The position numbers and the translations under genes were made by a program. The notes below the pieces were generated by a model. The model saw only the letters and a program-made list of their open reading frames with translations. It did no database searches and was not told the DNA's origin. 39,966 nt of DNA from an uncultured Muribaculaceae bacterium (lineage in GTDB: Bacteria; Bacteroidota; Bacteroidia; Bacteroidales; Muribaculaceae): assembly GCA_947179295.1 (NCBI GenBank), contig CAMXAZ010000024.1, positions 1-39,966 of the forward strand, written 5' to 3'. This document shows positions 1 through 39,966 of the stretch, piece after piece (the first letter of the stretch is position 1; the number at the start of each line of letters is the position of its first letter).

Positions 1-28
1 CACCATCCCCCCTCATTCCCCCTCGTTC

Positions 29-1051
29 ATGAAATCAACCCTCTCAATCATAAGCGTGCTGATTCTTTCGGCCTTCATGTGCTCCTGCCACGATGTCCGC
101 GAATACGCCGATGACCCGCGCGGCAATTTCGAAGCGCTCTGGACCATCCTTGACGAACACTACTGCTTCTTCGGGCAGAAAGACGTCGACTGGGATGCCG
201 TGCATGACACCTACGCCCGGCGCATCGGCCCTGAAATGACCTCCGAGGAGCTTTTCATAGTCTGCGCCGACATGCTTGACGAACTGCGCGACGGCCATGT
301 CAACCTTTCGGCTGCATTCAACACCTCCTACTATCGCAAATGGTGGAGCGACTACCCGCAGAATTTCTCCATGCGCCTGATCGAGGAGTCATATTTCAAC
401 TTCAACTACCGGCAGAGCTCCGGTATGCTCTACGGTATTCTCCGCGAGAACGTCGGCTATATCTACTACGGATCTTTCGCCAACCCTGTGGGAGAAGGCA
501 ATCTCGACAATGTGCTTTATTTTCTGAAAAACACCCAGGGGCTGATCATAGATGTCCGAGACAACGGCGGAGGCGATCTGACCAACGTGCGCACTCTCGT
601 GAGCCGCTTCATCACCCGCCCGACCGTGGTGGGCTACATTTCCCACAAGACCGGTCCGGCCCACGATGCTTTTTCAGAACCTATGGAGATCACCTATAAC
701 CCCGCCGATATAGGCCGCATACGCTGGGGCAAACCGGTCATAGTGCTGACAAACCGGTCTACATTCTCTGCGGCCAACAATTTTGCGTCAGTGATGAAAC
801 TTCTGCCCGGAGTCAGACTGGTCGGAGCCACCACCGGCGGCGGCAGCGGAATGCCCTATTCCTCCGAGTTGCCTAACGGATGGGGAGTGCGTTTTTCGGC
901 CTGCTCCATGCTTGATGCCGAAGGGCGCAGCACTGAATCAGGCGTAGAGCCTACCGAAGGCTGTGCGGTTGACATGGACCCCCTTCAGGCCCTCTCTGGC
1001 AAAGACACCATCCTCGAATTCGCCCTCGACCTCCTCCAGAATCCTCAATAG
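29..1051 (+). CDS. S41 family peptidase, predicted lipoprotein
   Basis: Predicted cell-envelope serine protease of the C-terminal-processing (S41/tricorn-like) superfamily, 340 aa. An N-terminal hydrophobic signal (residues 1-18) ends in a Cys-rich MCSC segment typical of Bacteroidetes lipoproteins. The helical N-terminal domain contains LRDGH near residue 90. The catalytic core includes DVRDNGGGD (175-183) and the nucleophile region STFSAAN, with Ser247 the likely nucleophile. The following GGGSG segment lacks the Lys seen in classical CtpA enzymes, so a tricorn-type catalytic set is more likely. No PDZ domain is obvious. The 3' end lies 4 bases from the convergent GNAT gene. The family call is firm; the substrate is unknown. 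Confidence 0.85.
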   Translation: MKSTLSIISVLILSAFMCSCHDVREYADDPRGNFEALWTILDEHYCFFGQKDVDWDAVHDTYARRIGPEMTSEELFIVCADMLDELRDGHVNLSAAFNTSYYRKWWSDYPQNFSMRLIEESYFNFNYRQSSGMLYGILRENVGYIYYGSFANPVGEGNLDNVLYFLKNTQGLIIDVRDNGGGDLTNVRTLVSRFITRPTVVGYISHKTGPAHDAFSEPMEITYNPADIGRIRWGKPVIVLTNRSTFSAANNFASVMKLLPGVRLVGATTGGGSGMPYSSELPNGWGVRFSACSMLDAEGRSTESGVEPTEGCAVDMDPLQALSGKDTILEFALDLLQNPQ

Positions 1052-1055
1052 CCTC

Positions 1056-1607
1056 TCAATCTTCGAGATTTATGAGATCATAAAACATTAAACGTGTAGG
1101 TTTTTCGCTATCGGTACTATTAAGATAAAGGAAGCCGTTTTTAAGATAAAATTCCTCTGCTGTGCGATATGCGTCTACCGTCATAAACCGACATCCTGTT
1201 TTATTGTCTGAAACGAAATATCGTTTCATGAAATCCAATAATATAGAGCCGATATGCTTTCCTCTGATGTCATTGCTTAATGCAAAGCGGCATAATTTTA
1301 CAGAGGGATAATTTGTCAGTCTTTTTTCATTGACAAACCTATGTCTGCGGAATTTATTAAATTCATTGTTAGACGGAAAGTCTTTAATCGTGATTCTGTC
1401 ATTTGCAAGGCTGAAATAACCGACTACTTTTTTGTCAGAATTCCGTTCAATGATATAGGTAACAGCCAATAAAGCCTCTCTGTATAAGGGTGCATCGTTT
1501 AGGATAAAGTCATCTAAGTCATCATCACCACATGAAAAAGATGTGATGTACTCTTTTAAATCGAGTTTACGAATGCCATAATCACGATAAAATTCTTCAA
1601 AATTCAT
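1056..1607 (-). CDS. GNAT family N-acetyltransferase, possible toxin of a TA pair
   Basis: 183-aa acetyl-CoA-dependent N-acetyltransferase. The acetyl-CoA loop region reads DIRGKHIGSILLD (motif A, about residues 113-125), followed by the usual FYLKNGF motif B near 153-159. The opening segment, with a Cys-Gly-Asp-Asp-Asp-Leu-Asp run near residues 26-32, resembles GNAT toxins that acetylate aminoacyl-tRNAs (TacT/AtaT type), which often begin with a similar 'F.CG...LD.FL' stretch. Its ATG overlaps the stop of an upstream 54-aa ORF in an ATGA junction, so the two are translationally coupled. It is lower in GC than its neighbours, which fits transfer. Toxin activity is inference; it could acetylate another substrate. 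Confidence 0.8.
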   Translation of the reverse strand: MNFEEFYRDYGIRKLDLKEYITSFSCGDDDLDDFILNDAPLYREALLAVTYIIERNSDKKVVGYFSLANDRITIKDFPSNNEFNKFRRHRFVNEKRLTNYPSVKLCRFALSNDIRGKHIGSILLDFMKRYFVSDNKTGCRFMTVDAYRTAEEFYLKNGFLYLNSTDSEKPTRLMFYDLINLED

Positions 1608-1768
1608 TTTTTCTGATTACGGGCTAACATTTTTATGACTGTATCATAAGCCGCCTTGATCTGGGCTTTACGTTCGGTAGTTTCCGGGCGTGGGGTATTC
1701 ATCAGTTCAACGAACCGACGTGCATCTTCTCCACTTAGGATAGGAGTATCTTGAATTGGTCGTGCCAT
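1604..1768 (-). CDS. 54-aa protein coupled to GNAT, possible antitoxin
   Basis: Small ORF starting MARPIQDTPILSGEDARR and ending NQKK. It is mostly polar and helix-prone with a basic C-terminus. Similar short 'MARPI..TPIL.GEDA.RF' proteins are familiar to me from Bacteroidetes, commonly beside acetyltransferase or toxin-like genes. It overlaps the GNAT start by ATGA and shares the promoter upstream. A role as antitoxin is suggested only by size, order (first gene) and coupling. No ribbon-helix-helix domain can be claimed by eye. Confidence 0.6.
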   Translation of the reverse strand: MARPIQDTPILSGEDARRFVELMNTPRPETTERKAQIKAAYDTVIKMLARNQKK

Positions 1769-1788
1769 ATCTTTATAATAATTGACTA

Positions 1789-1796
1789 CAAATATA
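1789..1796 (-). promoter_or_regulatory. Bacteroidetes -7 box for the 54-aa/GNAT pair
   Basis: Minus-strand TATATTTG matches the TAnnTTTG consensus and lies 21 bases upstream of the 54-aa ORF start. No good TTTG -33 element is seen at the expected distance, so this is a partial match in AT-rich sequence. Confidence 0.4.
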
Positions 1797-1819
1797 TAAC
1801 AATTTTTGAAATAAAATAA

Positions 1820-2350
1820 TCATCGGGTGATGACGCGGTATTCGGTCGGGCCGCCTGAATGCACGTGGTAGCGCGTCAGGGCATAGCCGCGGTCAGCCGC
1901 AGGGCCGGTCAGAGGATTGCCGTGGGTGGCACCGTAGATGTCGAAAGTGCTTCCGCACTGCGGACAGCGGGCCTCGGTTGCCCCCGGAGCTACCTCGATG
2001 CGCACTGTCGGGCGAGCCTCCACCGGGCAAGCGAGATCATAGACATAAAGTTCGCCGAGCACATCAGTGGCCAGCAGCAGACCTCCGAAGCCGGTGCGGT
2101 CAAGTGCCGTGTAGGGAAAATCGGCAGGGATTCTTTCAGAGGGAGTAAAGATATAGCGTTTCGAGTCAGCGGCATCGCCTTTGACGCCGTGGATATTCCA
2201 GTCGCCGACGGTCAGAAAAGTCAGCCGCACCTCCGCATAGGGGATGCGGTCATCGTCGACCGACTCGCATGAAACAAGAGCGCCCGTCACCGCTGAGGCG
2301 GCGAGCGCTGTCAAAAGGGCTGGAATCCGGAGGAGCGGACGGATTGTCAT
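1820..2350 (-). CDS. Rieske-like lipoprotein lacking ligand histidines
   Basis: 176-aa predicted lipoprotein: hydrophobic signal, lipobox-like ALVSC with Cys28. The C-terminal half looks like a Rieske ferredoxin fold: a CPV segment at 108-110, then CPQCGSTFDIYG (129-140) and GNPLTGPA (144-151), which parallels the cluster loops and Pro-loop of Rieske proteins. A true Rieske centre needs CxH and CxxH. Here both histidines are absent (Val110 and Cys132), leaving Cys108, Cys129 and Cys132. It therefore either binds no 2Fe-2S cluster, binds another metal, or forms a disulfide. It follows the SRPBCC gene on the same strand after a TA-rich gap. Function unknown. Confidence 0.6.
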   Translation of the reverse strand: MTIRPLLRIPALLTALAASAVTGALVSCESVDDDRIPYAEVRLTFLTVGDWNIHGVKGDAADSKRYIFTPSERIPADFPYTALDRTGFGGLLLATDVLGELYVYDLACPVEARPTVRIEVAPGATEARCPQCGSTFDIYGATHGNPLTGPAADRGYALTRYHVHSGGPTEYRVITR

Positions 2351-2371
2351 GTCTGTCGTGTGGAGAGTTGC

Positions 2372-2404
2372 TTATATATATTATATACTTATATATATTA
2401 TATA
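2372..2404. repeat. TA-rich 16-base direct repeat upstream of the lipoprotein gene
   Basis: TTATATATATTATATA occurs twice (2372-2387 and 2389-2404) with a 17-base period, inside the 70-base gap between the SRPBCC gene and the lipoprotein start. It may be an easily melted promoter region or a slippage-prone spacer. No TAnnTTTG box was found in it. Confidence 0.5.
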
Positions 2405-2420
2405 TATGTGTGAAGACCTC

Positions 2421-2840
2421 TTACTTGAAGAGCGAGGTGAAGACTTCGCCGAATTTGTTGGCGGCCTCTTGGAGCTTGTTGCCGATAAACGGGCGCAGCA
2501 TCGGGGGAATCTCTATCTTGATAGCCGGGGTGAGCACGGTTGACTCCGGGCCGTCTTCCTTGAGATTGATGTTGAGCGAAAGGGGCACGGGGCAGCCTTC
2601 GGCTGCGAAGCCTACGTGGGTGGGAGCTGTGCGCTCGCTGATGCGAAACACGATCTGGCCGATCGAGGGTGCGTCCATGCGCACGGTCTCGCCGTCGAAT
2701 TCCACTCCGTTGAGCTGTTCGCGCTGTTCGGCGGGGAGTTGCTCTACGAGATCGCGGTATTGCGACAGGTCTGCTACTTTTTCGTAGATCTGATTGATGG
2801 GGCGGGGCAGGGTTACGGGTTTGCCGGTGTAGGTTGCCAT
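2421..2840 (-). CDS. SRPBCC family protein
   Basis: 139-aa protein with the START/Bet v1-like layout: an N-terminal strand, the 'LPRPINQIYEKVADLSQY' helix region typical of SRPBCC/CoxG-like proteins, alternating strands in the middle and a long C-terminal helix (about 115-139). There is no signal peptide, so it is probably cytosolic. The fold makes a hydrophobic cavity, but nothing here identifies the ligand. It lies 106 bases downstream of pyrE on the same strand and is probably cotranscribed. Conserved hypothetical proteins of this type next to pyrE are common in Bacteroidales (from memory). Confidence 0.7.
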   Translation of the reverse strand: MATYTGKPVTLPRPINQIYEKVADLSQYRDLVEQLPAEQREQLNGVEFDGETVRMDAPSIGQIVFRISERTAPTHVGFAAEGCPVPLSLNINLKEDGPESTVLTPAIKIEIPPMLRPFIGNKLQEAANKFGEVFTSLFK

Positions 2841-2946
2841 TGGTTCGGGGTGTAGATTTTGAAAAAGCCACCTGACCGAGGGCTGACAGCCGTTGATCGG
2901 GTGGCTTCTGATGGGGTTATAACGTTTTTTGGGAATGTTCTGCTGC

Positions 2947-3600
2947 TTATTCAGCCTCAGTTGAAGCGGCGGGAGTCCAGAGCGAGGGATCTTTGCGCCA
3001 TTCCTTCAGGGTGTCTACATCGTTTTCGTGGATGAAGCCTGATTCGAGAGCGGCGGTGATGAGAGCCGAATAGTTCGAGAGGGTGATGAGGTTGACGTTG
3101 GCTTCCTTGAAGCGCTTTGTAGCCACGGGGAATTCATAGCTGAAGATAGCTACCATGCCGATCACTTCGCAGCCGGCGTTGCGGATTGCCTCGACAGCCT
3201 TGAGGCTGCTGCCGCCGGTCGACACGAGGTCTTCGATCACCACTACTTTCTGGCCGGGGCGCAGATCGCCTTCGATGAGGTTTTCAAGTCCGTGATCCTT
3301 CGGGGTTGAGCGGACATAGACGTAGGGGAGGCCAAGAGTGTCTGACACGAGCGCGCCCTGGGCGATAGCTCCTGTTGCCACACCTGCTATGGCATCGACA
3401 TCACCGAAGTTTTCGAGGATGATGCGGCTGAGCTCGACCTTGATGAAGTTTCGGACATCGGGATAAGAGAGAGTCTTGCGGTTGTCCGTGTAGATGGGTG
3501 AGTTCCAGCCGGATGCCCAGGTGAAAGGATTGTCAGGCTGCAGTTTGATTGCGCTGATCTTCAGGAGCTTCTCGGCAAGAATAAGGTCAAGATGTTTCAT
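2947..3600 (-). CDS. pyrE: Orotate phosphoribosyltransferase
   Basis: Converts orotate and PRPP to orotidine 5'-monophosphate, the fifth step of pyrimidine synthesis. The 217-aa length fits the family. Visible marks are FTWASGWNSPIYTDNR near the N-terminus (substrate loop), the YVRSTPKDHG segment, and the PRPP-binding VVVIEDLVSTGGSS (about residues 119-132). The ATG at 3600 is preceded by a good Bacteroidetes promoter (3651-3681). No other pyrimidine gene is nearby. Confidence 0.97.
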   Translation of the reverse strand: MKHLDLILAEKLLKISAIKLQPDNPFTWASGWNSPIYTDNRKTLSYPDVRNFIKVELSRIILENFGDVDAIAGVATGAIAQGALVSDTLGLPYVYVRSTPKDHGLENLIEGDLRPGQKVVVIEDLVSTGGSSLKAVEAIRNAGCEVIGMVAIFSYEFPVATKRFKEANVNLITLSNYSALITAALESGFIHENDVDTLKEWRKDPSLWTPAASTEAE

Positions 3601-3650
3601 TTTTTGAATGAGGGAATAATGAAATAATGGACTGATTATAATTCAAAGTG

Positions 3651-3681
3651 CAAAATTAGAACATATTGCGCTCAATTGCAA
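3651..3681 (-). promoter_or_regulatory. pyrE promoter
   Basis: On the minus strand a TTGC -33 element (3681-3678) is followed after 19 bases by TAATTTTG (3658-3651), a full match to the Bacteroidetes TAnnTTTG box. It lies 50 bases upstream of the pyrE start codon. Confidence 0.75.
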
Positions 3682-3780
3682 CTTTTTTTAGTTACTTAAT
3701 GCTTAAAAAACAGACTCTGAGAAATAGAGCCTGTTAGCTGCGTGAACTAAAAAAGCGTCAGGAGCACACGGATAGATAAA

Positions 3781-3815
3781 AAAGGAGATGTCTCACGACA
3801 TCTCCTTTCCTTTTT
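3781..3815. terminator. Perfect 12-bp hairpin with T-runs, bidirectional terminator
   Basis: AAAGGAGATGTC (3781-3792) and GACATCTCCTTT (3797-3808) form a perfect 12-bp stem with a TCAC loop. T-runs follow on the plus strand (3811-3815) and, through the A-run at 3775-3783, on the minus strand. Both flanking genes are transcribed away from it, so it ends neither. The rest of the 450-base gap holds the two divergent promoters, a weak hairpin near 3714-3736 and no convincing gene. Confidence 0.75.
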
Positions 3816-3979
3816 AAACCTTTATCTTAATCTAATACTATGAAAAACACACATGCAAATGTAGGAATTAAAATTGGAACATTTGCACACCATAGCGTAT
3901 ATTTAACAATATTTAGCCAAAAATTAGAAAAATAGATGAAAAAATGGTCTGCATAGCGTCCAAAGATCTCTCGCAGGTG

Positions 3980-4010
3980 TTGAAAAGAGCATAAATTTGA
4001 CGTAACTTTG
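3980..4010 (+). promoter_or_regulatory. Promoter of the HAD hydrolase gene
   Basis: TTG (3980-3982) and TAACTTTG (4003-4010) with a 20-base spacer match the Bacteroidetes sigma factor consensus. The start codon is 40 bases downstream. Confidence 0.75.
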
Positions 4011-4050
4011 CATCTGAAAGGGATGCTAAATTAATGCAATAGTTAAACGA

Positions 4051-4899
4051 ATGAAACATCTGTTTGTGACCGATATGGACGGGACTTTGCTTGGACGCGA
4101 CAGCCGTGTCAGTCCAAGAAGTGCGGAGATAATCTCTCGGCTCTCAAGAGGCGGGGTGCCTGTGACCGTAGCGACGGCCCGCACTCCGGCTACAGTCGAA
4201 GTGCTCCTCGAAGACACATATATTAATATACCTGCCATCGTGATGACCGGCGCCGCCATGTGGGACCGCGTCAGCCAGCGTTACACGGATGTCATGTATC
4301 CCGAAGCCGATGCGGCCTGGAGAGTGCTCTGCTGTTGCCGCGAGCATGGGGTCAATCCATTTGTCTACGTGCTCCGTGACGACACCATGCTTGAGGTCTA
4401 TCACAACGGCCGCATGAATTCCCGCGAATGGAAATTCTATGAAGAGCGCTGCGGACTTACCCGCAAGCGCTTCATCTTCGACGATCCTCATGCCTACGAG
4501 GAGCCTCTGCCCGGAACGGTGCTGATTTTTGCCGTGGGCGAGGGGAGGGCCGTCGAGTCAGCGGCCGCTGAGCTGCTGACCGACAGTCGTCTTTCCGTCT
4601 CTTCTTACCGCGACATATTCAATCCCGATGTGGCCTATCTTGAAGTCTTTGCGGCAGGCGTAAGCAAAGCCGCGGCCATCGGGAAACTCGCACGGCAGAT
4701 TGGTGCCGACAGAGTGACGGTCTACGGCGACAATCTCAACGATCTTTCCATGTTTGCCGTGGCTGACGATGCAGTGGCGGTTGACAATGCCATGCCGGGC
4801 GTGATGGAGAAAGCCGACCGCCGGATCGGGGCCAACTACGAGGATGCCGTGGCGCTTGACATGGCTATGTGTGCGCGCGCCGACGGCTTTAGAGTATAA
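4051..4899 (+). CDS. HAD superfamily hydrolase, Cof type
   Basis: 282-aa cytosolic phosphatase of the Cof/IIB subfamily, which typically dephosphorylates sugar phosphates or flavin/pyridoxal phosphates. Motif I is DMDGTLL (residues 8-14, nucleophile Asp8). Motif II is in the TVATARTP segment (about 39-46). Motif III is the conserved Lys near SKAAAIGKL, and motif IV is YGDNLNDLSMF (about 230-240), with the acidic pair binding Mg2+. A cap domain fills residues 80-190. Its 3' end overlaps the convergent ZIP transporter gene by 11 bases. The substrate cannot be read from sequence. Confidence 0.9.
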   Translation: MKHLFVTDMDGTLLGRDSRVSPRSAEIISRLSRGGVPVTVATARTPATVEVLLEDTYINIPAIVMTGAAMWDRVSQRYTDVMYPEADAAWRVLCCCREHGVNPFVYVLRDDTMLEVYHNGRMNSREWKFYEERCGLTRKRFIFDDPHAYEEPLPGTVLIFAVGEGRAVESAAAELLTDSRLSVSSYRDIFNPDVAYLEVFAAGVSKAAAIGKLARQIGADRVTVYGDNLNDLSMFAVADDAVAVDNAMPGVMEKADRRIGANYEDAVALDMAMCARADGFRV

Positions 4900-5692
4900 C
4901 AAGGGTGATGCCCATGAGCGCCATCCCGACCACCACGCCTATTAGCGACAGATGGTGATGGCCGAAACTTTCGGCGCCGGGTAGAAGTTCGTCAAAGGCT
5001 ATGTAGACCATGATTCCAGCCACCACGGCCAGACAGACGGCATTGACCACCGGCGACCAGAACGGCAGCAGGAAAGCCATGCCTACCAGCGCGCCGGCCG
5101 GTTCGGCCAGCCCTGACATGAGCGAATAGAGAAAAGCCTTGCGCCGGTTGCCCGTGGAGTGGTAGATCGGCACCGACACGGCTATACCCTCCGGAATATT
5201 GTGTATGGCTATGGCTATGACGATCGGCAGTGCCATTTCAAGCCCGTCGAGGGCCGAGATAAAAGTGGCCATGCCTTCCGGAAAGTTGTGAATGCCTATG
5301 GCCATTGCGAGCATTATGCCGGTGCGTTTCATCTTGTGGTGGCTGTGGCTGTCTGAAAGTTCCTCCATCGAGTGGGCCTCGTGAGGGTTTTCATCGGCAG
5401 GCACAAGCCAGTCAATCAGCGCTATCAGGCCTATGCCTCCGAAAAACGCTGCGAGCATTGCGGCCGCGGCCGTCCGCTCCGCCATCACTGTGGCCAGGCC
5501 CTCGGTGGCTTCAGGCATCAGCTCCATGAAGGAGATATAGATCATCACACCCGCTGACAGTCCCAGTGCCCCGGCCAGCAGGCGGGTGTCGGTGTGGCGG
5601 GTGAAAAACGAGATCATGGCCCCGATTCCGGTCGAAAGTCCGGCGAAAAGGGTCAGCAGCAGCGCTATTAATATGGTTGAAAAATCCGGCAT
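4889..5692 (-). CDS. zupT: ZIP family metal transporter, ZupT-like
   Basis: 267-aa inner-membrane divalent metal (probably Zn2+) importer with about eight membrane segments. The two signature metal-site helices are visible as HNFPEGMATF and HNIPEGIAVS (about residues 134-143 and 163-172), separated as in ZupT. The cytoplasmic loop before them is rich in His and acidic residues (DENPHEAH, DSHSHH). The C-terminus carries another GHHHLS stretch. Length matches ZupT. It converges with the HAD gene. The symbol is by family resemblance; metal specificity is inferred. Confidence 0.88.
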   Translation of the reverse strand: MPDFSTILIALLLTLFAGLSTGIGAMISFFTRHTDTRLLAGALGLSAGVMIYISFMELMPEATEGLATVMAERTAAAAMLAAFFGGIGLIALIDWLVPADENPHEAHSMEELSDSHSHHKMKRTGIMLAMAIGIHNFPEGMATFISALDGLEMALPIVIAIAIHNIPEGIAVSVPIYHSTGNRRKAFLYSLMSGLAEPAGALVGMAFLLPFWSPVVNAVCLAVVAGIMVYIAFDELLPGAESFGHHHLSLIGVVVGMALMGITLVIL

Positions 5693-5761
5693 GTACTCTG
5701 ATTGCTGATAGGTGTGTTGTCAGTTGATTAACATGCGGGACCCTGACTTGGTTTGCCCCGC

Positions 5762-7198
5762 TCAGTTATAGGCCGGAACTCTCGGAGCCACCACCGGAAT
5801 CTTGAATCCGAGACGGGCAATGAGTATGCTCATCAGCGGGGTCAGGATGTTGAAGATGCAGCAGGGTGCATAGGCTAAAGTGCTCACACCGAGCACCGTT
5901 GACTGGGTGATGCCGCAGGAGTTCCACGGTATCAGCACCGATGTCACCGAGATCGAATCTTCCATCGAACGGCTGAGCAGCCTGGCTTCGAGGCGATTGC
6001 GGCGATAGAGCGGGCGATACATGTTGCCGGTGATGATGAGCGAGAGATACTGGTCGGCCGTGGCGCAGTTCATGGCCAGACCGCTTGCCACGGTGGCGCT
6101 TACAATCCCCGTGCGGCGGCGCAGACGGCTGGTGAAGGCCTCCGTAAGGCTCGTGAGCATACCTGTGCCTATCATGGCCGACCCGAAAATCATGGCGCTG
6201 AGCACCAGATAGACCGTGGGGAGCATACCGAGTATGCCGCCTGTGGCCGAAAGTTCGTCGAGCGCCACGTTGCCGGTCGACAGCGATGAGCCGTTCCAGA
6301 GTGCAGGCAGCAGATCGGCCGCGCCAATTGACAGCTGCGGCTGGAGCAGAAAAATGCCTGCCGCGCCGAAAATCGTGGCCGCGATCAGCACAAAGATCGT
6401 CTTTACCCGCATGATTATCAGCACAAGAGTCAGCGCCGGAATCGCCATTGTCCAGGGCGAGAGATTAAACGTGGCTTCGAGCGCGCCGAGCAGCGGGGCC
6501 GACTCAGGCGAGGGCGACAGATTGCCGGTAAGCCCAACGGTCAGAAACACCAGCAGGGCTATTGTCATGGCCGGCACAGTGGTGAACATCAGATAGCGTA
6601 TGTGGTCAAAGAGATCCACTCCGGCCGTCGACGACGCAACCACCGTAGTGTCGCTCAGCGGAGAAACCTTGTCACCGAAATAGGCTCCTGAGATTATAGC
6701 GCCCGCAATCCAGGGATCGCTGTAGCCCATCACCTCACCTATCCCTAAGAAAGCCACGCCGATGGTTGCGATAGTGGTCCAGGAACTGCCCGTGGCCACG
6801 GAGATCACCGAACATACCGCGCAGGTGATTATCAGGAAGAACTTCGGCGACAGCAGATGAAGCCCGTAGGATATGAGCGTAGGCACCACCCCTGAAAGCA
6901 TCCAGGTGGTGGCCACGGTGGCAATGCAGATCAGAATCGGCACTGCCGGAAGAATCTGTATGGCACTGCGGCGCAGCCCCGTGATGAGGCTCCGGCGGGT
7001 GGCAATACCCCCTATGGCGCTGAGTCCGAGCGAGAGTCCCGCCGATGTCAACAGAATCCACGGACCGAGTTCCGAAACGGCATCGGCGCCACGGACAATG
7101 ATTACCGAAATGAGGGTCACGAGCAGAAAGGCGAGAGGTATGAGCGAAATAGTGACTGCGGGAGAGAGACGGCGGCCAAAAATTTTTGATCTGTTCAA
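5762..7198 (-). CDS. Na+/H+ antiporter NhaC family protein
   Basis: Predicted secondary transporter with about eleven hydrophobic helices. The NhaC signature region includes GSSWTTIATIGVAFLGIG and SGAYFGDKVSPLSDTTVVAS (ion-binding helix), then PWNSCGITQSTVLGVS near the C-terminus. The family exchanges Na+ for H+, and some members carry malate/lactate or other organic ions. The start is uncertain: no in-frame ATG lies near the first helix. I place it at a TTG at 7198 (478 aa, normal family length). The frame stays open to a GTG at 7348, but that extension is Cys-rich and unlike the family. A -7 box lies at 7399-7406. Confidence 0.85.
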   Translation of the reverse strand: MNRSKIFGRRLSPAVTISLIPLAFLLVTLISVIIVRGADAVSELGPWILLTSAGLSLGLSAIGGIATRRSLITGLRRSAIQILPAVPILICIATVATTWMLSGVVPTLISYGLHLLSPKFFLIITCAVCSVISVATGSSWTTIATIGVAFLGIGEVMGYSDPWIAGAIISGAYFGDKVSPLSDTTVVASSTAGVDLFDHIRYLMFTTVPAMTIALLVFLTVGLTGNLSPSPESAPLLGALEATFNLSPWTMAIPALTLVLIIMRVKTIFVLIAATIFGAAGIFLLQPQLSIGAADLLPALWNGSSLSTGNVALDELSATGGILGMLPTVYLVLSAMIFGSAMIGTGMLTSLTEAFTSRLRRRTGIVSATVASGLAMNCATADQYLSLIITGNMYRPLYRRNRLEARLLSRSMEDSISVTSVLIPWNSCGITQSTVLGVSTLAYAPCCIFNILTPLMSILIARLGFKIPVVAPRVPAYN

Positions 7199-7398
7199 TT
7201 CAACTGACGGTTTATGAAAGTAAATATTCTTGGGAACTGTTAAAAACACATTGTTGCTGCACGGCTGATCACAGCCTGACAGAGTCTGGCGGAGAGGATG
7301 AGGCTGCACTTGGCTTTTCGTACATTGACATGTCACTTGGGAGCACACATCGCGTTAATAATAGTGAAAAGCAATTCTAATCATCCTTTTCGTGTCTA

Positions 7399-7406
7399 CA
7401 AAATTA
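7399..7406 (-). promoter_or_regulatory. Putative -7 box and long leader of the NhaC gene
   Basis: Minus-strand TAATTTTG matches the consensus exactly, without a clear -33 element. If it is used, the transcript has a leader of roughly 190 bases before the TTG start, including a stem between AGGCTG (7301-7306) and CAGCCT (7272-7277). Confidence 0.4.
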
Positions 7407-7522
7407 CAAAAAAATCCCCGATTGGCATTCGTTGCGGATCACAAACTCCGCTAAAAGGTCAAAAGGCATGTTAAAACCCCTCACCCACCGTCCTGCTCAG
7501 TCTTGACATTCCCGCCTGCATC

Positions 7523-7887
7523 CCATCCGGAACCGTAAATCGGTGTCCTCGACCGGACACCCAATGCAAGAAGAATAGCTAACCCGTGACACCTTTGCGC
7601 TCTGCGCTGCGGTGTCACGGGCTACGAGTAAATCCGCGTCCTCCGGACGCCCATCCGGCCCCGCAGGCGGATGTTGTCCGCCGATGCGTCCCCCGGATGG
7701 CCTTGCGAGCAGCGGGTGTCCGCACGGGCGGGCTCCGAATGGTTCGCGGTTATCGGGTGTCCGTCAGGACACCGATTTAATAGTAGCCCCCGACACCGCA
7801 GCGCAAAGCGCGTAGGTGTCGGGGGTAAATATATTCACGTAAAAGAGGTGTCCGGCCGAGGACACCGATTTACCGTTCCGGACGGCC
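7523..7887. repeat. Palindromic repeat element A (Q arm, core, inverted P arm)
   Basis: Composite intergenic repeat. Left Q arm: hairpin GGTGTCC/GGACACC within 7536-7562, large hairpin CCCGTGACACC (7583-7593)/GGTGTCACGGG (7611-7621) with an inner GCGC/GCGC stem, then GCGTCC/GGACGC ending at 7650. Core of GC-rich units 7651-7754. Inverted P arm: GGTGTCC/GGACACC (7756-7773), CCCCCGACACC (7787-7797)/GGTGTCGGGGG (7815-7825), and GGTGTCC...GATTTAC (7847-7873). The outer ends are inverted copies of one another. It fills most of the gap between the NhaC and POT genes. Open frames through it repeat the same peptides in several frames and are not genes. Confidence 0.85.
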
Positions 7888-7967
7888 CCGCAGGCGGATT
7901 GTGTCCGCCAATATGGGTCTCCGGACGGCCCCGGATTGCGGAGGTATTCCTCCGGCCGACTCCGTGA

Positions 7968-9671
7968 TCAGATAGCCTCGTCCTCAACGGTTTCGAACTG
8001 GTCGGCATCAGCCGGCGCAGGCGAATCGGAAGTCGCAGCTTCGAGCTTCTTTATTATAGAGAAGATAAAAGCAGCCGAAACGAGACAGATAGCCACAAGG
8101 ATACCCCAGAGCATCGCCGTGGAAATCTTGCCCCACAGAAGCATCGGGATCGACACCAGATAGTTGCCCACGGCAGTAGCCGCGAACCAACCGCCCATCA
8201 TCGAACCTTTGAGCTTCGGAGGCGCCACCTTGCTGACGAAACTGATACCCATCGGCGAAAGCAGAAGTTCAGCGAAAGTCAGCAGCAGATAAGTGGAAAT
8301 AAGCCAGTTGGGCGACACCGCCGCCGAGGTGCCGGTGATGGCCAGCGAACCCACGAGCATCACACCGTAGGCCACAGCCGCCATGATCATGCCGTAGCCG
8401 ATCTTGCGGGGAGCCGAAGGCTCGCTCTTGCGCTTGGCAAGCCAGCCGAAGAAGGCAAGCGAGAAGGGGGTGAGAGCCACAACATAGAAGGGATTGAACT
8501 GCTGATACTCCTGCGGCTGGATGCCGGTGAGCGGATCGGGGGTCACGGAGTAGAAATACCAGAGCGCCCAGCCCACCAGACCGATGATAGCCACCGAGAT
8601 CACGCGGCTTAGAGTGCCCTTCGACTGGAAAAGATTGAAGGCCGCATAGACACCTACGGCGATGCTCAGAAGGGCCCACACATTGAATCCGATGCGGGTC
8701 CAGCCGCCGGCTTCGGGCGAAGTGCAGCTCTTGGCGAATTCCGTCAGCGTGGCGCCGTTCTGGTGGAACACCATCCAGAAGAAGATCACCACCGCGAAGA
8801 CGAGCAGCAGTGCCACCACTCGCTGCTTGGTCTGGGCCGGAGAGAGTTCCGGACCGCTTTCAGCCACAGCCTTGGCCGCGCCCGGCTGCTTCTTGTCGGT
8901 GAGGATATGGGCATAGGTGCGGCGTCCGAGGAAATAGATCAGGAAGCTGACTATGAGCGAGCCGCAGGCAATGGCAAAAGCATAGCTGTAGCCCGTCGAG
9001 AGGGTCGAGATATAGTTTGTGGCGAAAGCCGCGAGATCTGCCCCGGCATTCATGCCGTGGTCAGCCGCTGTGGCAGCAAGTTCGGCACCGTTTTCAGCAC
9101 CGTCGAGATAGGCGTTGCAGATAGCGGGCAGAGAGGCCGCATAGGTCAGACCCTGCGCCTTCATGGCGAGGTTACACATGGCTGTGGCCGCCATCGGGGC
9201 AAACATCGAGCCGATGTTGATGGCCATGTAAAAGAGCGAGAAGGCCGCGTCGCGCTGTCCGCTGTAGCGGGCTTCGTTGTAGAGATCGCCCACCATCACC
9301 TGTAGATTGCCTTTGAAAAGGCCTGTGCCGCAGGCTATGAGCACGAGTGCGGCACAGAGTATCACGAGCGATGAGGTGCTGCGGATGTCAGTCGGGATGG
9401 CCATTACCATATAGCCGACAAACATGACGGCCAGACCTGTGACCACACACTTGGAGAAGCTCCATTTGTCAGCCACCCAGCCGCCAATCAGAGGCATGAA
9501 ATAGACAAGGGCGAGGAAGCCCGCGTAGATCTGGCCCGACACGGTGGAGTCAAGGCCGAATTTGGCCTGCAGGAAGAGCAGGAAGATGGCAAGCATGGTG
9601 TAGTAGCCGAAGCGTTCGCCGGTGTTGGCGAGCGCGAGCACATAGAGGCCTGCCGGTTGGTTCTTGAACAT
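7968..9671 (-). CDS. POT family proton-dependent peptide transporter (MFS)
   Basis: 567-aa inner-membrane symporter of the POT/PTR2 family, which imports di- and tripeptides with protons. The N-terminal signature NTGERFGYYTMLAIF corresponds to the ExxER-type motif of helix 1. The GLFKGNLQVMVGDLY and FSLFYMAINIGSMFAP segments are the usual PTR2 signatures. About twelve to fourteen helices are visible. The ATG at 9671 (MFKNQPAGL) is preferred over an upstream TTG because it aligns with MFKDQPKGL of the adjacent paralogue. It lies 82 bases downstream of that paralogue, separated by a strong hairpin. Confidence 0.93.
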   Translation of the reverse strand: MFKNQPAGLYVLALANTGERFGYYTMLAIFLLFLQAKFGLDSTVSGQIYAGFLALVYFMPLIGGWVADKWSFSKCVVTGLAVMFVGYMVMAIPTDIRSTSSLVILCAALVLIACGTGLFKGNLQVMVGDLYNEARYSGQRDAAFSLFYMAINIGSMFAPMAATAMCNLAMKAQGLTYAASLPAICNAYLDGAENGAELAATAADHGMNAGADLAAFATNYISTLSTGYSYAFAIACGSLIVSFLIYFLGRRTYAHILTDKKQPGAAKAVAESGPELSPAQTKQRVVALLLVFAVVIFFWMVFHQNGATLTEFAKSCTSPEAGGWTRIGFNVWALLSIAVGVYAAFNLFQSKGTLSRVISVAIIGLVGWALWYFYSVTPDPLTGIQPQEYQQFNPFYVVALTPFSLAFFGWLAKRKSEPSAPRKIGYGMIMAAVAYGVMLVGSLAITGTSAAVSPNWLISTYLLLTFAELLLSPMGISFVSKVAPPKLKGSMMGGWFAATAVGNYLVSIPMLLWGKISTAMLWGILVAICLVSAAFIFSIIKKLEAATSDSPAPADADQFETVEDEAI

Positions 9672-9691
9672 GGTGGTTTTTTGCAAAATAT

Positions 9692-9721
9692 CGGAGAGGA
9701 CCGCTGTGAGGGTCCTCTCCG
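9692..9721. terminator. 11-bp hairpin between the two POT genes
   Basis: CGGAGAGGACC (9692-9702) pairs perfectly with GGTCCTCTCCG (9711-9721). On the minus strand it is followed by ATATTTTG, a short T-rich stretch, then 10 bases later by the next start codon. It could be a partial terminator or an mRNA-stabilising intercistronic hairpin that sets unequal expression of the two transporters. Confidence 0.6.
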
Positions 9722-9753
9722 GGGATTAGGATTTTGTGATTATTCGGGTTTGC

Positions 9754-11280
9754 TTATGCCTTGGTGACACGTTCGAGCCAGCTTACCATGCCGAACATGA
9801 CGCCCATAGAGATGATGCAGACTGCCAGGAACACGCTCCAGCAGATCCACAGCGGCCAGTTGTTATACATCAGCGGGCCGATCCAGAGCAGAAGGTTGCC
9901 AAGGGCGGTGGCGCCGAGCCAGAGACCCTGGCAGAGACCCTGCATGTGGGCCGGTGCCACTTTCGACACAAACGAGAGGCCTAAGGGCGAGATGAAGAGC
10001 TCGGCAACGGTCAGGAAGAAGTAGAGCAGGAGGAGCACCCACGGACCGGCCTTCATGGTGGCGGCTATGGCGTTGGGGAGTTCGCGGAACTCGATACCTG
10101 AGGGATAGGCTTCGAAATATGAATAGAGGGCCAGGAAGAGGAAGGCCATGCCGGCCAGACCCATACCGATGGCGATCTTGCGCGGAGTGGAGATCTCGAT
10201 GCCCGCGCGGCTCAGGGCGCTGAACATGAGCATCACAAGCGGGGTGAGTATGATCACGAAGAAGGGATTGGCTGCCTGCCAGATCTCAGGTGCGATGGAT
10301 GAGGTGTCGACAAAGTCGCGGGCGAAGAGCGACAGCGATGTGCCGTTCTGGTGGAACGAGAACCAGAAGAAGATCACCACTCCGAGCACTGCGAAGAGGG
10401 CGGTCATGCGCTGCTTGATCTCCTTGGCCATTGCGCGGCGTTCCTCGTCGGAGATGCGCACTCCCTCGGTCTTGGCTTTCTTGCCGGGGGTGGGGAGGTT
10501 TTTCTTGACGCTCACAAAGATCAGGAGCGAGAGGAGCATGGCGCAGACAGAGGCGATGAACGAGTAGTGGATACCGGTGTTGAACACGTCGAGATACTGT
10601 GCGCAGAAGGCCTGGATGTCACCTGCGGCGTTGCCTCCGGTCTCGGTGATGAGGGCATAGAGGTTGTTGAGGTTCTCGGTGCTCATGGAGTCGGTCACGC
10701 TCAGATACTCATGGCAGAGGGCCGGAAGTTTGGCGTTGTAGGCCAGCGAGTGCACGCCGAGCCACCAGCTGCGGAGCATCGGGGCCACGAAGGGTGCCAC
10801 CAGACCGCCCACGTTGATGAACACATAGAATATCTGGAAGCCTGAGTCGCGCTTCGAGGCATATTTGGGGTTGTCATAGAGCTGACCCACTATGGCCTGG
10901 AGGTTGCCCTTGAAAAGACCGTTGCCGAAGGCTATGAGGAAGAGGGCGAAGCAGGTCATCGGCAGAAGCCATGAGATGTTGTCGGAAGTGGAGAGGATAG
11001 GAATCGAGAGTATCACATAACCGATGGTCATGATGATGAGACCGTTGATGATGGTCCCCTTGTAGTTCTGGGTGCGGTCGGCAATGGCACCGCCCACAAG
11101 ACTGAGCAGATAGATGCCGGCGTAGAAGAACGAGTAGACAAGCGCGCTGGTCTCCTCCGAGAGTCCGAATTTCGAACAGAGGAAGAGGACTAAGACGGCA
11201 TTCATGATGTAGTAGCCGAATCGCTCGCCCATGTTGCTGAGTGCAGCAGGAATAAGGCCTTTGGGTTGGTCTTTGAACAT
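9754..11280 (-). CDS. POT family proton-dependent peptide transporter (MFS), paralogue
   Basis: 508-aa paralogue of the next gene, with the same signatures: NMGERFGYYIMNAVL in helix 1, GNGLFKGNLQAIVGQLY and FQIFYVFINVGGLVAPF. It lacks one stretch of the central region present in the 567-aa copy, so the two have diverged in length as well as sequence. The tandem arrangement suggests an old duplication with possible division of peptide substrates. A -7-like box is at 11374-11381. Transport of small peptides is inferred from family. Confidence 0.93.
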   Translation of the reverse strand: MFKDQPKGLIPAALSNMGERFGYYIMNAVLVLFLCSKFGLSEETSALVYSFFYAGIYLLSLVGGAIADRTQNYKGTIINGLIIMTIGYVILSIPILSTSDNISWLLPMTCFALFLIAFGNGLFKGNLQAIVGQLYDNPKYASKRDSGFQIFYVFINVGGLVAPFVAPMLRSWWLGVHSLAYNAKLPALCHEYLSVTDSMSTENLNNLYALITETGGNAAGDIQAFCAQYLDVFNTGIHYSFIASVCAMLLSLLIFVSVKKNLPTPGKKAKTEGVRISDEERRAMAKEIKQRMTALFAVLGVVIFFWFSFHQNGTSLSLFARDFVDTSSIAPEIWQAANPFFVIILTPLVMLMFSALSRAGIEISTPRKIAIGMGLAGMAFLFLALYSYFEAYPSGIEFRELPNAIAATMKAGPWVLLLLYFFLTVAELFISPLGLSFVSKVAPAHMQGLCQGLWLGATALGNLLLWIGPLMYNNWPLWICWSVFLAVCIISMGVMFGMVSWLERVTKA

Positions 11281-11373
11281 AACGGATTGATTAGTTTGAT
11301 TTGGGTATTGATTCAGGGGGTTAAGAAGCTGTTTTTAGAAAACTCTAAACCGGGTTCCGGCGCAGAGTTTCCG

Positions 11374-11381
11374 CAAAAATA
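11374..11381 (-). promoter_or_regulatory. -7 box upstream of the POT gene pair
   Basis: Minus-strand TATTTTTG fits TAnnTTTG, 93 bases upstream of the 508-aa POT gene. No convincing -33 TTTG is seen at the right distance, so this is tentative. Confidence 0.4.
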
Positions 11382-11456
11382 AGCAAAATAATCATAATTT
11401 ATAATATTCCGGTAGAAAAATGCTGCGATGACGGGCCAAAATCACACAAAATCTTA

Positions 11457-11897
11457 CTATGACTCCTTATCCGGACAGTTGATTCTTTTTATAAAGAAAA
11501 CAATGATGCATACCAATAATGCAAATATGAACATCAAACCGATTATAAATAACTTACCACGTAGCATACTATACATCAGGAATGTCATCAAAATCATGCT
11601 CCATGCGGTCATGCAATCAAACATCTGTCTGATGATTGAAATTCCGGCGGCCGATTTTTTTATCTCATTTCGGACATTCCACCAGTCTGGGTGATTCTTG
11701 ACAAAAAAAATCATACCCCACGTTATAAGAGATAATAATGGTATTATCAGACTGACTGAAGGACTGCCATATGAATCAATAGCTCCACTTATATCCCAAT
11801 GAATCGGAATCAAATCGTATTGAGTTATCATATAGCAACTGATCCCTAATTGGATTAATATTAATGCGATGTTAAATATCCGGATAAATTTATTCAT
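11457..11897 (-). CDS. DUF1648 domain membrane protein
   Basis: 146-aa integral membrane protein with about four hydrophobic helices. The loop after helix 1 reads LIPIHWDISGAIDSYGSP (about residues 29-46), which is the DUF1648 hallmark (P-x-H-W/F...G..D.y.s). The middle segment KNHPDWWNVRNEIKK is polar. The gene and the ~330 bases upstream are clearly more AT-rich than the flanking genes, suggesting later arrival. In Firmicutes DUF1648 occurs in SdpI-like immunity proteins, but this short form has no partner here. Function unknown. Confidence 0.7.
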   Translation of the reverse strand: MNKFIRIFNIALILIQLGISCYMITQYDLIPIHWDISGAIDSYGSPSVSLIIPLLSLITWGMIFFVKNHPDWWNVRNEIKKSAAGISIIRQMFDCMTAWSMILMTFLMYSMLRGKLFIIGLMFIFALLVCIIVFFIKRINCPDKES

Positions 11898-12175
11898 TTA
11901 TTTTGAGATTTGACATAATATAGATTTGTTTGATCTAAAATTAGCTTAAAATTTATTAATATCATAACAAATCGATAGTTTTTTATCTTTAAGCTTAAAA
12001 ATTACACAAGCTTATTCTTATGACAAATGTGTGTTTGTGAGCGAAAAAACTATGTATCTGGAAACGCCTGAAATTAGCGAACTTCAACAAAAGAAACAAT
12101 AGCCTATACAATGAATATTTCCAGCCTTGATTTACTGCCTGATGGGAAAAGATAGGAATATTGGGGCCGATTTCT

Positions 12176-12183
12176 TACTTTTG
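12176..12183 (+). promoter_or_regulatory. -7 box of the ABC ATPase gene; AT-rich gap otherwise empty
   Basis: TACTTTTG matches TAnnTTTG 48 bases upstream of the start at 12231; the -33 region is weak. The rest of the 333-base gap (11898-12230) is AT-rich and holds no ORF longer than a few codons. A 16-codon frame near 12050-12100 has no support. Confidence 0.45.
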
Positions 12184-12230
12184 CAGATGTCAACGGTCGC
12201 TTTTAACAAGATCTTAATGATAATGCAAAG

Positions 12231-13658
12231 ATGGATAATGCAGATTTTCTAATACGTTTCAGCAGCCCACGGCTGGGCTATGGCAGTGTTGTGCTTGACA
12301 ATTCGGAGCTTTTGGAGATACCTCAGGGTGTGTCGGTAGTGCTCGGCCCGAACGGTGCCGGCAAGTCGACTCTCGGCCTTGTGATGGAAAAAGGGCGCTA
12401 TGCCTATGGCAACCGCCTCGAATTCGCCCGACCCGACATGAAGGTCAGGATGCTGACGTTCACTGACATACATTCCTTTACCGGCATCGACGTGGTCAGC
12501 CACGAGCAGCGCCTGGAGTCGACCGTCAATGACTTCGTGCCGACTGTCGCCGAGCTTGTAGGTCAGCTGGCCTCTGACGGCGAATGGCTGCGCCTCTGCG
12601 AATCATTCGCCTTGCGCGATGTCATGGATAAACGCATCAACTATCTGTCGAGCGGTGAATTGCGCAAGCTGCTTGTGGTCAACGCCCTGCGCTCGCGCCC
12701 CGACCTGCTGGTGCTCGACAATCCCTACATAGGTCTCGACTCCGCCTCCCGCCTCGAACTCGATGCGGCCCTGCGCTCCCTCCCCGCGCGCGGCACCTCC
12801 GTGGTGATGCTGCTCTGCGATCCGGCCGACATACCCGCCTACGCCGTAGCCGTGCTGCCGATGGACGGAAGGACTCTGCTGCCCCTCGTCACCGACCGGG
12901 CCGCGATTGACGCTCTGCGCTCTCAGACGCCTGTCTGCGAGGAAATTGACGCCTCGCAGCTACCCCTCCGCCCGGAAGCTGACGGCGATGACTATGAAGT
13001 GGCCTTCTCGATCACCGACGGCCATGTGAGCTACGGCGACCGCCGGATCATCAGCGGTCTTGACTGGACCGTCAGGCGCGGCGAACGCTGGGCGCTCACA
13101 GGTCCCAACGGCAGTGGCAAATCGCTGCTGCTGAGTATGATCTGCGGAGACCACCCGCAGGCCTACGCCAACCGCATCACCCTCTTTGACCGTCGTCGCG
13201 GCAGCGGCGAAAGCATCTGGGAGATCAAAGACCGCATAGGCTACGTCTGCCCGGAGATGCAGCTCTACTTCCGCAGTCCCCTCCCGGTGGTCGATGTAGT
13301 GGCCCAGGGCCTGCGCTCGGCCCTCAACCGCTATGCCCGGATCACAGACAGTGAGCGCAGCGAAGCCCTCGCCTGGCTCAGCCTCATGGCCATCGACCAT
13401 CTCAAAGACCGGACCTTCGACCGGCTCTCATCGGGCGAACAGCGCATGGTGTTGCTGGCGCGGGCCTTCATCCGTCAGCCCCGACTGCTGATACTCGACG
13501 AACCGCTCCACGGCCTCGACGCTCCCGCCAAGCAGCGCATCCGCCGCCTGACAGACCTCCTGACTGGGCGCAACTCCACCTCACTCATCTTCGTCAGCCA
13601 CTACCCCCACGAAATCCCCTCCGGAGTCAGCCACACAAAGACCCTCACGAAAATGTAG
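12231..13658 (+). CDS. ABC transporter ATP-binding protein with two ATPase domains, ModF-like
   Basis: 475-aa protein with two fused nucleotide-binding domains and no membrane segment. Domain 1: Walker A GPNGAGKST (about 39-47), signature YLSSGELRK (about 139-147), Walker B LLVLDN. Domain 2: Walker A GPNGSGKSLL (about 294-303), signature RLSSGEQRM, Walker B LLILDEP. Domain 1 has Asn in place of the catalytic Glu after Walker B, so its hydrolytic site may be impaired while domain 2 is complete. The layout resembles ModF/photorepair-like ATPases. No permease gene is adjacent. ModF itself is often said to act with molybdate uptake, but the role here is unproven. Confidence 0.85.
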   Translation: MDNADFLIRFSSPRLGYGSVVLDNSELLEIPQGVSVVLGPNGAGKSTLGLVMEKGRYAYGNRLEFARPDMKVRMLTFTDIHSFTGIDVVSHEQRLESTVNDFVPTVAELVGQLASDGEWLRLCESFALRDVMDKRINYLSSGELRKLLVVNALRSRPDLLVLDNPYIGLDSASRLELDAALRSLPARGTSVVMLLCDPADIPAYAVAVLPMDGRTLLPLVTDRAAIDALRSQTPVCEEIDASQLPLRPEADGDDYEVAFSITDGHVSYGDRRIISGLDWTVRRGERWALTGPNGSGKSLLLSMICGDHPQAYANRITLFDRRRGSGESIWEIKDRIGYVCPEMQLYFRSPLPVVDVVAQGLRSALNRYARITDSERSEALAWLSLMAIDHLKDRTFDRLSSGEQRMVLLARAFIRQPRLLILDEPLHGLDAPAKQRIRRLTDLLTGRNSTSLIFVSHYPHEIPSGVSHTKTLTKM

Positions 13659-13706
13659 ACATGGAAAAACATAAGATAGAACACCCTCTTAAGAAGCCTT
13701 GAAAAT

Positions 13707-14522
13707 ATGGCAAAGCGAATAGTTACGAAAATCGGCGATATATTCTGCGTTGAATTGGGTAATGGCTACAAGAGCTATTTCCAATACATGCTTAAAGACT
13801 GTCATTATCTTGGAGGTGCTGTTATCAGAGCCTTTAAGACTAATTATCCGGTTGAATATGAGCCTAAAATAGAAAAAATTGTCAAAGATGAGGTTGCTTT
13901 TCATGCACTTACATATCTTCGTGCCGGGATAGATGAGAATACATGGTATAAAATCGGAAATTCCAAAGAAATAGGACAGGAAGAGCTTAAAAGTTTTGTG
14001 TTTGGGCTTCCACAGGAGGAGGATACCACCATTGGATATGAAAAAGCAAATGAACTGGATGCAAATATGGCGCCATATGAACATTGGACTGTTGGCTATG
14101 CCGGATGTGAAAGAAAAGATATCGGGAAAATTCCTGAATTTTTGAAGTCGATCATTGAGTGTGACGGCGTTTTGCCTTATACGTGTATCGTGGACCGTAT
14201 CAGATATGGATACTATACATGGACAATGACTTTTTATGATGAAGTCAAGCGCAAGCCTTGGCCGTGGGTTGACAGTTATGTCCGGAAAGCCGACCGTCTT
14301 ACCCGTGAAACGACTTATTTTCATTTCCACGGAAGCCGTGCTGTCAGAGAGGTTATTGTTGACTGCGATGGCAATATGACGCGATTGTCCTGCGAAAATC
14401 CTGTGGATGGCTGCCACACACTTTATGCCGGAGATTTCGGCGAAATCAATTGGCGCTACAAAGAATTCATCACCGAGGATGCGTTTGAAGATGTATGGAA
14501 TAAATCAGATAAAAGCAGATAA
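13707..14522 (+). CDS. Imm26-like immunity-family protein, copy 1
   Basis: 271-aa soluble protein beginning MAKRIVTKIGDIFCVELGN, which matches the 'KIGDvF.v.....k.yFQY' opening of the Imm26 family described from polymorphic-toxin immunity loci. Two regions are visible. Residues 1-175 are the Imm26-like part. Residues 180-265 form a second conserved part with KPWPWVDSY (about 183-191), YFHFHG and a GDFGEINWR strand. It is the first of three tandem paralogues on one strand. The first 83 coding bases are identical to copy 2. No signal peptide. GC is lower than in the neighbouring core genes. An immunity role is inferred from family; no toxin gene is in view. Confidence 0.7.
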   Translation: MAKRIVTKIGDIFCVELGNGYKSYFQYMLKDCHYLGGAVIRAFKTNYPVEYEPKIEKIVKDEVAFHALTYLRAGIDENTWYKIGNSKEIGQEELKSFVFGLPQEEDTTIGYEKANELDANMAPYEHWTVGYAGCERKDIGKIPEFLKSIIECDGVLPYTCIVDRIRYGYYTWTMTFYDEVKRKPWPWVDSYVRKADRLTRETTYFHFHGSRAVREVIVDCDGNMTRLSCENPVDGCHTLYAGDFGEINWRYKEFITEDAFEDVWNKSDKSR

Positions 14523-14567
14523 TGACATCCGTCCGATAGACATATATTTTTAAGAAATATTGAAAAT

Positions 14568-15377
14568 ATGGCAAAGCGAATAGTTACGAAAATCGGCGAT
14601 ATATTCTGCGTTGAATTGGGTAATGGCTACAAGAGCTATTTCCAATACATCGCCAACGATATGACGCAGTTGAATAGTTCTGTCATTCGGGCTTTTGTTG
14701 GACGCTATCCGATGGATTATCAGCCGGACATGGATAAACTGGTTAAATCAGAAGTGGCGTTTTATGCCCATACGGTACTTAGGATCGGGCTTGTGGGAGA
14801 TCATTGGTATAAAGTAGGCAAAAGCAAAGATCTTGGCCTTGATGAACTGGCTTCAGCGTGGTTTGTCGGTGAGTCTCCAACTGTCTATAATCCTGAAACA
14901 GACAAATTTGACGACGTTGATCCGTTGGAACACTTTTATGTATGGCATTGTAACGAATCGCATATTCCCATCGGAAAAATGACTCCGGAAATCTCGGAAA
15001 GCCCGATGACAACAAATGGCAGTGTCCTGTCATGGTTCAGAATTGTTGAAAGAATCAAATATGGATATACTTCAGCAGATCTCTATTTGAACAGATATGT
15101 TAAACAAAAACCGTGGCCGTGGGTGGAGAGTTATCTGACTTACTTTGACCGCATGGCGAGACTCCGGTATTATTTTCATTTCAAAGGAGAGAAAATCTGC
15201 AGGGAAGTAATACGGACATCAGATGGAAATTTCATAAATTTATCCGAAAACGATCCGGAAAAAGATGGTTACGCTCTTTTTACGGGATCTTTTGGCGATA
15301 TAAGCTGGTGTGCGTGGAATGTCACAGGCGAAAAATTCAATACTATCTGGGATAAACATCATGGCAAAGAGAGTTAA
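14568..15377 (+). CDS. Imm26-like immunity-family protein, copy 2
   Basis: 269-aa paralogue of the preceding gene, sharing its first 28 residues exactly (83 identical bases), then diverging: DMTQLNSSVIRAF and SEVAFYAHTVLRIG are close to the Imm26 consensus as I remember it. The C-terminal block is kept as KPWPWVESY, YFHFKG and GSFGDISW. The 45-base gap to copy 1 also keeps TTGAAAAT before each ATG. The stop overlaps the start of copy 3 by 17 bases, so copies 2 and 3 are coupled. Confidence 0.7.
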   Translation: MAKRIVTKIGDIFCVELGNGYKSYFQYIANDMTQLNSSVIRAFVGRYPMDYQPDMDKLVKSEVAFYAHTVLRIGLVGDHWYKVGKSKDLGLDELASAWFVGESPTVYNPETDKFDDVDPLEHFYVWHCNESHIPIGKMTPEISESPMTTNGSVLSWFRIVERIKYGYTSADLYLNRYVKQKPWPWVESYLTYFDRMARLRYYFHFKGEKICREVIRTSDGNFINLSENDPEKDGYALFTGSFGDISWCAWNVTGEKFNTIWDKHHGKES

Positions 15378-16251
15378 AATAAAAATAGGCGATGTGTTCT
15401 GCCAGGAACATGGTGACGGCCACAAGAGCTATTTCCAATATATTGCGGATGACAGCGAGAAAGATGGTTGTCCGGTGATCAGGATTTTCAAAACCCGCTA
15501 TGCGGTAAGTGAAAATCCCGGAATCGAGGACGTAATCTCATCAGAGGTGGGGCTGTATGTACATACGGATGTCGTGTCAGGAAGTGAGTTTGGAGGCGGA
15601 TGGTATAAGGTTGGCGAAAGTGCCGATCTCGGTCTTGACGGACTGGCATTAGCCCGTTTTGTTGAGCTTGGCGACAAAAGCGGCGACGAAGGGGAATGGT
15701 CCATAGATAAATTAAGCCGACTGGACCCCTATGAAGAATGCTTCGTCTGGCGTTGCGATGAACCACGTGAGAATATCGGTCCGGTCAATCCGGGCGACTG
15801 GATAGCCGGTGATGCTTTTGACGGCTCTGTTTATCTGTGGCCCAAGACAGTAGAACTTATAAAGACCGGTTATATAACACAGCGGATTGAAATGGCCCTG
15901 ATTGATGATATTGTAAAACGGCGTGCATGGCCGTGGGTCGACAGTTATACAAGCCTTATCGACCCGTTGACGAAGTTTCAGTATTATTTCCATTTTCATG
16001 GAGATAACCTTGTCTGTGAAGTAATCGAAAAGCCTGACGGTAATACTGTGTGCCTGTCACCTGACAAGCCGATAGCGGATGGCTGCTCTCTTTTTGACGG
16101 GAAATTTGGAGATATAGGGTGGCGCAGTCATGAATTTATCGGAAAAGAAAAATTTGAGTCAGTTTCGGATAAATGTGAACAGGCTTCAACAGCCCCTGCC
16201 GGCAATGGCGGTTTCTTGCGCGGACTCCGTGACAGACTATGCGGCCGATAG
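15361..16251 (+). CDS. Imm26-like immunity-family protein, copy 3
   Basis: 296-aa third paralogue. The start at 15361 (MAKRVKIKIGDVFCQEHGD) is chosen because it aligns with the starts of copies 1 and 2; the frame is open upstream but that part is non-homologous. It shares EVGLYVHT, WYKVGESADLG, AWPWVDSY, YFHFHGD and GKFGDIGWR with the others. It has a longer middle insertion and a distinct C-terminal tail of about 25 residues rich in Gly, Ala and Arg. The start lies inside the end of copy 2 (17-base overlap). Function inferred as for copy 1. Confidence 0.7.
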   Translation: MAKRVKIKIGDVFCQEHGDGHKSYFQYIADDSEKDGCPVIRIFKTRYAVSENPGIEDVISSEVGLYVHTDVVSGSEFGGGWYKVGESADLGLDGLALARFVELGDKSGDEGEWSIDKLSRLDPYEECFVWRCDEPRENIGPVNPGDWIAGDAFDGSVYLWPKTVELIKTGYITQRIEMALIDDIVKRRAWPWVDSYTSLIDPLTKFQYYFHFHGDNLVCEVIEKPDGNTVCLSPDKPIADGCSLFDGKFGDIGWRSHEFIGKEKFESVSDKCEQASTAPAGNGGFLRGLRDRLCGR

Positions 16252-16314
16252 GTGTCTGTGCGCGGGGGCCGGACGGCTGCTATTGCCGGTGACGAATTTT
16301 AAACGACCTCTAAC

Positions 16315-16346
16315 TTTTGATTTTCGGATGGAATTCTGTAATTTTG
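16315..16346 (+). promoter_or_regulatory. gpmI promoter
   Basis: TTTTG (16315-16319) and TAATTTTG (16339-16346) with a 19-base spacer form a textbook Bacteroidetes promoter, 62 bases before the gpmI ATG. Confidence 0.8.
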
Positions 16347-16408
16347 CACAGTTATTACTCTCTCCCTCCGCATACCGCAATCAATAATCTTACAATTTCT
16401 ATAACATC

Positions 16409-17923
16409 ATGGCAAAGAAAGCATTGTTAATGATTCTCGACGGATGGGGAATCGGCAATCACTCCAAGAGCGACGCTATTTTCTCTACTCCTACTCCCTA
16501 CTGGGACTATCTCGTAAAAACCTACCCCCACAGCGAGCTTCAGGCTTCAGGCGAAAACGTCGGTCTGCCTGACGGACAGATGGGCAACTCGGAGGTGGGT
16601 CACCTCAATATCGGCGCCGGCCGCGTGGTCTATCAGGACCTCGTGAAAATCAACAAGGCATGTACCGACGGCTCTATCCTCGAAAATCCTGAGATTGTAG
16701 ATGCCTTCTCCTATGCCCGCGACAACGGCAAGGCCATCCACTTCATGGGTCTCACCAGCGACGGCGGTGTGCACTCTTCGCTCGACCACCTCTATGCCCT
16801 CTGCGACATAGCCGCTAAATACGGTCTCGAAAAGGTCTACATCCACTGCTTCATGGACGGCCGCGACACCGACCCCCGCAGCGGCAAGGGCTTCATCGAA
16901 CAGCTCGAAGCCCACTGCGCCAAGTCGGCCGGCAAGATCGCCTCGATCATAGGCCGCTACTACGCTATGGACCGCGACAAGCGCTGGGAGCGCGTCAAGG
17001 TTGCCTATGACCTCCTGGTGAAAGGCGAGGGCAAGCAGGCGACTGACATGGCCAAGGCCGTGCAGGAAAGCTATGACGAGGACGTGACCGACGAATTCAT
17101 CAAGCCCATCAGCAACTCGACCGTCGACGGAACAATCAAGGAAGGCGACGCCGTGATCTTCTTCAACTACCGCAACGACCGCGCCAAGGAGCTCACCGTG
17201 GCCCTCACACAGCACGACATCCCCGAAGCCGACATGAAGGTGATACCCAGCCTGCAGTACTACTGCATGACCCCCTATGACGCATCCTTCACCGGTGTCC
17301 ACATCCTCTTCCCCAAGGAAAACGTAGAAAACACCCTCGGCGAATATCTCTCAAGCCTCGACAAGAAGCAGCTCCACATAGCCGAAACCGAAAAGTATGC
17401 CCACGTGACATTCTTCTTCAACGGCGGACGCGAGCAGCCCTACGAAGGCGAGGAACGCATCCTCGTGGCATCGCCCAAGGTGGCAACCTACGACCTCAAG
17501 CCCGAAATGAGCGCCTATGAGGTGAAAGACAAGCTCGTGGAGGCAATCAAGGAAGAGAAATATGACTTCATCGTGGTCAACTACGCCAACGGCGACATGG
17601 TGGGCCACACCGGAGTCTACGAAGCTATCTGCAAGGCTGTCAAGGCCGTTGACGAATGCGTGAAAGACACCGTAGAGGCCGCCAAGGAAGCCGGCTATGA
17701 GGTGATCATCATCGCCGACCACGGCAACGCCGACAACGCCATCAACGCTGACGGCACTCCCAACACCGCCCACTCGCTCAACCCCGTGCCCTGCATCTAC
17801 GTGACCGACCGCGCCGGTGCTACCGTGGCCGACGGCAAACTTGCCGACGTGGCTCCCACCATGCTGAAAATCATGGGCCTCGAACAGCCCAAGGAGATGA
17901 CCGGCCACGCCCTCATCGGCTGA
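16409..17923 (+). CDS. gpmI: 2,3-bisphosphoglycerate-independent phosphoglycerate mutase
   Basis: Interconverts 3- and 2-phosphoglycerate in glycolysis and gluconeogenesis using two Mn2+ ions and a phosphoserine intermediate. The 504-aa length is normal. Visible marks are LDGWG (Asp11), [17 protein letters not shown] with the nucleophile Ser61, [24 protein letters not shown] and the C-terminal metal site [11 protein letters not shown] plus [10 protein letters not shown]. It starts from its own promoter and heads a same-strand run with sdaA and nadB (gaps 44 and 21 bases), consistent with an operon carrying 3-carbon metabolism toward pyruvate. Confidence 0.97.
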
Positions 17924-17967
17924 AAGGCTGAGCCGGCATCCACCACACCCTCCACTTGACCTCACAG

Positions 17968-19164
17968 ATGGAATCCATAAAACAACTCTACAAGATAGGC
18001 CACGGCCCCTCCAGTTCCCACACTATGGGGCCGCTCAAAGCCGCGCAGGAGTTCGGAGCCCGCTATCCGGAGGCCGCATCCTTTAACGTGACCCTTTTCG
18101 GTGCCCTCGCAGGCACCGGAAAGGGCCACATGACAGATGTGGCTATCCTCGGAGAGCTTCAGAAGACGGCTCCGACCACAATCCTGTGGGAACCCTCGGT
18201 GTTCCTTCCCTTCCACCCCAACGGCATGACTTTCGTGGCCCTCGGCGCCGACGGCAGCGAACTGGGCCGCGACACGGTCTACTCGATCGGCGGCGGCGAC
18301 ATTGTCCACGAGGGCGAGGAGCGTCCCGACGCAAAGACCGTCTATCCCCTGAGCAGGATCTCCGACATTCTGGCCTGGGCCGACAAGTCGGGCAAGAGCT
18401 TCTGGGAATACGTCGACGAATATGAAGACAGCGACGTCTGGGACTATCTGCGTGAGGTCTGGCAGGTGATGAAAGAGGCCGTAGAGCGCGGCATCGACGC
18501 CGAAGGGGTGCTCCCCGGAGGCCTCGGAGTGCGCCGCAAGGCCGTCAGCTACTATCTCCACGCCTCAGGCCACAACGACAGCCTGCGCAGCCGCGGTCTG
18601 GTCTACGCCTATGCCCTCGCCGTAAGCGAGGAAAACGCATCGGGCGGCAAGATCGTCACCGCGCCCACCTGCGGGTCATGCGGAGTGCTCCCGGCAGTCC
18701 TCTATCATCTCTCTACCTCGAAAGGCTTCAGCGACAAGCGCATACTCCGCGCCCTTGCCACCGCCGGACTCTTCGGGAGCGTGGTCAAATGCAACGCCTC
18801 TGTCTCAGGAGCCGAAGTCGGCTGTCAGGGCGAGGTCGGAGTGGCCTGCGCTATGGCCGCAGCAGCCGCCAGCCAGCTCTTCGGCGGAACTCCCGCCCAG
18901 ATCGAATATTCGGCCGAAATGGGACTCGAACACCACCTCGGACTCACCTGCGATCCGGTGTGCGGACTGGTGCAGATACCCTGCATAGAGCGCAACGCCT
19001 ATGCCGCCGCCCGCGCGCTCGACAGCAACCTCTACGCATCCTTCTCCGACGGCCGCCACTCGGTCAGCTTCGACCGCATTGTCGAGGTGATGAAGCAGAC
19101 CGGCCATGACCTGCCGTCGATCTACAAAGAGACCGCCCAAGGGGGCCTGGCCGCTATAAAATAG
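17968..19164 (+). CDS. sdaA: L-serine ammonia-lyase (dehydratase), single chain
   Basis: Iron-sulfur enzyme that converts L-serine to pyruvate and ammonia. 398 aa with both domains fused: the beta-type N-terminal domain carries KIGHGPSSSHTMGP (about 7-20). The alpha-type C-terminal domain carries the cluster cysteines in TAPTCGSCGVLPA, GCQGEVGVACAMA and CDPVCGLVQIPC. The ATG at 17968 is preferred to an upstream TTG at 17956. It lies 44 bases after gpmI and 21 before nadB and is probably cotranscribed with both. Confidence 0.95.
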   Translation: MESIKQLYKIGHGPSSSHTMGPLKAAQEFGARYPEAASFNVTLFGALAGTGKGHMTDVAILGELQKTAPTTILWEPSVFLPFHPNGMTFVALGADGSELGRDTVYSIGGGDIVHEGEERPDAKTVYPLSRISDILAWADKSGKSFWEYVDEYEDSDVWDYLREVWQVMKEAVERGIDAEGVLPGGLGVRRKAVSYYLHASGHNDSLRSRGLVYAYALAVSEENASGGKIVTAPTCGSCGVLPAVLYHLSTSKGFSDKRILRALATAGLFGSVVKCNASVSGAEVGCQGEVGVACAMAAAAASQLFGGTPAQIEYSAEMGLEHHLGLTCDPVCGLVQIPCIERNAYAAARALDSNLYASFSDGRHSVSFDRIVEVMKQTGHDLPSIYKETAQGGLAAIK

Positions 19165-19185
19165 TCTTAAAAAATTTCAGATGGC

Positions 19186-20778
19186 ATGACACGCAAATAT
19201 GATTTTCTTGTGATCGGCTCAGGCATAGCCGGCATGAGTTTTGCCCTTAAGGTCGCCTCAAAGGGCAAAGTGGCCCTGATCTGCAAGACCACTCTCGATG
19301 AAGCCAACACGGCCCTCGCCCAGGGCGGAGTGGCTTCGGTCACCAACCTCGAAGTAGACGATTTCGAGAAACACATCAACGACACAATGATAGCCGGCGA
19401 CTGGCTCAGCGACCCTGAGGCCGTCAGAAAGGTTGTCACCGAGGCTCCCGGACAGATCCGCGAGCTTATCAACTGGGGCGTTGACTTCGACAAGAAGGAA
19501 GACGGCAGCTTCGACCTCCACCGCGAAGGAGGCCACTCGGAGTTCCGCATCCTCCATCATGCCGACAACACCGGATTCGAGATCCAGGAATCGCTCATCG
19601 AGGCTGTCAGATCAAACCCCGACATCGACATCTTCGAACATCATTTTGCCATCGAGATCATCACCCAGCACCATCTGGGCAAGATTGTCACCCGCCGCAC
19701 CCCTGACATCACATGCTACGGCGCCTATGTGCTCGACACGCAGACCGGCGAGGTCGACACCTTCCTCTCGCGCATCACCCTCATAGCCACCGGCGGTGTC
19801 GGTGCCGTCTATCAGACCACCACTAATCCGCTCGTGGCCACCGGCGACGGCATCGCTATGGTCTACCGCGCCAAAGGCACCGTCAAGGACATGGAATTCA
19901 TCCAGTTCCACCCCACGGCCCTCTATCACCCCGGCGACCGCCCCAGCTTCCTGATCACCGAGGCCATGAGAGGCTACGGCGCAGTGCTCCGCAACCTCAA
20001 AGGCGAGGAATTCATGCACAAGTATGACCCCCGCCTCTCGCTCGCCCCGCGCGACATTGTGGCCCGCGCCATCGACTCGGAGATGAAGCTCACCGGCGAT
20101 GACCACGTGTATCTCGACGTGACCCACAAAGACCCCGAAGAGACCCGCCGCCACTTCCCCAACATCTATGCCAAATGTCTCTCGCTTGGCATCGACATCA
20201 CCAAAGACTACATCCCCGTGGCTCCCGCCGCCCACTATCTCTGCGGAGGCATCAAGGTCGACTCCAACGCCGAATCGTCGATCAGGCGCCTCTACGCCGT
20301 GGGCGAATGCTCCTGCACCGGCCTGCACGGCGGCAACCGCCTGGCATCCAACTCGCTGATCGAAGCCGTGGTCTATGCCGACGCCGCCGCCAGACACGCC
20401 ATTGCCAACGCCTCGCACTACGAGTGGCGCACCGACGTGCCCTCCTGGAACGACGAGGGCACCCGCCACCCCGAAGAGATGGTGCTCATCACCCAGAGCA
20501 TCAAGGAGGTCAACCAGATCATGGGCACCTACGTGGGCATAGTCCGCTCCAACCTGCGCCTCGACCGCGCCTGGAACCGCCTCGACATCCTCTATGAGGA
20601 GACCGAGAAGCTCTTCAAGCAGTCAAAGGCCTCGCGTGAGATCTGCGAGCTGCGTAATATAATTAATGTGGGCTACCTGATCATGCGCCAGGCCAAGGAA
20701 CGCAAGGAATCCCGCGGCCTGCACTACACGGTCGACTATCCGCCCCGTCCACGCGGACAGCACGGAGAGGAGAAGTGA
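19186..20778 (+). CDS. nadB: L-aspartate oxidase
   Basis: FAD enzyme that oxidises L-aspartate to iminoaspartate, the first step of de novo NAD synthesis. 530 aa. The FAD-binding GSGIAGMSFALK lies at about 11-22, ALAQGGVAS at about 45-53, and the substrate/FAD region HREGGHSEFR further on. The C-terminal GECSCTGLHGGNRLASNSL signature distinguishes NadB from generic fumarate reductases. The last third is helical as usual. nadA and nadC are not in the window. Probably the third gene of the gpmI operon. Confidence 0.96.
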   Translation: MTRKYDFLVIGSGIAGMSFALKVASKGKVALICKTTLDEANTALAQGGVASVTNLEVDDFEKHINDTMIAGDWLSDPEAVRKVVTEAPGQIRELINWGVDFDKKEDGSFDLHREGGHSEFRILHHADNTGFEIQESLIEAVRSNPDIDIFEHHFAIEIITQHHLGKIVTRRTPDITCYGAYVLDTQTGEVDTFLSRITLIATGGVGAVYQTTTNPLVATGDGIAMVYRAKGTVKDMEFIQFHPTALYHPGDRPSFLITEAMRGYGAVLRNLKGEEFMHKYDPRLSLAPRDIVARAIDSEMKLTGDDHVYLDVTHKDPEETRRHFPNIYAKCLSLGIDITKDYIPVAPAAHYLCGGIKVDSNAESSIRRLYAVGECSCTGLHGGNRLASNSLIEAVVYADAAARHAIANASHYEWRTDVPSWNDEGTRHPEEMVLITQSIKEVNQIMGTYVGIVRSNLRLDRAWNRLDILYEETEKLFKQSKASREICELRNIINVGYLIMRQAKERKESRGLHYTVDYPPRPRGQHGEEK

Positions 20779-20845
20779 CAGTCTCGCCTCTCCGCCACAC
20801 CCCCTCATCCGACATTTCCAACCGCCTGGTTGTTATATAGATATT

Positions 20846-21517
20846 ATGATCCTGATCCGAAAACTTATACTCATCCTCATACTGACGGCTGTGACGGTGG
20901 CCGCGCCTTCGGTGGCGCAGGCCGCCGGCGCCGCTCAGGCAGTGCCTGACGGTCCTGAGGCCGATGTGGAGGTGGGCGACGGCAGGGTCAAGCCGATCCG
21001 TGGCTATTACTTTTTCGACGGCGAGGACGGCGAGCAGACCCTGATGCTGGTGCTCGCCGATGTCACCGTGTTTCCTCCACTGAAGTTCAAAAACAAAAAG
21101 GAGGAGGAGTTCTATTGGAAAACCGTGCGCGATGTCAAAAAGACGCTTCCCTATGCCAAACTCATCTGCGAGACGCTGATCGAGACCTATGAATACATCG
21201 AGACTTTCCCCACCCAGAAGGAGCGCGAGGAGCATCTGAAACGCATGGAGGGGGAGGTGTTCAAGCAGTATAAGCCTGCCCTGAAGAAGTTTACCAAGTC
21301 GCAGGCTCAGATGCTTGTAAAGCTCATCAACCGCGAGACAAACCAGTCGAGCTACAATATTCTGAAAGCATTCCTCGGCAGTTTCCGTGCGGGATTCTGG
21401 CAGACCTTCGGCCGTCTTTTCGGCGTGAACCTCAAGACGGGTTATAACCCCGACAAAGACCGTAAGGATGCCATAGTGGAGCGTGTGGCCACGATGGTCG
21501 AACTCGGCCAGCTCTAA
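20846..21517 (+). CDS. DUF4294 domain-containing exported protein
   Basis: 223-aa Bacteroidetes-specific protein with a cleavable-type signal peptide (residues 1-26, ending AQAA). The region after about residue 65 matches what I know of DUF4294: a strand-rich YYFFDGE start, then KNKKEEEFYWKTVRDVKKTLPYAKL, a helical Lys/Glu-rich middle and RETNQSSYNILKAFLGSFRAGFWQTFGRLFGVNLKTGYNP at the end. Function unknown; likely periplasmic. It follows nadB by 67 bases and may be the last gene of that transcript. Element B starts soon after its stop. Confidence 0.8.
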   Translation: MILIRKLILILILTAVTVAAPSVAQAAGAAQAVPDGPEADVEVGDGRVKPIRGYYFFDGEDGEQTLMLVLADVTVFPPLKFKNKKEEEFYWKTVRDVKKTLPYAKLICETLIETYEYIETFPTQKEREEHLKRMEGEVFKQYKPALKKFTKSQAQMLVKLINRETNQSSYNILKAFLGSFRAGFWQTFGRLFGVNLKTGYNPDKDRKDAIVERVATMVELGQL

Positions 21518-21602
21518 CCCCGCCTCAGCGTGGCCGTCCTGCTCACCCGTTGTCCGTGGGGCCGTCCGGGTTGCGTCCTGATGGGCACCTACCCCCTGCG
21601 GA

Positions 21603-22042
21603 GCCATCCGGGTTGGTAAATCGGTGTCCTCGGCCGGACACCACATTGGCGTGAATATCTTTTACCCCCGACACCTACGCGCTGTGCGCTGCGGTGTCGG
21701 GGGCTACTATTAAATCGGTGTCCTGTCGGACACCCGCTGCCGGCGGACCATTCGGAACCTGCCCGGCGGACACCTGCGGCCCGTGGCCGTCCGGAACCTG
21801 TCCTGTCGGACACCCGCTATCCGCATGGCTATCCTGCTTGGCCCGGCGGACACCCGCGGTCCGTGGCCGTCCGGATGGGCGTCCGGAGGACGCAGATTTA
21901 CTCGTAGCCCGTGACACCGCAGCGCAGAGCGCGCAGGTGTCACGGGTTAGCTATTACCCCGGCAAAGGTGTCCGGTCGAGGACACCGATTTACGGTTCCG
22001 GATGGCTGATATCGGGTTGGGAATACGGACGGAATGTCGGGC
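21603..22042. repeat. Palindromic repeat element B (P arm, core, inverted Q arm)
   Basis: P arm: outer hairpin (21616-21642), large hairpin CCCCCGACACC/GGTGTCGGGGG (21665-21703) with an inner GCGC stem, then TAAATCGGTGTCC...GGACACCCGC (21711-21737). Core 21738-21877: GC-rich units of about 35 bases containing GTCCGG, TCCTGTCGGACACCCGC and CCGTGGCC. Inverted Q arm: GCGTCC/GGACGC (21880-21893), CCCGTGACACC/GGTGTCACGGG (21908-21946), and outer hairpin 21967-21993. Similar units extend left to about 21530. Positions 21842-22042 recur in element B2 with a single difference. It fills most of the 694-base gap before the small secreted-protein gene. Confidence 0.85.
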
Positions 22043-22168
22043 GAGGCGGACACCCGCCATCCGCGGAGCCGTCCGGGGGCGCTGTGACGCGCTTAAAGAA
22101 TCTGTTTTAATTGTGGCGTTAACGTTATTTAACTATTTGGGGGGGGTGAAATTTCTGACTCATTTGCT

Positions 22169-22176
22169 TATCTTTG
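22169..22176 (+). promoter_or_regulatory. -7 box of the small secreted-protein gene
   Basis: TATCTTTG matches TAnnTTTG 35 bases before the ATG at 22212. A TTTG at 22136-22139 is 29 bases away, too far for the usual 19-21 spacing. The spacer begins with eight consecutive G residues (22139-22146). Confidence 0.5.
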
Positions 22177-22211
22177 CGACTGTAAATCATTCAAAAACCA
22201 ATCGTTATTTT

Positions 22212-22688
22212 ATGAAAAATTTAGTTTTGACTTTGTTTCTGACGCTCTTTGCGTTTAATTTGTATGCCGATGATTTCAGCTGGGGTGAAGGTTCACCTGA
22301 CAAATATCAGCCGTCAACCACCAAGATAATCGTGACCCGCACCTCTCCCTGCAATCAAGGCGACGAGGCGTTCATGGATTTTATTCCTAAATTCCGCACC
22401 AACAAGGCTTTCCGAAACAGTCGTATCAGAATTGCCGCTGAGGATGAAATTAGTCAAATGTCAGCCGATTGTTATGAAAACTGGCATCTCATAAAGGCCG
22501 GCAAGGGCGTTTCCGATGGAGCAAGATATTATGGCACATGGTTTAACATCAGTGCCGACCAGGTATGCTTTGTATACAGTGAATCTTCTGTTGACCCCAA
22601 CGCTCTGTGGGGAGGCAGCGGTGCCTATTTTCGTTTCCAGAGAATCGATGACCAGTGGTATCTGACAGGCATAATGCTGGCAGGCTAA
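22212..22688 (+). CDS. Small secreted protein of unknown function
   Basis: 158-aa protein with a clear signal peptide (MKNLVLTLFLTLFAFNLYA, cleavage likely before DDFSWG). The mature part starts with an acidic/aromatic stretch and ends in strand-rich sequence with YFRFQRIDDQWYLTGI, a pattern seen in DUF4348- or NTF2-like lipoproteins of Bacteroidetes that end in '..W.l..i'. No catalytic motif is evident. I do not recognise a specific family. The gene is clearly less GC-rich than its surroundings and lies between two copies of a nearly identical 201-base repeat segment, which suggests it moved or was duplicated with the repeats. Confidence 0.65.
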   Translation: MKNLVLTLFLTLFAFNLYADDFSWGEGSPDKYQPSTTKIIVTRTSPCNQGDEAFMDFIPKFRTNKAFRNSRIRIAAEDEISQMSADCYENWHLIKAGKGVSDGARYYGTWFNISADQVCFVYSESSVDPNALWGGSGAYFRFQRIDDQWYLTGIMLAG

Positions 22689-22721
22689 ACCTCTGAAATC
22701 CGGATTCCCGCCCTCCGCGGG

Positions 22722-23205
22722 GCCATCCGGTTTGGTAAATCGGTGTCCTCGATCGGACACCACATTAGCGTGAACATCTTTTACCCCCGACACCTGCGCG
22801 CTGTGCGCTACGGTGTCGGGGGCTACTATTAAATCGGTGTCCTTGCGGACACCCGCCATCCTCGGCCCGTCCTGGTTGTGTCCTGTCGGACACCCGCAGC
22901 CCGTGGCCTGTCCGGGTTGCGTCCTGTCGGACACCCGCCCCCGCGGGGCCGTCCGGGTTGCGTCCTGACGGTACTTACCAACCGCGTGGCCGTCCGGAAC
23001 CTGTCCCGGCGGACACCCGCGGTCCGTGGCCGTCCGGATGGGCGTCCGGAGGACGCAGATTTACTCGTAGCCCGTGACACCGCAGCGCAGAGCGCGCAGG
23101 TGTCACGGGTTAGCTATTACCCCGGCAAAGGTGTCCGGTCGAGGACACCGATTTACGGTTCCGGATGGCTGATATCGGGGTGGGAATACGGACGGAATGT
23201 CGGGC
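22722..23205. repeat. Palindromic repeat element B2 (P arm, longer core, inverted Q arm)
   Basis: Same order as element B. P arm: outer hairpin 22735-22761 and large hairpin CCCCCGACACC/GGTGTCGGGGG (22784-22822). The core is longer, with about four units containing CCGTGGCC or GGGGCCGTCCGG plus TCCTGTCGGACACCCGC. Inverted Q arm: CCCGTGACACC/GGTGTCACGGG (23071-23109) and outer hairpin 23130-23156. Positions 23005-23205 match 21842-22042 at 200 of 201 bases. It occupies the gap between the secreted-protein gene and the 3' end of mgtE. Confidence 0.85.
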
Positions 23206-23271
23206 TTTGGCGACGCGGACACCTGCCAACCGCATGGCTATCCTGCTCCGTCCTTGCGGACAGCGGGGTGA

Positions 23272-24636
23272 TCAGTGGGCGAAGAAGACGATGAGCCAGG
23301 TGGAGATTGACATGTAGATGAGCATGCCGATGATGTCATTGGTGATGGAGATGAAGGGGCCTGTGGCTATGGCCGGGTCGATTTTCAGTTTCTCAAGCGT
23401 GAGGGGCACGAAGGTGCCGAAGACCGAGGCGAACATCACCACGCAGAATATCGAGATTGACACGGCGAAAGTGGTGACCTCATGGCCGGCTCCGAGGGTG
23501 AAGAAATTGTAGAGGAATACCAGCAGGGCTATGATGCTGCCGTTGAGCAGTCCGACGCCGAGCTCCTTGAGCAGCTGGCGCGATGATTTCTTGATGTCGA
23601 GCGAGCCGTTGGCGAGGCCCTGCACCACGATTGCCGATGACTGGGTGCCGACATTTCCGCCCGTTCCGCCGATCAGGGGGATGAAGAGGGCCAGAGCCGG
23701 ATCGACCACGAATCCGCCTTCGAAACGTCCGAGAATCACCGAGTTACACAGACCGCCCACCATGCCGATGAGCAGCCAGGGCAGGCGCGCTTTGGTCTGG
23801 GCGAAGAGTTTGTCGTCGCTCTCCACGTCGCCTGACAGACCCGATGCCAGCTGATAGTCACGCTCGCTTGAGTCGCGCACCTTGTCCATGACGTCGTCGA
23901 CGGTTATGCGTCCCAGCAGGCGGCCTATGGAGTCGATGACAGGCATGGCCACAAGGTCATATTTCTCGAAATCGAGGGCCACGTCGTCAATCGGCGTGTC
24001 GGCCTTCACGGCCACCGGATCGGTCTCCATCACGTGGCGGATTTTCGATACCGAGGGGTGGGTGATGAGTTTTTTCAGCGGGAGGGTGCCGCGCAGACGG
24101 TCCTCGTTGTCAACCACATAGACGTAGTAGACCTCGTCCATGTCCTCGGCCTGCATACGCATCTGCTTGATGCATTCGGGCATGCTCCAGTTTTCGTTGA
24201 CCACTATCATCTCGGTACCCATGAGGCCGCCGGCGGTGTCTTCGTCATATTTCAGAAGGTCGATGATGTCGCCTGCCTGCTCTACGTCGTCGATGTGGCT
24301 GAGGATCTTCTCGCGGTCATCCTCGTCGAGTTCCTGGATGATGTCGACGGCATCGTCGGTGTCGAGGTGTTCGATCTGCTTGGCGATGTCGGCCACGTCC
24401 ATCTTCGAGAGGAGTTTGGCGCGGTCGTCCTCGTCGAGTTCCATGAGCACGTCGGCCTGCATCTCTTCGTCAAGAAGTTTGAAGAGATATTCGGCTTCTT
24501 CGAGGTCGAGGTCCTGATAGAGCTCGGCAATGTCGGCCGGGTGGAGATCGGCGAGTTCCTCGCGGGCCGCGGCGTCGGCGCGGTCATGGATTATTTTGCG
24601 GAGATGTTCGAGATATTCGGGGGTGAATTCTTTCAT
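23272..24636 (-). CDS. mgtE: Magnesium transporter MgtE
   Basis: 454-aa Mg2+ channel of the inner membrane. The N-terminal superhelical domain (about 20-130) repeats DLHPADIAELYQDL and acidic helices such as LDEDDRAKLLSKM. Two CBS domains follow (about 135-255), including PVAVKADTPIDDVALDFEKYDLVAMPV. Five membrane helices form the C-terminus, with GGTGGNVGTQSSAIVVQGLANG as the conserved pore region. Mg2+ binding by the acidic N and CBS domains closes the channel in the family. It precedes rsmA's 3' end side by side (72-base gap, same strand). Confidence 0.96.
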   Translation of the reverse strand: MKEFTPEYLEHLRKIIHDRADAAAREELADLHPADIAELYQDLDLEEAEYLFKLLDEEMQADVLMELDEDDRAKLLSKMDVADIAKQIEHLDTDDAVDIIQELDEDDREKILSHIDDVEQAGDIIDLLKYDEDTAGGLMGTEMIVVNENWSMPECIKQMRMQAEDMDEVYYVYVVDNEDRLRGTLPLKKLITHPSVSKIRHVMETDPVAVKADTPIDDVALDFEKYDLVAMPVIDSIGRLLGRITVDDVMDKVRDSSERDYQLASGLSGDVESDDKLFAQTKARLPWLLIGMVGGLCNSVILGRFEGGFVVDPALALFIPLIGGTGGNVGTQSSAIVVQGLANGSLDIKKSSRQLLKELGVGLLNGSIIALLVFLYNFFTLGAGHEVTTFAVSISIFCVVMFASVFGTFVPLTLEKLKIDPAIATGPFISITNDIIGMLIYMSISTWLIVFFAH

Positions 24637-24708
24637 GGTGCGAGGCTTTTGGAGGGGTGCTTGAAAGAGGTTGTTTGCTCAGTCGGGGCGCCATGTCAGA
24701 GAGGGGTT

Positions 24709-25539
24709 TCAGTCCTGACGGGCGCACGAGGCGATGAGCCGGGTCAGCTCTATGAACTGCTTGACAGTGAGCTGTTCGGGGCGCTGTGAGAGCAGCGGGT
24801 CGTCAGGCAACGGCACTCCGGCCGGGAAGAGTCCGCGCAGGGAGTTGCGCAGGGTTTTGCGCCGCTGGCCGAAGGAGGTCTTCACCACGGTTTTGAACAG
24901 GCGGTCGTCGCAGCCGAGGTCGGTCACGCCGTTGCGGGTCATTCTGATGACTCCGCTTTTGACTTTCGGGGGAGGATTGAAGACGTTCTCGCTCACCGTG
25001 AAGAGGTATTCCACGTCATACCAGGCCTGTAGCAGTACGCTCAGAATGCCTCTGGCCTTGGTGCCTGGAGCGGCGGCGAAGCGTTCGGCCACTTCGCGCT
25101 GGAGCATTCCGGAGCAGCAGACCACCTGGTCGCGGTAGTCGAGCACATGAAAGAAGATCTGCGAGGAGATGTTGTAGGGGTAATTTCCGATCACGCAGAA
25201 TTTCTGTCCGTCGGGATAGGTCTGCGCCAGATCGAGCCGCAGAAAATCGGCGTCGAGGATGCGCCCCGACAGTTCGGGATAGTTGTAGCGGAGATATTCG
25301 ATGCTCTCGCCGTCGATTTCGGCCACTTTGACGTCGTGGCCGCCGGCAATGAGATATTTTGTGAGCACGCCCATTCCTGGGCCTACCTCCATCACGGGCA
25401 GTCCCTTGAAGTCATCGAGGGTCGAAGCAATGCGTGCGGCAATGCTTTCATCGGTCAGAAAGTGCTGTCCGAGAGCTTTTTTCGGGCGCACCGGTGAGCC
25501 TGAGCCGGCTCCGCCGCGGTTTTTTCGGTTTACTGCCAT
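24709..25539 (-). CDS. rsmA: 16S rRNA (adenine(1518)-N(6)/adenine(1519)-N(6))-dimethyltransferase
   Basis: Dimethylates two adjacent adenines in helix 45 of 16S rRNA (KsgA). 276 aa. Visible marks: KKALGQHFLTD (about 19-29), the SAM-binding MEVGPGMGVLTKYL (motif I, about 50-63), and the catalytic motif IV as NYPYN (usual form NLPYN). The C-terminal domain includes FGQRRKTLRNSLRG. The N-terminus has a short Lys/Arg/Gly-rich extension. It lies upstream of mgtE on the same strand and is probably cotranscribed with it. Confidence 0.96.
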   Translation of the reverse strand: MAVNRKNRGGAGSGSPVRPKKALGQHFLTDESIAARIASTLDDFKGLPVMEVGPGMGVLTKYLIAGGHDVKVAEIDGESIEYLRYNYPELSGRILDADFLRLDLAQTYPDGQKFCVIGNYPYNISSQIFFHVLDYRDQVVCCSGMLQREVAERFAAAPGTKARGILSVLLQAWYDVEYLFTVSENVFNPPPKVKSGVIRMTRNGVTDLGCDDRLFKTVVKTSFGQRRKTLRNSLRGLFPAGVPLPDDPLLSQRPEQLTVKQFIELTRLIASCARQD

Positions 25540-25568
25540 AGTTTTCTGCGATACGTGATTTCCAACTG

Positions 25569-25576
25569 CAAAGATA
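25569..25576 (-). promoter_or_regulatory. -7 box of rsmA
   Basis: Minus-strand TATCTTTG (TAnnTTTG), 29 bases upstream of the rsmA ATG. A TTG lies upstream but at about 27 bases, so the -33 element is poor. Confidence 0.5.
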
Positions 25577-25669
25577 AGCCTTTTCGGCGATATTTGCGAT
25601 ATTCAACATCAATTTGCTTATTTTAAGCGGCCGTGAGGCAACCATAGGCGGTGGAGGGTGGTTTTATAG

Positions 25670-25845
25670 ATGAACGTGAATTCAACATCACGCTTCATTT
25701 AAGGTAGCCTCCCGCCACAGGCCTCAGGCTATAAGCGAAGAGCAGAGCTCGAACCTCAATTCGGCTCTCTCTGCCCCGATTGAAGGTTTCTAAACCGTAG
25801 AAACCTTAGAGAGGCGGCACCAAAAGCCCGCCTCCCGACTTTTTT
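25670..25845 (+). ncRNA. Candidate structured RNA ending in a terminator
   Basis: A chain of stems reads along the plus strand, divergent from rsmA. H1 ATGAACGTGA (25670-25679)/TCACGCTTCAT (25688-25698, one bulge). H2 TAGCCT/AGGCTA (25705-25731). H3 GCAGAG/CTCTGC (25742-25774). H4 AAGGTTTCTA/TAGAAACCTT (25783-25807, perfect 10 bp). H5 GAGGCGG/CCGCCTC (25811-25834) followed by six T (25840-25845). No reading frame of note covers it. Density of stems plus terminator suggests an sRNA or an orphan leader. No known RNA class was recognised and no good promoter was found upstream. Confidence 0.45.
25811..25845 (+). terminator. Intrinsic terminator of the candidate RNA
   Basis: Stem GAGGCGG (25811-25817) with CCGCCTC (25828-25834), 10-base loop, and a run of six T at 25840-25845. 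Confidence 0.6.
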
Positions 25846-25853
25846 ATTACCCC

Positions 25854-25889
25854 GCCCGGCAGTGGAACCAGCGTCCCGCCGGGCTTTTT
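25854..25889 (+). terminator. Second terminator-like hairpin in tandem
   Basis: Stem GCCCGGC (25854-25860) with GCCGGGC (25878-25884) directly followed by five T (25885-25889). With the previous one this makes a tandem terminator that insulates the repeat block to its right. Confidence 0.55.
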
Positions 25890-25954
25890 CGTGCGGACAC
25901 CGTGGCCCGCGGACCATTCGGAGCCTTCCCGGCGAACACCGTGGTCGTTCGCGT

Positions 25955-26462
25955 GGCCGTCCGGGTTGGTAAATCGGTGTCCTCGACCGGACACCACATT
26001 GGGGTGAATGTCTTTTTCCCCCGACACCTACGCGCAATGCGCTGCGGTGTCGGGGACTACGAGTAAATCGGTGTCCTGTCGGACACCCGCAGCCCGCAGG
26101 ACCATTCGGAGGCCACCCGGCGGATCGCGGTGCCGTCCGGATTGGTAAATCGGTGTCCTCGACCGGACACCGGATGCAGGAGGGATTGCAAACCCGTGAC
26201 ACCTGCGCGCTTTGCGCTACGGTGTCACGGGCTACGAGTAAATCCGCGTCCTCCGGACGCCCGTCCGGCAACCGCCCCACGCAGCAGCAGGTGTCCGCCG
26301 GATCACGTTCCGGATGGCCACGCGGGCTGCGGGTGTCCGCCAGGACACCGGTTTACTCGTAGCCCCCGACACCGTAGCGCACAGCGCGTAGGTGTCGGGG
26401 GAAAAGACATTCACGCCAATGTGGTGTCCGGTCGAGGACACCGATTTACCGCTCCGGATGGC
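25955..26462. repeat. Palindromic repeat element C (P arm, Q arm, core, inverted P arm)
   Basis: Three arms. P arm: outer hairpin 25969-25995 and large hairpin 26019-26055 (one lost outer pair). Q arm in the same orientation: outer hairpin 26145-26171 and CCCGTGACACC/GGTGTCACGGG (26193-26231), then GCGTCC/GGACGC. Core about 26265-26330. Inverted P arm: CCCCCGACACC/GGTGTCGGGGG (26363-26401) and outer hairpin 26423-26449. It fills the space between the RNA candidate and the promoter at 26504. Confidence 0.85.
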
Positions 26463-26503
26463 CTGTCTCCGCATTATCGCACTCTTTCGGGGGCGGGATG
26501 TTG

Positions 26504-26511
26504 TATCTTTG
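26504..26511 (+). promoter_or_regulatory. -7 box upstream of the unknown ORF
   Basis: TATCTTTG matches TAnnTTTG immediately right of element C and about 140 bases upstream of the ATG at 26651. The leader between them has a T-rich stretch (26619-26627) and no evident riboswitch. Confidence 0.5.
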
Positions 26512-26650
26512 CAGAAGTTCTTTACGATAAGTCACTCTTCAAAATTAACCGATATGATGGACATTGGTAGCTCCTATGGATGATTTTTCAGAGCTACTTA
26601 CGGATTTCAACAACCGCATTTTTTTAACCTTTCAACCACGTTTTGCAACT

Positions 26651-27370
26651 ATGAAAACCACCGTTACCGACAATAAGACCAAGGCCCAAAGGCCGAAGCG
26701 TCAGGCCGAGCCCAAACGACCTGTGTCACAGAAGTTTTATGACGACATCAGCGATCGCGTCGGCAGGGCCACGCAATATCTCTGTGACCACAGAACCCAA
26801 TATCTCATGATCATGCACATTATCGACGGCTATATGGCCGGCGGCCCGGCTCCTGACCGCTCAGACGGCATTGACGCGCTTATGGCTTTCGCCCTGGTGC
26901 AGCCTGAGATCGACAAGGCTATGGCGCGCTCACGCCGTGCGCGCGAGGCTGCGGCGCGACGGCGTGAAGCAAAAGCGGCCGCCCGGACGGGGCAGCCGCT
27001 TGATGGTGATGATGTGCGTCAGGCAGAGGTGCCTGCGACTGTCGGCGGTGACAGATCAGTAGCCGGTGGCCTTCATGGTGAGACCGGTGGTCTCCTGGAG
27101 TCCGAAGAGCAGGTTCATGGTGTGGACCGCGTTGCCGGCGCCTCCCTTGAGGAGGTTGTCGATCACGGCTGTGATGAGCAGCTTGCCTCCGATCTTGTCG
27201 AGGTGGATGATGCACTTGTTGGTGTTGACCACGTCTTTCAGGTCAGGAATCTTGGAGGTGATGAACGTGAAGTTGTGGTCGGCGAAGTATTCGCTGTAGA
27301 TCCTGATGATCTCTGTGAGCTCCAGCGGGCAGTCGAGATAGCTGACCGCCATGATGCCGCGCGAGAATGA
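26651..27370 (+). CDS. Hypothetical protein with antisense-overlapping C-terminus
   Basis: Frame of 239 codons starting MKTTVTDNKTKAQRPKRQ. Residues 1-135 look genuine: a basic N-terminus, a helical region with YDDISDRVGRATQYLCDHR and YLMIMHIIDGYMAGG, then an Arg/Ala-rich helix (SRRAREAAARRREAKAAAR). From about residue 136 the frame runs 315 bases into the convergent argC gene, and the sequence there looks like an antisense shadow (long runs of Val, Gly, Asp and Glu). A lost stop or frameshift near 27050 is likely. An in-frame ATG at 26576 is an alternative start. I do not recognise the family. Confidence 0.5.
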   Translation: MKTTVTDNKTKAQRPKRQAEPKRPVSQKFYDDISDRVGRATQYLCDHRTQYLMIMHIIDGYMAGGPAPDRSDGIDALMAFALVQPEIDKAMARSRRAREAAARRREAKAAARTGQPLDGDDVRQAEVPATVGGDRSVAGGLHGETGGLLESEEQVHGVDRVAGASLEEVVDHGCDEQLASDLVEVDDALVGVDHVFQVRNLGGDEREVVVGEVFAVDPDDLCELQRAVEIADRHDAARE

Positions 27371-28027
27371 GCCGCGCATCGGCAGCATGTGGATCTGCGA
27401 GTCGAAACTCTGCTGCATGGCTTTGAGCACCTGGAGTATCTCAGGCATCTGCGGATGAGCAAAGGGGCGGTAGACCACCATGTTGTCGTTGCGCCAGGCA
27501 TAGTGGGTTGTGGGGCGGCGTTCGGCTCCTTCGCTTGTGGCTCCGGTGACGATGGTGGTGTGGATGTCTGAGTTGAGCAGCAGGTTCTTGGCCAGCGGTA
27601 TCAGCGAGAGCTCCACGGCCATAGCGAGGCAACCGGGGTTGGCCACATGCTTGGCTCCGCGCACCATCGGCTTGCGGTTCAGTTCCGAAAGACCGTAGAC
27701 AAAGTCGTGAGAGCCGTCCTCGATGCGGTGGTCGCGGGCGAGGTCGATGATCTTGAGGTCTTCCGGTATGGTGTGGGTCTCGATGAACTCACGGGTCTTG
27801 CCTGCGGGGCGGCAGCAGAAGAGGACGTCGATGTTTTTCAGGTCGATCGTGCTTGAGAAGTTCATGTCGATCTCGCCGTGAAGTCCCTGGTGGACGTCGA
27901 CAATGCGCTGTCCGGCCACGGTGCGGGAGTGGACCCACTTCAGTTCGACGTCGGGGTGGTTGAGGAGAATTCTGACCAACTCTCCGGCGGCATAACCGGA
28001 ACCGCCGATGATTCCTACGCGTATCAT
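27056..28027 (-). CDS. argC: N-acetyl-gamma-glutamyl-phosphate reductase
   Basis: NADPH-dependent reduction of N-acetylglutamyl-5-phosphate to the semialdehyde, third step of arginine synthesis. 323 aa. The Rossmann GIIGGSGYAAGEL lies at 5-17, and HVANPGCLAMA contains catalytic Cys133. The TGATSEGAE loop and the final LLFGLQETTGL are typical. No other arg gene is adjacent. Its 3' end is overlapped on the other strand by an unknown ORF. It is downstream of gltX on the same strand (63-base gap). Confidence 0.96.
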   Translation of the reverse strand: MIRVGIIGGSGYAAGELVRILLNHPDVELKWVHSRTVAGQRIVDVHQGLHGEIDMNFSSTIDLKNIDVLFCCRPAGKTREFIETHTIPEDLKIIDLARDHRIEDGSHDFVYGLSELNRKPMVRGAKHVANPGCLAMAVELSLIPLAKNLLLNSDIHTTIVTGATSEGAERRPTTHYAWRNDNMVVYRPFAHPQMPEILQVLKAMQQSFDSQIHMLPMRGSFSRGIMAVSYLDCPLELTEIIRIYSEYFADHNFTFITSKIPDLKDVVNTNKCIIHLDKIGGKLLITAVIDNLLKGGAGNAVHTMNLLFGLQETTGLTMKATGY

Positions 28028-28090
28028 GGTTCTGTTTCGATAGATTCTGTGTGATGAGAGATATTGTGTGTGAGGGCTATTTGCGTTTGA

Positions 28091-29626
28091 TCATGCTTTG
28101 GGGAGGCTGATGGTCTCGATGCCGCGGGCTATGCGTCTGACGGTCTCTTCGAGGCCCAGCAGTTCGGTGATGTCGAAGATGTGCGGGCCCTTGCATTCGC
28201 CCACCAGAGTCAGGCGGAAGGCGTTCATGACGTTGCCGAGATGATAGCCCTTGGCTGCCACCCATTCGAGCACCGGAGGCTCGGCTGCGGCAGAGCTGAA
28301 GTCGGGGAGGGCGCGGAGCTGTTCGATGAGTTCGGTGAGCAGCTGCGGGGTTTCAGGCTTCCAGCGCTTCTTGATGTCTTTCTCCGCATAGGTCTCAGGG
28401 GCCTTGAAGAAAAATTTCGACTGGTCCCAAAGCTCGGCCACGAAGTTGACGCGGCCTTTGACGAGGCTGATGACGCGGGTGATGTAGTCGTCGCCGAAGT
28501 CGTCGGGGTTCACGCCGTTGGCCTCCAGCACAGGGCGGAAGAGGCGCGCCAGTTCGGCGTCGGGAGTGGCCTGGATGTATTCGTGGTTGAACCAGCGGCC
28601 CTTGTCGAAGGCAAACTTGGCGCCTGAGCGTGAGCAGTGGTCAAAAGAGAATTTGCTGATAAGTTCGTCCATCGACATGATCTCGGTGTCGTCGCCGGGA
28701 TTCCAGCCGAGCAGGGCGAGGAAGTTGATGACGGCCTCAGGCAGATAGCCCGACTCGCGGTAGCCCGACGAGATGGCGCCGGTCTTCGGATCGTGCCATT
28801 CGAGGGGGAACACGGGGAAGCCGAGGCGGTCGCCGTCGCGCTTCGAGAGCTTGCCTTTGCCGTCGGGCTTGAGCAGCAGGGGCAGGTGCACGAAGTCGGG
28901 GCGGGTGTCGGCCCAGCCGAATGCCTCGTAGAGAAGCACGTGGAGGGGTGCCGAGGGGAGCCATTCCTCACCGCGGATCACGTGGGAGACTTCCATCAGG
29001 TGGTCGTCGACAATGTTGGCCAGGTGATAGGTAGGCAGATCGTCGGCGCTCTTGTAGAGCACCTTGTCGTCGAGGATGGATGAATTGATGGTCACCTTTC
29101 CGCGGAGCAGGTCGTTGACCTCCACGTCGCGGCCCGGCTCGATGAGGAAGCGGACCACGTAGGGGGTGCCGCCGTCGATCAGGCTCTTCACCTCTTCGGC
29201 CGGGAGAGAGAGCGAGTTGCGCATTCCCAGGCGGGTCGAGGCGTCATACTGGAAGTTGGGGGTTGCGGCGCGGGCAGCTTCGAGTTCCTCAGGGGTATCG
29301 AAGGCGATGTATGCCTTGCCGTCGGCGAGGAGCTGCTTGACGTACTTGCGGTAGATGTCGCGGCGCTCGCTCTGCTTGTAGGGTCCGAAGTTGCCGCCTT
29401 CGCGCACACCTTCGTCAATCTTGATGCCGAGCCATGCAAGCGATTCATTGATATAGTCCTCGGCTCCGGGCACGAAACGGTTCGAGTCAGTGTCCTCGAT
29501 GCGGAGAATCATGTCACCGCCGTGACGGCGGGCAAAAAGATAATTGTAAAGGGCGGTGCGGACGCCGCCGATATGAAGAGGCCCTGTGGGGGAGGGGGCG
29601 AATCTCACTCTAACTTTGCGGTCCAT
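28091..29626 (-). CDS. gltX: Glutamate--tRNA ligase
   Basis: Class I aminoacyl-tRNA synthetase that charges tRNA-Glu. 511 aa. [20 protein letters not shown] holds the HIGH-type motif (HIGG, about 18-21). KGKLSKRDG is the KMSKS-type loop (about 255). [14 protein letters not shown] and the anticodon-binding C-terminal domain follow. A strong promoter lies at 29652-29683, divergent from that of rex. Confidence 0.97.
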
Positions 29627-29651
29627 ATTTGACTGTGGTTTATTTGAGTGG

Positions 29652-29683
29652 CAAATTTACGAAAAATGTGTATCAGCGCCAAA
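29652..29683 (-). promoter_or_regulatory. gltX promoter
   Basis: Minus-strand TTTG (29683-29680), 20-base spacer, TAAATTTG (29659-29652); 25 bases from the -7 box to the gltX start. Confidence 0.75.
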
Positions 29684-29720
29684 TCGCTATTGTCACATTT
29701 GTTATTAAACGACCTCTTAT

Positions 29721-29751
29721 TTTGATAATAGGTGGAAATGTTGTACTTTTG
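29721..29751 (+). promoter_or_regulatory. rex promoter
   Basis: TTTG (29721-29724), 19-base spacer, TACTTTTG (29744-29751): an exact Bacteroidetes promoter 68 bases upstream of the rex ATG. No clear TTGTGAA-type Rex operator was seen, although this is where autoregulation would be expected. Confidence 0.8.
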
Positions 29752-29819
29752 CGACTGATGGGTCTCCCAAGTGTCAATTTTCATACTAACAACCACGCTA
29801 AAACACCCCTCTTAAAGTC

Positions 29820-30458
29820 ATGGAAAACAACGAACCATATGTTCCGGAACCGGCCATCTCGCGTCTGCCCTGGTATCTGGCCTGCGTGTCGCGCCTGAGG
29901 GCCCAGGGGGTGGAGTATGTCTCGACCACCGCTATCTCGCAGGAACTCAACGTGGAGTCGTCGCAGATTGCAAAAGACCTTTCATATCTCAGCATCAAGG
30001 GCAAGACCCGCATCGGCTATGAGGTCAAGGAACTGGAGAGAGGTCTCTATGACTTCCTCGGTTTCAGACGCGAGCACAAGGCGGTGATGATGGGTGTGGG
30101 CAGTCTCGGCTCGGCCCTGATTGCCGACTCCGGTCTGTCGCGCTACGGGCTTGACATCGTGGCGGGTTTCGATGTGAACCCCGATGTTGTCGGGCGGTCG
30201 CTCAGCGGCAAGCCTATCTATCCGCTGTCGGAACTGAGCCGGCGTGTGGGCGAGTTGGGCGCTGAGATCGCCGTGATCGCCGTGCCGGTGGAGAGCTGTG
30301 CGGAGGTGGCCGAGATGTGTGTGGCCGCAGGCATAAAGGCTCTCTGGAATTTCACCCCGTTCCGCATACGCACGGCGCCTGACGTGGTGGTGCAGAATAC
30401 TTCGATCTATGCGCATCTGGCCGTGATGTACAACCGTATGCCCCGGCATAAAGACTGA
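29820..30458 (+). CDS. rex: Redox-sensing transcriptional repressor Rex
   Basis: 212-aa repressor that senses the NADH/NAD+ ratio. The N-terminal winged helix (about 8-75) includes RLPWYLACVSRL and VSTTAISQELNVESSQIAKDLSYL. The Rossmann domain has MGVGSLGSAL (about 91-100), the acidic end of strand 2 in AGFDVNPD, and a C-terminal domain-swap helix with YAHLAVMYNRMP. Length and layout are normal. It follows its own promoter, divergent from gltX, and precedes a degenerate FAH-fold gene by 42 bases. It should regulate fermentation genes elsewhere. Confidence 0.95.
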   Translation: MENNEPYVPEPAISRLPWYLACVSRLRAQGVEYVSTTAISQELNVESSQIAKDLSYLSIKGKTRIGYEVKELERGLYDFLGFRREHKAVMMGVGSLGSALIADSGLSRYGLDIVAGFDVNPDVVGRSLSGKPIYPLSELSRRVGELGAEIAVIAVPVESCAEVAEMCVAAGIKALWNFTPFRIRTAPDVVVQNTSIYAHLAVMYNRMPRHKD

Positions 30459-30500
30459 TGAATCACCCCCCTCACCCAGCTTACCTTCCACTTACAGAAC

Positions 30501-31034
30501 ATGAAGATAATCCGTGTAATAGCTCTCGATCCGGTGCTCCGGCTTGAATTCCACCCTGACTCCGCGCTGGTGCTTCAGGGGCGACCGCTGTTCATGCCTG
30601 AGGAGGGCGAGGGATGGCAGGCGCAGATCTGCCTGGCGGTCAAGATAAGCCGCCTCGGCAAGAATATCTCCGAAAAGTTCGCTCCGCGCTATTATGACGG
30701 CATCAGTTTCGCCATGCGCCTTACGCTGCCGTCGGCTCCGGAACTGGCCTCGGTCATCGCCGGAATGGACTCCGGAATTGTCCACGGGCAGTGGCTCGAC
30801 GCCGCCAAGGCTTCGGCTCCGATGACTGTCACTGCCGGAGGGGCCGAGATCAGACTCGCTCCGCAGGCGGCGGTGATAGACAGAGCCATCAGCATGATAA
30901 GCCGTTACACCACTCTCAAGATAGGCGATATGATTCTGCTCCCCGCGGCTGACACGATGGTGCCGCTGGCGGCTCCGGGCAGGTTTGACATCACGGTTGA
31001 CGGCGTTGACATTCTCAGCCAGAAGCTCGTCTGA
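30501..31034 (+). CDS. Degenerate fumarylacetoacetate hydrolase-fold protein
   Basis: 177-aa soluble protein. The core RLGKNISEKFAPRYYDGISF (about 50-69) and the later MISRYTTLKIGDMILLPAA strongly recall FAH-family hydrolases of Bacteroidetes, which read RLGKNIAE.FAHRYYDE and VS.F.TLKIGDLIFTGTP. The family needs three acidic metal ligands. The expected H-x-E-x-E site appears here as GWQAQI (both Glu to Gln), and the Asp of the IDFTARD loop appears as MRLTLPS. The TGTP loop is gone. It is also shorter than the 200+ residues usual for the family. It is probably a non-catalytic relative. Likely cotranscribed with rex. Alignment is by eye. Confidence 0.6.
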   Translation: MKIIRVIALDPVLRLEFHPDSALVLQGRPLFMPEEGEGWQAQICLAVKISRLGKNISEKFAPRYYDGISFAMRLTLPSAPELASVIAGMDSGIVHGQWLDAAKASAPMTVTAGGAEIRLAPQAAVIDRAISMISRYTTLKIGDMILLPAADTMVPLAAPGRFDITVDGVDILSQKLV

Positions 31035-31097
31035 ATTGACAATATGAAACACCCTCTTACTTTTTTCTCCTCCACACAGACAAAACCTGATACTCTC

Positions 31098-32750
31098 ATG
31101 AAAGCATTTTTTCTGAAAACAGCAGTGGTATTGTTAGCCGGCGCGGCTGTGGCCGCGTGTGACGGCGACCGTGAGGCCCCGGTGGCCGTGTTCAGCGATT
31201 TTTCATACAGTGTGACTCTGCCCGACGGCGATGAGGTGGCCTCTCCCGACTGGGCGCCGCTGCTGCCTGGCTGCTATCCTGATCCGTCGGTGGTGAGGGT
31301 TGGCGATGACTATTATATGGTCAACTCGTCGTTCGCGTTCTATCCCGGAGTGCCGCTGTGGCACAGCACCGATCTGCGCAACTGGGAGCGTCTGGGCTAT
31401 GTGCTCAATCGCCGCGAGCAGCTCGATCTGCCTGACAGCCTGAGGATTTCGGGCGGAATCTATGCGCCTGACATTTCATATAACCCCCACAACGGGACTT
31501 TCTATATGATCACCACCCTTGTGGACAACGGGGGCAATTTCTATGTCACAACCACAGATCCGAAAAAAGGCGAGTGGAGCGACCCGGTGTGGCTTCCGGA
31601 GGTGGGAGGCATAGATCCGAGTTTCCTGTTTGACCGTGACGGCAAGGCCTATATAGTCAACAACGACGCCCCCAAAGGCGAGGCGCTCTATGAGGGCCAC
31701 CGCGCCATCCATATCCATGATTTCGACTGGCAGACGGGCAAGGTCACGGGTGAGTCGCAGGTGATTGTCAACGGCGGTGTCAATATTGACGAGAAGCCCG
31801 TGTGGATCGAGGGTCCGCATCTTTATAATGTGGACGGAAAATATTTTCTGATGTGTGCCGAAGGTGGCACCGGACCCGACCACCGCGAGGTCATTTTCGA
31901 GTCTGACAGCCCGAAAGGCCCCTTCAGACCCTGCCGTATAAATCCGATACTGACGCAGAAAGATCTCGATCCGTCAAGGCCCGACGCCGTGACCTGTGCG
32001 GGCCATGCCGATCTTGTGGAAGACAAGAACGGAAAATGGTGGGCCGTATTTCTCGGAGTGCGCCCGTATGGCGCTGACGGCCACGATATAATGGGCCGCG
32101 AGACTTTCATCCATCCGGTCAACTGGAAGAAGGGGCAGCCCGTGATCACAGAGCCGGGCGAGGTGCTTGCAGGGCGCAGGCAGAAGGAATTCGAGTCGAC
32201 GCTGTGGGCCGACGGAGCCTTGTCGCCCGTGGCCTTCTTCATCCGCAATCCGCAGAGCGCCTTCTATGGCCTCAACGAGGACGGAAGCCTCAGTCTGGTG
32301 GCATCGGAAGTGGCGCTCAGAGACAAGAAATCGCCGTCGGCCATCGGAATGTGGGCCACGGAGAGCGCCTTTGACCTAAGTGTGAGCCTTGATGAATTCA
32401 CCCCCGAAACGTCGGCCGACATAGCCGGACTGCTGCTTTTCCAGGATGACGAATGCAATATAGTGTTCGGCAAGACCATGAACAGTTACGGCGAGACGGT
32501 GGTGAGAGTGACCGGCCGCAGCAAGGGCGGTGTCTGCAAGGAAGCGGAGGCCATTCTCTCCGATCCAGCGGCATCTCTGCGCCTGAAAATCAATGCAGAC
32601 GGCAAGGGTGTCTACTCTTTCGCCTATGCCGAGGGCGAGGCTGATTTCACTCCGATGGATCTTGAACTCCCGGCCTCGATGCTCAGCACCCGCACGGCCG
32701 GCAATTTCACCGGCACGATGATCGGGGTTTATGCTTCTTCGGCGGATTGA
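31098..32750 (+). CDS. Glycoside hydrolase family 43 lipoprotein
   Basis: 550-aa secreted or surface beta-xylosidase/alpha-arabinofuranosidase-type enzyme. The start at 31098 gives a clean lipoprotein signal (MKAFFLKTAVVLLAGAAVAAC); an ATG at 31044 would add 18 residues. The five-bladed propeller begins GCYPDPSVVRVGDDYYMVNS with the catalytic base Asp near residue 60. GGIDPSF (about 170) holds the pKa-modulating Asp, and IEGPHLY (about 237) the acid Glu. Residues 370-550 look like the GH43-associated concanavalin-type domain (FDLSVSLDEFTPETSADIAG, LLLFQDDECN). No SusC/D pair is nearby, so it acts outside a classical PUL. Confidence 0.93.
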   Translation: MKAFFLKTAVVLLAGAAVAACDGDREAPVAVFSDFSYSVTLPDGDEVASPDWAPLLPGCYPDPSVVRVGDDYYMVNSSFAFYPGVPLWHSTDLRNWERLGYVLNRREQLDLPDSLRISGGIYAPDISYNPHNGTFYMITTLVDNGGNFYVTTTDPKKGEWSDPVWLPEVGGIDPSFLFDRDGKAYIVNNDAPKGEALYEGHRAIHIHDFDWQTGKVTGESQVIVNGGVNIDEKPVWIEGPHLYNVDGKYFLMCAEGGTGPDHREVIFESDSPKGPFRPCRINPILTQKDLDPSRPDAVTCAGHADLVEDKNGKWWAVFLGVRPYGADGHDIMGRETFIHPVNWKKGQPVITEPGEVLAGRRQKEFESTLWADGALSPVAFFIRNPQSAFYGLNEDGSLSLVASEVALRDKKSPSAIGMWATESAFDLSVSLDEFTPETSADIAGLLLFQDDECNIVFGKTMNSYGETVVRVTGRSKGGVCKEAEAILSDPAASLRLKINADGKGVYSFAYAEGEADFTPMDLELPASMLSTRTAGNFTGTMIGVYASSAD

Positions 32751-32751
32751 G

Positions 32752-32793
32752 CTGATTGGGCTTTAGGCAAATTAGTCCAATTGGGCCAATCAG
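32752..32793 (+). terminator. Hairpin after the GH43 gene
   Basis: CTGATTGG (32752-32759) pairs with CCAATCAG (32786-32793), followed by TTTGATTTTG, only 1 base after the GH43 stop. The loop is long (26 bases) but contains a smaller AATT-N-AATT pairing. Terminator-like. The remaining gap to 33016 is AT-rich then GC-rich with no gene; ATCTTTG at 32924-32930 is an imperfect -7 candidate. Confidence 0.5.
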
Positions 32794-33015
32794 TTTGATT
32801 TTGGGCCTGGTTTGCAAAAAATTGTGAGTTTTTTTAGGAAAAAGTTACGATTTTAGAAAATAATCAGTAAATTAGCACACTCAACTGATCAGAAGCTCCT
32901 GCGGGGGTTTGAATCAGCACATTAAATCTTTGTACCAATCCCTCTCGCGCGGGTCCCGGCGGCTGTGGCCGCTGAGCGGAGACCGGCGAGCTTACTCACA
33001 TTAATCCAACCCGTT

Positions 33016-34938
33016 ATGGAACTGCGTGACACTTCGATGTCCGGCGAGACATTGAACCAGCCCCTGAATGACGGCGCCGCCACTCCGGCAGCCGAATCCG
33101 TGAACATTTCCGAGTCAGTAACAGCCGAATGCCCTGCGGCCGCCCAGGAGGCCGCTCCGGCCGAGGAATGCTCTGTGGCCGAAGTTGCCGCCGCCGAGGC
33201 CGAGGCCCCGGTGTCAGCAGAGGTTCCGGCATCCGAACCGGTCACCAAGGAGAGCCTTGTGGAGGCCCTCAGACTTCTTTCGGAAAAGGAGGCCTCAGAG
33301 ATTGCGGCAGATGAGGTGTCGCGCCTTAAGCAGCAGTTCTATGCCATACGCAACGAGGAGCAGCGCCGCCAGCGCGAGGCTTTTGTGGAGGCCGGCAATC
33401 AGGCGGAGGCTTTCGAGCCACAGGCCGACCCGGCCGAGGAGAGCTTCAAGGCTCTGCTTGCTACTGTCAAAGAGAAAAAGGCCGAGCAGCGCGCGGCCGT
33501 AGAGGCTCTCCAGCAGGAGAACTATAACCGCAAGAAGGCTATCGTTGACAAGATCACCGAAATGGGTGCCGATGTCGACAATGCCAACCGTTTCTTCCAG
33601 CAGGTGCGCGATCTGCAGACAGAGTTCAAGGAGATAGGCGAGGTGCCGGCTCCGCTTTCGGGCGATCTCTGGAAGAGCTATCAGGACGCTGTTGAAAAGT
33701 ATTATGACCAGCTCAAGATCAACAAGGAGCTGCGCGACTATGATTTCAAGAAAAATCTCGGCGAGAAAGAGGCTCTGGTGGCCGAAGCGGAGAAGCTTTG
33801 CGCCGAGGAGGATGTGATAGCGGCTTTCCGCCGCCTGCAGACGCTCCACGACCAGTGGCGCAACATCGGGCCTGTGCCCAAGGATGTGCGCGAGGAGATC
33901 TGGGGCCGCTTCAAGGATCTTTCGGCTGACATCAACAAGCGCTACCAGGCGTTTTTTGAAGAGCGCAAGGCCCGCGAGCGCGAAAACGAGGAGGCCAAGG
34001 AGGCTATCTGCCGGAGAGTGGAGGCTTTCGAGTTTGACAAGCTGTCGACTTTCGCTGCCTGGGACGAGATGACCAAGAAGATCATCGAGGCTCAGGAAGA
34101 CTGGAAGAAGATCGGTTTCGCCTCGCGCAAGTCAAACAATCTGCTCTTTGCCCGTTTCCGCGAGAGCTGCGACAAGTTCTTTGCCGCCAAGGCTGAGTTT
34201 TTCCGCACCATGAAGGATTCGCTGTCAAAGAATCTCGAACGCAAGATTGCTCTGTGTGAGCGCGCCGAGGCTCTGAAAGACAGTACAGAATGGCGCAAGG
34301 CCGCCGATGAGTTCGTGGCCATGCAGAAGGAGTGGAAGACTATCGGCGCTGTGGCCAAGAAGCATTCCGACCAGGTGTGGCACCGCTTCCTTGCTGCCTG
34401 CGACTATTTCTTCGAACAGAAAAAGAAAAATACGTCGGGCACACGCCGCACCGAGCGCGCCAACCTCGAACAGAAAAACGAGATCATCGAGAAGCTCAAG
34501 GCCATCAACCCCGACGAGCTCGGCCGCGAGGCGGCTGTGAAGGCCGTCAAGGATCTGCAGGCCGAATGGCAGAGCGTGGGCCATGTGCCTTTCAGCGAGA
34601 AAGACGCTGTCTATGAGGCTTACCGCGCGGTGGTCAACGGTCTTTATCAGAAACTCGACCTCTCGCAGCGCGGATCGCGCATGGCTTCGTTCGAGAATTC
34701 GATCAAGGAGATCGGCAATGACGAAAACCGTCTCTACCGCGAACGCGAGCGCCTGATGAGGGCCTACGAGCAGCGCAAGGGGGAACTGCAGACCTATGAG
34801 AACAACATGGGCTTCCTCACTGCCAAGTCGAAAAACGCCGGCACGATGCTCCGCGAGATGGAGCGCCGTGTGCAGCGCCTGAAAGATGATCTGGCTGACC
34901 TTGAACAGAAGATCAAGGTCATTGACAGCAAACTGTAA
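33016..34938 (+). CDS. DUF349 repeat protein
   Basis: 640-aa cytosolic, highly charged, helical protein with at least five DUF349 repeats, each recognisable by a W/F-K-x-I-G-x-V core: EFKEIGEVP (about 201), QWRNIGPVP (277), DWKKIGFAS (362), EWKTIGAVA (439) and EWQSVGHVP (517). An Ala/Glu/Pro-rich low-complexity N-terminus (1-95) precedes them, and a coiled-coil tail (about 555-640) follows. The ATG at 33016 (MELRDTSMSGET) is preferred to an upstream alternative codon. DUF349 proteins are conserved in Bacteroidetes; a clear role is not known to me. Confidence 0.9.
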   Translation: MELRDTSMSGETLNQPLNDGAATPAAESVNISESVTAECPAAAQEAAPAEECSVAEVAAAEAEAPVSAEVPASEPVTKESLVEALRLLSEKEASEIAADEVSRLKQQFYAIRNEEQRRQREAFVEAGNQAEAFEPQADPAEESFKALLATVKEKKAEQRAAVEALQQENYNRKKAIVDKITEMGADVDNANRFFQQVRDLQTEFKEIGEVPAPLSGDLWKSYQDAVEKYYDQLKINKELRDYDFKKNLGEKEALVAEAEKLCAEEDVIAAFRRLQTLHDQWRNIGPVPKDVREEIWGRFKDLSADINKRYQAFFEERKARERENEEAKEAICRRVEAFEFDKLSTFAAWDEMTKKIIEAQEDWKKIGFASRKSNNLLFARFRESCDKFFAAKAEFFRTMKDSLSKNLERKIALCERAEALKDSTEWRKAADEFVAMQKEWKTIGAVAKKHSDQVWHRFLAACDYFFEQKKKNTSGTRRTERANLEQKNEIIEKLKAINPDELGREAAVKAVKDLQAEWQSVGHVPFSEKDAVYEAYRAVVNGLYQKLDLSQRGSRMASFENSIKEIGNDENRLYRERERLMRAYEQRKGELQTYENNMGFLTAKSKNAGTMLREMERRVQRLKDDLADLEQKIKVIDSKL

Positions 34939-34954
34939 TCACCACATACCTTTT

Positions 34955-35035
34955 GCAGGGACGCTTTTCGCAATGCCGAGGCGCCGGAGGCCGAATCAGA
35001 GCCGCCGGGGTCGGGGCCGGGGGGAGCGTCCCTGC
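34955..35035. repeat. 11-bp inverted repeat with GC-rich loop
   Basis: GCAGGGACGCT (34955-34965) and AGCGTCCCTGC (35025-35035) are exact inverted copies enclosing 59 GC-rich bases, between the DUF349 and glycosyltransferase genes. It could be a transcription-ending structure or a remnant of a small palindromic mobile repeat. No U-run follows. Confidence 0.55.
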
Positions 35036-35095
35036 GGGGCAAATATCATGAGACCACACTCCGATGGCCTGCCGCCGGCGAGGCCTTGCTAAAGA

Positions 35096-36505
35096 ATGAC
35101 TGGACCGGAACCGAAAATCAACAGGCCGACAGGCCGTTACAACCGTTACTATCGAAAGATACTCATAGCCGTGGACTTCGTTATACTCAACGCGGTCTTT
35201 TTCGGCGTGACGATGATGAATCCTGACGTGGAGGTGCTTCACGGGCGTCTCGTCTGGCTGCTTCTGAATCTGGCCTATGTGCCTGTGGCGCGCTATCAGG
35301 GGCGCATCCACAAGATCAGGGCGCTGCAGATGGACCGCCTGCTGCTGCTGACGCTCCGCGGGGCGCTCTGCCAGGCTCTGCTGTTTATCTTTCTGCTCTA
35401 TCTGATGGGTCAGGAGCCGTTGCCGCTGATGACTTTCGTGGAGCTCTACGGGCTGTTCACGCCGCTGCTGATGCTGTGGTGGGGCAGCGCGCATTATCTG
35501 CTCAAGTCATACCGCAGGAGCGGGCGGAGTTTCAGCCGCATAGTGATAGTGGGGTGTCGCCCGACTGCCGAGAGGCTGCTGACGGAGATGCGCCTCGATC
35601 CGGGTTTCGGCTATCTCTGCCAGGGATTTTTCGATATATACTGTCCGCCTGATTTCCGCTATAAGAATCTGTATGCGGGGAATCTGGCTGATCTGGAGGA
35701 GTTTGTGACGCGCGAGGCTACGGATGAGATTTTCTATACGCTTTCGGGCGAGAACAGTGAGGCGGTGCAGCTGGTTTCGGGTCTGTGCGAGAAGCTGATG
35801 ATCAAGTTTCATTATGTGCCGCAGATCTCGCCTTATCTGACGCGCCGTTTCCGCCTCGATGCCATAGGGCAGATGCCTGTGCTTGAGGTGCGCAACAATC
35901 CGCTTGAGCGGGGGGTGAACCGGTTGATGAAGCGGAGTTTCGACATTGCTTTCTCCGGGCTTTTCCTGCTGTTTTCGCCTTTGATTTTCATTCCGGTTGC
36001 CATTGCGGTGAAGCTGAGTTCGCCGGGTCCGGTGTTTTTCAAGCAGATGCGCACGGGCTACCGCGGGCGTGATTTTCTGTGCTGGAAGTTCCGCACGATG
36101 CATGTCAACAATGATGCGGATACGGTGCAGGCTACCAGAAATGATCCGCGCAAGACTCGCCTTGGGGAGTTTCTGAGGCGCACGAGTATTGATGAGCTTC
36201 CGCAGTTCATCAATGTGTTCATGGGCGATATGTCGGTTGTCGGTCCGCGTCCGCATATGCTGAAGCACACGGAGGATTACCGCCGTCTGATAGACCAGTA
36301 TATGATGCGCCATCTGATCAAGCCGGGCATAACGGGCTGGGCGCAGGTGCGAGGGTTCCGCGGCCAGACCGAGGAGCTGTGGCAGATGGAGAAGAGGGTG
36401 GAGAATGATATCTGGTATATAGAACACTGGACTTTCATGCTTGACATGAAGATAATTGTGCGCACGGTGATCAATGCTCTGCGCGGCGAGGACGGTGCGT
36501 TCTGA
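35096..36505 (+). CDS. Polyprenyl glycosylphosphotransferase (WbaP/WcaJ type)
   Basis: 469-aa membrane enzyme that transfers a sugar phosphate (commonly glucose or galactose 1-phosphate) to undecaprenyl phosphate, starting capsule or exopolysaccharide repeat units. Four N-terminal membrane helices (about 20-145) precede a Rossmann-like region (IVIVGCRPTAERL). The C-terminal catalytic domain has KRSFDIAFSGLFLLF (about 280), a membrane re-entrant helix, SSPGPVFFKQMRTG, CWKFRTM, RTSIDELPQFINV, MSVVGPRPH and KPGITGWAQV. No other polysaccharide gene is visible, so this copy stands alone, which is common for the priming enzyme in this phylum. Confidence 0.93.
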   Translation: MTGPEPKINRPTGRYNRYYRKILIAVDFVILNAVFFGVTMMNPDVEVLHGRLVWLLLNLAYVPVARYQGRIHKIRALQMDRLLLLTLRGALCQALLFIFLLYLMGQEPLPLMTFVELYGLFTPLLMLWWGSAHYLLKSYRRSGRSFSRIVIVGCRPTAERLLTEMRLDPGFGYLCQGFFDIYCPPDFRYKNLYAGNLADLEEFVTREATDEIFYTLSGENSEAVQLVSGLCEKLMIKFHYVPQISPYLTRRFRLDAIGQMPVLEVRNNPLERGVNRLMKRSFDIAFSGLFLLFSPLIFIPVAIAVKLSSPGPVFFKQMRTGYRGRDFLCWKFRTMHVNNDADTVQATRNDPRKTRLGEFLRRTSIDELPQFINVFMGDMSVVGPRPHMLKHTEDYRRLIDQYMMRHLIKPGITGWAQVRGFRGQTEELWQMEKRVENDIWYIEHWTFMLDMKIIVRTVINALRGEDGAF

Positions 36506-36557
36506 CAGGACTGATACACACACATATACATACAGAAGGATTTTTTACAGAGTTCCA

Positions 36558-38702
36558 ATGGACAACAGAGAGGAGATCAGGGATAGGGCCGAGGCCCTGC
36601 TGAGGAGGTTTTACGGTTACAGCAGTTTCCGTCCGCTGCAGCTTGACATTATCAGTTCGGCTGTGGAGGGGCGCGACAGTGTGGTGCTTATGCCTACGGG
36701 CGGCGGCAAGTCGATCTGCTATCAGATTCCGGCTCTGATGTCGGAGGGCGGCATCACGATTGTTGTGTCGCCGCTGATCGCTCTGATGAAGGATCAGGTG
36801 ACGGCTCTGAGGTCAAACGGGATTCCGGCTGCGGCTGTCAATTCGATGCAGACCGATGAGGAGAACCGCCACATTCTGGAGCAGCTTTTCAGCGGGCGCA
36901 TCAAGATTGTGTATATTTCGCCGGAGCGTCTGCTGATGGAGATCGACCGCTGGTCGAGGGATCTGCCTGTGAGCCTGATAGCGATCGATGAGGCTCACTG
37001 CATCTCGCAGTGGGGCCATGATTTCCGTCCGGACTATACGCGGCTGTCGCGGATCAAGGAGCTTTTTCCGCATGTGCCTGTGATGGCGCTGACTGCGACT
37101 GCTGACCGCCTGACGCGCGACGATATCGCCACGCAGCTTGCTCTGAGGAATCCGCAGCTGTTCTTAGGGTCGTTTGACCGGCCGAATATTTCGCTGCGTG
37201 TGAGGAACAATCCGGGCAAGAAGGAGCGGATTCGCTATATCTCGACTCTCATAGAGCGTTACCGCCATGACGCGGGTATTGTCTATTGCATCAGCCGCAA
37301 GGCGGCGGAGTCGATGAACGATGATCTGCGGGCTCTGGGCTACCGTTCGGTGGTCTATCATGCGGGTCTGCCTGTGGCGGAGCGCAATCTGGCGCAGGAG
37401 AAGTTTATCAACGGCGATGTGCAGGTGGTGTGTGCCACGGTGGCTTTCGGTATGGGTATCGACAAGAGCAATATCCGCTGGGTGGTGCACAATAATATGC
37501 CGCGCAACATTGAGAGCTATTATCAGGAGATCGGGCGCGCGGGCCGCGACGGGGTGAAGGCTGAGGCTGTGATGTTTTATTCCTATTCGGATATAATCAC
37601 GCTGCAGTCATTCGTCGACGAGAGCGGTCAGCAGAGCATCAATGCCGAGAAGCTTAAGCGGATGCGTGAGTTTGCGGAGGCTTCGCTGTGCCGGCGCAGG
37701 ATTCTGCTGAGTTATTTCAACGAGACGATGGATCATGACTGCGGCAATTGCGATGTGTGTCTGAATCCGCCGGAGCGGATGGACGGTACTGTGATTGCGC
37801 AGAAGGCTATGAGCGCTATTATCCGGACGGAGGGCCAGGCGGGTTTTTCGATGCTGATCGATATTCTCCGCGGGGCTGCGCGTCAGGATCTGATGCAGCG
37901 GGGTTTTCATCTGATCAAGACTTATGGTGCAGGGCGCGATCTGTCATATGCGGAGTGGAACTGTTATCTTTCGCAGCTGATCCAGTTAGGGCTGGTGGAT
38001 ATCGCTTATAATGAGAGCAATCATCTGAAGGTGACGCAGTATGGCGCTGAGGTGCTGCGGGAGCGGCGCGAGGTGACTCTTGCGCGGTATAAGGAGCCTG
38101 AACGGCGCAAGGGCGGCCGCAGGCGTGTGGCTGCGGAGGAGGAGTTTACGGAGCTGAAGCCTGCGGAGCGTCTGCTTGCGGAGCTGAAGGAGGTGAGGCA
38201 GAAGCTGGCCCGCAAGGAGCAGGTGCCGCCTTACATTGTGCTGTCAGACAAGGTGCTGCTTGAGCTGGTGCGCGTGGAGCCTACGGATATGGAGGCTTTC
38301 TCGAAGGTGGAGGGTGTTGGCGAGAAGAAAACAATCCGCTACTGGAAACCGTTTGTTACTGCGATAAGGAAGTTCAAGGGTGTTGCGGAGCCGCTTGGTG
38401 CGGGGCTTTCGCATGAGGAGACTCTGCTGCTGCTGAACGCGGGCTATGATGTTGGTGAGATTGCGGCGACGAAGGGGATCAAGGAGCGGACGGTCTATGG
38501 CCATATCGCGGGCTTGATCCGCGACGGGAAGCTGTCGGATTTTTCGTCGGTTATTACCCGCGAGCAGTATCTGCGGGTGATGGCTGTGGCTAAGGAGAGT
38601 CCGGAGGAGATGTACACGATTCTTGCTGACGAGATGCCTCCGGGGCTTCCGGGGGTGGCTCTGGCGATCAGTGATTATCTGCTGAGGCAGAAGGATAAGT
38701 GA
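36558..38702 (+). CDS. recQ: ATP-dependent DNA helicase RecQ
   Basis: 714-aa 3'-5' helicase. Motif 0 region FRPLQLDII, motif I TGGGKSICYQIP (about 47-58), DEAH in AIDEAHCISQWGHDFRPDY (about 142-160), motif VI EIGRAGRDG. The RQC zinc site uses Cys in SLCRRRI and the CGNCDVC cluster (about 395-401). A winged helix and HRDC-like region follow, then a C-terminal HTH_40 domain (GYDVGEIAATKGIKERTVYGHI, about 630-651), typical of Bacteroidetes RecQ. The ATG at 36558 (MDNREEIRDR) is preferred to an upstream alternative start inside the previous gene. Confidence 0.96.
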   Translation: MDNREEIRDRAEALLRRFYGYSSFRPLQLDIISSAVEGRDSVVLMPTGGGKSICYQIPALMSEGGITIVVSPLIALMKDQVTALRSNGIPAAAVNSMQTDEENRHILEQLFSGRIKIVYISPERLLMEIDRWSRDLPVSLIAIDEAHCISQWGHDFRPDYTRLSRIKELFPHVPVMALTATADRLTRDDIATQLALRNPQLFLGSFDRPNISLRVRNNPGKKERIRYISTLIERYRHDAGIVYCISRKAAESMNDDLRALGYRSVVYHAGLPVAERNLAQEKFINGDVQVVCATVAFGMGIDKSNIRWVVHNNMPRNIESYYQEIGRAGRDGVKAEAVMFYSYSDIITLQSFVDESGQQSINAEKLKRMREFAEASLCRRRILLSYFNETMDHDCGNCDVCLNPPERMDGTVIAQKAMSAIIRTEGQAGFSMLIDILRGAARQDLMQRGFHLIKTYGAGRDLSYAEWNCYLSQLIQLGLVDIAYNESNHLKVTQYGAEVLRERREVTLARYKEPERRKGGRRRVAAEEEFTELKPAERLLAELKEVRQKLARKEQVPPYIVLSDKVLLELVRVEPTDMEAFSKVEGVGEKKTIRYWKPFVTAIRKFKGVAEPLGAGLSHEETLLLLNAGYDVGEIAATKGIKERTVYGHIAGLIRDGKLSDFSSVITREQYLRVMAVAKESPEEMYTILADEMPPGLPGVALAISDYLLRQKDK

Positions 38703-38730
38703 TTTCTAAATATATAATATATACGTGATT

Positions 38731-39297
38731 ATGGATTGTAAGAGTAATGATGAGTCAATGAAGTGGGAGGTGCTTGAGAGTGAGTATCTCCACCGCCGGC
38801 CGTGGCTTACGGTGAGACGCGATAAGGTGCGTCTGCCTAACGGGACTGTGCATCCGGAGTATTATGTGCTTGAGTATCCTACGTGGGTGAATGTGATTGC
38901 GCTGACTCCGGAGGGTAGGTTTGTGATGGTGAAGCAGTATCGCCACGGGCTTGGTATCGTGGCTACGGAGCTTTGCGCTGGTGTGGCCGAGGAGGGCGAG
39001 GAGCCGCTGGAGGCTGCGCGGCGTGAGCTTATGGAGGAGACGGGTTTCGGTGGCGGCGAGTGGGAGCTGCTGTCGGTGCTTAGTGCGAATCCGGGGAGCC
39101 AGAATAATCTGAGCTATAGTTTTGTGGCCCGCGGTGTGGTGCGGGTTGCGGAGCAGCATCTGGATGAGACGGAGGATGTGAGGGTTGAGATTCTCGATGA
39201 GGAGCAGGTGTGGGAGATGCTTGTGAATGATGATCTTAAGCAGTCGCTTATGGCGGCGCCGCTCTGGAAGTTTTTTGCGCTTAAGGGGCGGGAGTAA
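38731..39297 (+). CDS. Nudix hydrolase, ADP-ribose pyrophosphatase-like
   Basis: 188-aa hydrolase. The Nudix box is complete: G-x5-E-x7-REL-x-EE-x-G spans GVAEEGEEPLE through RRELMEETGF (about 84-106), giving the Mg2+-binding glutamates. The upstream RFVMVKQYRHG and downstream SANPGSQNNLSY segments resemble the ADP-sugar/NDP-sugar branch (NudF-like). The ATG at 38731 is preferred over a GTG at 38725. It starts 28 bases after recQ, with a short TA-rich spacer, and is probably cotranscribed. Substrate unknown. Confidence 0.9.
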   Translation: MDCKSNDESMKWEVLESEYLHRRPWLTVRRDKVRLPNGTVHPEYYVLEYPTWVNVIALTPEGRFVMVKQYRHGLGIVATELCAGVAEEGEEPLEAARRELMEETGFGGGEWELLSVLSANPGSQNNLSYSFVARGVVRVAEQHLDETEDVRVEILDEEQVWEMLVNDDLKQSLMAAPLWKFFALKGRE

Positions 39298-39305
39298 TGT
39301 TAATC

Positions 39306-39422
39306 AGCCTCTTCGAGGCAGGAGATGTTTTGTTTGGTTGACCCCAGGCATCGCTCGGCCCTTCGGGCGCTCGCTTACCCTGGGGTTTCGAAAACATAGC
39401 CTCTTCGAGGCATCGGCTGTGC
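39306..39422. repeat. Second repeat family, copy 1
   Basis: 117-base unit repeated at 39739-39855 with five differences. It starts and ends with the small palindrome GCCTCTTCGAGGC and carries a central stem CCCCAGG/CCTGGGG with an inner CCC-TTC-GGG hairpin. It begins only 8 bases after the Nudix stop. Confidence 0.85.
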
Positions 39423-39426
39423 TGGG

Positions 39427-39543
39427 GCTGTGCGGGGTACGCTGGGTGTCTCTGTCTGAGGGCCGTGCGGGGTACGCTGGGTGTCTCTGTCTGAGTGCCT
39501 TGCGGGGTACACGGGGTGTCTCTGCCTGTGGGCCTTGCGGGGT
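39427..39543. repeat. 35-base tandem repeat, about 3.3 units
   Basis: Units start at 39427, 39462 and 39497, with a partial unit from 39532. Each contains TGCGGGGTAC, then GGGTGTCTCTG. Units 1 and 2 differ at two positions; unit 3 is more diverged. The array runs into element D. Confidence 0.85.
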
Positions 39544-39544
39544 G

Positions 39545-39663
39545 GTAAATCGGTGTCCTTGGTCGGACACCTTTTTAGGGAAATTTTTTACCCCCGACAC
39601 CTTTGCGCTATGCGCTTCGGTGTCGGGGGCTATGAGTAAATCGATGTCCTGACGGACATCCGC
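39545..39663. repeat. Palindromic repeat element D (solitary P arm)
   Basis: Outer hairpin GGTGTCC/GGACACC (within 39545-39571), large hairpin CCCCCGACACC (39591-39601)/GGTGTCGGGGG (39619-39629) with an inner GCGC stem, then TAAATCGATGTCC...GGACATCCGC. The last hairpin has A and T where the other P arms have G and C, so pairing is kept. No inverted partner arm is present before the window ends. A small GC-rich stretch follows to 39738. Confidence 0.8.
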
Positions 39664-39738
39664 GGGGCGGGGTTCGGGAGGGATATTTTGCGGATGTCAG
39701 CCGGACGTGGTTGGTGATTTTACGGGCGGTTTGTTAGT

Positions 39739-39855
39739 CAGCCTCTTCGAGGCAGGAAATGTTTTGTTTGGTTAGCCCCAGGCATCGCTCGACCCTTCGG
39801 GCGCTCGCTTACCCTGGGGTTTCGAAAATATAGCCTCTTCGAGGCATCGGCTGTG
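39739..39855. repeat. Second repeat family, copy 2
   Basis: Repeats 39306-39422, in the same orientation 433 bases further on. Differences from copy 1 are mostly transitions, and the central CCCCAGG/CCTGGGG stem and end palindromes are intact. The remaining 111 bases to the window end are GC-rich and hold loose TGCGGGG-type units, with no gene. Confidence 0.85.
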
Positions 39856-39966
39856 CAGGGGCTTTGTGGGGTGTCGCCATGCGAGGGCTGTGCGCAGGGC
39901 ATCAGCGTGCGGGGCCTTGCGGGGTGTTTGGCGGGCATCGCCGTGCGGGCTGTCAACGGGTGGGGG

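Follow-up and report, generated by a model that had tools for sequence, protein, structure and literature searches.

Three-hairpin palindromic arms in a Muribaculaceae genome as candidate ends for a TnpA_Y1 subclass 1.2 transposase

What are the large palindromes that lie between the genes of this bacterial DNA, and what could have dispersed them? The window, by which we mean the whole stretch of 39,966 nucleotides analyzed here (positions 1 to 39,966 of contig CAMXAZ010000024.1, GenBank assembly GCA_947179295.1, from an uncultured Muribaculaceae bacterium), contains five such elements, all present where an initial annotation, made from the letters alone, had placed them. It had described them as an unrecognized family of composite repeats that would be moved in trans. 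Comparison with other genomes of the family favors a more specific reading: quite probably, the arms that make up these elements are dispersed, non-autonomous copies of the ends recognized by a transposase of TnpA_Y1 subclass 1.2.

Architecture of the arms and the elements they form

A profile of 61 arms finds ten arms in the window, six of subtype A, which has a CCCCCGACACC stem, and four of subtype B, which has a CCCGTGACACC stem. Three of the elements are inward-facing A/B pairs. Specifically, E1 (7523–7887) consists of a plus-strand B arm (7535–7650) facing a minus-strand A arm (7756–7874) across a GC-rich core of about 106 nt; E2 (21603–22042) has a plus-strand A arm (21615–21734) facing a minus-strand B arm (21879–21993); and E3 (22722–23205) likewise pairs a plus-strand A arm (22734–22853) with a minus-strand B arm (23042–23156), with a core of repeats that carry CGGACACC at a spacing of 41 (and 82) bases. 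The description of arms facing each other around a core therefore holds for these three elements, but E4 (25955–26462) has three arms (A plus at 25968–26087, B plus at 26144–26260 and A minus at 26332–26450) and E5 (39544–39663, plus strand) is a single A arm at 39544–39659. None of the ten arms overlaps any of the 24 main open reading frames selected by hand in the window, and the elements thus lie between genes, as had been proposed.

Several other features of the window are worth recording. Two 204-base stretches (21839–22042 and 23002–23205) that flank a small gene for a secreted-looking product (about 22211–22688) are 99% identical, which suggests a recent duplication. Between a gene end and E5, a 35-base unit is repeated three times in tandem (39425–39529). 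The only Rfam match in the window is FopS (RF04319, a Bacteroidetes small RNA) at 3774–3850 on the minus strand, with 57 bits against a gathering score of 56.

The A arm of E2 illustrates the layout. Its first small hairpin (21623–21642, plus strand, like the features that follow) has the stem GGTGTCC/GGACACC and stands after a TAAATC; its large hairpin (21665–21703) runs from CCCCCGACACC to GGTGTCGGGGG and encloses an inner GCGC/GCGC stem; the linker CTACTAT with a further TAAATC (21704–21716) places GTAG at the 5′ foot of the large hairpin on the other strand; and the second small hairpin, read from the sequence, occupies 21717–21734. When the ten window arms are aligned, the unit reads GTAAATC, GGTGTCC/GGACACC, a spacer of about 21 nt, a hairpin with an 11-bp stem, a linker such as CTACGAG, TAAATC and a small hairpin. 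This reproduces the design given in the initial annotation, 3-nt loop and 7-nt linker included, and adds that TAAATC precedes the first small hairpin as well as the second. The inner GCGC/GCGC stem is a property of the window arms but is not conserved in relatives.

To place this design in a wider sample, 65 arms were selected from 118 distinct near-full arms, of which 61 were aligned, three from locus L138 and one from L168 having been dropped as odd or redundant; the aligned arms come from the window's own genome, from Duncaniella muris, from a more distant genome (G034) and from other genera. The order of parts is fixed throughout: AATC and a small hairpin, 20–21 nt or so, the large hairpin, (C/T)TAC, and AATC with a second small hairpin, so that an AATC-type motif stands 5′ of both small hairpins. 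The foot of the large hairpin is TTAC or CTAC in 50 of the 61 arms, equivalent to GTAA or GTAG at the 5′ foot on the other strand; the full count for that complementary strand is GTAA 28, GTAG 22, ATAG 8, ATAA 2 and TTAA 1.

The three hairpins of the E2 arm correspond, in order, to three helices that covary within 116 model positions. The arm is indeed more elaborate than a REP or BIME unit, as had been claimed. In the 61-arm alignment 95.3% of cells are paired, a value that falls to 29–48% when partners are slid by one to three columns. Changes on both sides occur in 14 of 25 pairs, and 164 cells keep their pair through two-sided changes, compared with a mean of 44 after shuffling and with none of 500 shuffles as high; on one of the five covariation measures, a count of further pair types, the arms do not exceed the shuffles (24 against 26.6). 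One-sided G–T changes account for only 4 cells among the 61 arms. Such a near-absence of G–T intermediates is what DNA palindromes should show and would be unusual in RNA, and it points to DNA rather than RNA structure as what shaped the arms. An explanation in terms of RNA was set aside on the same covariation pattern and on the Rfam search, in which no family matched over the elements at its gathering score.

A Y1 transposase gene between the arms

The claim that the window lacks a transposase is borne out for the Y1 family, as a search of the window's contig with PF01797 at E ≤ 0.1 returned none. Elsewhere in the same genome, the open reading frames that lie between arms (on contigs C37, C27 and C92) were considered as transposase candidates and look, by eye, like ordinary chromosomal genes. 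In a genome of a different genus (G032), a gene for a 142-residue IS200-type protein lies between two inverted arms, the left one incomplete by eye. This protein matches PF01797 with 82.4 bits (cut-off 23) and NF033573 with 64.9 bits (cut-off 55). A protein search finds relatives of it in 49 of 99 genomes of the family, and a search of the window's genus with a four-sequence profile gives matches in 13 of 27 genomes. From the recovered loci we collected 59 distinct tnpA genes, 30 from the search with the G032 protein (which listed more matches than these) and all 29 from the genus search.

The motif Y-x3-Q-x2-HH is present in 56 of the 59 genes and DH[IV]H in an alignment of 17 of the proteins, the profile of which matches the solved ISHp608 transposase and others. 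Quentin et al. (2018, PMC6006769) give the signature of subclass 1.2 as Y---Q--HH and DH[IV]H in a protein of about 148 residues, present in low copy in Bacteroidetes, and describe the subclass as related to IS200 transposases but without the properties of insertion sequences. Judged by these motifs, the arm-flanked genes carry the signature of TnpA_Y1 subclass 1.2.

The link between arm and gene extends beyond the locus that led to it. A profile of the ten window arms has matches below E 0.01 in the flanks of 8 of the 59 genes (best E 4.9e-13) and gives none at that threshold at the other 51 genes or in control stretches. These eight are exactly the genes ranked first to eighth by clade score; four of them had supplied the clade profile, and ranks five to eight are thus the independent part of this agreement. 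Seven of the eight were found by protein similarity alone, and the G032 gene, to which an arm had led, is partly circular. Both sides are matched in seven genes and one side only in G032, mostly in inverted orientation, typically with a plus arm downstream and a minus arm upstream (L138 is matched on both strands). In a genome of the window's own genus (G105) the arms, in locus L225, lie 35–36 bp from both ends of the gene (76258–76683). In a tree of 58 of the 59 genes, from which one 90-residue piece was dropped, the eight arm-flanked genes and two weak cases (L150 and L151, flank E 0.05–0.09) form one branch with support 99/90. Genes of this clade (with A3 scores from about 194 bits upward) occur once or twice per genome; other subclass 1.2 genes account for as many as 9 diverged matches in a single genome.

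Beyond this clade, small-large-small trios of hairpins can be seen by eye on one or both sides of many of the loci recovered early, with stem sequences that differ between genes. With a mismatch-tolerant descriptor, which replaced an earlier perfect-stem one (this had found, over 35 genes, trios on the downstream side of 10 and on the upstream side of 10), such trios score 20 or more in 31 of 114 tnpA flanks, as against 2 of 294 control stretches lying 600–1450 bp away and 2 of 570 shuffles (Fisher 8e-17); at any score the counts are 33 flanks, 4 control stretches and 2 shuffles. The trio is present in part of the subclass 1.2 members, not in all: it stands on both flanks in only 9 of 54 genes and on either flank in 20 of 58 loci, which counts against the arms being the ends of this transposase in general. 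A second point on that side is that tnpA sits between outward-facing arms, and close pairs in the window's own genome are mostly inward (15 of 25).

It is also worth considering whether the enzyme is instead a class 2 TnpA_REP (RAYT) that mobilizes the arms as classic REP or BIME elements. The window's genome has one RAYT-like gene (C12:48215–48619, the minus strand of L031:1456–2052; NF047646 60.6 bits, cut-off 80), and GTAG is the foot tetranucleotide, on the complementary strand, of 22 of the 61 arms. That gene, however, has its own simple GGATGCTCC palindrome, within the reading frame and near the start, and for this reason we drop it as the source of the arms; with its internal palindrome it resembles the subclass 2.4 genes of Quentin et al. 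(PMC6006769). Furthermore, a scan of the 10.4 kb that surround it (L051) found no arm, D. muris is rich in arms and has no RAYT match at E ≤ 0.001, and RAYT matches, none of them over the cut-off, occur in 63 of 99 family genomes as against 7 of 99 with arms by BLAST. The gene that the arms do enclose is a member of another subclass, and we regard a RAYT origin as quite improbable. Of the annotation's suggestion to look for an accompanying transposase such as TnpA-REP/Y1, the Y1 part stands, with subclass 1.2 genes that are flanked by window-type arms in 8 of 59 cases and with arms in number in all eight genomes that have the clade gene, while the classic TnpA-REP part fails on the separate palindrome of the genome's own RAYT and on the lack of a RAYT match in D. 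muris.

Dispersal of the arms with and without the gene

If the arms are ends of the subclass 1.2 transposase, their distribution should be read beside that of the clade gene. They occur well beyond a single locus. With one arm as the query, BLAST finds 72 matches in the window's own genome (a 2.85-Mb draft in 116 contigs; best non-self E 1.5e-53), a level of similarity that chance would not produce; the count includes some weak opposite-strand matches to the same palindromes. A covariance model, to which some of the searched genomes had themselves supplied training arms, has matches in 23 of 80 family genomes, a sample made up of the whole genus (27 genomes) and 53 selected from the rest of the family. 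A pattern search of named genomes returned only Duncaniella muris DSM 103720, with 21 stretches, and the E2 element has no match in plasmids and phages at E ≤ 1e-5.

All eight genomes with a clade tnpA have at least 22 arm matches, and arms of any number are found in 15 of the 72 others (Fisher 1.7e-5). Among the eight, the matches number 22 in G105, 24 each in G051 and G070, 31 in G015, 33 each in G113 and G116, and at least 46 each in G032 and G115; arms on more than one contig were seen for G032, G015 and G105. The arm-bearing genomes among the other 72 include the window's own (G000), G090 and G007, with at least 46 each, G034 with 43 and G031 with 33. A clade tnpA was absent at E ≤ 10 from G000, G034 and G054 despite their many arms, and D. 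muris, whose genome is recorded as 100% complete, likewise lacks a clade tnpA, its single Y1 gene being very distant; these absences count against the proposed link between arm and gene. The presence of arms in genomes without the clade gene implies that the arms outlive it or travel without it.

In the stretches of the window's genome that were examined, 62 arms were counted (33 of subtype A, 28 of subtype B and 1 unclassed); they form 25 neighboring pairs less than 450 bp apart: 14 inward A/B pairs, 1 inward pair of like type, 5 outward and 5 tandem, so that 20 of the 25 are inverted. Outward pairs have a nearly constant spacing (29–31 bp in the five own-genome pairs and 22–25 bp in four of six pairs in G034). 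A simple reading of these outward pairs as a clonal miniature inverted-repeat element is unsupported, as the spacer varies in sequence despite its nearly constant length. Nine contigs (C31, C35, C37, C50, C56, C76, C92, C98 and C108) end in or close to arms, and for this reason the arms probably break short-read assemblies of the window's genus.

Comparison with relatives indicates how individual sites have changed. D. muris, of the same genus as the window's genome and about 93–96% identical to the window, has the same E1 pair in the same orientation. At the E2/E3 site it has one A arm, at E2, and lacks E3; the part missing corresponds to window positions 21738–23264, which include the small gene as well as the remaining arms. 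At the E4 site it has a plus A arm and a minus B arm, in an order that differs from the window's. These comparisons, mostly of shared sites with altered arm content, fit recombination between arms and are no proof of transposition. On contig C37, a 10-kb block is inverted relative to D. muris, and arms stand at its two ends in the window's genome; an inversion mediated by arms is only partly supported there, because just one of the two junctions in D. muris holds an arm. In G034, about 80% identical to the window, inspection by eye found no arm at the E1 site and none over 700 bases past the counterpart of window 25889, on the E4 side, and an arm-like remnant near the counterpart of window 21519. 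Since both the window's genome and D. muris hold expanded arms without the clade gene, their arms are probably relics for which arm-to-arm recombination has been the main source of change.

These site comparisons also bear on the idea that the arms are functional elements of the host, such as terminators, mRNA-stabilizing hairpins or binding sites for gyrase or nucleoid proteins, kept by selection and associated with tnpA only secondarily. Their strong conservation and covariation, their position between the main reading frames of the window and their high copy number in several genomes that lack the clade transposase would all suit such a role. Against it, the E1 and E4 sites of G034 are without arms over the extent inspected, one element lies apparently between divergent genes and others between convergent or tandem ones, no T-run follows the large hairpin, one-sided G–T cells number only 4 among the 61 arms, and arms stand on both sides of tnpA in several genera. 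We consider a host function unlikely.

The clearest indication of movement comes from G007. In this genome, two unrelated places (L223:1289–1747 and L224:1321–1850) each have fragments of a clade-like tnpA enclosed by arms; the two copies are 95% identical over 328 nt, with an alignment that stops at the edges of the element, and in one of them one arm lacks its large hairpin. Internally deleted derivatives that share their parent's ends are thus represented by two copies, in G007 only, and the occurrence of one such derivative at two sites suggests mobilization in trans, which supports at that strength what had been proposed for the window. By eye, both G007 units also have outer inverted repeats, of GTGTATCAAAAG and GAGGGTGTTG type, beyond the arms; beside one of the units, two simple GTAG-type palindromes form a pair that is bounded by a similar stretch.

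Such outer repeats, together with the inverted arrangement of arms that bound small units, would be in keeping with miniature inverted-repeat elements of another transposase, of the DDE or serine type. The units in G007 nonetheless contain a piece of a Y1 gene, and such a gene is enclosed by arms in seven loci and has an arm on one side in an eighth, which leaves this the least probable of the alternatives considered, and a very slim one.

The window also carries a second repeat family, with a layout that by eye is again small-large-small. One arm of this family lies at 39300–39417 on the plus strand, with GCCTCTTCGAGGC hairpins and a CCCCAGG/CCTGGGG stem, and a second copy at 39734–39851, also on the plus strand; further copies are found at six loci of the same genome (L008, L010, L015, L025, L027 and L032) among those retrieved for arms of the first family. 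This family has matches at the tnpA genes of L155 (both sides, same orientation), L126 and L135. A tie to one tnpA clade was considered and rejected, as these matches are weak (E 1.5e-5 to 0.009) and the genes lie apart in the tree.

A proposed mode of action and its relation to known systems

With the arms read as ends of the subclass 1.2 enzyme, we infer a mode of action along the following lines. In genomes that keep the gene, a minus arm, tnpA and a plus arm would constitute a REPtron-like unit with inverted three-hairpin ends. When a strand becomes single, for example as the lagging-strand template, the arms would fold; the tnpA product could then bind the large hairpin, be guided by the GTA(G/A)-type tetranucleotide at the hairpin foot, cut next to the arm and move arm-bounded units in trans. 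More broadly, we lean somewhat toward the view that subclass 1.2 is a separate class of single-stranded DNA transposition, with symmetric inverted three-hairpin arms that co-diversify with clades of the enzyme, that it spreads arm-bounded units in trans through Bacteroidales, and that several families of arms, at least two of them in the window, coexist and outlast their enzymes.

Because subclass 1.2 was described without properties of insertion sequences and without REPs, it had no assigned substrate, and the arms offer a concrete candidate that can be tested with oligonucleotides. They also constitute a high-copy class of repeats in several genera of a gut bacterial family, and would mean that REP-type systems include ends of three hairpins as well as of one.

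It is informative to set the arms beside what has been described for related systems. For subclass 1.2, Quentin et al. (PMC6006769) report no REPs and, in general, no terminal secondary structures of the IS200 kind. The genes studied here have the same signature, and part of them have three-hairpin, mostly inverted arms; as read from sequence, our data contradict the published statement for at least the clade studied. In searches of published open-access articles we found no description of three-hairpin arms of subclass 1.2.

The IS200/IS605 elements (subclass 1.1) share the PF01797 family and the presence of hairpins near the ends. Their ends, however, are not inverted and have small subterminal hairpins on one strand, whereas the ends here are mostly inverted copies of each other and much larger; likewise, they occur as several near-identical full copies per genome, whereas here the gene is low-copy and diverged and the other copies are mostly arms without a gene. 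The inverted ends are the reason that the arms, as far as their sequence goes, are not ordinary IS200/IS605 ends. TIRYTs, or terminal-inverted-repeat tyrosine transposases (PMC3733652), also have a Y1-type gene between inverted repeats; the subclass survey assigns 20 of the 26 to subclass 2.1 and describes TIRYT repeats as not typical secondary structures (PMC6006769).

The closest likeness is to the REPtron and its TnpA_REP (RAYT), in which a Y1 gene is flanked by inverted palindromes, the type of repeat is tied to the gene, and repeats are dispersed between genes as inverted pairs with a GTAG-like tetranucleotide at the foot. These features recur here, the tetranucleotide in part, and yet there are differences. 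A REPtron repeat is one hairpin of 20–65 nt, whereas the arms here are about 116 nt long with three hairpins; the class 2 TnpA_REP protein has Y-x3-NP, whereas the proteins at the arms have Y-x3-Q-x2-HH; and the foot tetranucleotide, GTAA or GTAG (at times ATAG, ATAA or TTAA), overlaps in part with the GT[AG]G of classic REPs. With neither the single short hairpin nor the class 2 enzyme in place, the arms are not members of the classic REP/BIME group. The term "unrecognized family" is apt in that no Rfam family matches, but these repeats stand closer to REP and REPtron systems than it implies: they look like a REPtron-like variant, a more elaborate kind of REP element.
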